A stretch of 63,441 nucleotides of DNA from an uncultured Eubacteriales bacterium (lineage in GTDB: Bacteria; Bacillota; Clostridia; Peptostreptococcales; Anaerovoracaceae), in assembly GCA_902795265.1 (NCBI GenBank), contig CADBKM010000005.1:1-63441 (forward strand), in the 5' to 3' direction. This document shows, piece by piece, positions 1-63,441 of this stretch. The notes under the pieces are model-generated. The model was given only the letters and a program-made list of their open reading frames with translations. It did no database searches and had not been told where the DNA came from. Position numbers and translations under genes: made by a program. Position 1 is the first letter of the stretch. Every line of letters begins with the position of its first letter.

Positions 1-403
1 CCTCACGGAAATCACAGCCGTCAGGCAATACACCTTCACTTTCCGGCACTCCTTTTGTATTGCCTCACGGGAATCACAACCGTCAGGCAATACACCTTCA
101 CATTCCAACATCCATTTTGTATTGCCTCACGGGAATCACAACCGTCAGGCAATACACCTTCACTTTCCGGCACTCCTTTTGTATTGCCTCACGGGAATTA
201 CAGCCGTCAGGCAATACACCTTCACATTCCAACATCCATTTTGTATTGCCTCACGGGAATCACAGCCGTCAGGCAATACACCTTCACTTTCCGGCGCTCC
301 TTTTGTATTGCCTCACGGGAATTACAGCCGTCAGGCAATACACCTTCACTCTCCGGCGCTCCTTTTGTATTGCCTCACGGGAATTACAGCCGTCAGGCAA
401 TAC
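1..403. repeat. Tandem array of a 62-bp palindrome-containing unit (cut by left edge)
   Basis: The block CCTCACGG recurs at 1, 63, 125, 187, 249, 311 and 373, an exact 62-bp period. Each unit has a 37-bp imperfect palindrome (arms GTATTGCCT...AGGCAATAC, extended by ACGG/CCGT after one mismatch) and a 25-bp linker. Linkers come in two kinds, one with TTCCGGC and one with TTCCAAC, in the order A,B,A,B,A,A, so a 124-bp higher-order period is also visible. The last palindrome ends at 403. The unit has no stop in any plus-strand frame, so the open frames across it are by-products of the repeat. Function is unknown; it resembles a REP/VNTR-type hairpin repeat. Confidence 0.93.
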
Positions 404-439
404 ATTGTCCATAAAAAAGATAATACGCATAGTTGTACA

Positions 440-482
440 GCAGAATACCGAATTATCGGTATGGTCCGATCTATACATCGGT
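440..482. other. Two small inverted repeats after the repeat array
   Basis: ATACCGA-atta-TCGGTAT at 445-462 and CCGAT-ctatac-ATCGG at about 466-481 form two adjacent short stem-loops between the array and the terminator at 501-530. No T-run follows. They may be part of the array's flank or protein-binding sites; nothing else is seen between 404 and 500. Confidence 0.35.
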
Positions 483-500
483 CAATTATATTTTCCAAAA

Positions 501-530
501 AAAGAATTCTCCGGGCATTTTAGCCCGGAG
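501..530 (-). terminator. Rho-independent terminator of the PTS-type gene
   Basis: On the minus strand an 8-bp G+C-rich stem (CTCCGGGC/GCCCGGAG, loop TAAAAT) is followed by AATTCTTTTTTT. It lies about 115 bp past the stop of the gene at 644-1738. The stretch 531-643 contains no convincing gene. Confidence 0.8.
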
Positions 531-643
531 ATATGAAGATGATGCATTCATATTATCCGAATGAGAATTTTTCACATACAGGATGCTGCAGTCTGCTTCC
601 CCCTGCTTTTTCCTGGAGCACGGGGAACTTCTAATGATAATTG

Positions 644-1738
644 CTAAAGTGTCAGGTCGCCGTCCTTTACCCAACCGAGCTTGCGGCAGCCCATGTTGAT
701 CAGCGGTGCCAGTATTGCAGGGAGCACGAAGCTGATAAGAATGAGTCCTGCCCAGTCCATTCCGGTAATAGCCGCTTTAGCTCCGGATGCCACGTCGTTG
801 ACCCAGCCTGAATATACGCCGATCTGTCCGACGAGTCCGCATGTACCCATGCCGCTCGATACAGGCGCTCCGTTCATCTGGAGCTTGAACAGGCATGTAG
901 CGATCGGGCCTGTGATAGCCGAAGTGAGTGTAGGAGCGATCCAGATACGCGGGTTCTTAACGATATTGCCCATCTGGAGCATCGATGTTCCGATTCCCTG
1001 GCTGATGAGGCCGCCCCACTTGTTTTCAGGGAACGACATGACCGCAAAACCGACCATCTGAGCACAGCAGCCTGCAACAGCAGCTCCGCCTGCAAGGCCT
1101 ACGAGTCCGAATGCAGCGCAGATAGCAGCTGATGAGATCGGCAGTGTAAGTGCCATTCCGACTACGACTGATACGATGATTCCCATCAGGAACGGTCTGA
1201 GCTCAGTTGCCCACATTATGAGGTTTCCGACCTTCATCGCAGCGGCTCCGAGTCCCGGTGCCCACCAGGCTGAGAGCGCAACGCCCACGCCTATGGTCAC
1301 GAGAGGTACCACGAGTATGTCGACTTTAGTCTCACCGGCAACTGCCTTGCCGCATTCAGCAGCTATGATTGCAACGATCAGGACTGCGAGCGGTCCGCCG
1401 GCTCCTCCGAGGCCGTTAGCTGCGAAGCCTACCGTAGCCAGAGAGAACAGTACCAGGTTAGGACTCTTCAGCGCATAGCCTATCGCTATCGCCATAGCCG
1501 GTCCTGTCATCGCGACAGCCAGTCCTCCGACTGTGTAATCGGCCCCGCCTATTGTGCAGACCGGGTTTGTCAGAAATCCGATGCCGAACTGTGTTCCTAT
1601 TGTATTTATGATAGTGCCGATCAGCAGCGAGCAGAACAGGCCCTGTGCCATTGCCGAAAGAGCATCTATGCCATAACGTTTTGCGCTTATCTCTATGTTT
1701 TTGCGTTCGAGGAACGCTTTTACAGAACCCTTTGTCAT
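644..1738 (-). CDS. PTS-type sugar transporter subunit IIC (PF13303-like membrane protein)
   Basis: A 364-residue, very hydrophobic and glycine-rich protein with about nine membrane segments and a short basic N-terminus (residues 1-25). Its overall make-up matches the stand-alone EIIC-like family (PTS_EIIC_2). Members carry only the membrane channel and usually lack linked EIIA/EIIB genes, as here, so the substrate cannot be named. The ATG has an AGGAG site 5-6 nt upstream. It is a single-gene unit, divergent from mltG and ended by the hairpin at 501-530. The family call rests on sequence character rather than a catalytic motif; another multi-pass transporter is a less likely alternative. Confidence 0.75.
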   Translation of the reverse strand: MTKGSVKAFLERKNIEISAKRYGIDALSAMAQGLFCSLLIGTIINTIGTQFGIGFLTNPVCTIGGADYTVGGLAVAMTGPAMAIAIGYALKSPNLVLFSLATVGFAANGLGGAGGPLAVLIVAIIAAECGKAVAGETKVDILVVPLVTIGVGVALSAWWAPGLGAAAMKVGNLIMWATELRPFLMGIIVSVVVGMALTLPISSAAICAAFGLVGLAGGAAVAGCCAQMVGFAVMSFPENKWGGLISQGIGTSMLQMGNIVKNPRIWIAPTLTSAITGPIATCLFKLQMNGAPVSSGMGTCGLVGQIGVYSGWVNDVASGAKAAITGMDWAGLILISFVLPAILAPLINMGCRKLGWVKDGDLTL

Positions 1739-1848
1739 TTTGTCTCCTATCCCTTATAATGAATTGAGTATGCAGGCGTGATTCCTGCGGAAAGCATTAT
1801 ACCATAACTTCACTTAATTATCACAAAAAAATGGAAGGGGTTCTGTTA

Positions 1849-3003
1849 ATGAGTCGTGTAGAACGCGCAGAGGCCAGAGAGGCAAAAGATACAAGACCGG
1901 CCGGGCAGGCACAGCCTGCACAGCCACGCAAAAGAAAAAAGAAAAACAAAGGCTGCAGAGGCTTATTCATTCTCATACTCGTGCTGGCCATTCTGGTAGC
2001 CGGAGGCGGTTACTACACACTTGGTCTCAGACCTGTCGACCCGACAAATCAGGAGACGGTCGCCGTAGAGATACCGAGCGGCAGCGGAGCATCGGCGATC
2101 GTAGAAATACTCGATGGCGCCGGCCTTGTAAGGAACAAACTCTGTGCCAAGATAAACAGCCGCATCGGCGGGTACAATTCCCTGAAGGCAAATACATATC
2201 TCTTCAGCCCGTCAATGTCATTCCAGGAAATGATGACCGCGATAAACACCGAAGACTTTGATTATATCTCAAAGGAATCGATCGAGGTTAAGGACGGAGC
2301 AAGGCTCCAGCAGGTTGCCGAGGCGATGGCAGAACAGCTACCGTATTCGGCAGATGAGATCCTCGCCAAATGGTCTGACAAAAGCTATCTGAATACGCTT
2401 ATCGACAAGTACTGGTTCCTGACAGACGACATTCTCGATAAAGATGTCATGTACCCTCTCGAAGGATACCTGTACGCAGATACATATTATGTTACAGGCG
2501 ATGGGCTCGATATAGAGGGCTTCACCGAAATGTGCCTCGACAGAATGGACGAAGTTCTTACAGAGCGCAAAGATGCCATCGAGGCATCGGGATTCTCAGT
2601 CCACGAGCTCCTTACCCTTACGTCGATAGTCACCAAGGAAGCAACAGCGCCTGACCAGGCCGGTGTTGCGGGCGTATTCATGAACAGACTCGATCAGGGA
2701 ATGTCACTTGGATCCGACGTAACTGTCTGCTACATCTTCCAGGAAGACAGAGTCGATCTGAAAGTCAGCCAGCTCGAGAGTACAAATCCGTACAACACCC
2801 GTAAGTTTGCAGGACTCCCTCCGGGGCCTATCTGCCAGGTAGTCGACAGCGCGATCGACGCGACACTCAACTACGAGAAGCACGACTACATCTTCTTCAT
2901 CGCTGATGAGCAGGGCATCGTCCGCTACAGCACCGACGAGGCCGGCCACGAGAGCAACATCGAGGAGCACGGTCTTGTAAAGGATGAAGATTCTGAGGGC
3001 TAA
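1849..3003 (+). CDS. mltG: Endolytic transglycosylase MltG (YceG-like)
   Basis: Membrane-anchored murein lytic transglycosylase that cuts nascent glycan strands and ends their elongation. 384 residues: charged cytoplasmic N-terminus with a basic patch (27-34), one membrane helix (about 39-58), then the extracellular YceG domain. The catalytic region TSIVTKEATA places the conserved Glu at residue 264, followed by the family's VFMNRL block. An in-frame ATG exists at 1831, but the start at 1849 has GGAAGGGG eight bases upstream and is preferred. It is monocistronic, convergent with the NUDIX gene, and ends at the hairpin 3019-3063. Confidence 0.93.
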   Translation: MSRVERAEAREAKDTRPAGQAQPAQPRKRKKKNKGCRGLFILILVLAILVAGGGYYTLGLRPVDPTNQETVAVEIPSGSGASAIVEILDGAGLVRNKLCAKINSRIGGYNSLKANTYLFSPSMSFQEMMTAINTEDFDYISKESIEVKDGARLQQVAEAMAEQLPYSADEILAKWSDKSYLNTLIDKYWFLTDDILDKDVMYPLEGYLYADTYYVTGDGLDIEGFTEMCLDRMDEVLTERKDAIEASGFSVHELLTLTSIVTKEATAPDQAGVAGVFMNRLDQGMSLGSDVTVCYIFQEDRVDLKVSQLESTNPYNTRKFAGLPPGPICQVVDSAIDATLNYEKHDYIFFIADEQGIVRYSTDEAGHESNIEEHGLVKDEDSEG

Positions 3004-3018
3004 TAATCAATAATTCAA

Positions 3019-3063
3019 AGCGGCTATAAAAGTCGTGCTCTGCGCATGACTTTTATAGCCGCT
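3019..3063. terminator. Bidirectional terminator between mltG and the NUDIX gene
   Basis: A perfect 16-bp inverted repeat (3019-3034 with 3048-3063) around a 13-nt loop sits between two convergent genes. A/T-rich flanks on both sides would serve either strand. Confidence 0.8.
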
Positions 3064-3066
3064 ATT

Positions 3067-3561
3067 TTATTGCTTGAGAATTGTGCAGCTTTCTCCCTGG
3101 TACTGCAGGCGCATGCTGATCTCGTCTGCTCCGCCGAGGAGTTCTTTCAGGAAGGCCCTGTCTCCCTGCCACATAGGCAGGCTCATGAGTTCTTCGCGGG
3201 CCACCCATGCCAGCTCTCCCTCGCTGCAAGCAGGAGGCTCATACTCTCCGGTTTCCGCAAAGACGCGCGCGGCCGCTTCACCGGCAGGCTCGAAATCCGA
3301 AGATGAGTAAAGATACATATCCTCATCTTCGTACTCATCAGAGCGGAACTCGATCACTCCGTGAAAGTGCGCATTCCTTATGATCAACCCTGTTTCTTCG
3401 AGCACCTCGCGCCGGTTGCACTCATCAGCAGTCTCTCCCGGCTCAAGCTTGCCTCCTATCCCGAGCCACTTGCCTTCGTTAGGGTCATCGGGCTTGCGGT
3501 TCCGGTAGAGCATCAGGTAGCATCCCTTGTTTTCAATATAGCAAAGAGTCGTCTTTTTCAT
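3067..3561 (-). CDS. NUDIX hydrolase, MutT/8-oxo-dGTP diphosphatase-like
   Basis: A 164-residue cytosolic hydrolase with a complete Nudix box at residues 37-59 (G37, E43, R51-E52, E55-E56, G58), which binds Mg2+ and cleaves nucleoside diphosphates linked to another group. The N-terminus (MKKTTLCYIE) and length fit the MutT-like branch that cleans oxidised nucleotides, but Nudix substrates cannot be set from the box alone. It lies 15 bp downstream of the potassium-channel gene and may be the last gene of that run; it ends against the bidirectional terminator shared with mltG. Confidence 0.88.
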   Translation of the reverse strand: MKKTTLCYIENKGCYLMLYRNRKPDDPNEGKWLGIGGKLEPGETADECNRREVLEETGLIIRNAHFHGVIEFRSDEYEDEDMYLYSSSDFEPAGEAAARVFAETGEYEPPACSEGELAWVAREELMSLPMWQGDRAFLKELLGGADEISMRLQYQGESCTILKQ

Positions 3562-3576
3562 AAAAGTATGAGCCGC

Positions 3577-4791
3577 TTAGAGAAGCGGCCCCCGTATGTA
3601 TTTCCTTATGTTTTCTTTTGAATAGATCAGGACCTTATCGCCCTCTTCAAGCACGAGGCTGCCTTCAGGTTTGATCGTTTTCCCGTCTCTGTCGACGAGC
3701 ACGATGAAGGTCTGCCGCGATATATCGAGGTCCCTGATCTTCTGGCCTGTCCAAGGGTGGCTTTTTCGAAGTACTATTTCTTTGACATCTTCGAGCATGC
3801 CTTCAGTCGCGGACTCGGCGCATATGATCAGCTTGTCGCCCAAAAGAATCTGTACATCGCCCTTCGGCACTATCGTATCTCCGTCACGCAGCACAAGCGC
3901 GATTATAGACCCGCTCGGCATTGCTATCTCGCTTATGGTTTTACCGATCCACGCATCGCCCGGATCTATCGAAGCCTTGATGAAGTGTATATCTCTTTCC
4001 TGCTCTATGTCGGCAAGCCTGGTCGCCATCTGATACTCCTCAACGAATCCGGCCGATATGATACCGGTAGGGATGGCGACCAGACCGACTCCGAGGAATG
4101 TTATTATAATGCCGAGCAGCTGCCCCATGACTGTTATAGGATAGATATCTCCGTAGCCGACAGTCAGAAGAGTGGATGTTGCCCACCAGATCGCAGAGAA
4201 AGCATTCTGGAAGACATCAGGCTGTGCATCGTGCTCAACGCTGTACATGCACAGGCTTGACGCGAGTATGAGCAGTATTATTACAAATACCGATGCCAGG
4301 AGCTGTGTCCTCTTCTTTGCGATAACGTTACCGATCACTGACAGTGAGTCATAATAAGCGTTTATGCGGAAGAGCCTGAAAATCCTGACCACTCTGAACA
4401 TACGGAATACCGTTGCTCCTGCAGGGAAAAACATCGGAAGATAGTGCGGCAGGAACGACAGCAGATCGATTATGCCGTACCCCGAGACAACATATCTGGC
4501 CATCGCTTTTGCAGGCGGAAGCCCCTTATAGTGCTGCGAGGCGGTGATAATTCTCAGAACATAATCGACAGCGAAAAATGCCACTGTTATCTCATCTATA
4601 AAGTTAAGCAATGGTCCGTGTGCAGCCCTGACATTATCAAAGGTGACCGCAAAAGCGCACACAAGGTTAGCCACCAGAGCCACCGTGCTGAGTATGTCAT
4701 AGAACTGATTCAGCGGGTTGTCAGTGACTCCGATGGATACCATCGAATACAGCTTTTTTTGCGTACTTTCCCAGTTGCTTGATTTATCCAT
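3577..4791 (-). CDS. Voltage-gated K+ channel with two C-terminal TrkA_C (RCK_C) domains
   Basis: A 404-residue channel of the 6-TM Kv type. The S4 segment shows Arg at 130, 133, 136, 139 and 142, every third residue, as in a voltage sensor. The pore carries the selectivity filter TVGYGD (210-215). After S6 come two tandem TrkA_C-like modules (about 255-325 and 330-400), but no Rossmann-type RCK_N domain is evident. TrkA_C modules in Firmicutes are known c-di-AMP binding sites, so gating by that nucleotide is an inference. The start directly abuts the stop of the cyclophilin gene upstream, indicating one transcript. Confidence 0.9.
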   Translation of the reverse strand: MDKSSNWESTQKKLYSMVSIGVTDNPLNQFYDILSTVALVANLVCAFAVTFDNVRAAHGPLLNFIDEITVAFFAVDYVLRIITASQHYKGLPPAKAMARYVVSGYGIIDLLSFLPHYLPMFFPAGATVFRMFRVVRIFRLFRINAYYDSLSVIGNVIAKKRTQLLASVFVIILLILASSLCMYSVEHDAQPDVFQNAFSAIWWATSTLLTVGYGDIYPITVMGQLLGIIITFLGVGLVAIPTGIISAGFVEEYQMATRLADIEQERDIHFIKASIDPGDAWIGKTISEIAMPSGSIIALVLRDGDTIVPKGDVQILLGDKLIICAESATEGMLEDVKEIVLRKSHPWTGQKIRDLDISRQTFIVLVDRDGKTIKPEGSLVLEEGDKVLIYSKENIRKYIRGPLL

Positions 4792-5271
4792 TTACCCCTC
4801 TACACGGATGCATTTGATCGTCTGCGGCAGAAGCGGCTTATCTCTCATGTCGCGTCTAGCGTTAACGATCTTGTCTGCTTCTTCCATACCCTCTGTGACC
4901 TTGCCGAATGCGGCATACTGTCCGTCAAGATGCGGCGAAGTAGTCGTCATGATGAAGAACTGCGAACCTGCTGAGTTAGGGTCCATAGCCCTTGCCATGG
5001 AGAGAACACCTCTCTCATGCCTGAGATCGTTTTTGAATCCGTTTGCTGTGAATTCTCCCTTGATGGTGTATCCCGGGCCACCCATGCCGTTTCCGTTCGG
5101 GCAGCCACCCTGGATCATGAATCCCGGAATGACTCTGTGGAAGATGAGGCCGTCGTAGAACCCTTCATTGGCAAGCTTCTCAAAATTTGCGACAGTTGCA
5201 GGAGCTATGTCTTCGTAGAGCTCGCCCTTCATGATGCCGCCGTTTTCCATCTCGATCGTAAATGTCTTCAT
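4792..5271 (-). CDS. Peptidyl-prolyl cis-trans isomerase, cyclophilin type
   Basis: A 159-residue single-domain cyclophilin with no signal peptide, so cytosolic. It speeds proline isomerisation during protein folding. The catalytic FHRV (44-47, with the key Arg46), the GFMIQGG loop and the SAGSQFFI segment are intact. Length matches bacterial PpiB-like enzymes. It lies between the ABC permease gene (66 bp upstream) and the K+ channel gene (no gap). Confidence 0.94.
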
Positions 5272-5337
5272 ATATGTTTCCTCCAGATCATATTCTTTTC
5301 TGATTATATATTTTAAGCATTTTTCAGTCCATTACAA

Positions 5338-8300
5338 CTATTCTACGGATTTCAGGGATTCTGTCATTGATACATTACGGAGCCGCCTCTGCATCGCAAG
5401 GTTGACCAGGAATGCGAATACGAAGGTCAGCGCTACGGCTATCGGTATGTCGTAAGGGCCGTGACGCGGCGCGAAGTAGATCATGCTGACAACGATATTA
5501 TCTATGACGAACTTCAGCAGCCATTTTCCCATCGGTATTCCGACCAGAGCTGCAACGGCAGTAAGGAAAAGATTCTCCCTGAAGACGTATTGCGACACCT
5601 CGATCTGATAGAATCCGAGCACCTTTATAGTTGCTATTTCCCTGATCCTCTCCGTTATGTTTATGTTAGTCAGATTATAAAGCACTATGAATGCCAGCAG
5701 AGCCGCAGACAGTATGACTACATAGACCACGTAGTCAAGGCTCTTCATCATCTTCGCGACATTTTCACGGACATCTATGTTGGTCTGCACCGCCGCCGTA
5801 TTCTCATAGCCCGCTGCGGCTGCAGCCACGCTCCTTACAGCGTCTTCATCTGTTCCCTCTTTAAGATTTATGTACGCCGCCTTGATGTCAGGTTCCTTTC
5901 CGAAGCCCTCACGGTATGTCTCAGGGCTCATGAACAGGCTGTCATAAACATAGTTGTCTGCAACGCCTGTTATCTTCACATTCATCTCGCGGTATCCTTC
6001 GCGAAGGGTCACCTCATCGCCCGCCTTAAGCCCGAAATCGTGTGCTGTCTTCTGTACTATCACTATCTCGCCCTGCCCCGGGAACGGTATAGGCTCATCG
6101 CCTGTATGAAGATCCATGAACTCGCCGAAGCCCTCGCCATCGGTCGCGATGCAACTGACATCGACAGTCTTGTCGCCAATAACCATGGTTACCTCGCCGC
6201 GGTGGAGGAATCTCACCTCTTCATCGCTTATGTCAGCTGAGTCTCTTATCTCCTCCATGAAATCAGCCTGTCTGTCGGCATTCATGTTCTTGCTGAACAG
6301 CGTCGTAACATCGTAAAGCGATATCTCATCGAACTGGTAGTCAGCCACCTTTGAAATGGTAGCCTTGATACCTATGCCCGCGATCAGCAGAGCCGTGCAT
6401 CCGCTTACGCCTATGACCATCATCAGGAATCTCTTCTTGTCCCTGAATATGTTGCGGATCGACACCTTATACAGGAAGCTTATGCGGTTCCAGAGCGGAG
6501 TGATCCTTTCAAGAAGGATGCGCTTGCCCGCCGGAGGTGTCTTTGGTCTGATAAGATCAGCAGGCGCCACTTTGAAGTCCGCCGCTATCGATACCCAGGT
6601 CGAACCCATAGAGCACAGAAGAGCTGCAGCCAGAGATATAAGACCGAGTCTGTAGTCTATTACATACTCAACAGAGCTGCTGAAGTCGTACATCATCGTA
6701 TAAGCGGTCCATATAGCCGCCGGGAACACCTTGCAGCCGACGAAGAAGCCCGTTACGGCTCCCATGAAAGCGGCGCTTCCCGAGTAGAACATGTACTTGC
6801 CTACGATCTGAGCATTGCTGTAACCGAGCGCCTTGAGTATTCCGATCTGCGTGCGCTGTTCGTCCACCATTCTCGTCATAGTCGTCATGCACACCAGCGC
6901 GGCGATGAGGAAGAAGAACACCGGGAATATCTTGGCTATGTTGCTTACTATGCTCGAGTTGCTGTCAAATGATGAATAGCCGGCATTTTCCTTGCGCGAA
7001 AGAGCATAGGAGTTGCCGATATCCATGTCGTCTATTTTTTCCTGAGCCTCGTCGAGTTTGTCCTTTGCGTCATCGAGCTCCTTCCTGGCCTTGGCGAACT
7101 CGCTTTCTGCCTTGTTCTCCTCATCTCTGAGCTTCTGCTTATTGCTTTCAAGCTCCTTTTCACTTTTATTTATCTTTTTGAGTCCCGATTCCGCATCGGA
7201 TATCCCCTGTTTTGCCTTTGCTATTCCGCCTTCAAGCTGCGCCTTGCCTGCTTCTGCCTCAGCCATCTTTGCATCAATGGCCGCAATACCGGCATTGATC
7301 TCGCCTATCTGCCCGTCAATGGCTGCGATCTGCTGCTCCACTCCTGCCAGCTGCGCCTGAAGTTCTGTGATCTGAGCTTTATATTGCTCTGCATGAGCAG
7401 GGTCTGCCTGTGCCGCCTGCTCAAGCTCTCCTATGGATTTCTCAAGCTTCGCCTTGCCTGCCTCTGCCTGCTCCCTGCCGCTTTTTGCCTGAGCAAGTCC
7501 GTCTTCAGCCTTTTTCTTCTCGCTGCTGAGGACCGCAATGCCGCCTTCTACATCCTTAAGCTGTGACTGAAGCTCCTTCAGAGTGGATGACGCCAGGCTC
7601 TTGCCTTTTTTCGCCTTTTTGCGGTTTGACTTTATCAGCCTCTCGCCCTTTTCGATCTTATCTTTCGCGTCAGCTATCTGATCTTCAGCATCTTTTTTCT
7701 CTTTCTCGTATTTTGCAAGATTGTCCTCGTATTCCTGCTTTTTTTCGTCGAGCTCTTCCTGGGCGTCCTTGCGGGCAGTCTCGCGCCGTCCGTCTGTCAC
7801 AGCCTCGGCAAGCGCTTCCATATTATCTTCTTCAGCCTTGAGCCTGTCTTCGCTCTCTTCGGTCAGCGACTCTTCATCGCCGTCGAGAGTTATGTACAGG
7901 TTGGTGTAGTAATCAACATCAAAGGCATCTCTGTCTATGAAGAAGAAGGTATCCAGGGCTCCGTTTCCTATATCTGTGGATCCTCTCTGGTAGTCGAGGT
8001 AAATAGGCGTATTGACCGTCCCGACTATCTCGAACTCCCTCGAATTGAAGTTGCCGAGCTTGTCCTTATCATTCTCGTCGGTTATCTCGATGCGGTCCCC
8101 TACTTTGTACCCGTCATCAGTGATACTGTAATCATCTATGACGCATTCGTTTATATTCTGCGGGAGCCGTCCCTTTACCACATTAAGAGTGTTTATCTTC
8201 TGCGGAAGCGAAATAGCCTTCAGAGCTCTGGAGTCTCCGTCGCCCGAGCGCGCCATCACGTCTATCTGAACGGAGCCTTCCGCTCCGCTTACGTTCTTCC

Positions 8301-8526
8301 ATTTTTCCGCAAGAGCTACGCTGTCATCATCTGCACCGTACGACGACAGTATCTGATGATCATAGAAATTCGTTCTGTCGAGATAATGGCGTGCAGTGCT
8401 CACCATCGAAGCCTTGCAGTCCTTCAGTCCACTGAAAAACCCCACTCCAAGAGCGACGATAGCGAATATCGCCAGATATCTCGCGAGTGAGGTCCTTATT
8501 TCTCTGAAGGTCGACTTTCTGAGCAT
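5338..8526 (-). CDS. FtsX/MacB-type ABC transporter permease with a long coiled-coil insert
   Basis: A 1062-residue membrane protein: N-terminal membrane helix (about 18-38), extracellular domain, a long Lys/Glu/Ala/Gln-rich coiled coil (about 245-515), a cluster of three helices forming the first FtsX domain (about 545-670), a second periplasm-facing domain, and a final three-helix FtsX domain. This layout is typical of large Firmicutes permeases of mechanotransmission type, which pull on extracellular lipids, peptides or wall enzymes rather than moving solutes through a pore. It pairs with the ATPase gene one base upstream. The substrate is unknown. Confidence 0.9.
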   Translation of the reverse strand: MLRKSTFREIRTSLARYLAIFAIVALGVGFFSGLKDCKASMVSTARHYLDRTNFYDHQILSSYGADDDSVALAEKWKNVSGAEGSVQIDVMARSGDGDSRALKAISLPQKINTLNVVKGRLPQNINECVIDDYSITDDGYKVGDRIEITDENDKDKLGNFNSREFEIVGTVNTPIYLDYQRGSTDIGNGALDTFFFIDRDAFDVDYYTNLYITLDGDEESLTEESEDRLKAEEDNMEALAEAVTDGRRETARKDAQEELDEKKQEYEDNLAKYEKEKKDAEDQIADAKDKIEKGERLIKSNRKKAKKGKSLASSTLKELQSQLKDVEGGIAVLSSEKKKAEDGLAQAKSGREQAEAGKAKLEKSIGELEQAAQADPAHAEQYKAQITELQAQLAGVEQQIAAIDGQIGEINAGIAAIDAKMAEAEAGKAQLEGGIAKAKQGISDAESGLKKINKSEKELESNKQKLRDEENKAESEFAKARKELDDAKDKLDEAQEKIDDMDIGNSYALSRKENAGYSSFDSNSSIVSNIAKIFPVFFFLIAALVCMTTMTRMVDEQRTQIGILKALGYSNAQIVGKYMFYSGSAAFMGAVTGFFVGCKVFPAAIWTAYTMMYDFSSSVEYVIDYRLGLISLAAALLCSMGSTWVSIAADFKVAPADLIRPKTPPAGKRILLERITPLWNRISFLYKVSIRNIFRDKKRFLMMVIGVSGCTALLIAGIGIKATISKVADYQFDEISLYDVTTLFSKNMNADRQADFMEEIRDSADISDEEVRFLHRGEVTMVIGDKTVDVSCIATDGEGFGEFMDLHTGDEPIPFPGQGEIVIVQKTAHDFGLKAGDEVTLREGYREMNVKITGVADNYVYDSLFMSPETYREGFGKEPDIKAAYINLKEGTDEDAVRSVAAAAAGYENTAAVQTNIDVRENVAKMMKSLDYVVYVVILSAALLAFIVLYNLTNINITERIREIATIKVLGFYQIEVSQYVFRENLFLTAVAALVGIPMGKWLLKFVIDNIVVSMIYFAPRHGPYDIPIAVALTFVFAFLVNLAMQRRLRNVSMTESLKSVE

Positions 8527-8527
8527 G

Positions 8528-9235
8528 CTACCACTCTATCTCCGCAACTGGTACAGGTGAAGGGTTTATCTTTACATCCTGCACTCTTCCGCTCCTTACA
8601 CTGATGACGCGGTCGCCCATAGGAGTGATCGCCTTGTTGTGGGTAATAATTATGACCGTAGCGCCCGAATTGTGGGCCTGGTCCTGCAGGAGCTGCAGGA
8701 TCTGCTTACCGGTGTTGTAGTCGAGAGCTCCTGTAGGCTCGTCGCAGAGCAGAAGCTTAGGGTTTTTTGCCAGTGCTCTGGCTATGGCGACTCTCTGCTG
8801 CTCACCGCCCGAAAGCTGCCCCGGGAAGTTATACATTCTGTCTCCGAGTCCGACAGCTTTGAGAGTTTCCGCCGGATCGAGCGGATCCTTACATATCTGC
8901 GTTGCAAGCGAAACGTTTTCGAGCGCGGTAAGATTCTGCACCAGATTGTAGAACTGGAAGACGAACCCGATATCATACCTGCGGTACTTTGTGAGTTCTC
9001 TGGCGCTCATGCCGCTTATCTCCTTGCCGTCGAGGAGCACCTTTCCGCTTGTAAGAGTATCCATTCCGCCCAGTATGTTAAGCAAGGTCGTCTTGCCTGC
9101 GCCGGATTCTCCTACTACAATGGCGAGCTCTCCCTTTGCTACGCTGAATGTAGCGTCAGCAAGAGCTTCTATGTCGACTTCACCTACGTGATAAACTTTT
9201 CTGACATGGTCAAATACCACGTAATCTTCGTTCAT
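8528..9235 (-). CDS. ABC transporter ATP-binding protein (LolD/MacB family)
   Basis: A 235-residue ATPase that powers the adjacent FtsX-type permease. Motifs are complete: Walker [10 protein letters not shown] (42-50), Q-loop region FQFYN, signature LSGGEQQ (141-147), Walker B LLLCDEP (161-167) and H-loop His199. The MacB-class context is supported by its length and by the permease type. One base separates its stop from the permease start, so the two are co-expressed. The DUF445 gene stops 12 bp upstream of its start. Confidence 0.95.
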
Positions 9236-9247
9236 GGCCGTTCTCCG

Positions 9248-10144
9248 TCAAATGAAAATGTTTATGCTTCCTATAACGAGTCCTATAAGCGCGCCGAGGT
9301 CGACTATCAGCTTGAGCTCGGTCTTCATGACAGTCAGTACTCCCTTTTCAAGTTCTTCGACCGCCATTGAGTTGATCTTGTCTTCAACCACCTTTGCGAC
9401 ATCTATTCTTCGAAGCGCCGAGTTGACAGCATTTACCACTGATTCCCTGTACGCTTCGGTTATTTTTCTCCTGACATAATCCGGATCATAACCTGCCTGT
9501 TCGAGCACATGCAGAGGTGTCCTCTCACCGAGGTCGTGTATCCTCGATGCCGTTATCTCGCTTATCATTTCAGGACCGCGGCTGTCGATGAAATCCTCCA
9601 TCTTCTCACTGACCGCAGTCATTATCCTGTCGGCAAGCTTATCCGTGATGACCATCGATAAAAGGAGTGAGCCCGCAGCATGGTCGAGGATCATGCTTTT
9701 GCCTTCCTCTTTAAGAGTCCCCGGAATGTCCATTCTTTTTATCGCATCGGTTATCTTGAACGAAAGCAGCTCTGTAAAGCTTTTTTCGAGCCTGTCATAT
9801 TTTTCCGGGCTGCCGGTCATTACAGCGCCGGTCTCCTTTATATTTGTGTCGAGTATGCCCATCACCTTATCGATGAGAGGCTTCTCGACTTCTTCAGTCA
9901 GGAGCCTTCCCGAGATATCTTCGCGCGTAAACAGCTCGTTCTGAACTATCTTTCCAGCGGACTTTGCCAGCCTTGCCTTTCCCTTAGGTATGGCGCCCGG
10001 AGTCAGCGGCAGCTGGTGTCCGAACAGATATACCGGCTTGCGCGGGTAAAACAGCATCTTTACGGCTATAAGATTAGTAAAATAGCCTATCACTGCTCCG
10101 ATCAGCGGAGGAAGTATGTAATTGGTAATTATTTCGAGATTCAT
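9248..10144 (-). CDS. DUF445 family membrane-associated protein
   Basis: A 298-residue protein with hydrophobic N- and C-terminal segments (about 5-25 and 275-297) and a charged helical centre. The N-terminal motif with [12 protein letters not shown] and the segment [11 protein letters not shown] are hallmarks of DUF445 (YheB-like), a family of unknown function. Its start overlaps the stop of the antiporter gene by 4 bp (ATGA), so translation is coupled. No catalytic motif is recognised. Confidence 0.88.
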
Positions 10145-12474
10145 TTGTTTTCACCAGTCCCTTCACCCTGCACGCTCAATGAATCAGCTGAATGCGATCC
10201 TGCCTTTCCTACAGAGTGGGCAGCTATGCGGCTTAAATTTGAGCTCGTGCCGATGATCCAGAGTATGTCTCCCTTCTCGATCAGCATATTGGAGTCAGGC
10301 ATAGTCGTGGCATACCCGTCGCGCTCAAGGCCGAGGATCATGCAGTTGCTCCGGATGTTGATGCGGCTCTTCCTTATCGGCTTGCCGACATAAGGCTCCG
10401 TGCCTCTCACCTGTATGGCCGCGCAAGAAAGCGCGTTTCCGCCGGTATAGTCCTCATCAAGAAATTCCTTGAGGGTGCGCATATGCACCTGCTGATCTAT
10501 TCCGAGAGTCTTGTAGAAAGTTTCAAGCGACAGCCTGTCCCCTATGACATGCACGTGATCTCCCGCATGCAATACTGTTCTCGCCGGAGGCATAGGCATT
10601 TTCCTGTCGCCGTGCCTTACCTTCACCACATAAACAGCGTCCTTTCTGCCCCAGTCGAGTTCCTTGATCGACTTTCCTTCATAAGGAGCTCCCGCAGGCA
10701 CGTCCCAGCTGAATATGCTGTAGTCTTCGTCGAGCCAGTGCTGTCTCTTTCGTGCGCCTCCCCGCTCTTCCATGGTCTTCTGGTTGAGATTTGCGAAAAA
10801 CCTGGTCTCAAGCTGTAGGTAATATGTAGCAACAAAATCTGATTTTGCCAGCAGGAATACGCTGAGCGGTATCAGAAGTATAAGAAGCGGATTCGGTATG
10901 TCGAAGAGCGTCAGCAGCGGGATGAGAGCTATGGCCTCGAGAATAACCACCTTTATGAGGGTCATAACCACGAGAGGCGGTCTGTTGGCCAGTCTGTCCA
11001 TCCAGAGCTGCGTGAATGCCACGCTCCTGTTGCCCATAAAAGGAACAGCGAATACCGCCAGCATCAGATATATCACTATCGTGACAACAGCCCTTGCTGC
11101 CCCGCTTCCGGCAACCGCTTCAAGCGCCGGATAAACGAGTCTGCATCCGGCGAGTGTCAGCACGAGCATTATGCTTCCGTATATCGCCACTTTGGTGAAG
11201 AAATCGCGCAGAACAGTCTTCCATTCGGAAGCGTGCTCCTCTTCGCTCTGATCATCTGATGTGTAATCGCGTATCTTATCTCTCAGCTTCGCAGGTATGG
11301 CCGATTCTATCATCGACACGATACGGTCCTGCTGCCTTATGAGCACAGGCGTGAAAACTATCGTGAGTATCGACGCGGCAACGATCACCGGATACAGATA
11401 AGCATCCATTACTCCGAGCGAGATGCCCAGGCTGGCAATAATGAATGAGAATTCTCCGATAGGCGCAAGCGAAATGCCGCCGCGCAGAGCCGAGCCGAGA
11501 TCCTGCCCCGAAAGCAGCATTCCTATTGTCGCGAATACCAGCTTGGCAACCACGGCGAGAATGGCGATAGGAACTATCGATGTCCACCTCGAAACTATGA
11601 TCTGCGGATCCACCATCATGCCTACAGACAGGAAGAATATAGCGCCGAACATATCCTTTATGCCGGCGGTGACTCTCTCAACGTCGTGAACATGGCGTGT
11701 GCCCGCGAAGAGCGATCCGGCAATAAACGCGCCGAGCTCCATAGAAAACCCGAGAATATGTGCCAGAAGGCCCATCAGAAAACAGAATCCGAGGCTGAGC
11801 AGAGTCAGCGTTTCATCGCTCATCAGGCTCATCACCCTGTCGAGGAAGGTAGGCAGAAAGTATATTCCGAGAACAAGCCAGAGCACCAGATATGTCACCA
11901 TCAGGAACATATGCATGGCCATGCTTGCTCCGCCTGAATTCTGGCTCGCCGATATTGTCGTAAGGACTACCATCATAAAGACCGCTATAACATCTTCCAT
12001 GACAAGCGATCCCATTACAAGGCCGGTATAACGCTCTCCCTCAAGCCCCATCTCGCTGAAGCATTTCTGTATTACAACAGTCGAACTGATAGACAGCATG
12101 GCGCCCAGGAAAACCGCATTCATCGTGTTCATACCCGCCAATATGCCGAAAGCGTATCCGACAAGCATGACTCCGCCCATTTTAACCGCAGCCGATACGA
12201 TGGCCGTGCTTCCGATCTCGCTGAGCTTGTGGAAATCGAACTCGAGTCCTATGTGAAACAGTATTATGACCACGCCTATCTCACTCCAGGTCTCGACCGA
12301 AGCCGTGCTCTCTATATTCATGAACAGCGGAAAATGAGGACCAATAAGAAAGCCCGCAACAATATAACCCAGAATCGTAGGGAGTCTGAGTTTTCTGAAA
12401 ACTATCGTGACCACAGCAGCAGTGGTCAGCATTATAGCAAGATCAATTATGAGCTGAGGTGCTTCCATTTCCAC
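10141..12474 (-). CDS. KefB-like cation:proton antiporter (CPA2) with C-terminal TrkA_C domains
   Basis: A 777-residue transporter. The first about 390 residues form the Na+/H+ exchanger domain of the CPA2 family, with about 12 helices, including [11 protein letters not shown] and the GLEFDFHKL segment after the first helices. A second membrane block with a few helices follows (about 415-545). The C-terminus carries two TrkA_C-like ligand-binding modules (about 600-670 and 680-755). Likely role: K+ or Na+ efflux in exchange for protons. It heads a run with DUF445, the ABC transporter and a K+ channel that has the same module type, suggesting shared nucleotide control (inference). Confidence 0.9.
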
Positions 12475-12491
12475 TTAAATCCCATACTTGT

Positions 12492-12569
12492 AACAGCAAT
12501 CAGCTAATGAAGCCGCCGGGCCCGCTCTCGCTAACGTTCGCCCGCCCGGCTTATTAGCTGATTGCTGTT
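12492..12569. other. 78-nt long imperfect palindrome between ygjP-like gene and antiporter gene
   Basis: The outer arm of 17 bp (AACAGCAATCAGCTAAT and its complement) is perfect; it continues with a second G+C-rich arm around AAGCC.CCGGGC, broken by single-base bulges, and a loop of about 16 nt. It starts 3 bp before the stop of the peptidase gene. No T-run follows on either strand, so it is not a standard terminator; it could be a processing or stability element or a small palindromic repeat. Confidence 0.8.
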
Positions 12570-12571
12570 GC

Positions 12572-13123
12572 TTAGCCATAATTCAGTATTTTCCTTATAT
12601 TCTTCCAGCCGGGCATATATCTGTCCATCATTGCGTAAAAGCGTGGGCCGTGATCCGGTACTACGGTGTGGACCAGTTCGTGGAGTATCACGTAGTCGAG
12701 TTCTGCGTCGCTTCTGGTTGCCAGCATCAGGCTGAGATTTATGTGGTGTGTCCGTGTATTGCAGCTTCCCCAGCGGGTATGCATGTCGCGTACAGTCCAG
12801 CCATTGCAATAAAGCCCTGTTGCTTCCTCAATGATAGGCAGTCTCTCGCTGATACGCCTTTTCAGATCTGCCCGCCTTGCTTCTTTTTCGGCTTTGTCTG
12901 AAGGTTCCGGATGAGCCCGGGCTTTTGAGATCACCCGTGCCTTTGTATCGATGATCCAGTCCCAGCGGCTCCTGACAAAATCCGCTATAGCTCTGTCGGA
13001 CGTGAAATAAGGAGCGCTGATGACGATACGTCCGTCAGGTTCCTTGATGCGAAGATTTATTCTCTTTATGCGCTTTCTGGTCAGTTCGGCCTCAAGCCCG
13101 TCAATATATATCATTTTAGCCAT
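12572..13123 (-). CDS. YgjP-like (WLM/SprT-type) zinc metallopeptidase
   Basis: A 183-residue cytosolic protein with the zinc-binding motif HELVH (148-152) and a third His at 158 in PDHGPRF, followed by MPGWK. The WGSCN block (about 119-123) is typical of the YgjP/DUF45 family. The family is inferred to be metal-dependent peptidases; substrates are unknown. The gene stands between the orr terminator and the long palindrome, so it is probably transcribed alone from the short upstream gap. Confidence 0.88.
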   Translation of the reverse strand: MAKMIYIDGLEAELTRKRIKRINLRIKEPDGRIVISAPYFTSDRAIADFVRSRWDWIIDTKARVISKARAHPEPSDKAEKEARRADLKRRISERLPIIEEATGLYCNGWTVRDMHTRWGSCNTRTHHINLSLMLATRSDAELDYVILHELVHTVVPDHGPRFYAMMDRYMPGWKNIRKILNYG

Positions 13124-13150
13124 ACATAGTTATTTTATCATAAATGATCA

Positions 13151-13185
13151 GCAAAAAATCGGTGTCCCCGATCAGGAACACCGAT
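13151..13185 (-). terminator. Terminator of the AGCS-racemase operon
   Basis: On the minus strand ATCGGTGT...ACACCGAT forms an 8-bp stem followed by TTTTTTGC. It lies about 50 bp past the racemase stop codon. Confidence 0.85.
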
Positions 13186-13237
13186 AATCTTTTCTGTCAT
13201 ATCAGGGCAATTATCGCATTGATGACAATAAACCAGA

Positions 13238-14308
13238 TTATTTGTCAGTATATTGACGCTTAACGTATTCCGATGTGAATGCCCTCATGGTCGAGAAGTA
13301 TCCGAGCTGAAGTCTGACAGTATCTCCGACTTTATAGCTGCGGTCGCTGTCAGTTACATCAAGCATCAGGTGGTCTGAACTCGCGCCCAGCATAATGATG
13401 CCCGGATCGCACGTCATTGTTGTCTCTACGTCAAAATCCTGTTTGCCGAGAGCACAGATCGCCTTTATCCTGTGCTCTCCGCGGTCTGTGAATTCAGGCT
13501 TTTTACCATACGAATCCACTCCTACCGTCCCCCATGGCATTGACGGTTTTTCCTTGAGCTCGACTATCTCGCACTCAAGTGTGAACACATCAGCGAATGT
13601 GTCAGGCAGGAACTGATATTTCGCTCTCTCCTTTCCGAAAAGAACGGACTCGCCGAGTCTGAGGTTGTCTACGCCTTCAGGAATGCCGCCTCTGAGCATG
13701 AGGTCGACCGCGGCGGAATTTCCTCCGCTGACTACATCGACAGGGCGCCCTACAGCTTCCTCGACGCGCTTTCTCAGGCCCGCAAGCTGTGTGAGTTTCT
13801 CTGTATCGTACTGGATGAACGAGAAGCAGGTCAGGTTGACTCCTATTCCGTAAAGCTCGACTCCTTCAAGCTTCTCTGTCTCGACAGCCGCATCGATGAG
13901 CTCGTCGTGATCGACATAACCCTCGCGTATATCGCCAAGGTCTGCCATCAGGATCACCTTGTGCTTTCTGCCCTGTTTAAAACATTCCTCGCTTATGGCC
14001 CTCACCACTATCATTTCGGAATTGAGGGAAGCATCTGCATACTTTACCAGATCGGGTACTTCCGAAAGCATAGGCGGCCTGATAAGCCACTTTTCCGCAT
14101 CGATCTCTTCGAGTCTTTTCAGGTTATCTACTCTGGCATCTCCGAGCTTCGTGATACCTTCTTCCACAAGGACCTTTGCGATATTTGGATCCGCCCTGAA
14201 CACCTTAGTAACAGCCGTTATAGAAATACCGTGCGCAGCACACAGGCCCCGCACGGTATTAACATTCTGTCTAAGATGCCCCAGATTTACCGTAAGTAAT
14301 GGATACAT
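13238..14308 (-). CDS. orr: Alanine/ornithine racemase family PLP enzyme (ornithine racemase-like)
   Basis: A 356-residue fold-type III PLP enzyme. The PLP lysine is K35 in TAVTKVFRADP, which replaces the VVKADAYGHG of ordinary alanine racemases and is characteristic of the Orr/YhfX branch. The block VDVVSGGNSAAVDLM and the phosphate-binding LRLGES match that branch. It likely interconverts L- and D-ornithine or a related amino acid, feeding anaerobic amino-acid fermentation. It lies 15 bp downstream of an AGCS amino-acid transporter, so uptake and racemisation are co-expressed. Ornithine rather than alanine, lysine or serine is an inference. Confidence 0.82.
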   Translation of the reverse strand: MYPLLTVNLGHLRQNVNTVRGLCAAHGISITAVTKVFRADPNIAKVLVEEGITKLGDARVDNLKRLEEIDAEKWLIRPPMLSEVPDLVKYADASLNSEMIVVRAISEECFKQGRKHKVILMADLGDIREGYVDHDELIDAAVETEKLEGVELYGIGVNLTCFSFIQYDTEKLTQLAGLRKRVEEAVGRPVDVVSGGNSAAVDLMLRGGIPEGVDNLRLGESVLFGKERAKYQFLPDTFADVFTLECEIVELKEKPSMPWGTVGVDSYGKKPEFTDRGEHRIKAICALGKQDFDVETTMTCDPGIIMLGASSDHLMLDVTDSDRSYKVGDTVRLQLGYFSTMRAFTSEYVKRQYTDK

Positions 14309-14323
14309 CTTATATTCCTTTCT

Positions 14324-15730
14324 TTAGTCCTGCCAGAAGTCTGTCTTTCCTTCGAGACCGACAGTTGAAGCCTTGAATACAGGCGACTTGCCTTCCTTCT
14401 TCTGCTTTGAGTAGTCATCGAGTGCCTTGAGGGCTGTGCCACCGGCGATGCAGATGACAGGCAGGTTGATGATTGCCATGATTCCCATCAGAACGTCTGC
14501 GAGATCCCATACAACGCCCATGCTCAGAAGTGCTCCGATGAAGATAACGACGGAAGCACCGATACGGAACCAGAACATGAATTTTGCACTTGGCTCTTTC
14601 TTACCGTTGAGGTAGATCAGCAGGTTGTCTACATAGTAGAAGTTTCCGAGCAGTGTTGTGAATGCGAACAGTACCATTGCGACTGTGATGAATACAGGAC
14701 CGATAGCTCCGAGTGAGCTCTGCAGTGCTGCCTGAACGTAAGGTGCGCCTGCGAGGTCTTCAGTCGGTGCAATGCCTGAGCAGAGGCACATGAATGCTGT
14801 GCATGTGCAGAGGAGCAGTGTGTCGATGAATACTGAGAGCATCTGTACGAGGCCCTGCTTTACCGGGTGATGAACGTCGGCAGAAGCAGCAGCGTTAGGT
14901 GCAGAACCAACACCGGCTTCGTTCGAGAACAGACCTCTCTTGATTCCGTACATCATGCACGATCCTGTAAATCCGCCGAAGATTGACTGGAAGTCGAACG
15001 CGTCTGCGAAGATCTTTCCGATTACTTCAGGGAAGAGCCTGATGTGTGTGAACACGATGATGAGAGCTACGGCTACATAGAGCAGTCCCATGAGCGGAAC
15101 GAGCTTACTTGTTACGCTGAGGATTCTCTTGCCGCCGCCGAGGAGGCAGTATCCGACGATTACAGCCAGAATAGCTCCGATGACGATCGGTGTGGTCTTC
15201 TCATTGTAGAAACTGTATACACTGAATGTCGACTGCAGATTGTATGATGCCAGCATGTTGAATCCGCCTGCATATGTGAGCAGCATGCTTATAGCGAAGA
15301 TCGCACCCAGAGCAGGGCTCTTGATCGCTGCCTCGATATAGTATGCAGGACCGCCGTAGCATCCGCCTTCGGAATCACGTTTCTTGTAGATCTGTGCCAG
15401 TGTGGACTCGATGAATGCCGAAGCTCCGCCCAGAATAGCAATGATCCACATCCAGAAGACAGCGCCGTATCCGCCGAGGCAGATAGCTGTAGCAACACCT
15501 ACGATGTTACCTGTACCTACACGTGAAGCTGTGGATACCATCAGTGCCTGGAAGGATGATACTCCTCCGTCAAGAGGCTTCTCAGTTACTACTCTGATCG
15601 ACTCTCCGAAAAATCTGAACTGAACGAATTTGGTCCTGATAGTAAAATAAAGACCAACTGCAATCAGCATGATTACGAGAAGTTTCCCGTACATGAATCC
15701 GCTGATATTGCCGATTATAGTTCCAAACAT
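14324..15730 (-). CDS. Sodium:amino-acid symporter, AGCS (alanine/glycine) family
   Basis: A 468-residue inner-membrane transporter with about ten to eleven helices. The signature segments GTGNIVGVATA near residue 75 and the GLFSNEAGVGSAPNAAA block near 265 are those of AGCS carriers, which import alanine, glycine or related amino acids with Na+. It is the first gene of a two-gene unit with the racemase, so the imported amino acid is probably the racemase substrate. A promoter with an embedded palindrome lies upstream at 15797-15826. RBS: AGGGGAGAA just before the ATG. Confidence 0.93.
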   Translation of the reverse strand: MFGTIIGNISGFMYGKLLVIMLIAVGLYFTIRTKFVQFRFFGESIRVVTEKPLDGGVSSFQALMVSTASRVGTGNIVGVATAICLGGYGAVFWMWIIAILGGASAFIESTLAQIYKKRDSEGGCYGGPAYYIEAAIKSPALGAIFAISMLLTYAGGFNMLASYNLQSTFSVYSFYNEKTTPIVIGAILAVIVGYCLLGGGKRILSVTSKLVPLMGLLYVAVALIIVFTHIRLFPEVIGKIFADAFDFQSIFGGFTGSCMMYGIKRGLFSNEAGVGSAPNAAASADVHHPVKQGLVQMLSVFIDTLLLCTCTAFMCLCSGIAPTEDLAGAPYVQAALQSSLGAIGPVFITVAMVLFAFTTLLGNFYYVDNLLIYLNGKKEPSAKFMFWFRIGASVVIFIGALLSMGVVWDLADVLMGIMAIINLPVICIAGGTALKALDDYSKQKKEGKSPVFKASTVGLEGKTDFWQD

Positions 15731-15796
15731 TTTTCTCCCCTTTCTTAACCATACCTTGTTTTACTTATTAGAAATATCGCATGTTAGTGCACCAAA

Positions 15797-15826
15797 ATTC
15801 TACCAAATAATTTGGTAATCTGTCCA
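15797..15826 (-). promoter_or_regulatory. Promoter with internal operator-like palindrome for AGCS-racemase operon
   Basis: On the minus strand TGGACA (15826-15821) and TAGAAT (15802-15797) are 18 bp apart, each 5/6 to consensus. Within the spacer and overlapping the -10 lies TACCAAAT-t-ATTTGGTA (15801-15817), a perfect 8-bp inverted repeat. A repressor there would block RNA polymerase. A second small palindrome, TGTATA-n4-TATACA, lies just upstream. Confidence 0.55.
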
Positions 15827-15864
15827 TATTCTGGAACAATTTGTATAAATGTATACAATCCACG

Positions 15865-16224
15865 CTATGAATTCTGTCCCTTTTCTGCCATCTCCTGGCT
15901 AATTCCCGGGTTCCAGACACAGCAGACAGCTGCAGGCTTTATGCCGTCGAGCTCGAATTTCTCGATCCATGGGTATTTCTCATACCGGATCGCTGCGTTT
16001 TCTTCGAGCAAAACCCCGTGAAGAGGCACATAAACAGCGCCTATCTGGGATTCCTCGCGCAGATAATCGGAGGCGTACTCCTCCGGGTCTTTGTCGGTAA
16101 AACTTACCGATACCTCCGCTTTGGAGGGATCGCATCATGTGCGCGCGGTATCGGTCAGGAGCACGATGTCCTTGAACCCGAGCCGGCCCATGTATTCTAT
16201 AGCGTTGTCGTTGAGTCTTATCAT
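15865..16224 (-). CDS. Candidate selenoprotein with in-frame UGA (Sec30-Cys31), HesB-like small protein
   Basis: A 119-codon frame from ATG 16224-16222 to TAG 15867-15865, interrupted only by TGA at 16137-16135 (codon 30). Read as selenocysteine it gives ...TDTART-U-C-DPSKAEV..., a Sec-Cys redox pair, and 89 more coherent codons ending with a Cys-Cys-containing tail (AAVCCVWNP). The ATG overlaps the proX stop (ATGA), a normal coupled start. Directly after the UGA is a 25-nt stem-loop (16108-16132). From memory, the pattern (short N-terminal helix, beta strand, UC at about 30, later VYVP) resembles small HesB-like selenoproteins. Alternatives: a nonsense-disrupted gene or a sequencing error. 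The selenium genes at 21543-23183 favour Sec. Confidence 0.72.
16108..16132 (-). promoter_or_regulatory. SECIS-like stem-loop directly downstream of in-frame UGA
   Basis: On the minus strand, starting 2 nt after the UGA: CGAT-c-CCTCC, loop AAAGC, GGAGG-t-ATCG. Nine base pairs with one mismatch. Position and size suit a bacterial SECIS, but the loop has its G at position 4 rather than in the first two places of the usual pattern, so the assignment is tentative. Confidence 0.5.
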
Positions 16225-16709
16225 AGTTTGACGAAGTGGAGTTCGTTGCCGTGTTTTTTGATCAGCTTTACGACATCGCGGGCATTAATGTATACAGTCG
16301 CGGTGTTGTCACAAGGATGTATGCCCATGAGCTTGTTCTCAAAGTCTTTGTCCATGAAGACTACTACGTCCTTTTCTTCGTTGGCGAGGATTCCCAGCGG
16401 GGTCACCGCTCCGCGGATCAGCCCCATCTTGGCCATCAGGTCTTCTTCGGAAGCAAAGGTGAGCGGACGCGTATCCTGTGCTTTTCTGAATTCTTTCAGA
16501 TTCACCTTTTTATCTTCAAGGCAGGTGATGAGATAGTATTTGCGCTTTTTGTCATCGCGGATAAACAGGTTTTTAGCGATCTGATCAGGATGCGGAAGGT
16601 TGCACTCGAGCATCTCATCTATTGTATAGACCGGCTTGTGCTCTACTATCTCATATTTGATCTTATTATCATCGAGGATCTTTACGATATCTTCTTTTGT
16701 AAGTGTCAT
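16221..16709 (-). CDS. proX: Prolyl-tRNA deacylase / editing protein (ProX, YbaK domain)
   Basis: A 162-residue stand-alone YbaK-type editing domain. It hydrolyses mischarged Ala-tRNA(Pro) (or Cys-tRNA(Pro)) in the cytosol. The family features are visible: the N-terminal EHKPVYTIDEM segment, the conserved catalytic-site Lys in DQIAKNLF, RGAVTPLGI and GIHPCDNTATV. It lies 15 bp downstream of the HerA-like gene, and its TGA overlaps the ATG of the candidate selenoprotein gene by 4 bp, so all three probably share a transcript. Confidence 0.92.
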   Translation of the reverse strand: MTLTKEDIVKILDDNKIKYEIVEHKPVYTIDEMLECNLPHPDQIAKNLFIRDDKKRKYYLITCLEDKKVNLKEFRKAQDTRPLTFASEEDLMAKMGLIRGAVTPLGILANEEKDVVVFMDKDFENKLMGIHPCDNTATVYINARDVVKLIKKHGNELHFVKL

Positions 16710-16724
16710 GAGATTGCCCCCTCT

Positions 16725-18437
16725 TTACTTTCTGCCTGTAAGTGTTCCGAGCAGGTTGCGGCCAATGGCGGAGCCGATATTGCCGCCGATGGTGCGGCCT
16801 TTTTTACCAAGCACGGCTTCACCTATGGTTTTGCCTATCTCTCTTCCAATGGTGCTTCCGGTCGAACGGATCACCTGTTTTGTACCCGATTTTCCGAGAT
16901 AGTTGTCGGCGATGTCGCTGAGTGTTGAGCCGCCTTCGTCTTCGGCTTTAGCCGCAGGCCTGACTTTAGGCTCGCGGGCCGCAGGCTGCGTGACGGCAGG
17001 CTCGAGTTCAACGGTGATGCCGTCGTCGGCCGCGGGCTGAGCCGCAGGCTCAGCGGCAGGTATACCCGAAGTGTTGCCGTATACCTGCCCGTCAGGCGCG
17101 GTATACGAGCCGGCGCCCGGCGCCGCGGCCGCTCCTGGTACACGTCCCGTGATCACCTCGTATGCCGATACGTTGTCGACCATCTCGAGATACTTATTAT
17201 TCAGCGGCGAATAGCTCACCGCATTCCTTCTTTCCTCATCGCTGAGAGCACCCATTCTGCTCTCCGGCGGCAGTATGAACGCGTACTCAGCAACTGAAGG
17301 CGCGCCCTTTTCATCGAGCATCGACACAACGGCCTCGCCAGTGCCGAGGCTCTGCATCAGTTCCTTGGTATCGAATTCCGGATTTTCCCTGAACGCCTCT
17401 GCTGCAGCATTGAGCGCCTTCTGCTCGGCCGGCGTGTACGCATGCAGTCCGTGCTCGATCTTATTGCCGAGCTGCGACATTACCGATCCCGGTATGTCGC
17501 CCGGGCTCTGCGTAACGAAGAATATCGATACGCCCTTCGATCTTATCAGCTTCACCACCTGTTCGATCTTCTCGAGCAGGCTCTTCGACGCGTTCTTGAA
17601 AAGCAGATGAGCCTCATCAAAGAAGAACACCATCTTAGGCTTCTCAGGGTCGCCTACCTCAGGCAGCATCTCGAAGAGCTCGGAAAGCAGATAGAGCATG
17701 AATGCCGAGTAAAGTCTCGGTTTGATGATCAGCGTCTCCGCGTCAAGTATGTTGATGATGCCTCTTCCGTCAGGAGCAGTCAGGAAGAAATCCCTTATAT
17801 CTATAGCCGGCTCGCCGAAGAAGGTATCAGCGCCCTCGGATTCGAGCGCCACGATAGCTCTTATGATCGCAGATGCAGACTGCTGAGGTATAAGGCCGTA
17901 ATCCATCTTGAACTCAGCTGAATGATCGGCGCAGTACTGCAGCGTCGCCTTCATGTCTTTAGTATCTGTGAGTATCAGACCGAGATCGTCAGCGATCTTG
18001 AAGATGACCTGCATGAGCTCAGTCTGCGTATCGTTGAGATCGAGCACCTGGCTGAACAGCACCGGTCCCATCTCAGAAACAGTAGTGCGAAGCGGTGTGC
18101 CCTTTTCCGCATAAATATCGAATATCGATACAGGGAATCCGCGGTAAGTGAACGTATCTCTGATGCCGAAGCGGTCTATCTTCTTCTGCATGCTTTCGCT
18201 GTCGTCACCTGCCACGGCGATGCCCGCCATGTCACCCTTTACATCTGACATGAACACCGGCACGCCCAGTTCCGAAAAGCTTTCAGCAAGCACCTTGAGC
18301 GTAACGGATTTGCCCGTGCCCGTGGCACCGCAGATAAAGCCGTGTCTGTTGGCCTTGTCAGGCCTCATGCATATCTTATCGCCGAGAGTTTCGCCATCGC
18401 CCTTTCTGGCGAAATAAATCAATCCGTTGTCTGTCAT
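16725..18437 (-). CDS. HerA-like/DUF853 (YjgR) ATPase
   Basis: A 570-residue P-loop ATPase of the HerA/FtsK superfamily. Walker A is GATGTGKS (37-44) and the Walker B region reads MVFFFDEAHLLF. An FVTQSPGDIP motif (sensor/arginine region) follows. The C-terminus (about 440-570) is Ala/Pro-rich and low-complexity, then ends in a glycine-rich region. YjgR proteins are conserved but of unknown function, thought to act on DNA or proteins as hexameric motors. It is the first gene of the unit with proX and the UGA-containing gene. Confidence 0.88.
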   Translation of the reverse strand: MTDNGLIYFARKGDGETLGDKICMRPDKANRHGFICGATGTGKSVTLKVLAESFSELGVPVFMSDVKGDMAGIAVAGDDSESMQKKIDRFGIRDTFTYRGFPVSIFDIYAEKGTPLRTTVSEMGPVLFSQVLDLNDTQTELMQVIFKIADDLGLILTDTKDMKATLQYCADHSAEFKMDYGLIPQQSASAIIRAIVALESEGADTFFGEPAIDIRDFFLTAPDGRGIINILDAETLIIKPRLYSAFMLYLLSELFEMLPEVGDPEKPKMVFFFDEAHLLFKNASKSLLEKIEQVVKLIRSKGVSIFFVTQSPGDIPGSVMSQLGNKIEHGLHAYTPAEQKALNAAAEAFRENPEFDTKELMQSLGTGEAVVSMLDEKGAPSVAEYAFILPPESRMGALSDEERRNAVSYSPLNNKYLEMVDNVSAYEVITGRVPGAAAAPGAGSYTAPDGQVYGNTSGIPAAEPAAQPAADDGITVELEPAVTQPAAREPKVRPAAKAEDEGGSTLSDIADNYLGKSGTKQVIRSTGSTIGREIGKTIGEAVLGKKGRTIGGNIGSAIGRNLLGTLTGRK

Positions 18438-18539
18438 GTCTGCTCTCCCTTTTTTATGCAGCCTGAGGCTGCGCCGTAAAAATCATTTGGATAATTATAG
18501 CATACGGCAGCCCCCTCGGTCTTTCATTGTTTACTCCAT

Positions 18540-18579
18540 TGGTATAATATTGTATAGTCGGTCAGATCATGCTGACCGT
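18540..18579 (+). promoter_or_regulatory. Extended -10 promoter and 5' hairpin of M16C peptidase gene
   Basis: TGGTATAAT (18540-18548) is an extended -10 with no good -35. It is followed by CGGTCAG-atcatg-CTGACCG (18559-18578), a 7-bp stem-loop near the expected transcript start. Confidence 0.5.
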
Positions 18580-18602
18580 ATCTAAGGAAAGGCAGCGGTA
18601 TT

Positions 18603-21500
18603 ATGAATGTAAATGACAAAATGCACGGTTTTACCGTCACAAATATACGTGAAATCAAGGAGATCGGCGGAAAGCTTGTCGAAATGACACACGATGTTAC
18701 AGGAGCGCGCCTGGCATGGGCTGACAACGGAGATGAGAACAAGCTCTTCTCCGTCGGCTTCAGGACTCTGCCTGAGGACAGCACCGGTGTATTTCACATA
18801 CTCGAGCACTCCGTCCTCTGCGGTTCCGACAAGTTTCCTGTAAAGGAGCCGTTCGTCGAGCTTCTCAAAACCTCGATGAACACCTTCCTCAACGCCATGA
18901 CATTTCCTGACAAGACCCTCTACCCGGTATCGAGCCGCATAGAGCAGGATTATCTCAATCTGTCTGAAGTCTATCTCGATGCTGTTTTCAGACCTAACAT
19001 TCTGAATAATCCTAACATCTTCTATCAGGAGGGATGGCACATCGACACTACCGGCGATGACACCGTATTCAAGGGAGTCGTCTTCAACGAGATGAAAGGC
19101 GCCATGTCCGATGTCGATCAGGTCGCGGAGCAGGCCATGAGCACTCTCCTCTTCCCTGACAGCTGCTACGGATTCAACTCCGGCGGAGACCCGCGCAACA
19201 TCCCTGATCTCACATACGAGGAATTCATAGAAAAGTACAAAAGGTTCTATCATCCGTCAAATGCTTATTTCTTCCTTGACGGTGATGTTCCTCTCGATAA
19301 GACCCTGTCAATGATCGAGAGCTATCTCGCAGACTTTGGCAGGCTCGAAGATGTACCTCAGCTCGCCCTTCAGACACCTGTCCGTTCAGACAAGCAGATC
19401 AGCTATGTCGCGGGCAGTGAAGACGATAAGCCTCTTATCTGCTTCGGAAAGATAATCGGCAGCTGGGAGGACAGAGATAAAATGCTGGCGCTCAGCGTAA
19501 TACTCGAGCAGATCTCCGATTCCAATGAATCTCCGCTCAAGCGCGCAGTTCTGTCATCGGGACTTGCCGAAGACATGGAGATCTACGTATCTGACGGCAT
19601 ATGCCAGCCTTACATAATGATGCTGTTCAGAGGCATCAGCTGCGAAGACGGCAGCAGGCCTGACGAGGCCGGCCTTGAAGCGATAGCAGGCCGCCTCCTC
19701 GGCATAGTCGAAGATACGATAACAAAAATCACATCGGAAGGCTTTGCCCGCAAGGGTCTTGAGGCGTCAATCAACCAGACTGCTTTCAGGTTCAGACAGT
19801 ACCCTGAGCCTCAGGCTCTGTACAGAGCGATTTCGTCATACTCATCGTGGCTTTACGGCGGAGACCCGGCGTTTTACCTTACTACGGATGAGGCTGTTGC
19901 GAACGTGCGCGCGATGATCCCTGCCGGCGAAATGGAAAATCTCGCCAATGAGATATTTGCCGACACATCCGCGTTTTCAAGGATCATATTGGTTCCTGAC
20001 ACAGGACTCGCCGGAAAGAACGCTGCTGAAGAGGCTGCGCGCGTAAAGGCAGCTACGGATGCCATGAGCGATGACGAAAAGGCCTCCCTTGAAGAGCTGA
20101 ACAGAAAGCTTCTCGAGTGGCAGCAGACAGAAGACAGCGAAGAGGCTCTGGCCACCATACCTCAGCTCGATCTTTCTGACATCGATCCGATGCCTCAGCT
20201 CATAGCTACAGAAATTAAAGATGCCGGCAGCGCCAAAATATTGTTCCACCCTGTCGCAACAAATGGCATCGTGCATATCAACGCATACTTCCCGGTAACG
20301 CAGCTCAGTCTTGATGAACTGCCTCAAGCGGCGCTGGTCACCGAGTTCTTCAGAGATCTTCCGACTGCCGAATTCAGCGTTCTCGGGCTGCAGGATGAGA
20401 TCCGCACGTATATCGGATCCCTCTCATTCGGACTCGATATCCTTGCGAAAGATGTCGAGCGTAAGGAATGTACGCCTTGTTTCAGGGTAAGAGCTTCCGT
20501 GCTCGAAGAAAACCTTGCACGCGCCGAAGAGATAATTACGGAAATACTGACACGCACACGCTTCGATGACAAAGCGATGATGCGCGAGCTTATCACCCAG
20601 ATAGATGCGGATTCAAAGCGCACCGCAGTTTCGCAGGGCCACAGGCTTGCACTCTCTGAGGCAAGATCGCACTGGTCGGCCAGAGATGCTGCCGCAGAAG
20701 CTGTCAATGGTTACACATTCATACAGTACATGCACAGAATGAGCAGCGCTTCGGATGAAGATCTCGATTCCTTCACTGCATTTGCTGAAGGCACTGTCAA
20801 AGCAAGCATCAACCGAAACAACGCGATCATAAGCGTGACAGCAGACAGCTATCCTGACATGGCTGACTTCATAAACATGCTTCCGGACGGAGAGCCGATG
20901 CCGGAGAAAGCAGCATATGTATCGTCACTTCCTGTGAAGATGGGAATCGATCTGCCATCTGCCGTATCGTTCGCGGTCACCGCTTATGACATGGCATCGG
21001 ACGGACGCAGAATGAGCGGGAGCATGCAGGTCGCAGCAAACATCATATCGCTCACTCATCTCTGGAACACCATCAGAGTTCAGGGTGGCTCATACGGCGC
21101 GTCGATGTCAGCCGGAAGAACAGGCGGCCTCTTTTGCTACACATACAGAGACCCTAGCCCTGCCCGTTCACTCGACGTATATAAGACCATTCCGGAATTC
21201 CTGAGCAGCACAGTGTCTGAAGACACGAGCATAGACGGATACATCATCTCGACGATAGCTTCGACCGAACCTCTCATATCCCCTGCCGCAAAGGGGCGCG
21301 CGGCTGACGACTTCTGGCTGTCGGGCTTCAGCGATGAAGACAGGATCCGCATCCGCAGAGAGATACTCGAAACAAAGGCCGCAGACCTTGCAGCACTCTG
21401 CGACACACTGAAGGACATGACGGAAAAAAGCTCCGTCTGCGTAGCAGGCCCGAGGACCGCACTTGAAGCCTGCGAAGACATAGAAGTATTTGACCTATAA
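18603..21500 (+). CDS. M16C zinc peptidase (presequence-protease/Insulinase family)
   Basis: A 965-residue cytosolic protease of the inverted-zinc family. The motif HILEH (65-69) gives the metal ligands and catalytic Glu68; the further Glu ligand lies in VVFNEMKGAMSD (about 163). Size and architecture (two M16 halves with the M16C-associated hinge region) match peptidases that degrade short peptides in a closed chamber. RBS AAGGAAAGG lies before the ATG. It is a single-gene unit with its own promoter and a strong terminator at 21505-21537. Confidence 0.94.
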   Translation: MNVNDKMHGFTVTNIREIKEIGGKLVEMTHDVTGARLAWADNGDENKLFSVGFRTLPEDSTGVFHILEHSVLCGSDKFPVKEPFVELLKTSMNTFLNAMTFPDKTLYPVSSRIEQDYLNLSEVYLDAVFRPNILNNPNIFYQEGWHIDTTGDDTVFKGVVFNEMKGAMSDVDQVAEQAMSTLLFPDSCYGFNSGGDPRNIPDLTYEEFIEKYKRFYHPSNAYFFLDGDVPLDKTLSMIESYLADFGRLEDVPQLALQTPVRSDKQISYVAGSEDDKPLICFGKIIGSWEDRDKMLALSVILEQISDSNESPLKRAVLSSGLAEDMEIYVSDGICQPYIMMLFRGISCEDGSRPDEAGLEAIAGRLLGIVEDTITKITSEGFARKGLEASINQTAFRFRQYPEPQALYRAISSYSSWLYGGDPAFYLTTDEAVANVRAMIPAGEMENLANEIFADTSAFSRIILVPDTGLAGKNAAEEAARVKAATDAMSDDEKASLEELNRKLLEWQQTEDSEEALATIPQLDLSDIDPMPQLIATEIKDAGSAKILFHPVATNGIVHINAYFPVTQLSLDELPQAALVTEFFRDLPTAEFSVLGLQDEIRTYIGSLSFGLDILAKDVERKECTPCFRVRASVLEENLARAEEIITEILTRTRFDDKAMMRELITQIDADSKRTAVSQGHRLALSEARSHWSARDAAAEAVNGYTFIQYMHRMSSASDEDLDSFTAFAEGTVKASINRNNAIISVTADSYPDMADFINMLPDGEPMPEKAAYVSSLPVKMGIDLPSAVSFAVTAYDMASDGRRMSGSMQVAANIISLTHLWNTIRVQGGSYGASMSAGRTGGLFCYTYRDPSPARSLDVYKTIPEFLSSTVSEDTSIDGYIISTIASTEPLISPAAKGRAADDFWLSGFSDEDRIRIRREILETKAADLAALCDTLKDMTEKSSVCVAGPRTALEACEDIEVFDL

Positions 21501-21504
21501 AAAA

Positions 21505-21540
21505 ATCCCGCCGGTCAGTCCGGCGGGATCATATTTTTTT
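21505..21540 (+). terminator. Terminator of the M16C peptidase gene
   Basis: ATCCCGCCGG-tcagt-CCGGCGGGAT (10-bp stem) followed by CATATTTTTTT. The A-rich left flank lets it also serve the convergent DUF3343 gene. Confidence 0.92.
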
Positions 21541-21542
21541 GT

Positions 21543-21791
21543 CTACAGGTTATCTGCCTTATATATCTGAGTGTAGCTGCCGTCATCGTTGCAAATGACC
21601 ATCTGCTCCATCTCATCGTGTGCAGGGTCAAAAAGAGGCTCTTCGGCACTGTACTTTACACAGGTGCCGCAGCTACTGCTCAGACTTCTCGGAACAGGCA
21701 TCGTGCGCGCCTCAAGCCCCTTCGACTTGCACAGACGCTCAAACCTGATCGATCCAAAATGCATAAAAAAAGTTGCTATGTAAGTATTCAT
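21543..21791 (-). CDS. DUF3343 protein, putative Se/S carrier-like
   Basis: An 82-residue protein whose start (FERLC..KG...MPVPRSLSSSCGTC) is the DUF3343 signature. The CxxC pair is C41/C44. The family is found next to selenium-handling genes and is thought to carry selenium or sulfur, fitting the yedE-yedF neighbours upstream. It is separated from yedF by a terminator. A TGC-TATAAT sequence ends only six bases before the ATG and no ribosome site is visible, so it may be translated from a leaderless mRNA. Confidence 0.88.
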   Translation of the reverse strand: MNTYIATFFMHFGSIRFERLCKSKGLEARTMPVPRSLSSSCGTCVKYSAEEPLFDPAHDEMEQMVICNDDGSYTQIYKADNL

Positions 21792-21797
21792 GCGGTT

Positions 21798-21806
21798 ATT
21801 ATAGCA
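21798..21806 (-). promoter_or_regulatory. Extended -10 element immediately upstream of DUF3343 ATG
   Basis: TGC-TATAAT on the minus strand (21806-21798) with six bases (AACCGC) before the ATG. Transcription would begin at or next to the start codon. The -35 region would fall in the terminator stem at 21821-21833 and is not a good match. Confidence 0.5.
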
Positions 21807-21820
21807 GATTTAAGAAATAA

Positions 21821-21861
21821 AATGCGGGTGAGTTTCTCCGGAGAAGAGACTCACCCGCATT
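21821..21861 (-). terminator. Terminator/hairpin after the yedE-yedF pair
   Basis: AATGCGGGTGAGT pairs with ACTCACCCGCATT (13 bp, perfect) across a 15-nt loop that itself contains CTCCGGAG. On the minus strand it is followed by A/T-rich sequence (TTATTTCTTAAATC), a moderate U-tract. Confidence 0.75.
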
Positions 21862-21875
21862 GGTATTTAAATCTC

Positions 21876-22076
21876 TTATCTGGATATCTTGAGCAGGTAT
21901 TCACCGCCCCGATCTTCCACTTCTACGTTGTAGCCCTGGCTCTTTGCAAAACGTGTCACGTTTTCGAGTGGAGCCTGAGCGTCTACCATTACTTCATAGT
22001 AGTCTTCTTTACTCTTCATTGCCTTCTGCGTCATGATCACAGGCATCGGGCATGACAGTCCTCTTGCGTCTACCAT
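21876..22076 (-). CDS. yedF: TusA/YedF-like sulfurtransferase (SirA-like)
   Basis: A 66-residue protein of the SirA/TusA fold. The N-terminal DARGLSCPMPV contains the catalytic Cys9 in CPxP, which carries persulfide or perselenide sulfur/selenium. Placed 18 bp downstream of yedE, it corresponds to the N-terminal half of YedF of selenium-using bacteria; the longer DsrE-like C-terminal half is missing here. The likely role is passing selenium (or sulfur) imported by YedE to downstream enzymes, which is inference from context. Confidence 0.9.
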   Translation of the reverse strand: MVDARGLSCPMPVIMTQKAMKSKEDYYEVMVDAQAPLENVTRFAKSQGYNVEVEDRGGEYLLKISR

Positions 22077-22094
22077 GATATACCTCCGTATAAG

Positions 22095-23183
22095 CTATGC
22101 TGCTTCCTTTGCAGGAGCTTTCTCTTTGACGTATGTGTTGACTACACCGATGAGAGCAACAACAACGATTCCGATGATAACAGCGACCTTTCCTGCAGGT
22201 GTAGGGCCTTCGCCGCTGGAAGCGAGTCCGAAGTTGTGGCAGAAAGCTGCTCCCACAAGGAGTCCGAGAACTGTTACAGCGCTGTCAGCATTACCTTCAC
22301 CGGACATGATCAGCTGTCTGAGCGGGCATCCGCCGAGCAGTACGCATGCAAATCCGACGAGGAGCATGCCGAGGCAGTTCCAGAGGCCGTCAGTGTGTGC
22401 AACAGGCTGTTCAGCAAATCCGAACTTGAATCCGCCAAGTACGAGATTTGTGATCAGTGCAGCAACGAGGATAGCGATGAATCCCCAGAGGAGTCTTGTC
22501 TCTTTGAAGAGAACGAGGTCTCTCATTCCGCCGACCATGCACAGTCTTGTTCTCTGTGCGAGAACGCCGACGACGAGTCCTGCAGCAAGAGAAATGCCTA
22601 CAGCTGCGTGCATTGCTCCCGGGCCTGCTCCTTCTTCGGAGAAGAGGATGAATGCAGGCTTGATGAGAAGAAGTGCGAAAATAACGACTTCGATGATAGG
22701 CATCCAATATCCTTCACCTGCAGTCAGGCTGTATGTTCTCTTGAGCGAATATCCATTCTTGAGGAAGAAGATTCCGCAGAAGATTCCGATCACGAATCCG
22801 ACGAGTCCGAAAATAGCGTTCATGTCTCCGCCTGCCAGTCTCAGGATCATTCTGAACGGGCAGCCGAGGAACATAAGGCAGCCTACCATTGCGAAGAATC
22901 CGAGTACGAATCTTGTCATAGGAGCGCTGCCGCCCTTCGAACTGAATTCTTTCTTTGCGAATGCTGCGCAGAAAGAACCGATAACGATTCCGATGATCTC
23001 TGGTCTGATGTACTGTACCGGAGGTGCCTTGTGAAGTCCGAGGCCGCCTGCTGTATCACGGATGAAGCATGCGATGCAGAATCCCATGTTCTTCGGGTTT
23101 CCGAGGAAGGCAAGACCGGCTGCGATGACACCTATCACGAGACCCGCGATGATGATCATTAGCTTGTCATTTTTCTTTTCCAT
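22095..23183 (-). CDS. yedE: Selenium metabolism membrane protein YedE (YeeE/YedE family)
   Basis: A 362-residue membrane protein with about ten helices. It has the paired Cys-containing pore motifs of the YeeE/YedE transporters (FLGCPFRM and LLGGCPLRQ), plus GFCIACF and the VQYIRPEIIG segment typical of the selenium-linked YedE group. It is thought to import a selenium or thiosulfate-type compound and hand it to the TusA-like partner encoded next. An upstream in-frame ATG exists at 23207, but the ATG at 23183 has GGAGG seven bases before it and is preferred. A structured leader lies at 23210-23254. Confidence 0.92.
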   Translation of the reverse strand: MEKKNDKLMIIIAGLVIGVIAAGLAFLGNPKNMGFCIACFIRDTAGGLGLHKAPPVQYIRPEIIGIVIGSFCAAFAKKEFSSKGGSAPMTRFVLGFFAMVGCLMFLGCPFRMILRLAGGDMNAIFGLVGFVIGIFCGIFFLKNGYSLKRTYSLTAGEGYWMPIIEVVIFALLLIKPAFILFSEEGAGPGAMHAAVGISLAAGLVVGVLAQRTRLCMVGGMRDLVLFKETRLLWGFIAILVAALITNLVLGGFKFGFAEQPVAHTDGLWNCLGMLLVGFACVLLGGCPLRQLIMSGEGNADSAVTVLGLLVGAAFCHNFGLASSGEGPTPAGKVAVIIGIVVVALIGVVNTYVKEKAPAKEAA

Positions 23184-23209
23184 TTTTAAACCTCCATATA
23201 ATTCCATAT

Positions 23210-23254
23210 TGGAAATGCCTCACAAAGACAATATGAGGCGTTTCCGCCTCATAT
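23210..23254 (-). promoter_or_regulatory. Mutually exclusive hairpins in the yedE leader
   Basis: On the minus strand ATATGAGGCG-GAAA-CGCCTCATAT is a perfect 10-bp stem with a GNRA-type loop. Alternatively GGAAACGCCTCA pairs with TGAGGCATTTCC downstream (11 of 12). Both use the same middle arm, so only one can form. A -10-like TATAAT (23318-23313) lies upstream. No U-tract follows, so any switch would act on translation or stability. Confidence 0.5.
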
Positions 23255-23368
23255 AAGTCTATCGTTATTTTCCTCACAAAGCCAATTGCCAAAAGTGATT
23301 CCCAAAACAGTAATTATAGTTTTTCTCTATAATTGTTAACCGATTTTGCATTTGCCATTTATAGATGA

Positions 23369-24106
23369 TCAGTGTTTTGGTTTATATCCGCGGGCAGATT
23401 CAGGTTTTGCCCTGCGCCCTGCTGCCTTATTATTGAAATCGAAATCAAGTCCCGGTTCCGTTGCCTTTCTGCCTCCGGCTGATACCACAGCGGAGAAGAG
23501 GAACAGAAGCGTAGCGCTGAGCAGAATTCCGCCGATGATATCGGTCAGCCAGTGAACACCGCACCACAGCCTTCCGCCGATGGTAACCAGTGTGATCACG
23601 AAGCAGAGTATCCTTACCAGCACGGCGAGGCCGCTGCTGAAGTACTTGTCAGACACGATCATCACCGCCACCATTACCGTCATGATCAGCATGGTGTGTG
23701 ATGACGGGAACGAAGCCTCCGGAGCAGTTGCTCCCGGCATTATGATCGGCCTGTAGTTGACTATGTACTTCTCGAAAAATACGTAGCATCCGATAACCGC
23801 TATGAAGAGTCCGCCGAGCGCCCATATCTCTCTGTCGACTTTCAGCAGGCTTCTCCTCTTTATCATCTGAACAAAGCCGGCCAGCGCGAACAGTCCGCAT
23901 ATAGCTATGGCACCGTATCCTATATAATCGGTGATATCGTACCAGAGCATATTGACTCCGGTGAGGTTGTGGACCATCTCGTTCAGATGCGAGAACCCGA
24001 CCTCCGTACCGGCAGGTCCGGCCACGGCAACATCATACCTTCCGAGCAATACGATCAGCCCTGCGAACAGAGCTCCGGTTATGACTGCGCATATTACCTT
24101 TTTCAT
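23369..24106 (-). CDS. PAP2-superfamily membrane phosphatase
   Basis: A 245-residue protein with about six helices. The three phosphatase motifs are present: K...RP in KYIVNYRPI, PSSH in SFPSSHTML, and the GGRLWCGVHWLTD motif with its His nucleophile. Family members remove phosphate from lipid carriers such as undecaprenyl diphosphate or phosphatidate, with the active site outside the membrane. The C-terminal tail is basic. Probably monocistronic; the substrate is not determined. Confidence 0.9.
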   Translation of the reverse strand: MKKVICAVITGALFAGLIVLLGRYDVAVAGPAGTEVGFSHLNEMVHNLTGVNMLWYDITDYIGYGAIAICGLFALAGFVQMIKRRSLLKVDREIWALGGLFIAVIGCYVFFEKYIVNYRPIIMPGATAPEASFPSSHTMLIMTVMVAVMIVSDKYFSSGLAVLVRILCFVITLVTIGGRLWCGVHWLTDIIGGILLSATLLFLFSAVVSAGGRKATEPGLDFDFNNKAAGRRAKPESARGYKPKH

Positions 24107-24137
24107 CTGTATGTCTGATTCCTTTCCTGAAGTGTGT

Positions 24138-24956
24138 TTATTTACTTATGCTTACCGGTGCAGACGGTCTGGCAATGCCTGCCTCATTAAGAGCAGCCGG
24201 TATGCCCTTCATAAGAGCTCCGTACTCATCCCAGTAATCGGTAGTCTTGACCCATACCCTTACAGTATATGTAAGTCCGCCCGGTACGCCTGCTGTTATA
24301 AGCGCCTGAGGAGCAGGCTCCTTGAGTGCCCATTCGGTTTTTCCAATGACATCAAGCATCAGCTTCTCGACAGCATCGGCATCTTCTGAGCCCGCGATGT
24401 CGAAGTTCAGGTCAACTCTGCGGAGGGTCTCCACCGTGGCGTTCGATATACTTGAATTCATCAGGCTGCCGTTAGGGACCGACACCCTGCGGTTATCAAC
24501 AGTAGTCAGCACAGTGTATACAAGGGAAATGCTTCTGACTGTACCCTCTACGGTCCCGGTACTTATATAGTCACCGACACTGAAAGGTCTGAATATGAGA
24601 AGCATCAGGCCTCCCGCAATATTTCCGAGAGCTCCCTGCAGGGCCATGCCTATTGCGATGCCCGCCGATGCTATTGCAGCTATGACAGACGACATCGGAA
24701 CGCCCAGCAGTGCGACTATCGAAACGACCAGCACAACATAAAGAGCGTATTTTACAAATGTAATTATATAGTTCTCTGCCGTAGGATCGATCGACTTAAG
24801 CGAACGCAGCTTGCCCATCACCTTGACGAGCTTTCTGATTATGAAGCTTCCCAGGATATATATGACGATCGCAAGCACCAGCTTGAGGCCGATATCCATT
24901 GCGCCGTCGCTGATCTTTTCAAGCAGTCTTTCCCAGTGACTTAAATTCATGTCCAT
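24138..24956 (-). CDS. Small-conductance mechanosensitive channel, MscS family
   Basis: A 272-residue channel with three N-terminal membrane helices; the pore helix TM3 contains the Ala/Gly-packed IAIGMALQGALGNIAGGLMLL stretch (about 102-122), followed by the beta domain (FRPFSVGDYIS...GTVEGTV) and the cytoplasmic alpha/beta domain. It opens under membrane tension to release solutes during osmotic downshock. It is transcribed divergently from tagD and ends 31 bp upstream of the PAP2 gene's start. Confidence 0.93.
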   Translation of the reverse strand: MDMNLSHWERLLEKISDGAMDIGLKLVLAIVIYILGSFIIRKLVKVMGKLRSLKSIDPTAENYIITFVKYALYVVLVVSIVALLGVPMSSVIAAIASAGIAIGMALQGALGNIAGGLMLLIFRPFSVGDYISTGTVEGTVRSISLVYTVLTTVDNRRVSVPNGSLMNSSISNATVETLRRVDLNFDIAGSEDADAVEKLMLDVIGKTEWALKEPAPQALITAGVPGGLTYTVRVWVKTTDYWDEYGALMKGIPAALNEAGIARPSAPVSISK

Positions 24957-25055
24957 AATTTATACTTTCCCTTCGGATTCTCAGAGCCGCAGGCCCTAAC
25001 CGCTTAATATTACCACGCGTACGTACATCATGTCCATTCGACGTATCCTTCAGAA

Positions 25056-25084
25056 TTGCCATATCGGCGCGTCAATGATACAAT
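25056..25084 (+). promoter_or_regulatory. Promoter of the tagD-like gene
   Basis: TTGCCA (25056-25061) and TACAAT (25079-25084) are 17 bp apart, each 5/6 to the housekeeping consensus. They lie about 40 bp before the preferred ATG. Confidence 0.65.
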
Positions 25085-25122
25085 ACCTTCGTAACAAGGA
25101 CAGCAAAGAACGGAGTACATAT

Positions 25123-25578
25123 ATGAAAAGAGTTATCACATACGGAACATACGACCTTCTGCACTACGGACACATCAACCTTCTCAAAAGAGCAAAGGCA
25201 CTCGGCGATTATCTTATCGTTGCCATCTCTACAGACGAGTTCAACTGGAATTCAAAGCAGAAAAAATGCTACTTCACATACGAGCAGCGCAAGGCTCTGG
25301 TAGAGTCGGTCAGATATGTGGACCTTGTCATTCCGGAAGAAAGCTGGGAGCAGAAGAAGAGCGACATGCACGAGTATCACATCGATACTTTCGTTATAGG
25401 CGATGACTGGAAAGGCAAGTTCGACTTCCTGAAAGAAGAAGGCGTCGAAGTCGTATACCTTCCGCGCACGCCTCAGATCAGCACCAGCCAGATCAAGCAC
25501 GATCTGTACGATGCAAATGCCGTAGACGGTCAGTCAAAGACATCGCACGACGAGATCGATACAAATCCTCAGAAATAA
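25123..25578 (+). CDS. tagD: Glycerol-3-phosphate cytidylyltransferase (TagD-like)
   Basis: A 151-residue cytidylyltransferase that makes CDP-glycerol from CTP and glycerol-3-phosphate for teichoic-acid-type polymers. The HxGH motif is HYGH (14-17), and the KMSKS-like RTPQISTSQI lies near the C-terminus. The long form starting at 25030 is unlikely: the promoter at 25056-25084 lies inside it, while ATG 25123 has CGGAG upstream. The C-terminal 20 residues are a charged extension. It is monocistronic with terminator 25591-25619. Confidence 0.9.
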   Translation: MKRVITYGTYDLLHYGHINLLKRAKALGDYLIVAISTDEFNWNSKQKKCYFTYEQRKALVESVRYVDLVIPEESWEQKKSDMHEYHIDTFVIGDDWKGKFDFLKEEGVEVVYLPRTPQISTSQIKHDLYDANAVDGQSKTSHDEIDTNPQK

Positions 25579-25590
25579 AGCAAAGTAAAA

Positions 25591-25619
25591 CTGCCGGCCC
25601 GAATGGCCGGCAGCTTTTT
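25591..25619 (+). terminator. Terminator of tagD-like gene
   Basis: CTGCCGGCC-cgaat-GGCCGGCAG (9-bp stem) followed by CTTTTTA. It sits between convergent genes. Confidence 0.9.
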
Positions 25620-25626
25620 ATTGGTC

Positions 25627-26406
25627 TTAGAATGAGATGATCTCCTGATTGAGGTCATCAACTGTGATATTGACGTTGTGATAACGCTCTCTCTTTTCGG
25701 TGACCTTTCCGAAGTTGATCGCTTCTTTCGGGCAATACTGTACGCAGGCGCAGCACGAGATGCACTTGTCGCCGAATACCACAGCCTTGCCGGCATATCT
25801 GATGTTGCCCATCGGGCACACCTTAGCGCAGGTGCCGCACATAATGCAGTTATCATTAGCCTTGAGGCTCTGGCCCTTAGCACGAGCTATTGCAGGCCAT
25901 GCTGCATGCTCTGCCGAGTTCAGATAAGCCTTCGGAACGCCCCTCTTGGTCTTTACATTGTTCTTGATATCATTAGCAAATCTCAGTGCGAAGTGCTCCG
26001 ATCTTGCCTGAGCCTCTACAGCTCCCATCTTAGGGATCATAAGATCATGAGGGAAAAGCCAGATGCATGTGCACTGGTGGGTTACGGCTGCCCAGTAATC
26101 GAGAGGGATCAGCTCGTTGAGCTTTCTGAGGCCTTCGCCTTTGTAGGATGCGCTCTGGTTGATAGCAAATGTATAAGCATCAGGGCTCACCTTGATGTCG
26201 TGGAGATATCTCTCCACATGGCCCGGAAGTCCGCCGCCATAGCAAGGGAATATGAAACCTACCCTTTTAGCTTCCCTTACATCTGTAACTGCAGGGTACT
26301 TGCGCATCATGATGATATCTGTGTCGCCAAGCGCTTTAGCTATGTTCTTCGCCATATCGAGACAGTTGCCTGTGCCTGAATAGCAGAAAATTACGTTTTC
26401 TTTCAT
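25627..26406 (-). CDS. EFR1-type flavodoxin-ferredoxin fusion
   Basis: A 259-residue electron carrier. Residues 1-160 form a flavodoxin-like domain (YSGTGNC FMN loop at 9-15, CYGGG at about 58-62). The C-terminal part has two 4Fe-4S motifs, CIMCGTCAKVCP and CISCCACVQYCP. This is the EFR1 family of anaerobic Firmicutes, of unresolved partner. It follows the terminator of the branched-chain operon and has a TATAAT-like -10 on the minus strand at 26455-26450, so it is a separate transcript. Confidence 0.88.
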   Translation of the reverse strand: MKENVIFCYSGTGNCLDMAKNIAKALGDTDIIMMRKYPAVTDVREAKRVGFIFPCYGGGLPGHVERYLHDIKVSPDAYTFAINQSASYKGEGLRKLNELIPLDYWAAVTHQCTCIWLFPHDLMIPKMGAVEAQARSEHFALRFANDIKNNVKTKRGVPKAYLNSAEHAAWPAIARAKGQSLKANDNCIMCGTCAKVCPMGNIRYAGKAVVFGDKCISCCACVQYCPKEAINFGKVTEKRERYHNVNITVDDLNQEIISF

Positions 26407-26586
26407 ATCAAAATCTCCTCAACATCTATACTGCAATTCTATTGAGGAAATTATACACCAAAACACTCCGTCGATGCAGCTGTCGAAACAGAAGCAGTAC
26501 AGCCTGTATCTGAAAAATCCGGAAAGAATTCATCAAAGAAGAAAAAAGACCTGCAAATGGCTGCCTAATAAGCTCAGTGACCGCAT

Positions 26587-26612
26587 AAAAAAACGCCGCG
26601 CCGAACGCGCGG
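26587..26612 (-). terminator. Terminator at the end of the long branched-chain/glycyl-radical operon
   Basis: On the minus strand CCGCGC-gttcg-GCGCGG followed by CGTTTTTTTA. It lies about 30 bp past the activase stop. Confidence 0.9.
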
Positions 26613-26640
26613 TGGCTTCAGGCGACCTGTTTAAGTAAGA

Positions 26641-27543
26641 TCATCGGAAATCCGTTATCGTCACACCCTGCGCGGCAGCAATGCTGCGCAGTTTTTTCAT
26701 CTCTTCCTTATCCGGAGTATAAAAGCCATCCTGCCCGAAAGGCAGACCGAGTGCATCGTATTTTACCATTCCCAGTCTGTGATAAGGCAGCAGCTCCATC
26801 TTTGCGGACGGCAGCACGTCGTGTACATAAGCTGCCGAAGACGCTATGTTTTCTTCACTGTTGTTGACACCGCCTATAACAGGTATGCGTATGACAACAT
26901 CCGGTGACTGCGGCAGAGTCCCCAGTTTTGCAATATTCTCCAGTATCAGCCCATTGCTGACTCCGGTGTATTCTTTATGCACATCAGGATCCATATGCTT
27001 CAGGTCCATGAAAATAAGATCCATGCGCTCAAGCGAAGGTCTGACGCGCTCAAAGTCAAAGTATCCGCAGCTCTCGATATCGAGGCTGTATCCGGCATCA
27101 TAGAGCTCACGCGAAAGGCAGTCGAGCAGTTCAGGCTGTGATGTGGCCTCTCCTCCAGAGAAAGTCACTCCCCCTCCGCTGTACGAATAGAACAGCCTGT
27201 GCCTGTGGACTTCCCTGATGACATCATCAGCGTCCATGACGGATACCATCTGCCGTCTGGCTTCTTCAGGGCAGACATCTGCGCAGGCTCCGCACGCGAT
27301 GCAGTTTCCGGAGTCCGAGATCATATCTATGCCTATGCCCTGAGGGCATACAGCAGCGCAGGCTCCGCAGCCTATGCATTGCTTTTTATACCACCCTATC
27401 CGCTCCTTCTGCTCGAAGCCCTCAGGGTTTGAGCACCACTTGCAGCGCAGCGGGCAGCCAGCCATGAAAATATTCGTCCTTATTCCATTCCCGTCATTTA
27501 CCGAGAACGGCTGGATCTGCATTATATAACCTTTTATACTCAT
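26641..27543 (-). CDS. Glycyl-radical enzyme activating protein (radical SAM)
   Basis: A 300-residue radical-SAM activase. The SAM-cluster motif is CPLRCKWC (C-x3-C-x2-C, about 31-38). Between it and the barrel lie two ferredoxin-like 4Fe-4S motifs, CIGCGACAAVCP and CIACGACADVCP, as in activases of dehydratase/decarboxylase-type glycyl-radical enzymes rather than the PFL activase proper. Further motifs include GGGVTFSGGEA. It installs the glycyl radical on the enzyme encoded immediately upstream, at 27589-29961. It is the last gene of the operon. Confidence 0.93.
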   Translation of the reverse strand: MSIKGYIMQIQPFSVNDGNGIRTNIFMAGCPLRCKWCSNPEGFEQKERIGWYKKQCIGCGACAAVCPQGIGIDMISDSGNCIACGACADVCPEEARRQMVSVMDADDVIREVHRHRLFYSYSGGGVTFSGGEATSQPELLDCLSRELYDAGYSLDIESCGYFDFERVRPSLERMDLIFMDLKHMDPDVHKEYTGVSNGLILENIAKLGTLPQSPDVVIRIPVIGGVNNSEENIASSAAYVHDVLPSAKMELLPYHRLGMVKYDALGLPFGQDGFYTPDKEEMKKLRSIAAAQGVTITDFR

Positions 27544-27555
27544 GCTTAAAACTAT

Positions 27556-27582
27556 GCCCGGCCATTGAGGCCGGGCTTTTTG
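27556..27582. other. Intercistronic hairpin between glycyl-radical enzyme and activase
   Basis: GCCCGGCC-attga-GGCCGGGC (8-bp stem). The T-run (TTTTTG) is on the plus strand; on the operon strand it is followed by ATAGTTTTAAG, a weak U-tract. It may lower activase expression relative to the enzyme or protect the upstream mRNA end. Confidence 0.65.
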
Positions 27583-27588
27583 TCTGTA

Positions 27589-29961
27589 TCAGAACGCCTC
27601 GTGCGCGTTCCTCGCCATTATAGAATCCTGCATCTCTTTTGAGAGATTTGTGAACTGGGCGCTGTAGCCTGCTACCCTTACCAGCAGGCTGCGGTATTTA
27701 TCCGGATTAGCCTGCGCATCAGCAAGCACCTCGTTCGATATGGTGTTGAACTGTACGTGGAATCCGCCCAGAGCGAAATAGCTCTGCAGCATTGCTCCGA
27801 GATTGGCTCTTCCGCGCTTTGTCGCCACAAGGTCGTGGTTGAGGCGCAGATTCAGAAGAGTACCGCCGCTGTGAATGTCGTGATTCATCTTTGCCGCGCT
27901 TCTGAGAGCCGCTAGGCATGTGGACTTGTCACTGCCTGTATATGGCGAAACACCTTCGTTGATAGGGTCCTTCGCATGTCTTCCTTCCGGTGTGGCTCCG
28001 AGCACCTTGCCTGTAGGCAGATAGTTCGAGATCCCCATGAAGGCTGTTACGAAGTGGTTGCCATAGAGATCATCGTACTTTGTGACCTCTTCATAGAAGA
28101 AGTCCGCCAGATCGCGCGCTATGGAATCGACATAGTCATCGTCATTACCATACTTAGGGCAGGCAAGCGCGAGCTCTCTGAGCTGCTCATAGCCTTCCCA
28201 GTTATTGTCGATAGCGTCTATGATCTCAGCCATCGTGGTCACGCCGTCCTCAAACACGAGCTTCTTTATCACAGCGAGTGAGTTGGCTGTTACCGAAAGG
28301 CCTACTCCGGTAAATACAGGGCCGATATTGTATTTTGCTCCTCCGTCAACGAGGTCGCGGCCGTTCTTCATGCAGTATTCATTGCATGCCGACATGAACG
28401 GTCTGTGCCCGATCTCTTTATGTATCTCCTGTGCTGTCACAAGGCTTATAACACCGTGGCGCACCAGATATCTGAACTGCTTCTTCCACGCTTCGATTAT
28501 CTCTTCCATCGAAGAGAAAGTCTTAGGGTCTTTTTCCTCAAGCGACACCTGTTCTCCGGAAAGACGGCTTCTGCCCTGATTCAGCGCGAACTCGAGTGCT
28601 GCCGCGAAGCTGATGCTTGCAGCGGAAGTCCACTCGAAAGTCTTGCGCGAGTGAGGAACCACGCATCCGCAGTTGTTCCAGTCCCTGGCGTCCTCAGGCT
28701 TGTAGCCGAGATTCGAGAGCATCTGGTAGCCAGTTCTGTCGCCGTGTATGGCCGGGAATCCGCAGCCCGTCGATACGAGCTCGGTGACCGCCTCCATGAA
28801 TTCAGGCGGACAGTCCGGATGGATCCTGCAGCTGAGTGTAGGCTGGTGAGTCATGCACTCTTTCGTTGCCTGGATAGCCATATATGAAATCGTATTTGTG
28901 GCATCCGATCCGTCTACCTTTGTTCCTCCGATCGTCAGGTTTTCGAAGTTCGTATAGCCTGCGAAGAAGCTTGCTGTGTTCTTCGAAATAGTCCATGCCC
29001 ATTCGCTGTACTTGAGCCACAGGCACTCGACGAGTTCGAGAGCGGTATCGTAGTCGATATCTCCGGCCTCTTCATCTGCCTTATAATACGGATACATGTA
29101 TTGGTCAAATCTGCCCGGGTTCCATGCCAGCGGGTTCTCTGCGATTATGCCTCCGAGCTGCACGAACCACACGAACTGAACAGCTTCTCTGAATGACTTC
29201 GGAGGCTGCTCAGGTATGCGTGAGCACACATCAGCGATCTCTTCAAGTTCTTTCTTTCTGACCGGATCGGTCTCGGCAGCTGCCATCTCAGCAGCCTTTT
29301 CGCTGTAGCGTCTGCCAAGGGTGATCATGCCGTCGGCGATGAGCACCATCGACTTATAAAAGACTATCTTCGCCTTCTGCTCAGGAATGGTCTCATCGAG
29401 CACCGCCATATACGCTTCTGCCTCAGCACGTATGCCGCCGTAGCCCTTTGGCAGCAGTACATCGACATAGTCAGCCGATATCTCGCCTATGCCGTTGCGC
29501 CACTTTGAGTCAGTATCAAGAAAGCCTGTATCCACTCCGATCTTCTTCGTCGCTTCCGAGGTTCTGGCAAGGAAGGCCTCCTCAACAGATCTGCCCTTCC
29601 AGTAAGGGAAGATATTCTCCCTTATGAACTTAGTCTGCTCAGGCGTTACATCGTAAGGGTCCTGTCCCCTTTCAGGGAAGGTATCGATCTCGTCGTTGAT
29701 CCACAGCCAGCCGAACTCAGGAGTCAGAATGGCGCACTTTCTGTATTCGCCGCTGGTACCGACGATGAGCTCTCCCTCCCAGATGTTTACGGAGAGTTCG
29801 CAGCAGGTATCGTAGAAAGCCTGAGCCGTACGGATAAGATGCGGCTGCCCTTCCGTCCTCCGGAAGGATTTGGTCCAGCTCCACGCGCGCTCATACGAGA
29901 TGTGCGGCTTTGTGTTTACATAATAGTCTTTTATCTTTTCGATTCTTTTTGTGACTGCCAT
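27589..29961 (-). CDS. Glycyl-radical enzyme of unassigned substrate
   Basis: A 790-residue enzyme of the pyruvate-formate-lyase superfamily. The radical-bearing Gly765 is in RVAGYSAQF near the C-terminus; the thiyl Cys is C433 in NNCGCVVPHSRK. Dehydratases and the hydroxyphenylacetate decarboxylase carry C-x-E here, and PFL carries C-C; this protein has C433-V434-V435, so it belongs to neither plainly. It is transcribed 27 bp after ilvE without an intervening terminator and before its own activase. The substrate is unknown; a compound linked to amino-acid or keto-acid catabolism is a guess from the neighbourhood. Confidence 0.92.
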   Translation of the reverse strand: MAVTKRIEKIKDYYVNTKPHISYERAWSWTKSFRRTEGQPHLIRTAQAFYDTCCELSVNIWEGELIVGTSGEYRKCAILTPEFGWLWINDEIDTFPERGQDPYDVTPEQTKFIRENIFPYWKGRSVEEAFLARTSEATKKIGVDTGFLDTDSKWRNGIGEISADYVDVLLPKGYGGIRAEAEAYMAVLDETIPEQKAKIVFYKSMVLIADGMITLGRRYSEKAAEMAAAETDPVRKKELEEIADVCSRIPEQPPKSFREAVQFVWFVQLGGIIAENPLAWNPGRFDQYMYPYYKADEEAGDIDYDTALELVECLWLKYSEWAWTISKNTASFFAGYTNFENLTIGGTKVDGSDATNTISYMAIQATKECMTHQPTLSCRIHPDCPPEFMEAVTELVSTGCGFPAIHGDRTGYQMLSNLGYKPEDARDWNNCGCVVPHSRKTFEWTSAASISFAAALEFALNQGRSRLSGEQVSLEEKDPKTFSSMEEIIEAWKKQFRYLVRHGVISLVTAQEIHKEIGHRPFMSACNEYCMKNGRDLVDGGAKYNIGPVFTGVGLSVTANSLAVIKKLVFEDGVTTMAEIIDAIDNNWEGYEQLRELALACPKYGNDDDYVDSIARDLADFFYEEVTKYDDLYGNHFVTAFMGISNYLPTGKVLGATPEGRHAKDPINEGVSPYTGSDKSTCLAALRSAAKMNHDIHSGGTLLNLRLNHDLVATKRGRANLGAMLQSYFALGGFHVQFNTISNEVLADAQANPDKYRSLLVRVAGYSAQFTNLSKEMQDSIMARNAHEAF

Positions 29962-29988
29962 CGTATGTCTCTTTATCTGATATTGATA

Positions 29989-31068
29989 TTACAGTGTCAC
30001 TACCCAGTCTCCCATTACGTCAGGAGCGATGCCTGTCTGCATTCCGTAGAGTGTATCATAGAGCTTCTGGCTGAGCTCTCCGACCTTCTCGTTGTTGATC
30101 GGGAAGTTCTCTCCTCTGTATCTGAGAAGACCGATAGGCGATACTACGCATGCAGTTCCTGTAGCCCAGGCTTCTGTCAGCGATCCGTTTGCAGCGTATT
30201 CAAGAAGCTCGCTGATCTCAAGGCGCTTTTCAACTACCTCTACGCCCCACTTTCTCAGCAGGTTGATCGCGCTGTCACGTGTAACGCCCGGCAGGATCGA
30301 TCCTGTGAGCGATGATGTATACACTTTTCCGTCGATCATGAAGAAAGCGTTGGATGTGCCGACTTCCTCAACGTATTTATGCTCTTTCGCATCGAGCCAG
30401 AGTACTTCTTCGCAGCCCTGCTTTTTAGCCTCGGTTGCAGCAATCATTCCGCATGAATAGTTGCCTCCGCACTTGGCGAATCCCGTGCCGCCTACTGCTG
30501 CGCGGATGTATTCCTCCTCTACCCAGATGCGGCTTCCGTGGAGCTCCTTGTCGTTACCTTCGTAGTATGCGGCAACAGGACTCAGGATGATTATGAACCA
30601 GTACTTCGAAGCCGGGTGAACAGCCATCGAAGGTTCAGGCGAAATAATGAAAGGTCTGATATAAAGGGATGTACCCTGTGCTTCAGGGACCCAGTCTCTG
30701 TCGACATCAACGAGAGCCTTGACTGCGTCGATAAACAGATCAACATCGATCCTAGGGATGCAGAGACGGTCGTTACTGTTCTGCATTCTCTTTGCGTTCA
30801 TGTCAGGTCTGAAGAGGTTGATTCCGCCTTCAGGATTTCTGTACGCTTTCATGCCCTCGAATGTCATCTGGGCGTAGTGGAGCGTGCATGCGGCAGGGTC
30901 GATCATAAGAGGTCCGTAAGGAACTATGCGTCCGTCGTGCCAGCCCTGCCCCTCATCGTAGTCCATCATGAACATGTGGTCTGTATAGTATTTGCCGAAG
31001 CCGAGAGCACTCTGGTCAGGCTTTTCCTTCGGTGTAGTTGTTCTGCTTACTTTAAACTCATATCCCAT
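29989..31068 (-). CDS. ilvE: Branched-chain-amino-acid aminotransferase
   Basis: A 359-residue fold-type IV PLP enzyme that transaminates valine, leucine and isoleucine with 2-oxoglutarate, the last step of synthesis. The PLP Lys lies in FAKCGGNYSCGM, and the YEGMKAY-type segment (TFEGMKAYR) and the C-terminal EAWATGTACVVSPIG block match the larger (BCAT-II) class. It lies 19 bp downstream of ilvA in the ilv-leu operon. Confidence 0.95.
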   Translation of the reverse strand: MGYEFKVSRTTTPKEKPDQSALGFGKYYTDHMFMMDYDEGQGWHDGRIVPYGPLMIDPAACTLHYAQMTFEGMKAYRNPEGGINLFRPDMNAKRMQNSNDRLCIPRIDVDLFIDAVKALVDVDRDWVPEAQGTSLYIRPFIISPEPSMAVHPASKYWFIIILSPVAAYYEGNDKELHGSRIWVEEEYIRAAVGGTGFAKCGGNYSCGMIAATEAKKQGCEEVLWLDAKEHKYVEEVGTSNAFFMIDGKVYTSSLTGSILPGVTRDSAINLLRKWGVEVVEKRLEISELLEYAANGSLTEAWATGTACVVSPIGLLRYRGENFPINNEKVGELSQKLYDTLYGMQTGIAPDVMGDWVVTL

Positions 31069-31087
31069 TTTTTATATCCTCCTTATA

Positions 31088-32296
31088 TCAGATAAGTTTA
31101 AATCCTTTATCGGTGAGCGTCTGGCGGACTTCCGCAAGCTGCTCGAAGTCCCTGGTCTCTATCTCGAGCGTCAGCACGCAGCTGGTTACTGCCGTGTCAG
31201 GGTCCGAGTGCCCGTAATGCACTCCCGTTACATTTGCTCCGCAACCGGCTATTATTGTCGCTACGTCTACAAGCTGTCCCGGTTTATCTTCGAGCGCTAT
31301 CTGAAGAGTAGCGTTGCGCCCGCTCGTTACAAGTCCTCTGGTGATTACTCTCGAGAGGATGTTCACATCTATATTTCCGCCCGACACAAGGCATACTACC
31401 TTTTTGCCCTCTACCGGGATCTTTCCGAACATCATTGCCGCAACTGATACGGCACCTGCGCCCTCAGCGATCAGCTTCTGCTTTTCGATGAGTGAGAGTA
31501 TCGCTGCCGCGATCTCATCTTCTGTGACTGTGACGACCTCATCCACATATTTCTTTATAAGTGAGAATGTGAGATCGCCCGGGTGCTTTACCGCGATTCC
31601 GTCGGCGAATGTACTGACCGTATTCAGTGTCACCTGCTCATCGTACTTAAGGCTGTCTGCCATGCTGGCAGCTTCCTTTGCCTGAACACCATATATCTTG
31701 ATGCTCGGTTTGAGCTTTTTCATTGCGTACGAAATACCTGAGATAAGACCGCCGCCGCCTATAGGAACGACGACTGCGTCCACATCAGGAAGCTGATCGA
31801 GTATCTCGAGCCCGATCGTGCCCTGACCGGCTATGACATCCGGATCATCGAACGGATGAATGAACGTAGCCCCTGTTTCATCACGAAGCTTGCACGCGTA
31901 GGCGTAGGCATCATCATACGCACCCTTTACCAGACGCACCTCAGCGCCCAGCGCCTTTGTAGCCTCGACCTTGCTGATAGGTGCTCCGTCAGGCATGCAG
32001 ATAATGCTCTTTGCTCCCCTGTGTGTTGAGGCAAGAGCTACTCCCTGAGCGTGGTTTCCGGCACTGCAGGCGACAATACCCGCAGCCTTCTCTTCTTCGT
32101 TCAGTCTGCTTATCTTGAAATAAGCGCCTCTCAGCTTGAAACTTCCGGTCCTCTGCAGGTTCTCGGTTTTAAGATACACCTCGTTGCCTTTGCTTAAGTG
32201 CGGCGAATAGATCAGATCAGTTTTACGCGCTACGTCCTTTAGCGTGAACGATGCCTGATATATTTTGTCAAGCGACAGTTTGCTGTTTGAACTCAT
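31088..32296 (-). CDS. ilvA: Threonine ammonia-lyase with C-terminal ACT domain
   Basis: A 402-residue PLP enzyme that turns threonine into 2-oxobutanoate, the first committed step to isoleucine. The PLP lysine is K54 in TGSFKLRGA; the glycine loop for phosphate is VPIGGGGLISG. The C-terminal part (about 325-400) is an ACT-like domain for amino-acid feedback. The shorter length with one ACT domain is the TdcB/IlvA form common in Clostridia. Its place in the ilv-leu operon favours a biosynthetic role. Confidence 0.93.
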   Translation of the reverse strand: MSSNSKLSLDKIYQASFTLKDVARKTDLIYSPHLSKGNEVYLKTENLQRTGSFKLRGAYFKISRLNEEEKAAGIVACSAGNHAQGVALASTHRGAKSIICMPDGAPISKVEATKALGAEVRLVKGAYDDAYAYACKLRDETGATFIHPFDDPDVIAGQGTIGLEILDQLPDVDAVVVPIGGGGLISGISYAMKKLKPSIKIYGVQAKEAASMADSLKYDEQVTLNTVSTFADGIAVKHPGDLTFSLIKKYVDEVVTVTEDEIAAAILSLIEKQKLIAEGAGAVSVAAMMFGKIPVEGKKVVCLVSGGNIDVNILSRVITRGLVTSGRNATLQIALEDKPGQLVDVATIIAGCGANVTGVHYGHSDPDTAVTSCVLTLEIETRDFEQLAEVRQTLTDKGFKLI

Positions 32297-32315
32297 TTTT
32301 CTTCCATTACCCTTC

Positions 32316-33557
32316 TTAATTATTCTCAGTACCTTCCAGCCATGTGATGAGCTGGTTTGCCGTCCGGCCCGACATGCCTCCGTGACGCAGCTCCCATTTG
32401 CGGGCAGCGTCTTCGAGGTCTTTACCGCTCAGTTCTATACCCTGTCTTGCGGCGAGAGTCCTCACTATTTCGAGGTATTCCTTCGGATCCGGTTTCGGAT
32501 AATAAATATTTATACCGAATCTGCTCGCGAGGGAGAGTTTTTCCTCCATTGTGTCCGAGCGGTGTACATCTTCGTTGTACTCCATGTCGTTCCGGTCTTT
32601 CCATGTCTCGCGTATCAGATGACGGCGGTTCGATGTGGCATAGATCAGTACTCTGTCTGATTTTGTCTCAAGCGCTCCTTCTAGCATTGCCTTGAGTTCT
32701 TTGTAATCGCTCTCATCCTCTTCGAATGAGAGATCATCAAGGAACAGTATGAATCTGTAATTTCTTTTTTTGATAGCGGAAAGGATCTGCGGGATCTTTC
32801 CCCTGTCAGGTTTTGTTACATCGATCAGCCTCAGCCCTCTGCCTGAGTATTCATGCATCAGCGCATGGACACTTGTCGACTTGCCGGTGCCGCTGTCTCC
32901 GTAGAGGAGCACATTGTTGGCATAATGACCGCTTACAAACGCTTCGGTATTCTCTCTCAGAGTCTTCTTCTGCGATTCGTATCCGACCAGATCGTCAAGC
33001 GTAACATCAGTGCTGTCTGCTACCGGCACAAGTCTCAGATCCGCCTCGTTCGGTGATCCGGAATCGACCCTGAAAGCATTGTAAAGGCCGTAGATACCGG
33101 CCCCATATCTGCTGTAGTATCCGGTGAGCACGCGGGTGAATTCGTCCACGCTTTCAGCCGATGCCAGCTGTCCGCTCAGTTCGCAGATGCGCTTGCCGGC
33201 AGCTGTTATGCAATCCCCGCCGAATGGCTCCTTGTAATCCAGCATCAGCGGAAGCAGGTTCTCATCTTCGTCAAAATCTTCCCTGCCTGCCCTGAAAAGC
33301 TCCATGAAGATCGCAAGATCATGCCCGGCAAGCTTCAGCAGAGTCGCATCAGGCTGCAGCTCACGCCGCTCGCAAGCCAGCGTAAATGCGTTATCATGCA
33401 TCATAAGCGTGTATGTGAGCCAGTGCTGCCACACATTGCCCGACAGTCCGAATTCTGTCGCGAAAGCCGCCAGCTTTCCTGCAAGCCCGGCAGCGGACCC
33501 TGTCACACAGCCGTCCCAGTCCGTATAAAAAAGAAAGTTGTTCTTCTTTGTTTTCAT
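32316..33557 (-). CDS. DUF815 AAA-type ATPase
   Basis: A 413-residue protein with an N-terminal helical part of about 190 residues and a C-terminal AAA-like ATPase: Walker A GDSGTGKST (about 221), Walker B FILFLDDLSFEE, and the arginine-rich ATSNRRHLI segment. This is the DUF815 family, of unknown function. It abuts leuB (no gap) and precedes ilvA by 19 bp, so it is embedded in the branched-chain operon, an unusual place for it. A link to amino-acid synthesis is not shown. Confidence 0.88.
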   Translation of the reverse strand: MKTKKNNFLFYTDWDGCVTGSAAGLAGKLAAFATEFGLSGNVWQHWLTYTLMMHDNAFTLACERRELQPDATLLKLAGHDLAIFMELFRAGREDFDEDENLLPLMLDYKEPFGGDCITAAGKRICELSGQLASAESVDEFTRVLTGYYSRYGAGIYGLYNAFRVDSGSPNEADLRLVPVADSTDVTLDDLVGYESQKKTLRENTEAFVSGHYANNVLLYGDSGTGKSTSVHALMHEYSGRGLRLIDVTKPDRGKIPQILSAIKKRNYRFILFLDDLSFEEDESDYKELKAMLEGALETKSDRVLIYATSNRRHLIRETWKDRNDMEYNEDVHRSDTMEEKLSLASRFGINIYYPKPDPKEYLEIVRTLAARQGIELSGKDLEDAARKWELRHGGMSGRTANQLITWLEGTENN

Positions 33558-34637
33558 TTAGTTCCTTCCGATTTTTTCAAGCACAGCTTTTTTCATCTCG
33601 CTGCCCTTGATAAAGTCTGTCTGTCCCGGGGCCTTTATGTCAGCCGTACGCAGACCGTCTGCGAGCACATCCGCAACTGCCTTTTCGACAGCGTCTGCCT
33701 CTTCGGCAAGATTGAACGAATATCTCAGCATCATGGCTGCCGAAAGAATCGCCGCAATCGGGTTGGCTATGTCCTTTCCGGCAATATCAGGAGCCGATCC
33801 GTGGATAGGCTCATACATGCCCCTCGATGAGCTGCCCAGCGAAGCTGAGGCCAGGAGTCCTATCGATCCCGTCACCTGCGATGCCTCGTCAGACAGTATG
33901 TCTCCGAACATATTTGAAGTTACGATCACGTCGAAGAACGACGGATCACGTATTATCTGCATTGCCGCGTTGTCTACATACATGTCGTCGAGTCTGACGT
34001 CAGGGTACTCAGTCTCTCCGAGCCTGTGCACACTTTCACGCCAGAGCCTCGATGTTTCAAGCACGTTGGCCTTGTCTACGCTTGTCACGTGGCCTCTGCG
34101 CTTTCTGGCTGTCTCAAAAGCTCTCCTTGCTACGCGCTCTATCTCAGCTACACTGTAAGACTCCGTATCATATGCTGCGTCGCCCGCCTCATTTCTGCCG
34201 CGGTCGCCGAAGTATATGCCGCCTGTAAGCTCGCGTACTATCATCAGATCGAAGCCCTTTGCGGCAATGTCCGGTCTGAGTACGCATGCATCAGCAAGAG
34301 CCGGCTGTATTGACGCCGGTCTGAGGTTCGTGAAAAGGCCGAGTTCCTTTCTGAGCCCCAGCAGAGCCTTCTCAGGACGCATGTGATTAGGCACAGCATC
34401 CCACTTCGGGCCTCCGACGGCGCCGAGAAGCACGCTGTCTGAAGCGAGGCAGCCGTCTATTGTCTCCTGCGGCAGAGGCACTCCGTACTTGTCGAGAGCA
34501 CAGCCGCCTGCAAGGTATTCATTGAATTCGAATTCGCATCCGAATCTTTCCGAGACTGCCTTCAGTACGTCTGAGGCAGCCCCTGTAACTTCCGGGCCGA
34601 TACCGTCGCCCGGAACAATTGCAATTTTGTAAATCAT
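33558..34637 (-). CDS. leuB: 3-isopropylmalate dehydrogenase
   Basis: A 359-residue NAD-dependent dehydrogenase that oxidises and decarboxylates 3-isopropylmalate in leucine synthesis. The GDGIGPEV start, the ELTGGIYFG substrate segment, the TSNMFGDILSDEASQ metal site and the EPIHGSAPDIAGK NAD site are all intact. Start overlaps the leuD stop by 4 bp. Confidence 0.97.
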   Translation of the reverse strand: MIYKIAIVPGDGIGPEVTGAASDVLKAVSERFGCEFEFNEYLAGGCALDKYGVPLPQETIDGCLASDSVLLGAVGGPKWDAVPNHMRPEKALLGLRKELGLFTNLRPASIQPALADACVLRPDIAAKGFDLMIVRELTGGIYFGDRGRNEAGDAAYDTESYSVAEIERVARRAFETARKRRGHVTSVDKANVLETSRLWRESVHRLGETEYPDVRLDDMYVDNAAMQIIRDPSFFDVIVTSNMFGDILSDEASQVTGSIGLLASASLGSSSRGMYEPIHGSAPDIAGKDIANPIAAILSAAMMLRYSFNLAEEADAVEKAVADVLADGLRTADIKAPGQTDFIKGSEMKKAVLEKIGRN

Positions 34638-35119
34638 ATCTGTTTATCCTTCAGATAGGCGAGCAGGCCGCCCTTTTCGATGATATTGTCTATAAATTCC
34701 GGGAAAGGCTTTGCCTGGAAGCTTTCTCCTGTCGTCTCGTCGGTAATGACTCCTGTCTTTGTATCGACGCTTACGATATCGCCTGCGTTTATCGCAGCGC
34801 TTGCTTCAGGGCATTCCAGTATAGGAAAGCCGATGTTGATCGAGTTGCGGTAGAATATGCGCGCGAAGCTCGCAGCTATTACGCACGATACTCCGCTTGC
34901 CTGAATGGCTACAGGTGCATGCTCTCTTGAAGAACCGCAGCCGAAATTCCAGCCGCCCACCATTATATCGCCGTTCTGCACTCCGCCTGCGAAGCTCTCG
35001 TCGATATCCACCATGCAGTGGCTGGCGAGCGCAGCCGGATCAGGATCGTTCAGGTATCTTGCAGGGATGATGACATCAGTATCGATGTGATCTCCGTATT
35101 TCCATACTTTTCCTCTCAT
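34634..35119 (-). CDS. leuD: 3-isopropylmalate dehydratase small subunit
   Basis: A 161-residue swivel domain that pairs with LeuC to isomerise 2- to 3-isopropylmalate. It carries the DTDVIIPARYL start, the NFGCGSSREHAP active-site loop and FYRNSINIG. The short form with separate small subunit is the archaeal/clostridial type. It is followed by leuB with a 4-bp overlap. Confidence 0.95.
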   Translation of the reverse strand: MRGKVWKYGDHIDTDVIIPARYLNDPDPAALASHCMVDIDESFAGGVQNGDIMVGGWNFGCGSSREHAPVAIQASGVSCVIAASFARIFYRNSINIGFPILECPEASAAINAGDIVSVDTKTGVITDETTGESFQAKPFPEFIDNIIEKGGLLAYLKDKQI

Positions 35120-35131
35120 GATGTCCCCTCC

Positions 35132-36400
35132 TTATTCTCCGCAGATACCGCGCGGATCTGCAACGCATCCTGCCAGTGCCGATGCTGCAGCAACAGCAGG
35201 GCTTGCGAGAATGACTTCACTCTGTGTGTGTCCCATGCGGCCTATGAAGTTGCGGTTTGTAGTAGCCACAGCCCGCTCTCCTGCTGCCATGACGCCCATG
35301 TGGCCGCCGAGGCATGGTCCGCAGGTAGGCGCCGAAACGGCGCAGCCGGCTTCAATAAACACTTTCAGCAGGCCTTCTTCCATGCAGTCGAGATAGATCT
35401 GCTGCGTCGCAGGTATGATTATGCAGCGCACGTTGTCAGCGATCTTCTTCCCTTTGAGTATAGCTGCGGCACTGCGCATATCTGACATGCGTCCGTTGGT
35501 GCACGATCCTATAACTACCTGGTCTATCGGAAGTCCCTCAACTTCTTTTACAGTCTTTGTATTTGACGGCAGATGCGGCATCGATACCGTAGGCTCAAGT
35601 GCGGAGAGATCGATCTTTACTACCCTCTCGTACTCCGCGTCCGGATCAGCCTCGAATACGGCAGGCTCTCTTTTGAACCTGTCCTTTATGTATTCGCGAG
35701 TCCTGTCATCAACAGGGAATATGCCGTTTTTGCCACCGGCCTCAATAGCCATGTTCGAAATGGTGAATCTGTCATCCATCGAAAGCTCTGCAACTCCCTC
35801 GCCCGTGAATTCGAGCGACTTATACAGAGCTCCGTCCACTCCGATCTCACCTATGAGATGAAGGATAACGTCCTTGCCTGATACGCACGGTCCCGGCTTG
35901 CCGCTGAGTTCAACCTTGATTGCCGGCGGCACCTTGAACCAGTTGAGTCCCGATGCCATTCCGGCAGCCATGTCGGTTGAACCGACACCTGTCGAGAAAG
36001 CCCCGAGTGCTCCGTAAGTGCATGTATGTGAATCAGCTCCTATGATGCAGTCTCCCGGGCCTACGATGCCCTGCTCAGGAAGCAGCGCATGCTCGATGCC
36101 AACAGTACCGACATCATAAAAATGCTTTATGTTGTGCTTTCTTGCGAAGTCACGCGCTGTAACGCAGAGTTCTGCGGACTTGATGTCTTTGCACGGAGTA
36201 TAGTGATCGAGTGTAATAACTATTTTTTCGTTGTCGAAGACCTCTGTAAAGCCGGCCTTCTCGAAAACTCCGATGGCAACAGGTGTCGTTACGTCATTTC
36301 CGAGCACTATGTCGAGCTTTGCTTCGATCAGATCTCCCGCCTGCACCTCAGGAAGTCCCGCGTGAGCAGCGAGAATTTTCTGTGTCATTGTCATGCCCAT
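35132..36400 (-). CDS. leuC: 3-isopropylmalate dehydratase large subunit
   Basis: A 422-residue aconitase-superfamily protein. The three cluster cysteines are in GSCTNGRM and in the CGPCLGG motif, for the 4Fe-4S cluster. The [11 protein letters not shown] block is present. Its length is the shorter LeuC form found with small LeuD, as next door. The 5' end has three in-frame ATGs within five codons; the first has AGGAGG about 11 bases upstream. Confidence 0.96.
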
Positions 36401-36420
36401 ATTATGCGGTCCCTCCTGTT

Positions 36421-37986
36421 CTATACTTCAGTAGCTTTTATGCGGCCGGTCTTCTCCGGATGCTTGTTCTCATAGGCAGCCATGCGGTTAAGCGCCTTCA
36501 GGTAGGCATTGATGCTGGCCTCCATGATATCTGTCGAAAGTCCTCTGCCGGTAAATGTCCTGTCATATGCGTTTACCTTAACGGTTACATCGCCCAGTGT
36601 ATCCTTGCCCTCAGATATGGAGTGAATGTTGAAGATGTCAAAGCTGTGTGCTGACGGCTGCATGATAGCGTCTATCGCGTTGTAAGCAGCGTCGATAGGG
36701 CCGTCGCCCAGTGCAACATCCTGCTTCTTTTCTCCATCCTTTTCAAGGCTTACAGTGCATGTAGCCGTTGTGAAATTGCTGGTAGACATCTGGAACCAGT
36801 CAAGCTTGTAGCCCTCCGGCTCGTCTTCGTAAACAACATTGGTGTTATGTGTAACGATAGCCTCAAGGTCTGCGTCAGTGATGTTCTTCTTCTTATCGCA
36901 GACTACCTTGAATTCTTCGAAGCATCTGTCGAGTTCTTCCTTGCTGAGCACGAAGCCGAGCTCTTCGAGTCTCTGGCCGACTGCGTGGCGTCCGGAGTGT
37001 TTTCCGAGCACCAGATTATTGACATGGATGCCTACAGACTCAGGAGTCATGATCTCGTAAGTCTTCTTGTTGGCAAGCACGCCGTGCTGATGGATCCCGG
37101 ATTCATGAGCAAATGCGTTCTTTCCGACGATCGGCTTGTTGAGAGGAGCCGTCTGTCCGATTATGTTGTAGACAGTCTGGCTGGCGCGGTGTATCTGAGT
37201 TGTGTCAATACCGGTGGTAAGTCCGGTCACATCCTGCCTTGTGCGGATCGCCATTACGATCTCTTCAAGAGAAGTGTTTCCGGCTCTTTCGCCAAGGCCG
37301 TTGATCGTGCACTCGACCTGTCTTGCGCCGCCGAGAACTCCCGCCAGAGCATTAGCTGTAGCCATGCCGAGGTCATTGTGACAGTGCACCGAGAATATCA
37401 CTTTTTCGGCACCCTTCACGTTGTTCTTTATGTCCTCTATAAGTTCACGCATCTCACCAGGTGTCGTGTAACCTACAGTATCAGGAATATTTACAGTGGT
37501 AGCACCGCAGGCTATCGCCCTCTCCACTACCTTTTTAAGGAACTCCGGATCACTTCTCGTGGCGTCTTCCGCCGAGAACTCGATGTTGGAGCAGTACTTC
37601 TTTGCGTAAGCGACCATTTCACCGGCCTGCTCCAGAACTTTTTCAGGACTCATGCGAAGCTTGTACTCCATGTGAAGCGGAGAAGTCGCGATGAATACGT
37701 GGATACGCGGGTCAGCAGCACCTTTTACTGCCTCCCATGCTGTATCGATGTCCTTTACGGTCGAGCGGGCAAGTGAAGCGATTGTGCACTCCCTTATCGT
37801 CTCGGATATGGTCTTAACCGACTCAAAATCTCCCGGAGATGCGATCGCAAAGCCGGCCTCTATAATGTCGACATGCATCTTTTCAAGGCATTTTGCGACC
37901 TCTATCTTCTCCCTCAGATTCATGCTGCAGCCCGGCGACTGCTCGCCGTCACGCAGAGTAGTATCGAAAATTCTTACCTGTTCCAT
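36421..37986 (-). CDS. leuA: 2-isopropylmalate synthase
   Basis: A 521-residue enzyme that condenses acetyl-CoA with 2-oxoisovalerate, the first leucine-specific step. The barrel begins at [15 protein letters not shown]; the metal ligands lie in [11 protein letters not shown]; the regulatory C-terminal LeuA dimer domain (about 385-515) for leucine feedback is present. A longer frame from a TTG at 38007 exists, but ATG 37986 has GGAG five bases before it. Confidence 0.96.
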
Positions 37987-38012
37987 TGTTTCTCCAGTCT
38001 CACTCAAGTGTT

Positions 38013-39674
38013 TTATTCGAGGATGGCACCCTTATCTGCCGAGCTGACGAGCTTAGCGTAGCGGGCAAGGTATCCGCTCTTTACCTTTGGCTCAGGGCAT
38101 ACCCATGCCTTGCGGCGCTCTTCGAGCTCCTCATCAGTAACCTTGATTTCTATTGTCTTATTTGTGATGTCTATTGCGATGATATCTCCCTCACGTACAA
38201 GACCGATATTGCCGCCCGATGCAGCCTCAGGGCTCACATGGCCGATGGACGCGCCTCGTGTAGCTCCAGAAAATCTTCCGTCTGTTATGAGAGCGACTGT
38301 TTCATCGAGTCCCATTCCGGCGATAGCCGATGTAGGATTGAGCATCTCTCTCATGCCCGGACCGCCCTTAGGGCCTTCGTACCTGATAACAACAACGTCT
38401 CCGGCCTTGATGCCGCCGTCATAGATGACACGGATCGCGTCCTCTTCGGAATCAAATACCCTTGCCGGTCCTTCGTGCTGCATCATCGATGGCGAAACAG
38501 CTGCCTGTTTTACCACACATCCGTCCGGTGCGAGATTGCCCTTAAGAACAGCGATGCCGCCGGTCTTCATGAACGGATCCTCATAAGGTCTGATTATTTC
38601 AGTATCGAGATTTACAGAAGCCGCGATGTTCTCTCCCATCGTTTTGCCGGTAACGGTCATGACAGATGTGTCGAGGAGGTCTCCCTTTGTGAGTTCCTTC
38701 ATTACAGCGTAAACTCCGCCTGCAGCTTCGAGGTCTTCCATGAAGGTGTTTCCTGCAGGAGCCAGGTGACAGAGATTAGGTGTTCTGCTGCTGATCTCGT
38801 TTGCCATGTCAAAGCTGATATCGACTCCAGCTTCGTGAGCGATCGCCGGCAGATGCAGCATCGTATTTGTGGAACATCCGAGAGCCATATCTACGGTCTC
38901 TGCATTGTGGAAAGCCGCCTCGGTCATGATGTCGCGAGGCCTTATATCCTGCTCGACGAGCTTCATTATCTGCATTCCCGTTGCCTTGGCAAGTCTTATC
39001 CTGGCTGAGTAAGGGGCCGGAACTGTGCCGTTGCCCTTAAGAGCCATTCCGATAGCCTCTGTAAGGCAGTTCATGGAGTTGGCTGTGTACATGCCTGAGC
39101 ACGAACCGCATGACGGGCATGCGTGCTCAACGTATGCCTGAACGCCCTCTTCATCGAGCTTGTCAGCGTGATACGCGCCAACCGCCTCGAACATATGCGA
39201 GAGGCATGTGCGCCTTCCGTCAGGAAGACGGCCGGCCAGCATCGGGCCGCCGGCGCAGAATATCGTCGGCACATTGATACGTGCAGCTGCCATCAGAAGG
39301 CCCGGCACGTTCTTGTCGCAGTTAGGCACCATGACGAGTCCGTCGAACTGGTGCGCTATTGCCATTGCCTCGGTCGAGTCAGCGATGAGGTCGCGGGTCA
39401 CGAGCGAATACTTCATTCCGATATGACCCATGGCGATACCGTCGCAGACTGCAATAGCCGGGAAAAGCACCGGTGTGCCGCCTGCGGCGCGCACTCCGGC
39501 CTTTACTGCCTCAGCTATCTTGTCAAGATGCATATGGCCCGGAACTATTTCGTTATATGAGCTCACCACTCCTATGATAGGGCGGCTGATCTCCTCTTCT
39601 GTGAGGCCAAGCGCGTACATAAGGCTCTTATTCGGCGCGCGGTCCACTCCCTTTTTTACATTGTCGGATTTCAT
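38013..39674 (-). CDS. ilvD: Dihydroxy-acid dehydratase
   Basis: A 553-residue iron-sulfur dehydratase that makes 2-oxoisovalerate and 2-oxo-3-methylvalerate. Cluster and substrate motifs are visible: [26 protein letters not shown], and GRFSGATRG near the C-terminus. It lies between ilvC (19 bp) and leuA (26 bp). Confidence 0.97.
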
Positions 39675-39693
39675 CTTTTTAAGCCTCTTGCGA

Positions 39694-41254
<1,561 letters not shown>

Positions 41255-41267
41255 TCCCTGCACCTCC

Positions 41268-42974
41268 CTACAGTTTCATAAAGTCTGTGATGTGGCTCCC
41301 GCCGCCGACCATAGGTCTGACCATTTCATCTATGTCAATCATGCAGTCGATCACATATCCCTCGCCGCACGACATTGCCTCTTCGATTGCCTCAGCAAGC
41401 TCTTTCTGGTTAGTTACCCTGCGTCCACGGAGCCCGTAAGCGTCGGCCAGTTTCACAAAGTCAGGGCCTCTGTCCATGTTGGTCTCGGAGAAATTCTTCT
41501 TATATATAAGATTCTGCCACTGCCTCACCATTCCGAGGGTCTGATTGTCGAATACGAATGTTATGATCGGAAGTCCGTAGTGCTGCACTGTCGCTAGCTC
41601 GTTGCAGTTCATGCGGAAGCTTCCGTCGCCAGCTATGTGAATCACCGCCTTGTCAGGATTTCCGGCCTTTGCTCCGATAGCAGCTCCGAGTCCGAATCCC
41701 ATGGTACCGAAGCCTCCCGAAGTCAGCAGCTGTCCCGGATAGTCGAAGTGGAAGTGCTGTATCGCCCACATCTGATGCTGCCCGACATCTGTCGCAACTA
41801 TGGTGTCATCAGGCACCATCCTGGCTATCGTATCGCAGACCTGCTTCGGATTGAGCGTGTCGCCGCCCTCGTCGTAGATGGTCTCAGTCGGATACGAGAA
41901 TACGAACTTCTTCCATTCTGTGTGATCCTGCTGGCTGAGCCTGCTGTTGAGCATCCTCAGCACCTCTTTTGCGTCACCGACAATGTGGTGATCAGTCGCT
42001 ATGTTTTTGTTTATCTCTGATCTGTCTATATCGATATGTACGATCTTTGCCTGGCTTGCGAAAGATTCCGGATCAAGAGCTACTCTGTCAGAGAATCTGC
42101 AGCCTACCGCGATCAGAAGATCGCACTCATTGACCGCTATGTTGGATGCCTGTGAGCCGTGCATTCCGATCATTCCTGTCGCGAGCGGGTTGCGTCCGTT
42201 CATGCCGCCTCCGCCCATAACGGTGATAGCTGACGGAGCATCCATAAGATTGAGGAATTCGTTGTATTCTTTATGCGCCCTGCCTCTGACCACGCCTCCG
42301 CCGCAGATGAGCATAGGCTTCTCCGACTCTCCGATCATCTCGATCAGCTTGTCGATGTCTTCCTCATCTACCGATGGCTTGTGAAGGTCAGCCATATTAC
42401 GGTTATAAAGAGCATCGAGCATTCCCGACTTCTTGTGCTCCGACTTCGGAACAAACTCGTATTCAGCAGTCTCTGCAGTTACGTTTTTAAGAATGTCGAT
42501 AAACACCGGACCCGGTCTGCCGCTTCTCGCTATGGCGAACGCTCTTCTTACCGTGTCAGCAAGCTTGTTTACATCACTGATCTGGAATGTGCACTTGGTA
42601 ATAGGAAGCATCACTCCCGTGCTGTCGACTTCCTGGAACGAATCCTTTCCGATAAGGCTCTCAGCTACATTGCACGATATGAATACGACCGGTGATGAAT
42701 CCATATATGCAGTCGCCACTCCGGTCGTAAGGTTGGTAGCACCAGGTCCCGAAGTTGAAAATGCCACGCCTACCTTACCCGTGCTGCGCGCATAGCCGTC
42801 AGCTGCGTGCGAGGCTCCCTGCTCGTGAGCAGTCAGATAGTGGTGGATCCTCCCCTTGTATTTGACCAGGGCATCGTAAACATACAGTATGGTGCCGCCC
42901 GGATACCCGAATATGGTATCCACTTCCTGCTCAAGCAGGCATTCCATCAATATTTCTGCGCCGGTTAATCTCAC
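41268..42974 (-). CDS. ilvB: Acetolactate synthase large (catalytic) subunit, copy 1
   Basis: A 568-residue ThDP/FAD enzyme that joins two pyruvates (or pyruvate and 2-oxobutanoate). Catalytic Glu in TAHEQGASHAADGYAR, FAD loop region AVGCRFSDRV, and the ThDP motif GDGSFRMN...N are present. It starts with GTG and has an AAAGGA site at rather long distance. The gap upstream (42975-43040) holds a -10-like sequence and a small hairpin, so it may also have an internal promoter. Confidence 0.95.
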   Translation of the reverse strand: MRLTGAEILMECLLEQEVDTIFGYPGGTILYVYDALVKYKGRIHHYLTAHEQGASHAADGYARSTGKVGVAFSTSGPGATNLTTGVATAYMDSSPVVFISCNVAESLIGKDSFQEVDSTGVMLPITKCTFQISDVNKLADTVRRAFAIARSGRPGPVFIDILKNVTAETAEYEFVPKSEHKKSGMLDALYNRNMADLHKPSVDEEDIDKLIEMIGESEKPMLICGGGVVRGRAHKEYNEFLNLMDAPSAITVMGGGGMNGRNPLATGMIGMHGSQASNIAVNECDLLIAVGCRFSDRVALDPESFASQAKIVHIDIDRSEINKNIATDHHIVGDAKEVLRMLNSRLSQQDHTEWKKFVFSYPTETIYDEGGDTLNPKQVCDTIARMVPDDTIVATDVGQHQMWAIQHFHFDYPGQLLTSGGFGTMGFGLGAAIGAKAGNPDKAVIHIAGDGSFRMNCNELATVQHYGLPIITFVFDNQTLGMVRQWQNLIYKKNFSETNMDRGPDFVKLADAYGLRGRRVTNQKELAEAIEEAMSCGEGYVIDCMIDIDEMVRPMVGGGSHITDFMKL

Positions 42975-42994
42975 TTTATCTTTAAATCCTTTCT

Positions 42995-43030
42995 ATTATA
43001 ATTTGAGTCTTCCGGAGGGCTCAGCCTCCA
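42995..43030 (-). promoter_or_regulatory. Possible internal promoter/hairpin before ilvB copy 1
   Basis: In the 66-bp gap the minus strand carries GGAGG-ctgagc-CCTCC followed about 15 bp later by TATAAT (43000-42995). No matching -35 was identified, so promoter activity is a guess. Confidence 0.3.
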
Positions 43031-43040
43031 CAGATCATTT

Positions 43041-43511
43041 TTATTTTTCCATTGCTATCGTGCCTGTGCGCTGTATCTCGATTATTCCGTAGCCCTTCAT
43101 GACCTTTATAAAGTCCTCTACGTTTTCAGGCTCGGCATGATACTCGATCAGAAGATACTTAGGCGCGACCTTCATTACCTTTGCACCCATAAGCTGGCAA
43201 AACTCTATTAAAGGCGTCCGGTTGGACAGATTATACGCAACCTTTATGAGCATCATTTCGAGACACACGCTTTTGGTGTCGCTCAGGCGCCTCACCTTTA
43301 TTACATCGACATTCTTGTTGAGCTGTTTTTCGATCTGATCGATGGTCCTCTGGTCACCGGTCGATGTTATGGTCATGCTCGATATCTCGCGGTTGTCGGT
43401 CTCACCTACAGCCAGGGTATCGATATTGAAGCCTCTTCTGGCGAACAGGCCCGAGACGGCAGACAGAACTCCGTCTTTGTTTTCTACAAGTACCGAAAAG
43501 ATTCCTTTCAT
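43041..43511 (-). CDS. ilvN: Acetolactate synthase small (regulatory) subunit, copy 2
   Basis: A 156-residue ACT-domain regulatory subunit (VLVENKDGVLSAVSGLFARR at 6-25). It is shorter than copy 1 and clearly diverged, e.g. in the residues after the first ACT domain, so the two probably respond to different effectors or serve different catalytic partners. It lies 15 bp downstream of ilvB copy 2. Confidence 0.92.
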   Translation of the reverse strand: MKGIFSVLVENKDGVLSAVSGLFARRGFNIDTLAVGETDNREISSMTITSTGDQRTIDQIEKQLNKNVDVIKVRRLSDTKSVCLEMMLIKVAYNLSNRTPLIEFCQLMGAKVMKVAPKYLLIEYHAEPENVEDFIKVMKGYGIIEIQRTGTIAMEK

Positions 43512-43526
43512 AATGACCTCCTCCCG

Positions 43527-45143
43527 TTACTTAACATTATTGTCGCTGTCTACATCGCATACCAGCAAGCGCGCACCCTCACCTTCGAGGAACCAGTCAA
43601 GCTTTTCGTCAAGCTCGTCGTTTGAAGCGCATTCGTAGTATTTCAGTCCGTATGCTTCGGCGATCTTGCTGTAGTCAGGCCAGTCACTGAGCTTTACGCC
43701 CTCATAGTGCGAATCGTAGTTGTAGTGCTGATATTCCCTGACCAGTCCGAGGAATCTGTTTCTGACCAGGAGTATCCTCAGATCAACATTGTTATTCCTC
43801 ATCGTAGCCAGCTCGTTCATCGCCATCTGAAATGCTCCGTCACCTATGACTGCGACCGTCTGGCGTTCAGGATATACGAGCTTCGCTCCTATCGCAGCAG
43901 GTATGGAATAGCCCATCGTACCCATTCCGCCTGTCGTCAGAAAACGGCCTTCCTTCATTATATAGTTGTCTGCGCTCCAGAGCTGGTTCTGACCCACATC
44001 GGCCACATATGTGGCATCGTTCGGAAGCTTCTCGGACAGCTTCTGAACAAGCAGGTTCGGATCGACCAGCCTGTCGCTGAATACTCTCTTATCGACAGTA
44101 TTCCTTTTTATATCTTCGAGCTCAGCTATCCAGCTGTCTTCTTTGCGTTCTATGTTGGCATCGAGCATCAGGCTGAATATCTCTTTGAGATCGCCTACCA
44201 GTGGGACGGTCGGTCCAACGTTTTTGCCGATCTCCGCCGTATCGATGTCGATATGTATGACCGCCCGCCTTGTCAGATTTTCAGGCTTAGGTATGGCTCT
44301 GTCAGCTATACGTGCGCCTGCTACTATAAGCAGATCAGCCTTGCCCACCGCCTTGTTGGCGTAAGGCTTGCCGTTGTTGCCCAGCATGCCGAAATTGAGA
44401 GGATGTCTTTTAGGCAGCACGCCCATGCCCATCATAGTGTGCACGAGAGGTATGTTGAACTTTTCGCAGAATTCCCTGATCACGGTCTCTCCATGGCCGA
44501 GTATCACCCCGCCGCCTGCGCATATAAGAGGCTTTTCAGCCTGGTCGAGCAGCCCGATCACCCTGCGCAGCTGTATGGGATTGATCTTTATCTCAGGTTT
44601 GTATCCGCGTATCGATACTGCATCAGGGTATTTGAAGCTCTTTCTCAGCTCTGCCTGCTGCACATCCATAGGAATATCTATCAGCACAGGGCCCTTTCTC
44701 CCTGTAGAAGCGATATAGAAAGCTTCCTTAAATACACGCGGAATGTCGTCAGCATCCTTGACCAGATAGCTGTGTTTAACGAACGACCTTGTCGCACCGC
44801 GCATATCCGCTTCCTGGAACACATCCCGGCCCAGAAGTCTGCTCGACACCTGCCCCGATATGGCTATCAGCGGAATGCTGTCAGCATACGCTGTTGCCAG
44901 AGCCGTGATAAGATTCGTTGCCCCCGGTCCCGAGGTAACCACACACACTGCAGGTCTGCGCGACATTCTCGCGTAACCGCTCGCGGCATGGCCGGCATTC
45001 TGTTCCTGACGCACTAAAATGTGTTCGATATCCGAGTTGTATAAACCTTCATAGAAAGGCGCTATGGCAACTCCCGGATAGCCGAACACCACTCTGATGT
45101 CCTCTGCCTCAAGGCACTTTATCATTGCTTCTGCACCGGTCAA
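43527..45143 (-). CDS. ilvB: Acetolactate synthase large subunit, copy 2 (first gene of the operon)
   Basis: A 538-residue ThDP enzyme with catalytic Glu in VRQEQNAGHAASGYAR and ThDP motif VIGDGAFQMAMNELATMRN. It is 30 residues shorter than copy 1, and the residues around the active-site entrance differ (GYPGVAI versus GYPGGTI). The start is TTG 45143 with GGGAGG seven bases upstream. As the first gene it follows the regulatory gap at 45144-45363. Confidence 0.93.
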   Translation of the reverse strand: MTGAEAMIKCLEAEDIRVVFGYPGVAIAPFYEGLYNSDIEHILVRQEQNAGHAASGYARMSRRPAVCVVTSGPGATNLITALATAYADSIPLIAISGQVSSRLLGRDVFQEADMRGATRSFVKHSYLVKDADDIPRVFKEAFYIASTGRKGPVLIDIPMDVQQAELRKSFKYPDAVSIRGYKPEIKINPIQLRRVIGLLDQAEKPLICAGGGVILGHGETVIREFCEKFNIPLVHTMMGMGVLPKRHPLNFGMLGNNGKPYANKAVGKADLLIVAGARIADRAIPKPENLTRRAVIHIDIDTAEIGKNVGPTVPLVGDLKEIFSLMLDANIERKEDSWIAELEDIKRNTVDKRVFSDRLVDPNLLVQKLSEKLPNDATYVADVGQNQLWSADNYIMKEGRFLTTGGMGTMGYSIPAAIGAKLVYPERQTVAVIGDGAFQMAMNELATMRNNNVDLRILLVRNRFLGLVREYQHYNYDSHYEGVKLSDWPDYSKIAEAYGLKYYECASNDELDEKLDWFLEGEGARLLVCDVDSDNNVK

Positions 45144-45191
45144 AATATCAACCTCCCTTGCATGCTGAATAAGCTCATACGCGTTCAGATT

Positions 45192-45253
45192 ACTTTATCA
45201 CGAATTCGTATATGTAACAATTGATTTGCGTACTTTTTTAATGGATTGTTACA
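45192..45253. promoter_or_regulatory. Shared regulatory gap: BCAA operon promoter and inverted repeat
   Basis: TGTAACAAT (45213-45221) and ATTGTTACA (45245-45253) form a perfect 9-bp inverted repeat with 23 bp between. On the minus strand TTGTTA (45220-45215) and TAAAGT (45197-45192), 17 bp apart, make a plausible promoter for the ilv operon, its -35 inside one half-site. No T-box motif was seen. Confidence 0.45.
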
Positions 45254-45317
45254 AATTTCGCATGGTTTTTTGTTGACACAAACAACATGCTGGTTTACCT
45301 TTTTATATAATAGTAAA

Positions 45318-45326
45318 TGCTATAAT
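45318..45326 (+). promoter_or_regulatory. Extended -10 of the leucine-dehydrogenase-like gene
   Basis: TGC-TATAAT about 40 bp before the ATG. A TTGACA at 45273 is too far (42 bp) to be its -35. Confidence 0.45.
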
Positions 45327-45363
45327 TCAGATACGGTATGGGAAAAGAAGAAAGGGACTTCAT

Positions 45364-46407
45364 ATGACAAACATAGAAATGATAAGAGCCTACGGGCATG
45401 AGCAGGTAGCTTATTTCAACAACGAGAAGGCCGGTCTCAGAGCGATCATCGCACTTCATAACACAAATCTCGGACCTGCAGTCGGCGGCTGCAGGCTCTG
45501 GCCATATGAAAGCGAAGAGGCCGCGCTGTTTGATGTGCTCAGACTGTCGCGCGGCATGAGCCACAAGAACGCTGCTGCCGGAATGCCTCTCGGCGGAGCA
45601 AAAGGCGTTATACTCGCGCACCCTTCCGAAAAGACAGAAGCCATGTTCGAGGCTTTCGGTGAAGCTGTCAATACATTCATGGGCAAGTACTACACCGCTG
45701 AAGATGTAAACACCGACACAAAGGATGCTGAGTATATGCTTCGCACCACAGAGTATGTTGTCGGACGCGAAAACGTATCCGGCGACCCTTCCCCGTTCAC
45801 AGCAATAGGTGTATTTGACGGTATCCGTGCTGTCGCTCAGTTTATGAACGGCTCGGACAGCCTCGACGGAATGAAGATCGCAATTCAGGGTCTCGGCAAG
45901 GTAGGTATGGATCTGGCAAAACAGCTCCACGCAGCAGGTGCAAAACTGATCGTATGCAACAACTCCAACCGCGAAGCAATGAAATACGCAGTTGAAGAGC
46001 TCGGTGCCACCGAAGTCGGCAGAGATGAGATCTACGGCGTTGAATGCGACATCTTCGCGCCATGCGCACTCGGTGCTGTAGTAAACAGCAAGACTATCCC
46101 GCAGTTCAAGTGCAGAGCTATCGCGGGCGCAGCAAACAACGTCATCTATGACGACGCCGCAGGCGAAGCCCTCAAGGCACGCGGCATCCTCTATGCTCCT
46201 GACTTCATCATCAACGGAGGCGGAGTCATCAACGCCGGCCAGGAAGCTTTCACAACATATGACAAAGAAAATGTAATGAAGCAGGTCCACAACATCTACA
46301 ACACCGTATACAGGATGCTCGAGGAGTCGAAGGCGACAGGCAAACCGGAGGGCGTTATCGCAACGGAATTTGCCGAGAACCGTATCAGGAACGGGCTCGA
46401 CGCGTAA
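45364..46407 (+). CDS. ldh: Leucine (Glu/Leu/Phe/Val family) dehydrogenase
   Basis: A 347-residue amino-acid dehydrogenase that interconverts branched-chain amino acids and their 2-oxo acids with NAD(H) and ammonia. The catalytic Lys region is GMSHKNAAAGMPLGGAKGV, the family's GDPSPFTA follows, and the Rossmann motif is IQGLGKVG. Length and sequence best fit leucine dehydrogenase; valine or phenylalanine dehydrogenase remain possible. RBS AAAGGGA. It is divergent from the BCAA biosynthesis operon, sharing a 220-bp gap, so the two can be controlled together. Confidence 0.9.
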   Translation: MTNIEMIRAYGHEQVAYFNNEKAGLRAIIALHNTNLGPAVGGCRLWPYESEEAALFDVLRLSRGMSHKNAAAGMPLGGAKGVILAHPSEKTEAMFEAFGEAVNTFMGKYYTAEDVNTDTKDAEYMLRTTEYVVGRENVSGDPSPFTAIGVFDGIRAVAQFMNGSDSLDGMKIAIQGLGKVGMDLAKQLHAAGAKLIVCNNSNREAMKYAVEELGATEVGRDEIYGVECDIFAPCALGAVVNSKTIPQFKCRAIAGAANNVIYDDAAGEALKARGILYAPDFIINGGGVINAGQEAFTTYDKENVMKQVHNIYNTVYRMLEESKATGKPEGVIATEFAENRIRNGLDA

Positions 46408-46435
46408 GCGCAAATCAACCAGGACAAATCAAAAG

Positions 46436-46467
46436 GCATATCCGCGATCAGACGGATATGCTTTTTT
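46436..46467 (+). terminator. Terminator of leucine dehydrogenase gene
   Basis: GCATATCCG-cgatcaga-CGGATATGC followed by TTTTTT. Confidence 0.92.
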
Positions 46468-46579
46468 GATACTTTGATGATCACAAGACTGATAGGCGCG
46501 GCAGTTTACAAGCGGAAGTATTCCGATTATACTTTGTCTGTAATCTGCTTTATGTAACAGAAATTTGGAGACCATATCA

Positions 46580-47257
46580 ATGGCTAAGAACAAAACCAGA
46601 AGCAACAAGACTTCCTCCCAGTCAAAACCTAAGACCGGGGCTCAAAAAAACACTAAGGTTTCTGATAAGCAAAAGGATGTTCTTTATCAAATCAGGACCA
46701 AACGCGATTCAGGTGTTTTAAAAGCATATATCACTTTTACATACCGCGTGTTTCATCCTAAAGTTACGGCGAGAATGGTGCTCTACGGGCTCCTGATATT
46801 AGCACCGGGCTTTGTCGTTAAGACCCAGGCGCTGAAGATCATTCTCTGGGTATTAGGAGGACTGATAGTCCTTCTCGGACTCTTCCGTCAGTATATCTCA
46901 CTTGCCCTTACAAAAAGATCGGATGCGGATTACCGCAATGGTACTGAATTCGTATATGAATTCACCCAGAATGACGCTTCATTTTTCCGTGATGGAGAGC
47001 TGTCCGCATACAGCAACAGATACAAGGACATAGATGCTGTATTCTACGACGAGGATTATTATTATCTCAGTCTCACAAGCAGGGAATTCTTTGTTATCCC
47101 TATGGACAGATTTACTATTGGAGATCCGTCTACTTTCGGCGATTTCATGTACAAGAGATGTAAAAAAGTGTGCCGCTGGATCCCTGCAAAGCTTGGCAAC
47201 AAACTCAAAAAATACCGGTCAGGCCGTGCCGTCGTCAGAGACCAAATGCACCGCTAA
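46580..47257 (+). CDS. YcxB-like membrane protein
   Basis: A 225-residue protein with a basic, disordered N-terminus (about 1-40), two adjacent membrane helices (about 70-110) and a C-terminal soluble domain (about 120-210) whose pattern, FRDGELSAYSNRYKDIDAV...YYLSLTSREFFVIP, matches the YcxB-like domain, a PH-like module of unknown role. Start ATG 46580 has GGAG nine bases upstream; the TTG at 46565 overlaps that site. Convergent with the flavodoxin gene and sharing its terminator. Confidence 0.72.
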   Translation: MAKNKTRSNKTSSQSKPKTGAQKNTKVSDKQKDVLYQIRTKRDSGVLKAYITFTYRVFHPKVTARMVLYGLLILAPGFVVKTQALKIILWVLGGLIVLLGLFRQYISLALTKRSDADYRNGTEFVYEFTQNDASFFRDGELSAYSNRYKDIDAVFYDEDYYYLSLTSREFFVIPMDRFTIGDPSTFGDFMYKRCKKVCRWIPAKLGNKLKKYRSGRAVVRDQMHR

Positions 47258-47292
47258 AAAAAGAGCTGAACCTATGAGTTCAGCTCTTTTAT
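47255..47292. terminator. Bidirectional terminator between YcxB-like and flavodoxin genes
   Basis: AAGAGCTGAAC-ctatga-GTTCAGCTCTT flanked by A-run (left) and T-run (right), so it works in both directions. The minus-strand stop codon lies in the loop. Confidence 0.9.
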
Positions 47293-47874
47293 TTTTTTAA
47301 TTACCGGTTCAAGAGAGTCTCTGCTCATACCGTCATAATCGTTTTTGGCTCTTTCAATGATGAGATCCGCGTCCTCTTTTTCATACAGTCCGTAAGCCCC
47401 GACCTCGATAAAATTCTTAAACAGTGCTTTGTCCAGCATTATCAGTTTATTTTTCCGGATTGTTCCCGGAAGCATGAAGAAGCTTATATTGCCTTGTCCT
47501 TCACACCCGTTCCGGCGGCGAAGCAGATCGACATAAGACTGATTGTCCGGGTCACCGAGGCCTACACCGCATATGAAAAGGTTTCTTCCCTCAAGCCCGA
47601 AATTATTATAATTCTGCCACAGCATGTTCAGCATATGGATATCACCATTACGCACGGCACCGATATATACAACATTCTTATACATGCTGACATATCCCAG
47701 CTTTCTTTTGTCGAACCCCATGCCGTCACATTCCAGTTCCTCCATCAGCCATTTTCCGTACTGCAGGGAGGTGCCGTGTTTGCCTGCGCATACAACTATC
47801 GTGTCTGTTGAATCTCCGCCATCTGCTCTTCTGTTCTCTCTTGCTGTCCTGTTGGGATTCTTCATCTGTTTCAT
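47272..47874 (-). CDS. Flavodoxin-domain protein (HemG/Flavodoxin_5-like)
   Basis: A 200-residue cytosolic protein with an N-terminal charged extension (1-24), then a flavodoxin-like fold: VVCAGKHGTSLQYGKWL as the FMN phosphate loop, VVYIGAVRNG and the LFICGVGLGDP region. It resembles the Flavodoxin_5 group that includes HemG-like proteins, but HemG function in haem synthesis cannot be claimed. It is transcribed alone. Confidence 0.72.
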   Translation of the reverse strand: MKQMKNPNRTARENRRADGGDSTDTIVVCAGKHGTSLQYGKWLMEELECDGMGFDKRKLGYVSMYKNVVYIGAVRNGDIHMLNMLWQNYNNFGLEGRNLFICGVGLGDPDNQSYVDLLRRRNGCEGQGNISFFMLPGTIRKNKLIMLDKALFKNFIEVGAYGLYEKEDADLIIERAKNDYDGMSRDSLEPVIKKIKELNS

Positions 47875-48051
47875 CCTTTCATATCACTCAAAATATCGTA
47901 ACAGCTGAAAACCGTGCCATAGAATATTACTACATAAACGGTATACAAATCAAATATCGTTCAAATGCTTTCCGGGTCTCTCAAAAAGGAGGGAAGGTTG
48001 AAAAACTGCAAAAAACAACCTTTGAATATTCACATAATCGACACATTAGTA

Positions 48052-48097
48052 TTGACTTGGACTTAAGGAATGCTATAATCTGTCTTAAGGAAGTGTT
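48052..48097 (+). promoter_or_regulatory. Promoter of TauE/SafE gene with paired repeats (twin of 49898-49943)
   Basis: TTGACT (48052-48057), 16-bp spacer, TGC-TATAAT with hexamer 48074-48079. CTTAAGGAA occurs twice, at 48062 and 48084, exactly 22 bp apart, on either side of the -10. The 46-bp segment matches the LysR gene's promoter at 40 of 46 positions. Confidence 0.85.
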
Positions 48098-48151
48098 GAA
48101 TCGCGTGTTCAATATTCTAATAATAGTACTATTATTCATAGGAGGTTTTTT

Positions 48152-49078
48152 ATGTCTAAATGGATTCTTATTGGTATAGCTCTTATAGGACTCGTTTACA
48201 ACGTCATCCTGATGTGGAGAAAGATGAAAGAGATCCGCGCAATGCCTGAAACAGAATTCGGCTGCAGCGGCGAGGAACTCTGGCAGTCGCAGAAGAAGCA
48301 CTTCTGGTACAACTTCATTCTTGCCGGAATCATTGCTAACTTCTTCGACACACTGGGTATCGGATCATTCGCTCCTACTTCGACATACTTCAAAGTCGGT
48401 AAGTCGGTAGACGACGTTCTTGTCCCTGGTACACTGAACGTAGGCGACACGGTTCCTGTATGCGTAGAGGCAGCTGCATTCTTCGGTCTCGTTGACATGG
48501 ATGTTCTCACGCTCGTTACCATGATCGTTGCATCCGTTCTCGGTTCATACCTCATGGCTGGTATCGTTTCCAAGTTCGACCGTAAGCACGTACGTTACGC
48601 TCTGTTCGTAGGACTGTTCCTCCTCTCCGTCGTTATGTTCATGAAGTGGAGAGGCGTTGGCCCATTCGGCGAAGTCGGAACAGAAATGGGTCTCCGTGGA
48701 ATCAAGCTGATCATTGCTATTGTTGTCAACTTCGTCCTCGGCGGACTGATGTCCATCGGCGTAGGTCTCTATGCTCCTTGCATGGCTCTCTGCGCACTCC
48801 TCGGACTCGATGTCGGCTGCGCATTCCCTGCTATGATGGGTTCCTGCGCATTCCTGATGGCATACGGCAATGGTCCTAAGTTCATCAAGGAAGGTCGTTA
48901 TGACATGAACGCTTGCTGGGCTATGGCTCTCGGCGGCGGCCTGATCGGAGTTCCTATCGCAGCATGGATCGTTGGAAGCATGCCGCTTTACTGGCTGACT
49001 CTCCTGGTTGTAATTGTCTGCTTCCTCACTTCGCTCCTCTACCTGAAGGACGCTATTCAGAAGGGATCTGCTATCTAA
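48152..49078 (+). CDS. TauE/SafE-family sulfite/anion exporter-like permease
   Basis: A 308-residue membrane protein with about eight helices, arranged as two halves with related conserved segments (ANFFDTLGIGSFAPTS and GVGLYAPCMALCALLG). This is the TauE/SafE family, whose members move sulfite, sulfoacetate or similar anions. The substrate is not set by sequence. RBS AGGAGG precedes the ATG. It shares its promoter sequence with the nearby LysR gene, suggesting that regulator controls it (inference). It ends at the hairpin 49118-49150. Confidence 0.88.
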   Translation: MSKWILIGIALIGLVYNVILMWRKMKEIRAMPETEFGCSGEELWQSQKKHFWYNFILAGIIANFFDTLGIGSFAPTSTYFKVGKSVDDVLVPGTLNVGDTVPVCVEAAAFFGLVDMDVLTLVTMIVASVLGSYLMAGIVSKFDRKHVRYALFVGLFLLSVVMFMKWRGVGPFGEVGTEMGLRGIKLIIAIVVNFVLGGLMSIGVGLYAPCMALCALLGLDVGCAFPAMMGSCAFLMAYGNGPKFIKEGRYDMNACWAMALGGGLIGVPIAAWIVGSMPLYWLTLLVVIVCFLTSLLYLKDAIQKGSAI

Positions 49079-49117
49079 TTACTATCAGCGATCAACGATT
49101 CGGATATAATGAACTAC

Positions 49118-49150
49118 AAAAGAGCCGGTCAAATGACCGGCTCTTTTATT
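49118..49150. terminator. Bidirectional terminator after the TauE/SafE gene
   Basis: AAAAGAGCCGGTCA-aa-TGACCGGCTCTTTT, a 14-bp stem with very short loop and A/T flanks, between convergent genes. Confidence 0.92.
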
Positions 49151-49172
49151 ATCACGATTAGATCTTAAGTCT

Positions 49173-49766
49173 CTAATTGTATTCCTCTCTCAGCTTGCCG
49201 TCAGCCTTGACGACCTTCCTTTTATATGGAGCAAGCAGGTCATCGAGTTCGTATTTGTCGAATGGCACCAGAGCGTAGAATTTATCAAGACTTTCTTCCG
49301 TTTCGGAATCTCTGGTCTGTATGTTCAGAGTTGCCTTGCCTTCTATACAAAGTACTCCTGACTCGTCATCGCGTCTGATTTTCTTTATCTGTGCGTCGCG
49401 TATGTAATAGGTCTTTAGCTTCATTCCCTGCTGATACACATAATATACTGTATCGTCGCTGACCTCGAACCTCGCGTTGTGAAATCCGTTGAACGGATCC
49501 TGTGACATCCGCTTGCCGCGGCGGGCAGCAATAAATGTAAGAGCAGCTACCGTCCAGATCGTTAAGTGTACAGGGATTTGACTCGACTCAGCGCCCTGCG
49601 TCCTGAGTGCTACGTTTATTATGACGGCCAGACCCGCAGCGAGGATCACGTATGAAGCGATCTTGAATCCGTAGCCTTTCTTAGTACCCTTAGCCCACTT
49701 ATGTTTCCTTGCATTAAGTATACCGAGATCTCCAGGGTACACATCATTATTAGGATCCAGTTTCAT
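49173..49766 (-). CDS. Two-helix membrane protein, unrecognised
   Basis: A 197-residue protein: short soluble N-terminus (1-28), two membrane helices (about 35-80), then a C-terminal soluble domain of beta character (NARFEVSDDTVYYVYQQG...). It is similar in plan to the YcxB-like protein at 46580, but no family was recognised. Start ATG 49766 has AGGAG upstream; longer versions lack a site. It lies between the TauE/SafE and LysR genes on the opposite strand. Confidence 0.72.
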   Translation of the reverse strand: MKLDPNNDVYPGDLGILNARKHKWAKGTKKGYGFKIASYVILAAGLAVIINVALRTQGAESSQIPVHLTIWTVAALTFIAARRGKRMSQDPFNGFHNARFEVSDDTVYYVYQQGMKLKTYYIRDAQIKKIRRDDESGVLCIEGKATLNIQTRDSETEESLDKFYALVPFDKYELDDLLAPYKRKVVKADGKLREEYN

Positions 49767-49897
49767 ATGATTCTCTCCTTTTTCTGGTAAAAGTTTTCCT
49801 AGACATTGTACATTATATGTTCTTAAAAGTAAATTTTTTACTGCTTCATGCAATCAATGCGGTAATCACAGCTTTGTCTTAGGTCATCTGTATTCTG

Positions 49898-49943
49898 TTG
49901 ACTTGGTTTTAAAGAATGGTATAATCTGTATTAAGGAATTGTT
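49898..49943 (+). promoter_or_regulatory. Promoter of LysR gene (twin of 48052-48097)
   Basis: TTGACT (49898-49903), 16-bp spacer, TATAAT (49920-49925). TTTAAAGAA at 49908 and ATTAAGGAA at 49930 sit 22 bp apart, as in the twin. Confidence 0.85.
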
Positions 49944-49973
49944 TTATCATTTTGTTTAAACGGGTATATATTC

Positions 49974-50858
49974 ATGGATATTCTGAAATGCAAAGCCTTT
50001 GTAACGGCCGCTGATGAAGGCAGTTTTACTGCAGCCGGTAAGATAATGGGTTACACACCTTCAGGTATCAGCCAGCTCGTAGCTGCCATGGAGAAGGAGT
50101 TCGGTTTCTCTCTTCTGATGCGCAAGAGCAACGGGGTCGTGCTCACCCGCGAGGGCGAATACATCTATCCTCTTGTCATAGAGTTCATTGAAAAAGAGAC
50201 CGAGTTATATAAGGCTGCTACCGAACTCTCGGGGATGTACAAAGGCAATGTAATGATCGCTGCGTATTCCAGTATCGCTGCGCAGGTGCTTCCTCAGATT
50301 ATCAAGGATTTTACCGACCTGCACCCTTCCATCAATATACAGATAGAGGAGGCTACAAAAAATAAGATCGACAAGATGGTCACCTCCGGCAAGGCCGATC
50401 TTTCTTTCTCATCACGGCTCTCGAACAAGTCTTTTGTCTGGATACCTTTTGCCGAGGACCGCATGGTAGCCGTTCTTCCAAGGAATCACCGCGACGCAGG
50501 CTTACCGGCATTTCCTATTGCAAGATGCAAAAAGGAAAACCTCATTATGCCAAGTGAAGGCGATGACGCAGATGTAAGGGAGCTTTTCAAACGTCACGGT
50601 ATCGTCCCTAACGTGCGGCTCACCACTCTTGAAAACTATACAGCCATAAACATGGTTGAGAAGGGACTTGGCATAGGCATAATGAACGAGGGAATCACCA
50701 GACACTGGAAGACCGGAACAGTTATTATTCCTGTAGATCCCCCGAGCAGCATAGAGCTCGGCATTTGCCTTCCGTCGCTTGAGGATGCGGCACCTGCTGT
50801 CAGAGAATTTGTCATCTTTGCAGCAAATCAGCTGAAAGTAAAAATACCTGAGCAATAA
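49974..50858 (+). CDS. LysR-family transcriptional regulator
   Basis: A 294-residue regulator. The N-terminal winged helix-turn-helix (1-60) has the family motif AADEGSFTAAGKIMGYTPSG-like spacing and MEKEFG; the C-terminal 90-290 region is the type-2 periplasmic-binding effector domain. The effector is unknown. Its promoter matches that of the TauE/SafE gene, so autoregulation together with control of the exporter is the natural hypothesis. Confidence 0.93.
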   Translation: MDILKCKAFVTAADEGSFTAAGKIMGYTPSGISQLVAAMEKEFGFSLLMRKSNGVVLTREGEYIYPLVIEFIEKETELYKAATELSGMYKGNVMIAAYSSIAAQVLPQIIKDFTDLHPSINIQIEEATKNKIDKMVTSGKADLSFSSRLSNKSFVWIPFAEDRMVAVLPRNHRDAGLPAFPIARCKKENLIMPSEGDDADVRELFKRHGIVPNVRLTTLENYTAINMVEKGLGIGIMNEGITRHWKTGTVIIPVDPPSSIELGICLPSLEDAAPAVREFVIFAANQLKVKIPEQ

Positions 50859-50914
50859 CTCAGGTATTTCCTGCAACCGATATATTTCCGGGCAGATAAA
50901 TGCCCGGTATTTTT
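50844..50914 (+). terminator. Tandem hairpins at the end of the LysR gene
   Basis: First ATACCTGAG-caataa-CTCAGGTAT (50844-50867), whose loop contains the stop codon, followed by TTTCC. Then CCGGGCA-gataaa-TGCCCGG (50888-50907) followed by TATTTTTA. The second is between convergent genes. Confidence 0.82.
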
Positions 50915-50926
50915 ATGCCCCGATGA

Positions 50927-53266
50927 CTAGCCCAATCCGATCGCCAGACCGATAAGCCTCACTATCAGCGCTGCCACCCATGCTATGGCACATTGACAGA
51001 GTACCACGTACAGCGCCCAGCCGCTTCCGAGTTCCCTTCTGATCGCAGCTACTGCGGCAACGCACGGCGTATACAGCAGGCTGAATACCAGCATCGACGC
51101 TGCGGCCAGTGTTGAGAGCGCGGCAGCTACTCCGCCGGCAAAGAGAACGTTCATCGTCGCAACTACGCTCTCTTTGGCCATAAATCCGCTTATGAGGGCC
51201 GTAACGATGCGCCAGTCTCCAAGACCCACAGGACTGAAAACAGGCGCGAGCAGGCCGGCTACAGCGGCCAGGATGGAATCCTGCGGGTCGCTTACCATGT
51301 TGAAGCTGAAGCTGAAGCTCTGCAGGAACCACACCACAATAGTCGCGATAAGGATCACTGAGAACGCTCTCTGAAGGAAGTCTTTGGACTTATCCCAGAT
51401 CAGGTGACCTACGTTAGCCGCGCTCGGCAGTCTGTAGTTCGGAAGCTCCATGACCAAAGGTACCGCGTCTCCTTTGAACAGCGTTTTCTTCATAAACAGA
51501 GCCGAAAGGATACCGGAAACGATGCCCAGCAGATACAGCGCTGTTATTATCCACCATCCCGATTTCGGGAAAAACGCGTTTACAAAGAATCCGTATATCG
51601 GCAGCTTGGCCGTGCATGACATGAACGGCGTCAGCAGTATCGTCATTCTTCTGTCTCTCGAGCTCGGAAGAGTGCGTGTAGCCATTACAGCCGGAACAGT
51701 GCAGCCAAAGCCAATAAGCATAGGCACTATGCTGCGACCGGACAGCCCGATCCTTCGAAGAGGCTTGTCCATTACAAATGCGACTCTCGCTATGTATCCG
51801 CTGTCTTCAAGAAGAGACAGGAAGAAAAACATGGTAACGATAATAGGCAGAAAGCTCAGAACGCTTCCGACACCTTCGAATATGCCTTTTATCACCAGAC
51901 TCTGAATCGCCTGATTAACATTGCCGGCAACCATGGCTTTCTCAACCGCTTCTCCGAGAGCCCCTATTCCGTTTGCAAGAATATCCTGCAGGAACGGTCC
52001 TATCACAGAGAATGTAAGGAAAAATACCAGCCCCATAACGGCAATAAATACAGGAATGGCTGTGTATTTCCCCGTAAGAATTCTATCGTAGCTGCGGCTT
52101 CTTATGTGTTCTTTGCTTTCTTTAGGCTTCTTTACACAGCTGTCGCACACTTTATAGATAAATGAGTAGCGCATGTCGGCCATTGCCGCGCTTCGGTCAA
52201 GGCCCCTCTCCCTCTCCATCTGGATTATGATATGCTCGAGCAGTTCTTTCTCGTTTCCGTCGAGATTGAGCTGATTCAGAATCAGCTCATCGCCCTCTAT
52301 AAGTTTAGCAGCGGCAAAGCGTACTGGAATGCCCGCTCTTTCAGCATGGTCTTCTATCAGATGAATGACTGCGTGCAGGCAGCGATGGACTGCACCGCCG
52401 TTTTCAGTGCTGTCACAGAAATCCTGTCTGAGAGGACCTTCCTGGTACTTCGCAACATGGACCGCGTGGCTTACCAGCTCATCGACTCCCTCGTTCGCGG
52501 CAGCCGAAATAGGCACTACCGGCACACCGAGCATCTGCTCCATCCTGTTGATATCGACAGAGCCGCCGTTACCAGTCATCTCATCCATCATGTTGAGGGC
52601 TACTACCATAGGCATGCCCATTTCGAGCAGCTGCATGGTGAGATACATGCTTCTGTCTATGCTTGTTACATCGAGAATGTTGATGATCGCCTTTGGTTTC
52701 TCTCTTAAGACGAAGTCTCTCGATACGATCTCCTCTCCTGAGTATGGCGACATAGAATAGATACCCGGCAGATCCGTTATAAGTGTACGTGGGTATCCTT
52801 TGATAACACCGTCTTTGCGGTCTACCGTAACTCCCGGGAAGTTGCCGACGTGCTGATTTGATCCTGTAAGCTGATTGAAAAGCGTAGTCTTTCCGCTGTT
52901 CTGATTGCCCACAAGAGCGAAAGTCAGTGTCTCCCCGTCAGGCAGAGGATGTTCACTTTCCTTATCGTGGAATCTGCCCTCTTCACCAAATCCCGGATGT
53001 TCTGTATTTTCATCAGTTCCGGCATGTTTCCTGACTTCATCATCAGTGATGTCTATTTCAATGTTGTCAGCGTCTGATAAGCGAAGCGTAAGCTCGTATC
53101 CGTGTATCCTTACCTCCATAGGGTCGCCCAGTGGAGCAAACTTTATTAGCTGAACATGCGCTCCGGGAATAACGCCCATGTCGAGCAGATGCTGGCGAAG
53201 AGACCCCTCTCCTCCGACCGCCTCGATATATGCCGACTGATTCTGTTTTAGTTCACTTAATCTCAT
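50927..53266 (-). CDS. feoB: FeoA-FeoB fusion ferrous iron transporter
   Basis: A 779-residue protein. Residues 1-75 form a FeoA (SH3-like) domain; then a charged linker; then a FeoB G domain beginning at about 112 with GNQNSGKTT (G1), DLPGIYSMSPY (G3) and NMMDE-type recognition; then membrane helices with the two gate regions (about 395-779). Most FeoB proteins lack the fused FeoA part. It imports Fe2+ driven by nucleotide hydrolysis. It is separated from the upstream feoB gene by a terminator, so it has its own transcript. Confidence 0.93.
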   Translation of the reverse strand: MRLSELKQNQSAYIEAVGGEGSLRQHLLDMGVIPGAHVQLIKFAPLGDPMEVRIHGYELTLRLSDADNIEIDITDDEVRKHAGTDENTEHPGFGEEGRFHDKESEHPLPDGETLTFALVGNQNSGKTTLFNQLTGSNQHVGNFPGVTVDRKDGVIKGYPRTLITDLPGIYSMSPYSGEEIVSRDFVLREKPKAIINILDVTSIDRSMYLTMQLLEMGMPMVVALNMMDEMTGNGGSVDINRMEQMLGVPVVPISAAANEGVDELVSHAVHVAKYQEGPLRQDFCDSTENGGAVHRCLHAVIHLIEDHAERAGIPVRFAAAKLIEGDELILNQLNLDGNEKELLEHIIIQMERERGLDRSAAMADMRYSFIYKVCDSCVKKPKESKEHIRSRSYDRILTGKYTAIPVFIAVMGLVFFLTFSVIGPFLQDILANGIGALGEAVEKAMVAGNVNQAIQSLVIKGIFEGVGSVLSFLPIIVTMFFFLSLLEDSGYIARVAFVMDKPLRRIGLSGRSIVPMLIGFGCTVPAVMATRTLPSSRDRRMTILLTPFMSCTAKLPIYGFFVNAFFPKSGWWIITALYLLGIVSGILSALFMKKTLFKGDAVPLVMELPNYRLPSAANVGHLIWDKSKDFLQRAFSVILIATIVVWFLQSFSFSFNMVSDPQDSILAAVAGLLAPVFSPVGLGDWRIVTALISGFMAKESVVATMNVLFAGGVAAALSTLAAASMLVFSLLYTPCVAAVAAIRRELGSGWALYVVLCQCAIAWVAALIVRLIGLAIGLG

Positions 53267-53360
53267 TTTAACAATCCCTACAAATAATTAATAATGTTAG
53301 CAGACAAAGTCTCTCATAAAACAGGGCCGCAATCAATGCCAAACAGTGAAATGGTCAGAC

Positions 53361-53385
53361 AAAAAAGCAGGGCCTGAAGCCCTGC
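53361..53385 (-). terminator. Terminator between FeoB accessory gene and feoAB fusion gene
   Basis: On the minus strand GCAGGGC-ttcag-GCCCTGC followed by TTTTTTG. Confidence 0.9.
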
Positions 53386-53415
53386 ATCTCTTGTTCATCA
53401 GGCTCTGCAGCTTCA

Positions 53416-53574
53416 TCAGCTGCAGCCGCCGGTATTATTATGCTTTGTACATGAACCGGCATACGGGCATCCTACACAGTGATTGCCCTTTTTCTTCTCT
53501 TTGTACAGATATCGAGCGGCAAAGAAAAGAATTGCCGCTATTGCGATCACAGCGATAACTGTAGCTGCGTTCAT
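53416..53574 (-). CDS. FeoB-associated Cys-rich membrane protein
   Basis: A 52-residue protein: one membrane helix (about 5-22), a basic YLYKEKKKG segment, and a Cys tail (HCVGCPYAGSC...GGCS). It is the small FeoB-associated family (PF12669-type), thought to aid the iron pump. A ribosome site (AAGGAGG) precedes ATG 53574; the longer frame from 53628 is unlikely. Confidence 0.88.
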   Translation of the reverse strand: MNAATVIAVIAIAAILFFAARYLYKEKKKGNHCVGCPYAGSCTKHNNTGGCS

Positions 53575-53662
53575 ATGTCTTTGCCTCCTTTCTAAAGCCA
53601 GTGCACGGCATCTGCCGACACCGTGCACTCAGTATATTGGTATTTTGTATGGAACTTTCAGA

Positions 53663-55678
53663 TTAAGCAGCTGCGCCTTCTTTTACAACCTTTCTGTGCA
53701 GTTCATACTGCTCATCGAAGTGAGATCTTACTCTCTTTCCGATCAGTATTACAGCAGCTACCATGCATGCTTCAGCGATCAGACCAGGAACAAATCCCGC
53801 TGCGAAGTGGCCCTCAGTGAAGAGAGTACCGAACTGGTTGATCAGGAAAGCAACTGTATAGCCTGTGCAGAGCTGGAGACCAATAGCTCCCCACAGCCAG
53901 CCCTTGCTCTTCATCTCTGAGTTCATGGCTCCGATAGCAGCGAAGCACGGAGGTGTATAGAGGTTGAAGAAGAGGTATGCCAGAGCTGTTACGGATGTGA
54001 GTCCCATTGTCATTGCTACAGTGTTGGCTCCGCCTGTCATTGCGAGCTCCTCTGTATCGATGAATGCTGTCAGTCCGTATACGACTGCGAGAGTACCGAC
54101 TACGTTTTCCTTTGCTATGAATCCGGTAATTGCTGCTGCCGCGAGCTGCCATACTCCGAATCCCAGAGGGATCAGCAGAATAGCAAATGGCGAAGCGATC
54201 GATGCGAGAATCGATGTGTTCTCAGCGCCTTCCTCAACAACATGGAAGTGCCAGTCGAAGGTCTGCATTATCTGAACAACGGTGTTGCAGATGAGGATGA
54301 TAGTAGCAGCCTTTACGATGTATGCCTTAGCACGCTCCATCATCGACTTGAACGCGAACTTGAGGCTTGGTGCCTTCCATTTCGGCAGCTCCATGATGAA
54401 GAATGACTTTCTGTATTTGTAGCCTGTGATAGCCTTGATCAGAAGCGCTCCGAGGAAAATCAGTACCAGTCCGAAGAAGTAGCAGAGAGTGCTGACCCAG
54501 CCTGCACCTGAGAAGAATGCTCCTGCGAACAGTGCGATGACAGGGATCTTTGCTCCGCAAGGAATGAAAGTTGTGAGCATGGAAGTAGCCCGTCTTTCTC
54601 TTTCATCACGGATGGTACGGCATGCCATGATGGCAGGGATTCCGCAGCCTGTTCCGATGACTACAGGGATAACAGATTTTCCGGAAAGACCTACTCTCTT
54701 GAAGATAGGGTCCATAACGGCACTTACACGAGCCATGTAGCCGCAATCCTCGAGAAGAGCGATCAGGAAGTACATTACCATTACGAGAGGCAGGAAACCT
54801 ACTACGGCACCAACGCCTCCTACGATACCGTCAGCAAGCAGTGCTGACAGGATAGCCGGGCTGTTCTCAAGCTGGCCTGCTACCCAGCCCTGGAAGGTCT
54901 CGATCCATCCGACGAGCCAGTCTGCTACGAGAGGTCCGAGCCATGTCTGGGATATCCAGAATACACCAAACATAACTGCCGCAAATACGAGTATTCCCAC
55001 AATAGGGAAAGTCAGAGCAGCATCGATTTTGTCTGCTGTAGTAGATTCAGCTGACTTTACCTTTCTTGTCTCAACTTCAGCAACGATGTCATTTACGAAG
55101 CTGTAACGCTTGCGGTCTTCAGCATCTACGGCAGCCTTATCGTGAAGATTGATGTCTGCCTGAAGGTAAGGCGCCGTCTGTATAGTGCCGGCAAGCGAGA
55201 TAGCCTTGGCGATCATCTCGCTGAGGCCCTTATTTTCAGTGGATACGGTCTTAAACACCGGGCATCCGAGCTTCTGTGAAAGCTTTTCGGCATCGATCTT
55301 TGTGCCCTCTTTTTCGTTGATATCCGTTTTGTTAAGAGCTACAACTACAGGAATGCCGAGCTCAAGCAGCTGAGTCGTAAAGAACAGCGATCTGCTGAGA
55401 TTCGTTGCGTCTACGATATTAACGATGGCATCAGGATTAGCTGTGCGTACGTACTCGCTTGTGATACCTTCTTCAGGTGTGAACGGCGACATTGAATATG
55501 CACCCGGAAGGTCAACGGCGATGACTTCTTTATCGCCGGCGAACTCCTTCTTAAGCTTGTATTCTTTGCTGCCTACTGTTACTCCGCCCCAATTTCCGAC
55601 CTTTTCACTTCTTCCTGTGAGTGCATTATACATGGTCGTTTTGCCGCTGTTAGGGTTACCGGCAAAAGCAATTCTCAT
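53663..55678 (-). CDS. feoB: Ferrous iron transport protein B
   Basis: A 671-residue FeoB. G domain: GNPNSGKTT (G1, residues 7-15), DLPGAYSMSPF (G3), NKTD (G4). Then GDI helical region and a polytopic membrane domain with the two mirrored gate motifs (GCGIPAIMACR and CFAAIGAM). It lacks the fused FeoA part; a separate feoA gene lies 51 bp upstream. The main inner-membrane Fe2+ importer of this cluster. Confidence 0.95.
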   Translation of the reverse strand: MRIAFAGNPNSGKTTMYNALTGRSEKVGNWGGVTVGSKEYKLKKEFAGDKEVIAVDLPGAYSMSPFTPEEGITSEYVRTANPDAIVNIVDATNLSRSLFFTTQLLELGIPVVVALNKTDINEKEGTKIDAEKLSQKLGCPVFKTVSTENKGLSEMIAKAISLAGTIQTAPYLQADINLHDKAAVDAEDRKRYSFVNDIVAEVETRKVKSAESTTADKIDAALTFPIVGILVFAAVMFGVFWISQTWLGPLVADWLVGWIETFQGWVAGQLENSPAILSALLADGIVGGVGAVVGFLPLVMVMYFLIALLEDCGYMARVSAVMDPIFKRVGLSGKSVIPVVIGTGCGIPAIMACRTIRDERERRATSMLTTFIPCGAKIPVIALFAGAFFSGAGWVSTLCYFFGLVLIFLGALLIKAITGYKYRKSFFIMELPKWKAPSLKFAFKSMMERAKAYIVKAATIILICNTVVQIMQTFDWHFHVVEEGAENTSILASIASPFAILLIPLGFGVWQLAAAAITGFIAKENVVGTLAVVYGLTAFIDTEELAMTGGANTVAMTMGLTSVTALAYLFFNLYTPPCFAAIGAMNSEMKSKGWLWGAIGLQLCTGYTVAFLINQFGTLFTEGHFAAGFVPGLIAEACMVAAVILIGKRVRSHFDEQYELHRKVVKEGAAA

Positions 55679-55729
55679 GATGATTCCTCCTTAAATAACA
55701 TTCCCGGCAATAAAGCCGCCCTCAGAAGG

Positions 55730-56026
55730 TCATATTATTATGGCCTCTGAAAGCAGATTGTCGAGGTTGTATCTTCCGTCTTTTATGACGACGATACAGC
55801 TTTTTTTCTTCTTCGATACCAGAGTGATCGGCTCACCCACGTAGCAACCGAGGCGGAAGAGGAACGAGTTCATCTCGTCATCATCCGTGTTTATCTCTTT
55901 GACTATGTAAGTTTTTCCAGGTTCCGCACTTAATAGCGTGCGCTTACCGGCCGACTCCACTGCTTCCGTGTCGACTTCGGAAGCAACTGCCGAACCTCTG
56001 CGCTTCAGTGTGAATTGTGCTAACAT
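55730..56026 (-). CDS. feoA: Ferrous iron transport protein A
   Basis: A 98-residue FeoA-like protein of SH3 fold, with GCYVGEPITLVSKKKKSCIVV and YNL at the C-terminus. It is longer than usual at the N-terminus, by about 20 residues. It helps FeoB. Its promoter, with a palindromic operator, is 56053-56098. Confidence 0.88.
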   Translation of the reverse strand: MLAQFTLKRRGSAVASEVDTEAVESAGKRTLLSAEPGKTYIVKEINTDDDEMNSFLFRLGCYVGEPITLVSKKKKSCIVVIKDGRYNLDNLLSEAIII

Positions 56027-56052
56027 TACTATTACTCCTTAAGGATGTTTGT

Positions 56053-56098
56053 TATAACTAACTATGTTAGTTATATCTAATTCTTCTGGCTGTGTCAA
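56053..56098 (-). promoter_or_regulatory. feo promoter with palindromic metal-regulator-type operator
   Basis: On the minus strand TTGACA (56098-56093), a 17-bp spacer and TATAAC (56075-56070). The -10 is inside TATAACTAAC-ata-GTTAGTTATA (56053-56075), a perfect 10-bp palindrome with 3-bp centre. Such AACTAAC/GTTAGTT boxes resemble DtxR/IdeR-type sites; the identity of the regulator is inference. Confidence 0.75.
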
Positions 56099-56145
56099 GG
56101 GATTTCCCACCTTATATGTAGGATTTAAATGGATTTACGGCAATA

Positions 56146-56173
56146 CAAAACCCCTGTCCGCAATGGACAGGGG
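56146..56173 (-). terminator. Terminator of pfkA
   Basis: On the minus strand CCCCTGTCC-attgc-GGACAGGGG followed by TTTTGTATTG. About 45 bp past the pfkA stop. Confidence 0.85.
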
Positions 56174-56217
56174 CAGGTAATCAGTATTTACATCCAAGCC
56201 ATAACCAGCAACAGGGT

Positions 56218-57183
56218 TTACATGCTCAGGATGTCAACTCCCTTGTAAAGGTCGTAGTCTATGCCTCTTGTCATCTCGAGGGCTTCTGCGATATCAAAGT
56301 CTACGATATGACCGTCTCTCTCTCCGACAGCTCTGTTGACGATATCGTTACGGATAAGATCGACAGCATGCATTCCGCACTGCGTAGCAAGCATTCTGTC
56401 GCGGAATGTAGGCGAGCCGCCTCTCTGCAGATATGACAGCACGATCAGTTTTACCTCGCGGTCTGTCCTCTCTCTGAGCATCGCTATGAGCTCGTCCGTC
56501 TTTATTCCGACTCCTTCAGCCTTGATGATGATATTGTGGAGCTTTCCGGAGCCGATGCCTTCAGCTACTTTCCTGTATACTTCTTCAATATCACTGTCGA
56601 TCTCAGGCAGCAGTACGCATTCAGCGCCGCCGGTAATACCTGAATAAAGCGCGATATCACCGCAATGTCTTCCCATTACCTCGATAACACTTGTTCTGTC
56701 ATGTGCTGAGCTGGTGTCTCTGATACGGGTGATCGCATCAAGTACGGTGTTGATAGCTGTATCGAAGCCGATCGTGTAATCTGTATATGAAAGATCGTTA
56801 TCGATGGTTCCCGGCAGTCCTATAACTCCGATACCGTATCTCTCCGAGAAGATCTTGGCTCCTGTAAGTGATCCGTTGCCTCCGATCACTACGAGATCTT
56901 CTATTTTAAGTTCTTTAAGCGTCTTATATGCCTGTTCCATTCCTTCCGGAGTCTGGAAATGAGCGCTCCTGGCAGTTTTAAGTATTGTGCCGCCGCGCTG
57001 CAGGATGTCTCCGACTGAACGTCTGTACAGTCTCTCTACGTCCCCTTCGATAAGACCTTCATAACCTCTTTTTATGCCGTATACTTCCATATTATGGTAA
57101 ATACCGCATCTTACGACAGCTCTTATGGCTGCATTCATTCCCGGCGAATCGCCGCCGCTGGTAAGAACTCCTATCCTTTTCAT
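56218..57183 (-). CDS. pfkA: 6-phosphofructokinase
   Basis: A 321-residue ATP-dependent glycolytic kinase (fructose-6-phosphate to fructose-1,6-bisphosphate). Motifs: TSGGDSPGMNAAIRA (8-22), GGNGSLTGA, GTIDND around residue 124, and the MGRHCGDIA block. Ending residues are those of the usual length. A stand-alone gene with own terminator. Gly-Asn-Gly in GGNGS replaces the usual GGDGS. Confidence 0.96.
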   Translation of the reverse strand: MKRIGVLTSGGDSPGMNAAIRAVVRCGIYHNMEVYGIKRGYEGLIEGDVERLYRRSVGDILQRGGTILKTARSAHFQTPEGMEQAYKTLKELKIEDLVVIGGNGSLTGAKIFSERYGIGVIGLPGTIDNDLSYTDYTIGFDTAINTVLDAITRIRDTSSAHDRTSVIEVMGRHCGDIALYSGITGGAECVLLPEIDSDIEEVYRKVAEGIGSGKLHNIIIKAEGVGIKTDELIAMLRERTDREVKLIVLSYLQRGGSPTFRDRMLATQCGMHAVDLIRNDIVNRAVGERDGHIVDFDIAEALEMTRGIDYDLYKGVDILSM

Positions 57184-57301
57184 AATGAATCTCCCTCATT
57201 CAATCTAAGATCCTCAGAAATACCGGACCATATCATTGTTATTATATATTATCTCACTCTATGATTGCGGTTTTTTTATGTTCTAAATTCTCAGATGCTG
57301 A

Positions 57302-58315
57302 TCAGTCTTCTGCCTTATTTCCTGTTTTGTCTTTGTCGTAACGGAATCTGCTCATATCCACGTTTCCGTTTGCCTTGAACTCAACGCCCTCCGCCTCGAG
57401 CATGGCGCGCTGATCAGTCCAGCCGGGAACGGTACGCCCGGCATGGTTGACCACTCTGTGACAAGGGTGGTCTCCCTCTGTATCCTGCAGGCTCATTATT
57501 TTGCCTACCAGCCTGGAATTCTTAGGCCTGCCGATCGCTTCAGCGATCTGTCCGTACGACATCACTCTTCCGGGAGGTATGCTGTCAGCAACAGACAGCA
57601 CCTCTTTGATGAGTTCCTGGTTGAGCACACCAGCTGAGTTGTCTGTAAGCCGGAAGCTCTCATTTATGAGATCGAGGACATCGCCGTCTGCAAGCGTGTC
57701 ATCAAGCATGACAGATATCCACTTTTTACGGTTCATGTGATATGCGGGATATATACCCCTGATCTTATGCAGAGCGGGGATTTTGTTCTCATCTGCCTTC
57801 AGATTAAGAACATCGACTGTCTCCTTTGTATCACTGCTGTCAAGAAGTTTCCTGTCGATATTCATAAGCAGGCCGAACCACTTGCTGTTGTTTCTGTGCC
57901 TGAAGACTCCCGCAGCACTATACTTTCCGTCATCCCACGGAAAATCCGGCTCAACCGAATATCTGTCAAGTATGGCAGCTGCTATCCGGTTGCTCTGATC
58001 AGAGACAAACGCGACCTCACTGCAGCATTTTGCGGCAACGTCTCTAAGCAGCCCTTCGTAGGCTTCCCTGACAGATCCAACGAAGGCTCCGTTGTAGTTC
58101 GGCATGCGAAGAGGTGTGTATTCCTCACCGACCATGTTATCGATGACCCTGCCCCTGACACCGCCGTTCTCGTAAACACGTATCTCCGCAGTAAAATCGC
58201 CGTCCAGAAATTCCTTAGACAGCGAGTAGCAAACATCTTTATTTTCGAAGCCGTATTCAATCAGCGCCCCGGTATTGAACCTCAGGCGGCTGAACACTTT
58301 CTCCTCAATAGTCAT
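57302..58315 (-). CDS. MmcQ/YjbR-domain protein fused to a methylated-DNA methyltransferase-like domain
   Basis: A 337-residue two-part protein. Residues 1 to about 235 match MmcQ/YjbR (DNA-binding-like fold of unknown role; NRKKWISVMLD at the end). Residues about 245-330 form an MGMT/Ada-type domain with IPPGRVMSYGQIAEAIG and the active-site PCHRVV, in which the acceptor Cys is retained. So it may repair O6-alkylguanine. Start ATG 58315 follows the upstream stop by one base; a longer frame from 58363 would overlap the upstream gene. Confidence 0.86.
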   Translation of the reverse strand: MTIEEKVFSRLRFNTGALIEYGFENKDVCYSLSKEFLDGDFTAEIRVYENGGVRGRVIDNMVGEEYTPLRMPNYNGAFVGSVREAYEGLLRDVAAKCCSEVAFVSDQSNRIAAAILDRYSVEPDFPWDDGKYSAAGVFRHRNNSKWFGLLMNIDRKLLDSSDTKETVDVLNLKADENKIPALHKIRGIYPAYHMNRKKWISVMLDDTLADGDVLDLINESFRLTDNSAGVLNQELIKEVLSVADSIPPGRVMSYGQIAEAIGRPKNSRLVGKIMSLQDTEGDHPCHRVVNHAGRTVPGWTDQRAMLEAEGVEFKANGNVDMSRFRYDKDKTGNKAED

Positions 58316-58316
58316 A

Positions 58317-58691
58317 TCAATCCCAGGATTCAGGTTTGAACTTGCTTCCGGATATTTTCTCAAGATACTTCTGGTATGCGTCCGTATCGGAGATCCTCTT
58401 TTTCTCTCTCAGCGCTTCTTCGACTACCGCTACTTTATCAGGGTCATACTTTTCACCCATGCGCCACTGATATGAATGCGGATAAGCATCGTCCACATCA
58501 AGAATCGTAGGCTCCATCAAAGCCATTCTTTCATAAGCATCATAAAGGAGGTCGATCTCCCTTTTGCTGACGTCTGCCTCTGCGGCAGGGTTTTCAGCAG
58601 ATCCTGATCCGGTCTGGATCTGTGGTCCCCTGTAGCTCGCATCCATTACTATTGTATATTCAAGATCTTTATTCTCTTTATTATTGTCCAT
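58317..58691 (-). CDS. Small acidic protein, unrecognised
   Basis: A 124-residue soluble, acidic protein without recognised domain. Sequence includes PTILDVDDAYPHSYQWRMG, and a charged helical region follows. Start ATG 58691 has AAGGAAA upstream. It is coupled with the YjbR-MGMT gene (one base apart), suggesting a common role, but none can be named. Confidence 0.7.
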   Translation of the reverse strand: MDNNKENKDLEYTIVMDASYRGPQIQTGSGSAENPAAEADVSKREIDLLYDAYERMALMEPTILDVDDAYPHSYQWRMGEKYDPDKVAVVEEALREKKRISDTDAYQKYLEKISGSKFKPESWD

Positions 58692-58820
58692 TATTTCCTT
58701 TTCCTTCGTTAACCATGTTTGTACAGTTGCACTGATGTTATACTCCAATATCATACCACAACAGGAGCGTTTTTTTGCGCACATTAACATTTGAAAAGGC
58801 TTCAGCTTTTATGGTCAGAC

Positions 58821-59657
58821 TTATCTGAGGAGGTCCTCATAATACTTTCTGTCTTCGTCTTTAAATACATTGAATATCACTCTTTCAATGCTTCCCCGGT
58901 CAGCAGCAAGCCAGTCAGTCACTGTCTGCACCGCTATTTCAGCTGCCCGCGCACCAGGAAAATTAAACACACCTGTTGATATGCAGCAGAATGCCACGCT
59001 CTTCAGCCCGTTGTCTCTGCAGACATCGAGTGTGCTGCTGTAACACTCGGCAAGCTTTTTCTCATGTTCAGCTGTCAGCGCAAAGTCAACGATCGGTCCG
59101 ACTATGTGTATGATCTTTTTTGCAGGAAGATTATATGCATCCGTAAGCATCGGGACTGCCGTCGGCTGATCGTAATCATCTCCGAATTTCAGTCTCAGCG
59201 AGCTCATTCGTCTGCTGCACTCCTCACGGAGCTGAACTCCGGCATAAGTGTGAATGCAGTTATCTATACAATTATGCATAGGTATATAGCAGCCGAGCAT
59301 CTGTGAATTCGCGGCATTTACTATCGCGTCGGCAGCAATGCAGGTTATGTCACCCTGCCATATGGAAATAGTATCCGCAAAAGGATGGCTGCTGCCTAAA
59401 CTGTCTTTTACCACAGCTATATCCCTGAGATTCACTATTCCCTTCTCGAGCGCGCGGCCTTTAAGATATGAATCCTGCACAGCCAGCACCTCCTCAGAGG
59501 CCTTTTTAGGCGATCTTACATTCATCAGCGACCTCAGCAGACGCTGCTTTCCTTCTTTATCTGCCGGTATCCTTATTCGGCGGTATTCCGGAACGTCTTC
59601 CTTAAAGCTTTCAACCAGATAATCAAGGCGTTTTTCTTGTATCGATCTGTTATCCAT
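58821..59657 (-). CDS. Zinc-containing macrodomain, protein-ADP-ribose hydrolase
   Basis: A 278-residue macrodomain protein. Helical N-terminal part (1-90), then the macro fold: WQGDITCIAADAIVNAAN, and the Zn-macro block with MHNCIDNCIHTYAG, plus CISTGVFNFPGARAA. This is the type that removes ADP-ribose from proteins and is often linked to SirTM-lipoate systems; no such partner lies in this window. Start ATG 59657 has GGAG upstream. Confidence 0.92.
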   Translation of the reverse strand: MDNRSIQEKRLDYLVESFKEDVPEYRRIRIPADKEGKQRLLRSLMNVRSPKKASEEVLAVQDSYLKGRALEKGIVNLRDIAVVKDSLGSSHPFADTISIWQGDITCIAADAIVNAANSQMLGCYIPMHNCIDNCIHTYAGVQLREECSRRMSSLRLKFGDDYDQPTAVPMLTDAYNLPAKKIIHIVGPIVDFALTAEHEKKLAECYSSTLDVCRDNGLKSVAFCCISTGVFNFPGARAAEIAVQTVTDWLAADRGSIERVIFNVFKDEDRKYYEDLLR

Positions 59658-59754
59658 TTGCAAACTCCTATACGAACAGTTTTATCGCGCGCTTACTTTT
59701 TCTTTTATATTTTTCGTTGATTCTGCTCATCATTGTCATGGCAGAATATGCCGC

Positions 59755-60744
59755 TTATTTTGTTCTGACAATTGCTTTCATCACTTCTCTGTATGCAGCG
59801 AACAGTACGCCTGCCACAGGCCAGACAATCCATGTGAATTCCCAACGCATGGTCACAAAGCTCCAGCCAAGATAAATCACAACTGCGATCGCCCAGTATA
59901 TTCCGTCATATTTGCCGGCTTTCTTGCTGAGTCTTGTATAATCGCCTTCTTCAAGCAGCCTGTCATAGCCTCCCTGTCTGATGCATGTCAGAACGATCAG
60001 CTTGACACCAACAGCAATTATGATGATCATTGCAGCAACGCCGGCAATAGGAAGCAGGTCCGTATTGTTGGAATACCTCGTCATCTCCAGGATCAGCACA
60101 GGCACAGCACCTACAATGCACATCATGATTCCTATGATCAGAAGTCTGCTGTGCTTCTCAGCATAAGTGTCTCTGCGTTCCTTTACCATGCCACTGACAC
60201 CATATTCCGTATCAATTGCAGTATTGTCGAGATATTCGTACGGTTTGCCGCGCATGCCTTCTCTGATGAACAGTCCGACAGCAATAGCTACTATTATGAT
60301 AAGGACTGCGGTACCACACGCTTCGGCAACCGCTGCCTCTAAACCGATGAAACCTGCTTCTGCCAGCCCGCCTATAACAATCAGAAGTACCGGTGAAAGG
60401 ATGCACATCATCACGCCGGTGGATATGCGCGAAGCCGCTCTCTCATTGTGTTCAAGAAATGATGATGCTTCTTCCATGGACACGCTTCTGACAGCTTCTT
60501 CAAGCCCTCTGTCTACTGGTGTGTTATCTTTGGGATCTGCAGTTTCTATCTCATCTCTCAGGAGATAATCTGTGCTGACACCGAATACCTCTGACATCAG
60601 GACTATCTTCTTCATGTCAGGCACTGCCTGAGCACCTTCCCACTTTGATACCGACTGTCTCGATACACCGAGCTTGTCTGCAAGTTCTTCCTGTGACCAG
60701 CCGTTTCTCTTTCTGTTTTCTATAATCTTATCTGCTAATATCAT
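59755..60744 (-). CDS. XRE-family regulator with C-terminal membrane helices
   Basis: A 329-residue protein. Helix-turn-helix at 1-60 (RKRNGWSQEELADKLGVSRQSVSKWEGAQAVPD), then about six membrane helices (115-160, 195-250, 285-325). This class is a membrane-tethered transcription factor common in Firmicutes. A TTGACA at about 60823 on the minus strand could be its -35. RBS AGGAGG. Confidence 0.9.
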   Translation of the reverse strand: MILADKIIENRKRNGWSQEELADKLGVSRQSVSKWEGAQAVPDMKKIVLMSEVFGVSTDYLLRDEIETADPKDNTPVDRGLEEAVRSVSMEEASSFLEHNERAASRISTGVMMCILSPVLLIVIGGLAEAGFIGLEAAVAEACGTAVLIIIVAIAVGLFIREGMRGKPYEYLDNTAIDTEYGVSGMVKERRDTYAEKHSRLLIIGIMMCIVGAVPVLILEMTRYSNNTDLLPIAGVAAMIIIIAVGVKLIVLTCIRQGGYDRLLEEGDYTRLSKKAGKYDGIYWAIAVVIYLGWSFVTMRWEFTWIVWPVAGVLFAAYREVMKAIVRTK

Positions 60745-60882
60745 TTCATTTCCTCCTGCTTAAGTGCGTTCCGTTTTGCTTACAACTGAAATTTACAGTT
60801 TTCAGGAGTTGCACTCTACCAATCAGGCTTTTCAATCTGTCAACCGCCGGTTGCACCAGCATAAATTATGTCCCGGATAGCC

Positions 60883-61665
60883 TTACAAACTTGCCGCTAT
60901 CTCAGATACAGCCACCAGCGCTGCTTCTCCGCTAATCTTTATCCTTCCGTTCCACTGCGGCTCCAGATACAGGTGACCGCCGCGCTGTGATGCCTGGTAT
61001 GCATGGATCCTGTCTTTTCCGAGCGCCTTTGCCCAGTATTCCGCGATCTGGCAGTGCGCGGATCCGCATACGGGGTCTTCCGGAACTGCTACCTTCGGAG
61101 CAAAAGACCTGGACACGCAATCCACATCTTTGCCCTTTGCCGTTGCATTCTGGAGACGCCCTTCTATCTTCATTAACATTGCCTGATCAGGCTGCATGTT
61201 TCTGATCTGATCCTCTGTCTCGAATACGCAGATGAGATCAAGCCCGAGTACTGCCTTCACCGGGCGCACGCCGAAAGCCTTCTCCATGTCATCTGTGACA
61301 GGAATCTCTTTAAGCTCGTATGTCGGGAAGTCCATCTCATAGAGCGTCCCTTTCTTCTTTACGATGAGCTCACCGCTGAGTGTGTTGAATCTCACCTCGT
61401 CGCTTTCAGGCTCATAATAATTCAGTATGACGAATGCGGATGCCAGTGTCGCGTGTCCGCAAAGCTCGATCTCTGTGCCCGGTGTGAACCATCTCAGGTG
61501 ATAGCCCTGCTCTTCTTTCACGATATAGGCAGTCTCGGAAAGATTATTCTCCATCGCGAGCTTCATCATGGACTCGTCTGACGGCCAGCTGTCCATAACG
61601 CAGACGGCTGCCGGGTTGCCGGTAAACGGTTCACTGGTAAATGCATCAACGATATACTGCTTCAT
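60883..61665 (-). CDS. PhzF-family isomerase/epimerase
   Basis: A 260-residue DapF-like fold protein. Characteristic motifs: FTSEPFTGNPAAVC at 9-22, ETAYIV, LRWFTPGTEIELCGHATLASA, and the C-terminal DPVCGSAHC. The family catalyses isomerisations, exactly which one is unknown. Start ATG 61665 has GGAGGAGAG directly upstream. Confidence 0.92.
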   Translation of the reverse strand: MKQYIVDAFTSEPFTGNPAAVCVMDSWPSDESMMKLAMENNLSETAYIVKEEQGYHLRWFTPGTEIELCGHATLASAFVILNYYEPESDEVRFNTLSGELIVKKKGTLYEMDFPTYELKEIPVTDDMEKAFGVRPVKAVLGLDLICVFETEDQIRNMQPDQAMLMKIEGRLQNATAKGKDVDCVSRSFAPKVAVPEDPVCGSAHCQIAEYWAKALGKDRIHAYQASQRGGHLYLEPQWNGRIKISGEAALVAVSEIAASL

Positions 61666-61690
61666 TCTCTCCTCCAATTTTCTTCTGTAC

Positions 61691-62290
61691 TTAATCCGGC
61701 TGTTGGCCGTCATGTGCTTTCCATGCACACTCAGATATTTTCATATCGGAAAAAATCGCCTTGAATTGTGACTCTTCCGGGCTGCACGCATATATTCCGA
61801 AACGGATCGCACCGCCGCCCTTCCACATATGGCAGACTCGCATCTGCGAGAAGTTCTCACCATCCTGAGAGCACTCAATACAATAATCGTCTTCTCTCCT
61901 GCTGAAGCGATACCACATTGCCTTCACATCGGCAGGTATTGCTGTGGTTGCCCAATCGGAGTAACCATTGTTAGTCACTACAGAACCAAGGTGCTGAAAG
62001 TCTTCGTTTTCATATTCTACTGATGCCTTCAGCCAGTTTTCGCTGTCAAGATACATAACGATTCCGCACTGGTCAAAGCGATGATGGCTTTCAGAAAAGT
62101 CCGTTTTCACGATGAAAGAAAAGAACTGTTCTTTGGTCTCAAGCTGAAGGACCGGCGCATTGTCGTTACGAAAATGGTAATAAGTTCTCTGCCACAGGTC
62201 GGTGTGAGGCATCGTTGTTATTTCTATTTTGTCAGAACAGATGGAGTACTCTTTCGGCTCCCTCGTCCACTTCATTTCATGAAGATCCAT
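61691..62290 (-). CDS. DUF1349 (beta-sandwich) protein
   Basis: A 199-residue beta-rich protein resembling the DUF1349 concanavalin-like fold (YGIVMYLDSENWLKASVEYE-type segment, WYRFSRREDDYCIECSQDG). No catalytic residues known. Start ATG 62290 with GGAGG upstream; overlaps the upstream membrane-protein gene by 19 bp. Confidence 0.85.
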   Translation of the reverse strand: MDLHEMKWTREPKEYSICSDKIEITTMPHTDLWQRTYYHFRNDNAPVLQLETKEQFFSFIVKTDFSESHHRFDQCGIVMYLDSENWLKASVEYENEDFQHLGSVVTNNGYSDWATTAIPADVKAMWYRFSRREDDYCIECSQDGENFSQMRVCHMWKGGGAIRFGIYACSPEESQFKAIFSDMKISECAWKAHDGQQPD

Positions 62291-62649
62291 GTGTCTTTTT
62301 CCTCCGCTGCTCCTGTTGTAAAGTACATGGCCAGATTCACAGGGAAGCATGCACTTATCATAATCACAAGTGCTCTGAAAGTTTTTCCACCTTCTCCGTC
62401 CTGAGTCATGCATCCGAAAAACAAGGCAACACAGAGCAAAGCACCAAGGGAATCTACACCCGCATCAAAAAGAAACGGCTGAAGTCTGGTGCCATCGAAG
62501 AAGTACGTATCACTCACGACTATTGTGAATACAGCCGAAATGATAGTAAACAGCAATCCCAATGCCAGAGCGTTATCTTTTTTCCTATTACTCACAACTG
62601 TCCCCTCATATCGTCTCTTTTCAGGTGCTTTAGTTCCTGTTTCAGGCAT
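62272..62649 (-). CDS. Membrane protein with three helices, unrecognised
   Basis: A 125-residue protein: charged N-terminus, then about three hydrophobic helices (27-50, 65-82, 90-112) and a short C-terminal tail. It reads like the N-terminal sensor half of a larger membrane signalling protein whose rest is missing, because its end runs into the DUF1349 start. No family was recognised. It overlaps the arsC-like stop by 8 bp. Confidence 0.6.
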   Translation of the reverse strand: MPETGTKAPEKRRYEGTVVSNRKKDNALALGLLFTIISAVFTIVVSDTYFFDGTRLQPFLFDAGVDSLGALLCVALFFGCMTQDGEGGKTFRALVIMISACFPVNLAMYFTTGAAEEKDTWIFMK

Positions 62650-63010
62650 TGTCCATATCCTTTTGTTTTTCTGCCCACTCTTCTTCCTTGAACCCTGTCA
62701 GTACAAATCCATCGCTAACAACAAGAGGTCTCTTTACCAGCATACCGTCTGAGGCAAGCAGTGCCAGCTGCTCATCCTCGCTCATGTCAGGCAGCTTTTT
62801 CGACAATCCCATTTCCCTGTATTGCATACCGCTTGTATTGAAGAATTTTTTTAAAGGAAGTCCACTCTTTTCATAATACATGCGAAGTGTATTCTTATCA
62901 GGATGCTCTGTCTTTATGTCGATCGACTCATACTTGATTCCTTTATCATCCAGCCATTTTAGTGCTTTCCTGCAGGTGGAGCACTTGCTGTAGCAGTATA
63001 CCTTGATCAT
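62642..63010 (-). CDS. ArsC/Spx-family protein (arsenate reductase-like)
   Basis: A 122-residue thioredoxin-fold protein with C10-S-T-C13 followed by R-K (CSTCRKALKWL). It resembles the ArsC/Spx/YffB family of glutaredoxin-like proteins. No regulator or other arsenic genes lie nearby, and the second ArsC pattern is incomplete, so it may act in thiol stress rather than arsenate reduction. RBS AGGAGG. The next gene overlaps by 8 bp. Confidence 0.85.
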   Translation of the reverse strand: MIKVYCYSKCSTCRKALKWLDDKGIKYESIDIKTEHPDKNTLRMYYEKSGLPLKKFFNTSGMQYREMGLSKKLPDMSEDEQLALLASDGMLVKRPLVVSDGFVLTGFKEEEWAEKQKDMDNA

Positions 63011-63037
63011 TTTGCACCTCCTAAATCAAGTCTTATC

Positions 63038-63214
63038 TCAGTCGTATATCGTATAGTCTCTCTCGAATAGCTCATCGCTGATCTGCTGATGCAGTATCTC
63101 TGCCGGGATCTTCGCAATAAGCTTTTCTGATCTGATTTTTCCATGATGCATCTCCAGATATTCAAACAGCGGCTCACGGATATCCGCATCAAGGAGTATT
63201 ACTTTCTTCTCCAT
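63038..63214 (-). CDS. Small 58-residue protein, unrecognised
   Basis: A short frame from ATG 63214 to TGA 63040-63038 with charged, helical composition (VILLDADIREPLFEYLEMHH near the start). It is the first of a tight chain of genes, 27 bp upstream of the ArsC-like gene. Ribosome site GGGA is weak. No family known; upstream leader has several hairpins. Confidence 0.55.
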   Translation of the reverse strand: MEKKVILLDADIREPLFEYLEMHHGKIRSEKLIAKIPAEILHQQISDELFERDYTIYD

Positions 63215-63234
63215 ATCAGTATCCCATTTTGGTC

Positions 63235-63308
63235 ATGATTCCGATCATAGCTCTTGACTACATATAAAGAGCAGCTTTATATGTATCATTCTACCATACA
63301 AAGCTGCT
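63235..63308. other. Hairpins upstream of the small gene (two mutually exclusive)
   Basis: ACATATAAAG-agcag-CTTTATATGT (63260-63284) is a perfect 10-bp stem. AGCAGCTTT (63270-63278) can instead pair with AAAGCTGCT (63300-63308). Both share the middle segment. A further ATGAT-tccg-ATCAT lies at 63235-63248. Confidence 0.6.
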
Positions 63309-63343
63309 TCTTGTGGGCTATTCACTTTCCAAAGGCGGAATGA

Positions 63344-63441
63344 TTGAACGCTCCCGCCACCTACGCTGACGCTTAGAGGTGGGGGATTCCTGCTTCACGG
63401 AGAACTGCGCTTCATCCGAAGACTTGGCGTCTTACACTCTC
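63344..63441 (-). mobile_element. IS200/IS605-type right end with omega-RNA-like hairpin (partial)
   Basis: Read on the minus strand, the sequence from the window edge contains a GGAATCCCCCACCT stretch, the complementary AGGTGGCGGGAG part, and ends at TTCAA (63348-63344), which is how TnpB-encoding IS200/IS605 elements end. The terminal hairpin CCACCT...AGGTGG lies just inside. The tnpB coding part would be beyond 63441 on the minus strand; the C-terminus may run into the window (TGA at 63397-63395 in one frame or 63414-63412 in another), but the frame cannot be chosen. Element, if intact, would lie to the right. Confidence 0.6.

Follow-up and report, generated by a model that had tools for sequence, protein, structure and literature searches.

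Three cysteines ligate the cluster in the A-type Fe-S carriers IscA and SufA, the last two of them within a C-terminal CxC. Small selenocysteine (Sec) proteins, including some with adjacent Sec-Cys (UC) pairs, form an already known superfamily, with curated models for the HesB-like selenoproteins (TIGR01911), for which Table 1 of PMC13188914 gives the motif UxGP, and for the CC/Se motif selenoproteins (NF041239). For the SECIS hairpin of bacteria (bSECIS), section 5 of PMC13188914 gives a model with a spacing and loop rule and an energy limit of −7.5 kcal/mol. The locus described here lies in a stretch of 63,441 nucleotides (the window) and is very probably a selenoprotein gene with its UGA codon 30 decoded as Sec. 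Our overall reading, to which we give a probability of roughly 0.8, combines this recoding with a HesB/IscA-fold product, membership of a divergent CC/Se branch and a Sec-Cys pair that acts as a ligand or redox pair.

The gene occupies positions 15865 to 16224 of the minus strand and consists of 119 codons and a TAG stop (15867-15865), starting with ATG at 16224-16222 and interrupted by one internal TGA (codon 30, 16137-16135), which is followed by TGC, encoding Cys, at codon 31. The product would thus have 119 residues, with Sec30-Cys31 and a Cys101-Cys102 pair (15919-15924, minus strand) at its C-terminal end. The ATG overlaps, as ATGA, the TGA stop of the upstream ProX/YbaK-like tRNA-editing-domain gene (16221-16709, minus strand; PF04073, E 6.8e-26). 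The single TGA at codon 30, the Cys directly after it and the start coupled to a proX-like gene had all been pointed out in a preliminary description of this DNA, and each was confirmed. The same description held that codon use resembles that of the neighbouring genes; after the TGA, the mean log-odds is gene-like (+0.12) and above that of the other five frames, the plus frames having been scored across the whole stretch rather than from the TGA onward, but it is lower than in nine neighbouring genes (+0.35 to +0.62). The selenium genes previously placed about 6 kb away were found at a distance of 5-6 kb and comprise a putative selenium transporter of the YedE type (22095-23207, minus strand; TIGR04112, 519.4 bits against a cut-off of 200) and a Se/S carrier-like gene (21543-21791, minus strand; PF11823). 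The two adjoin each other (21543-23207) and form a small selenium gene pair.

The source genome of the window contig (1.95 Mb in 70 contigs, 86% complete) encodes the full Sec machinery, for which a search had been proposed earlier. The selB gene (376.9 bits, cut-off 242), selA and the gene for tRNA-Sec (anticodon UCA) stand side by side on one contig (G000:C29), and a Sec-type selD is located on contig C51 (L053, about 233-1174, minus strand) with an in-frame TGA of its own. As the TGA falls within the N-terminal GGUGAK stretch, selD is itself a selenoprotein gene. Among 47 genomes of the genus, selB scores above the cut-off in 42 and tRNA-Sec matches are present in 43 by raw count, although G030 and G027 each contribute a single match of 85 nt and about 49 bits that is probably not tRNA-Sec. 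Three genomes (G018, G030, and G037) are without accepted selB or tRNA-Sec, and the selenoprotein gene is absent from all of them, whereas it is present in 38 of the remaining 44 (table 38/6/0/3, p 0.0052), a test that is weakened by incomplete assemblies. Counting the weak G030 match as tRNA-Sec changes the table to 38/7/0/2 (p 0.033), and before the strong tRNA-Sec matches of G012 (at a contig end) and G019 were included, it had been 37/5/1/4 (p 0.0032). Six Sec-competent genomes of the 44 are without the gene, which is therefore dispensable, or else their assemblies are incomplete. In G016, G019, G020, G039, G043, and others, tRNA-Sec was strongly matched twice, either on separate contigs or at distant sites of one contig, which reflects a second copy or an assembly effect.

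Searches of 148 relatives with the protein returned matches in 41 genomes, and a profile (A2) built from 28 of the 39 family members, picked for spread, returned 40, which comprise 38 genomes out of the 47 in this genus, G078 from another genus of the family and a distant match in G054. The 18 named copies of the gene are assigned to Mogibacterium sp. (8) or to uncultured Clostridiales/Clostridia, several of them from the guts of sheep, goats and horses. Profile A2 matched none of 398 genomes sampled across the phylum beyond the source genome itself, and no relative of the selenoprotein was found among the plasmid sequences, viral contigs or PDB sequences searched (best E in the latter, 0.46). 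Among the genomes searched, the family is thus confined to one genus (named Mogibacterium in several records) and one genome of a neighbouring genus. Three matches were not counted as members: that of G139 (E 0.0086) contains four internal stops and was taken as noise; that of G077 (E 0.0089) belongs to the CC/Se type, with E 1e-6 to NF041239 though short of that model's cut-off; and that of G054 (E 4e-5; L106) carries a Cys-Sec pair and was treated as a bridge. In the latter two (L106:1656-1976, plus strand, in G054, and L072 in G077:C171) the order of the pair is reversed, and these distant relatives fall between the CC/Se motif family and the new one. Loci L031-L048 duplicate others already counted and were not counted again, and L069 (G031), which is broken by N and TAA, was left out of profile A2 and kept in the DNA alignment A3.

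All 39 loci (38 genomes of the genus and G078) carry TGA at the same codon, followed by a Cys codon, and chance can be excluded because of this constancy; the Sec-Cys pair is likewise invariant in the 28 rows of the protein alignment. Homologues with either Sec or Cys at this site had been anticipated, and those with TGA were found throughout, but no form with Cys in place of Sec exists among the 39 members. Computed over 14 short forms, the dN/dS ratio amounts to 0.063 upstream of the UGA. Downstream it is 0.053 for codons +15 to +68 and 0.077 for the entire stretch. In the same 14 copies, codons +1 to +14 show a drop in pS from 0.70 to 0.26. Several findings thereby uphold the selenoprotein status put forward in the preliminary description: the UGA is conserved, selection downstream of it is purifying, a SECIS-like hairpin covaries and the Sec machinery is complete.

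Two hairpins follow the UGA. The strong hairpin noticed earlier, CCUCC/GGAGG (16113-16127, minus strand), is indeed present and also kept, but its register shifts by one base in the long forms, and in the window copy neither of the first two loop positions is G. The likely SECIS candidate is instead the second hairpin (16092-16112, minus strand) and not the one previously proposed at 16108-16137. In the window copy it reads UCGGUAA-GUU-UUACCGA (16094-16110), with 7 contiguous pairs against 9 in the family consensus and 7-9 bp being typical, and this is the hairpin that is conserved and covaries. The 3-nt apical loop starts 31 nt after the UGA in 39 of 39 copies and always has G first (GUU in 37, GCU and GGU in 1 each). 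Pairing is retained in 98.5% of 342 cells, and 5 of the 9 pairs show two-sided changes, which amount to 14 cells compared with 2.4 in shuffles; none of 500 shuffles reached the covariation score, and pairing falls to 23-58% of cells once the partner is shifted by 1-3 bases. Synonymous codons under the stem are frozen, with Ser as TCG in 33 of 35 copies and as AGT in 36 of 37, Val as GTA in 34 and GTG in 5 of the 39, and Phe as TTT in 34 and TTC in 5; most upstream codons use several synonyms, with the exception of Glu at −20 (GAA in 27 of 27). Spacing and loop of the hairpin agree with the bSECIS rule set out in section 5 of PMC13188914. When the 21 nt are folded in isolation, 33 of the 39 copies are at or below the −7.5 kcal/mol given there, the window copy being at −6.7. 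Folded to minimum energy, the 57 nt downstream of the UGA in the window copy reach −15.1 kcal/mol but adopt a different structure, one that favours an extended first hairpin. The protein motif VSVSFTD and the SECIS candidate share the same codons, which makes this a clear case of one stretch of sequence carrying both.

Family members come in two architectures. The short forms (18 of 39; L001-L018) have about 107-119 residues, and 17 of them end in Cys-Cys and a few further residues, a pair found in 0 of the 21 other loci. The long forms (also 18; L019-L030, L063-L065, L067, L068, and L070) have about 210-270 residues, although L068 is truncated at the end of its contig. L066 and L071 are also short but lack the Cys-Cys pair, and L069 is broken. 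The extra C-terminal domain of the long forms matches DUF7674 (PF24722) above the cut-off in L021 and G045 (the genome of L026), weakly in L046, L048, and G040, and not in L044 or L019. DUF7674 was considered as a standalone protein in short-form genomes and rejected, the search giving four matches in three genomes of the genus, three of them inside fused genes. The gene order HerA-like, ProX-like, selenoprotein, Na/Ala symporter is kept in L001-L014, with a symporter that often shares no more than 56-64% identity with the window's own; of the remaining short forms, L015 has retained the ProX-like gene and L016 the HerA-like gene, while L017 and L018 have neither. Neighbours of the long forms were scanned at three of four loci with frames listed. 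Genes for a glycerol-3-phosphate dehydrogenase and a histidine phosphatase lie upstream and an ABC ATPase gene downstream in L044 and L046, a phosphotransferase-like gene lies upstream of L045, and the next gene in L044, L045, and L046 is YcxB-like, above the cut-off in L046 alone. As the neighbours differ across members, the coupling to proX is a local feature and not a functional rule.

The window protein had no match in Pfam or NCBIfam and none to the NF041239 model even at E 10, its curated cut-off of 40 bits not being reached. The model weakly matched 4 of 32 members (best E 0.0062) and gave 14.4 bits to L071, the most divergent of the family. Aligned by hhalign to a comparison set of 25 CC/Se proteins, collected from relatives and all above the NF041239 cut-off, the new family reached a probability of 97.7% (E 2.2e-12, score 66.8); the alignment spans 94 columns and brings the Cys/Sec pairs into register. 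Scores did not exceed 18.2 in 100 column shuffles and were 14.5 with a reversed profile, and without L071 the value was still 97.3%. The HesB-like set derives from 30 loci (L076-L105) found with TIGR01911, only 4 of them above its cut-off, of which 25 were used after removal of L092 and L095 (no frame) and L099, L102, and L105 (close to others kept). The CC/Se set matched this set at 95.7%, whereas the new family matched it directly at 5.1% (E 0.008, score 19.6; reversed, 16.1) and at 0.8% with another alignment. TIGR01911 (cut-off 66.35 bits) matched neither the window protein nor any other protein of its genome, and at E 0.01 it matched 0 of the 47 genomes of the genus compared with 56 of the 148 relatives. 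HesB-like selenoproteins of this type thus seem to be missing where the new family occurs. The tree unites the new family with a support of 100/100 at the end of a branch measuring 2.8 changes per column, and its nesting inside the CC/Se set is weakly supported, the columns being few and the branches long. Collectively, the profile comparison points to the new family as a very divergent, lineage-restricted branch of the CC/Se motif selenoproteins.

AlphaFold2 modelled the core with a pLDDT of 90.7 and a pTM of 0.81 as one helix followed by six strands, and the Cys-Cys tail poorly, with a pLDDT of about 50. When the core model was compared with the PDB by Foldseek, the first six places were taken by Escherichia coli IscA, IscA with [2Fe-2S] and SufA (probability 1.00, TM 0.57-0.60, E 3.6e-3 to 1.6e-2), followed by three more chains, which we take to be HesB-type, before the probability dropped to 0.06. 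With the full-length model, the top nine chains were unchanged (TM 0.39-0.55 by query length), and neither model had a match at E 0.001, the best values being 2.6e-3 to 3.6e-3. The fold is thus predicted to be HesB/IscA-like, and in the model the Sec-Cys pair would lie between the first two long strands, at the place of the first ligand Cys of HesB/IscA, with a register certain to within one residue. The protein had been called HesB-like in the preliminary description, and this stands as regards the predicted fold and remote homology through the CC/Se motif family, but not as membership of TIGR01911, given the lack of a match to that model and the low direct hhalign value.

How the gene is read is the first matter on which alternatives have to be weighed. 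If the TGA were a nonsense mutation or a sequencing error that splits an ordinary gene, a truncated frame would be expected, and a plain gene caller would see one in this fragmented and incomplete assembly (70 contigs, 86% complete). However, the TGA stands at the same codon in all 39 loci, each from a different genome, which contradicts the sequencing error considered earlier, and dN/dS is about 0.05-0.08 on both sides, so that a pseudogene or error has next to no probability. Readthrough without Sec, with another amino acid inserted or a leaky stop giving a 29-residue peptide beside the longer product, is likewise very improbable. Sec incorporation at codon 30 is a prediction from sequence, but the overlapping upstream gene ends in TGA, as many relatives apparently do. 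In addition, the genome has the Sec machinery, the hairpin covaries and agrees with the bSECIS rule in section 5 of PMC13188914, and searches did not find the gene in the three genomes of the genus without accepted Sec machinery. We therefore favour decoding of UGA codon 30 by SelB and tRNA-Sec, which would be directed by the hairpin with the GUU loop 31 nt downstream and would yield a small HesB/IscA-fold protein whose Sec30-Cys31 pair occupies the loop joining the first two long strands.

The computations support the recoding signature, the fold and the remote homology; as for the biochemical role, we infer that Sec30-Cys31 most likely binds a thiophilic metal, an Fe-S cluster or persulfide/selenide, or forms a selenenylsulfide redox couple, and that in the short forms the C-terminal Cys-Cys may supply further ligands or resolving thiols. 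A narrower version, in which the protein is purely a thiol/selenol oxidoreductase working through a Sec30-Cys31 selenenylsulfide and the HesB fold is a mere scaffold, is possible but doubtful. The Sec-Cys pair is invariant (28 of 28 rows) and the 25 CC/Se relatives include 11 UC, 6 CU, and 3 CC pairs, as such a role would suggest, but adjacent pairs suit metal binding too, and Foldseek points to IscA/SufA, including one structure determined with [2Fe-2S], rather than to redoxins. Somewhat less likely still is a new type of metal, cluster or selenide carrier, a Sec-dependent HesB-fold protein that would combine Sec-Cys with Cys-Cys or with the helical DUF7674-like domain; such a carrier may fail with Cys alone because no Cys form occurs among the 39 members. 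The proximity of the YedE-type and Se/S carrier-like genes, 5-6 kb away, and the presence of Sec in every member could also suggest selenium delivery or storage by a small Se carrier that feeds SelD. We consider this improbable, as ProX-like, HerA-like, and M16C peptidase genes stand between, a Sec protein donating selenium for Sec synthesis would be circular, 6 of the 44 Sec-competent genomes of the genus are without the gene, and the neighbourhood differs in the long forms examined. The reading that we prefer thus remains that of a HesB/IscA-fold selenoprotein whose Sec-Cys pair may serve as either a ligand or a redox pair.

No description of the family was found among the literature matches listed, in Table 1 of PMC13188914 or in passages of PMC1794560 and PMC11097638, and none of the curated models tried covers it. 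The gene would be cut short by standard annotation and lies outside all curated models tried, yet it is kept, together with UGA, Cys and the SECIS-like hairpin, across a gut-bacterial genus, and the HesB/CC-Se selenoprotein superfamily gains with it a branch too divergent for existing models. The two architectures and the natural absences make the family a good system in which to test why some lineages insist on Sec in a HesB-like fold. It is nevertheless a branch of a known superfamily of small Sec proteins, and 11 of the 25 CC/Se proteins likewise carry UC pairs.

Among the described systems, IscA and SufA are the best structural matches of both predicted models, at 11-17% identity, with the Sec-Cys pair where these carriers have a single Cys. 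Their three ligand cysteines have no full counterpart in the new family, which has UC in the loop and no C-terminal CxC, a CC tail being present in 17 of the 39 members and absent from 22. The HesB-like selenoproteins of TIGR01911 share the fold class, the overall layout and the placement of Sec/Cys in the same loop, but where Table 1 of PMC13188914 lists UxGP for them, 37 of the 39 members of the new family have UCxP and the other two UCTG and UCDS. The CC/Se motif family bridges the two. Its members are likewise small, carry an adjacent Cys/Sec pair, in 11 of 25 as UC as in the new family, and match the new family over the full length of the profile. By contrast, the motifs VSVSFTD and RYE-x-x-PW, the C-terminal CC and the fused domain set the new family apart from NF041239 (Moor_selen_rel), none of them occurring in the 25 CC/Se rows.
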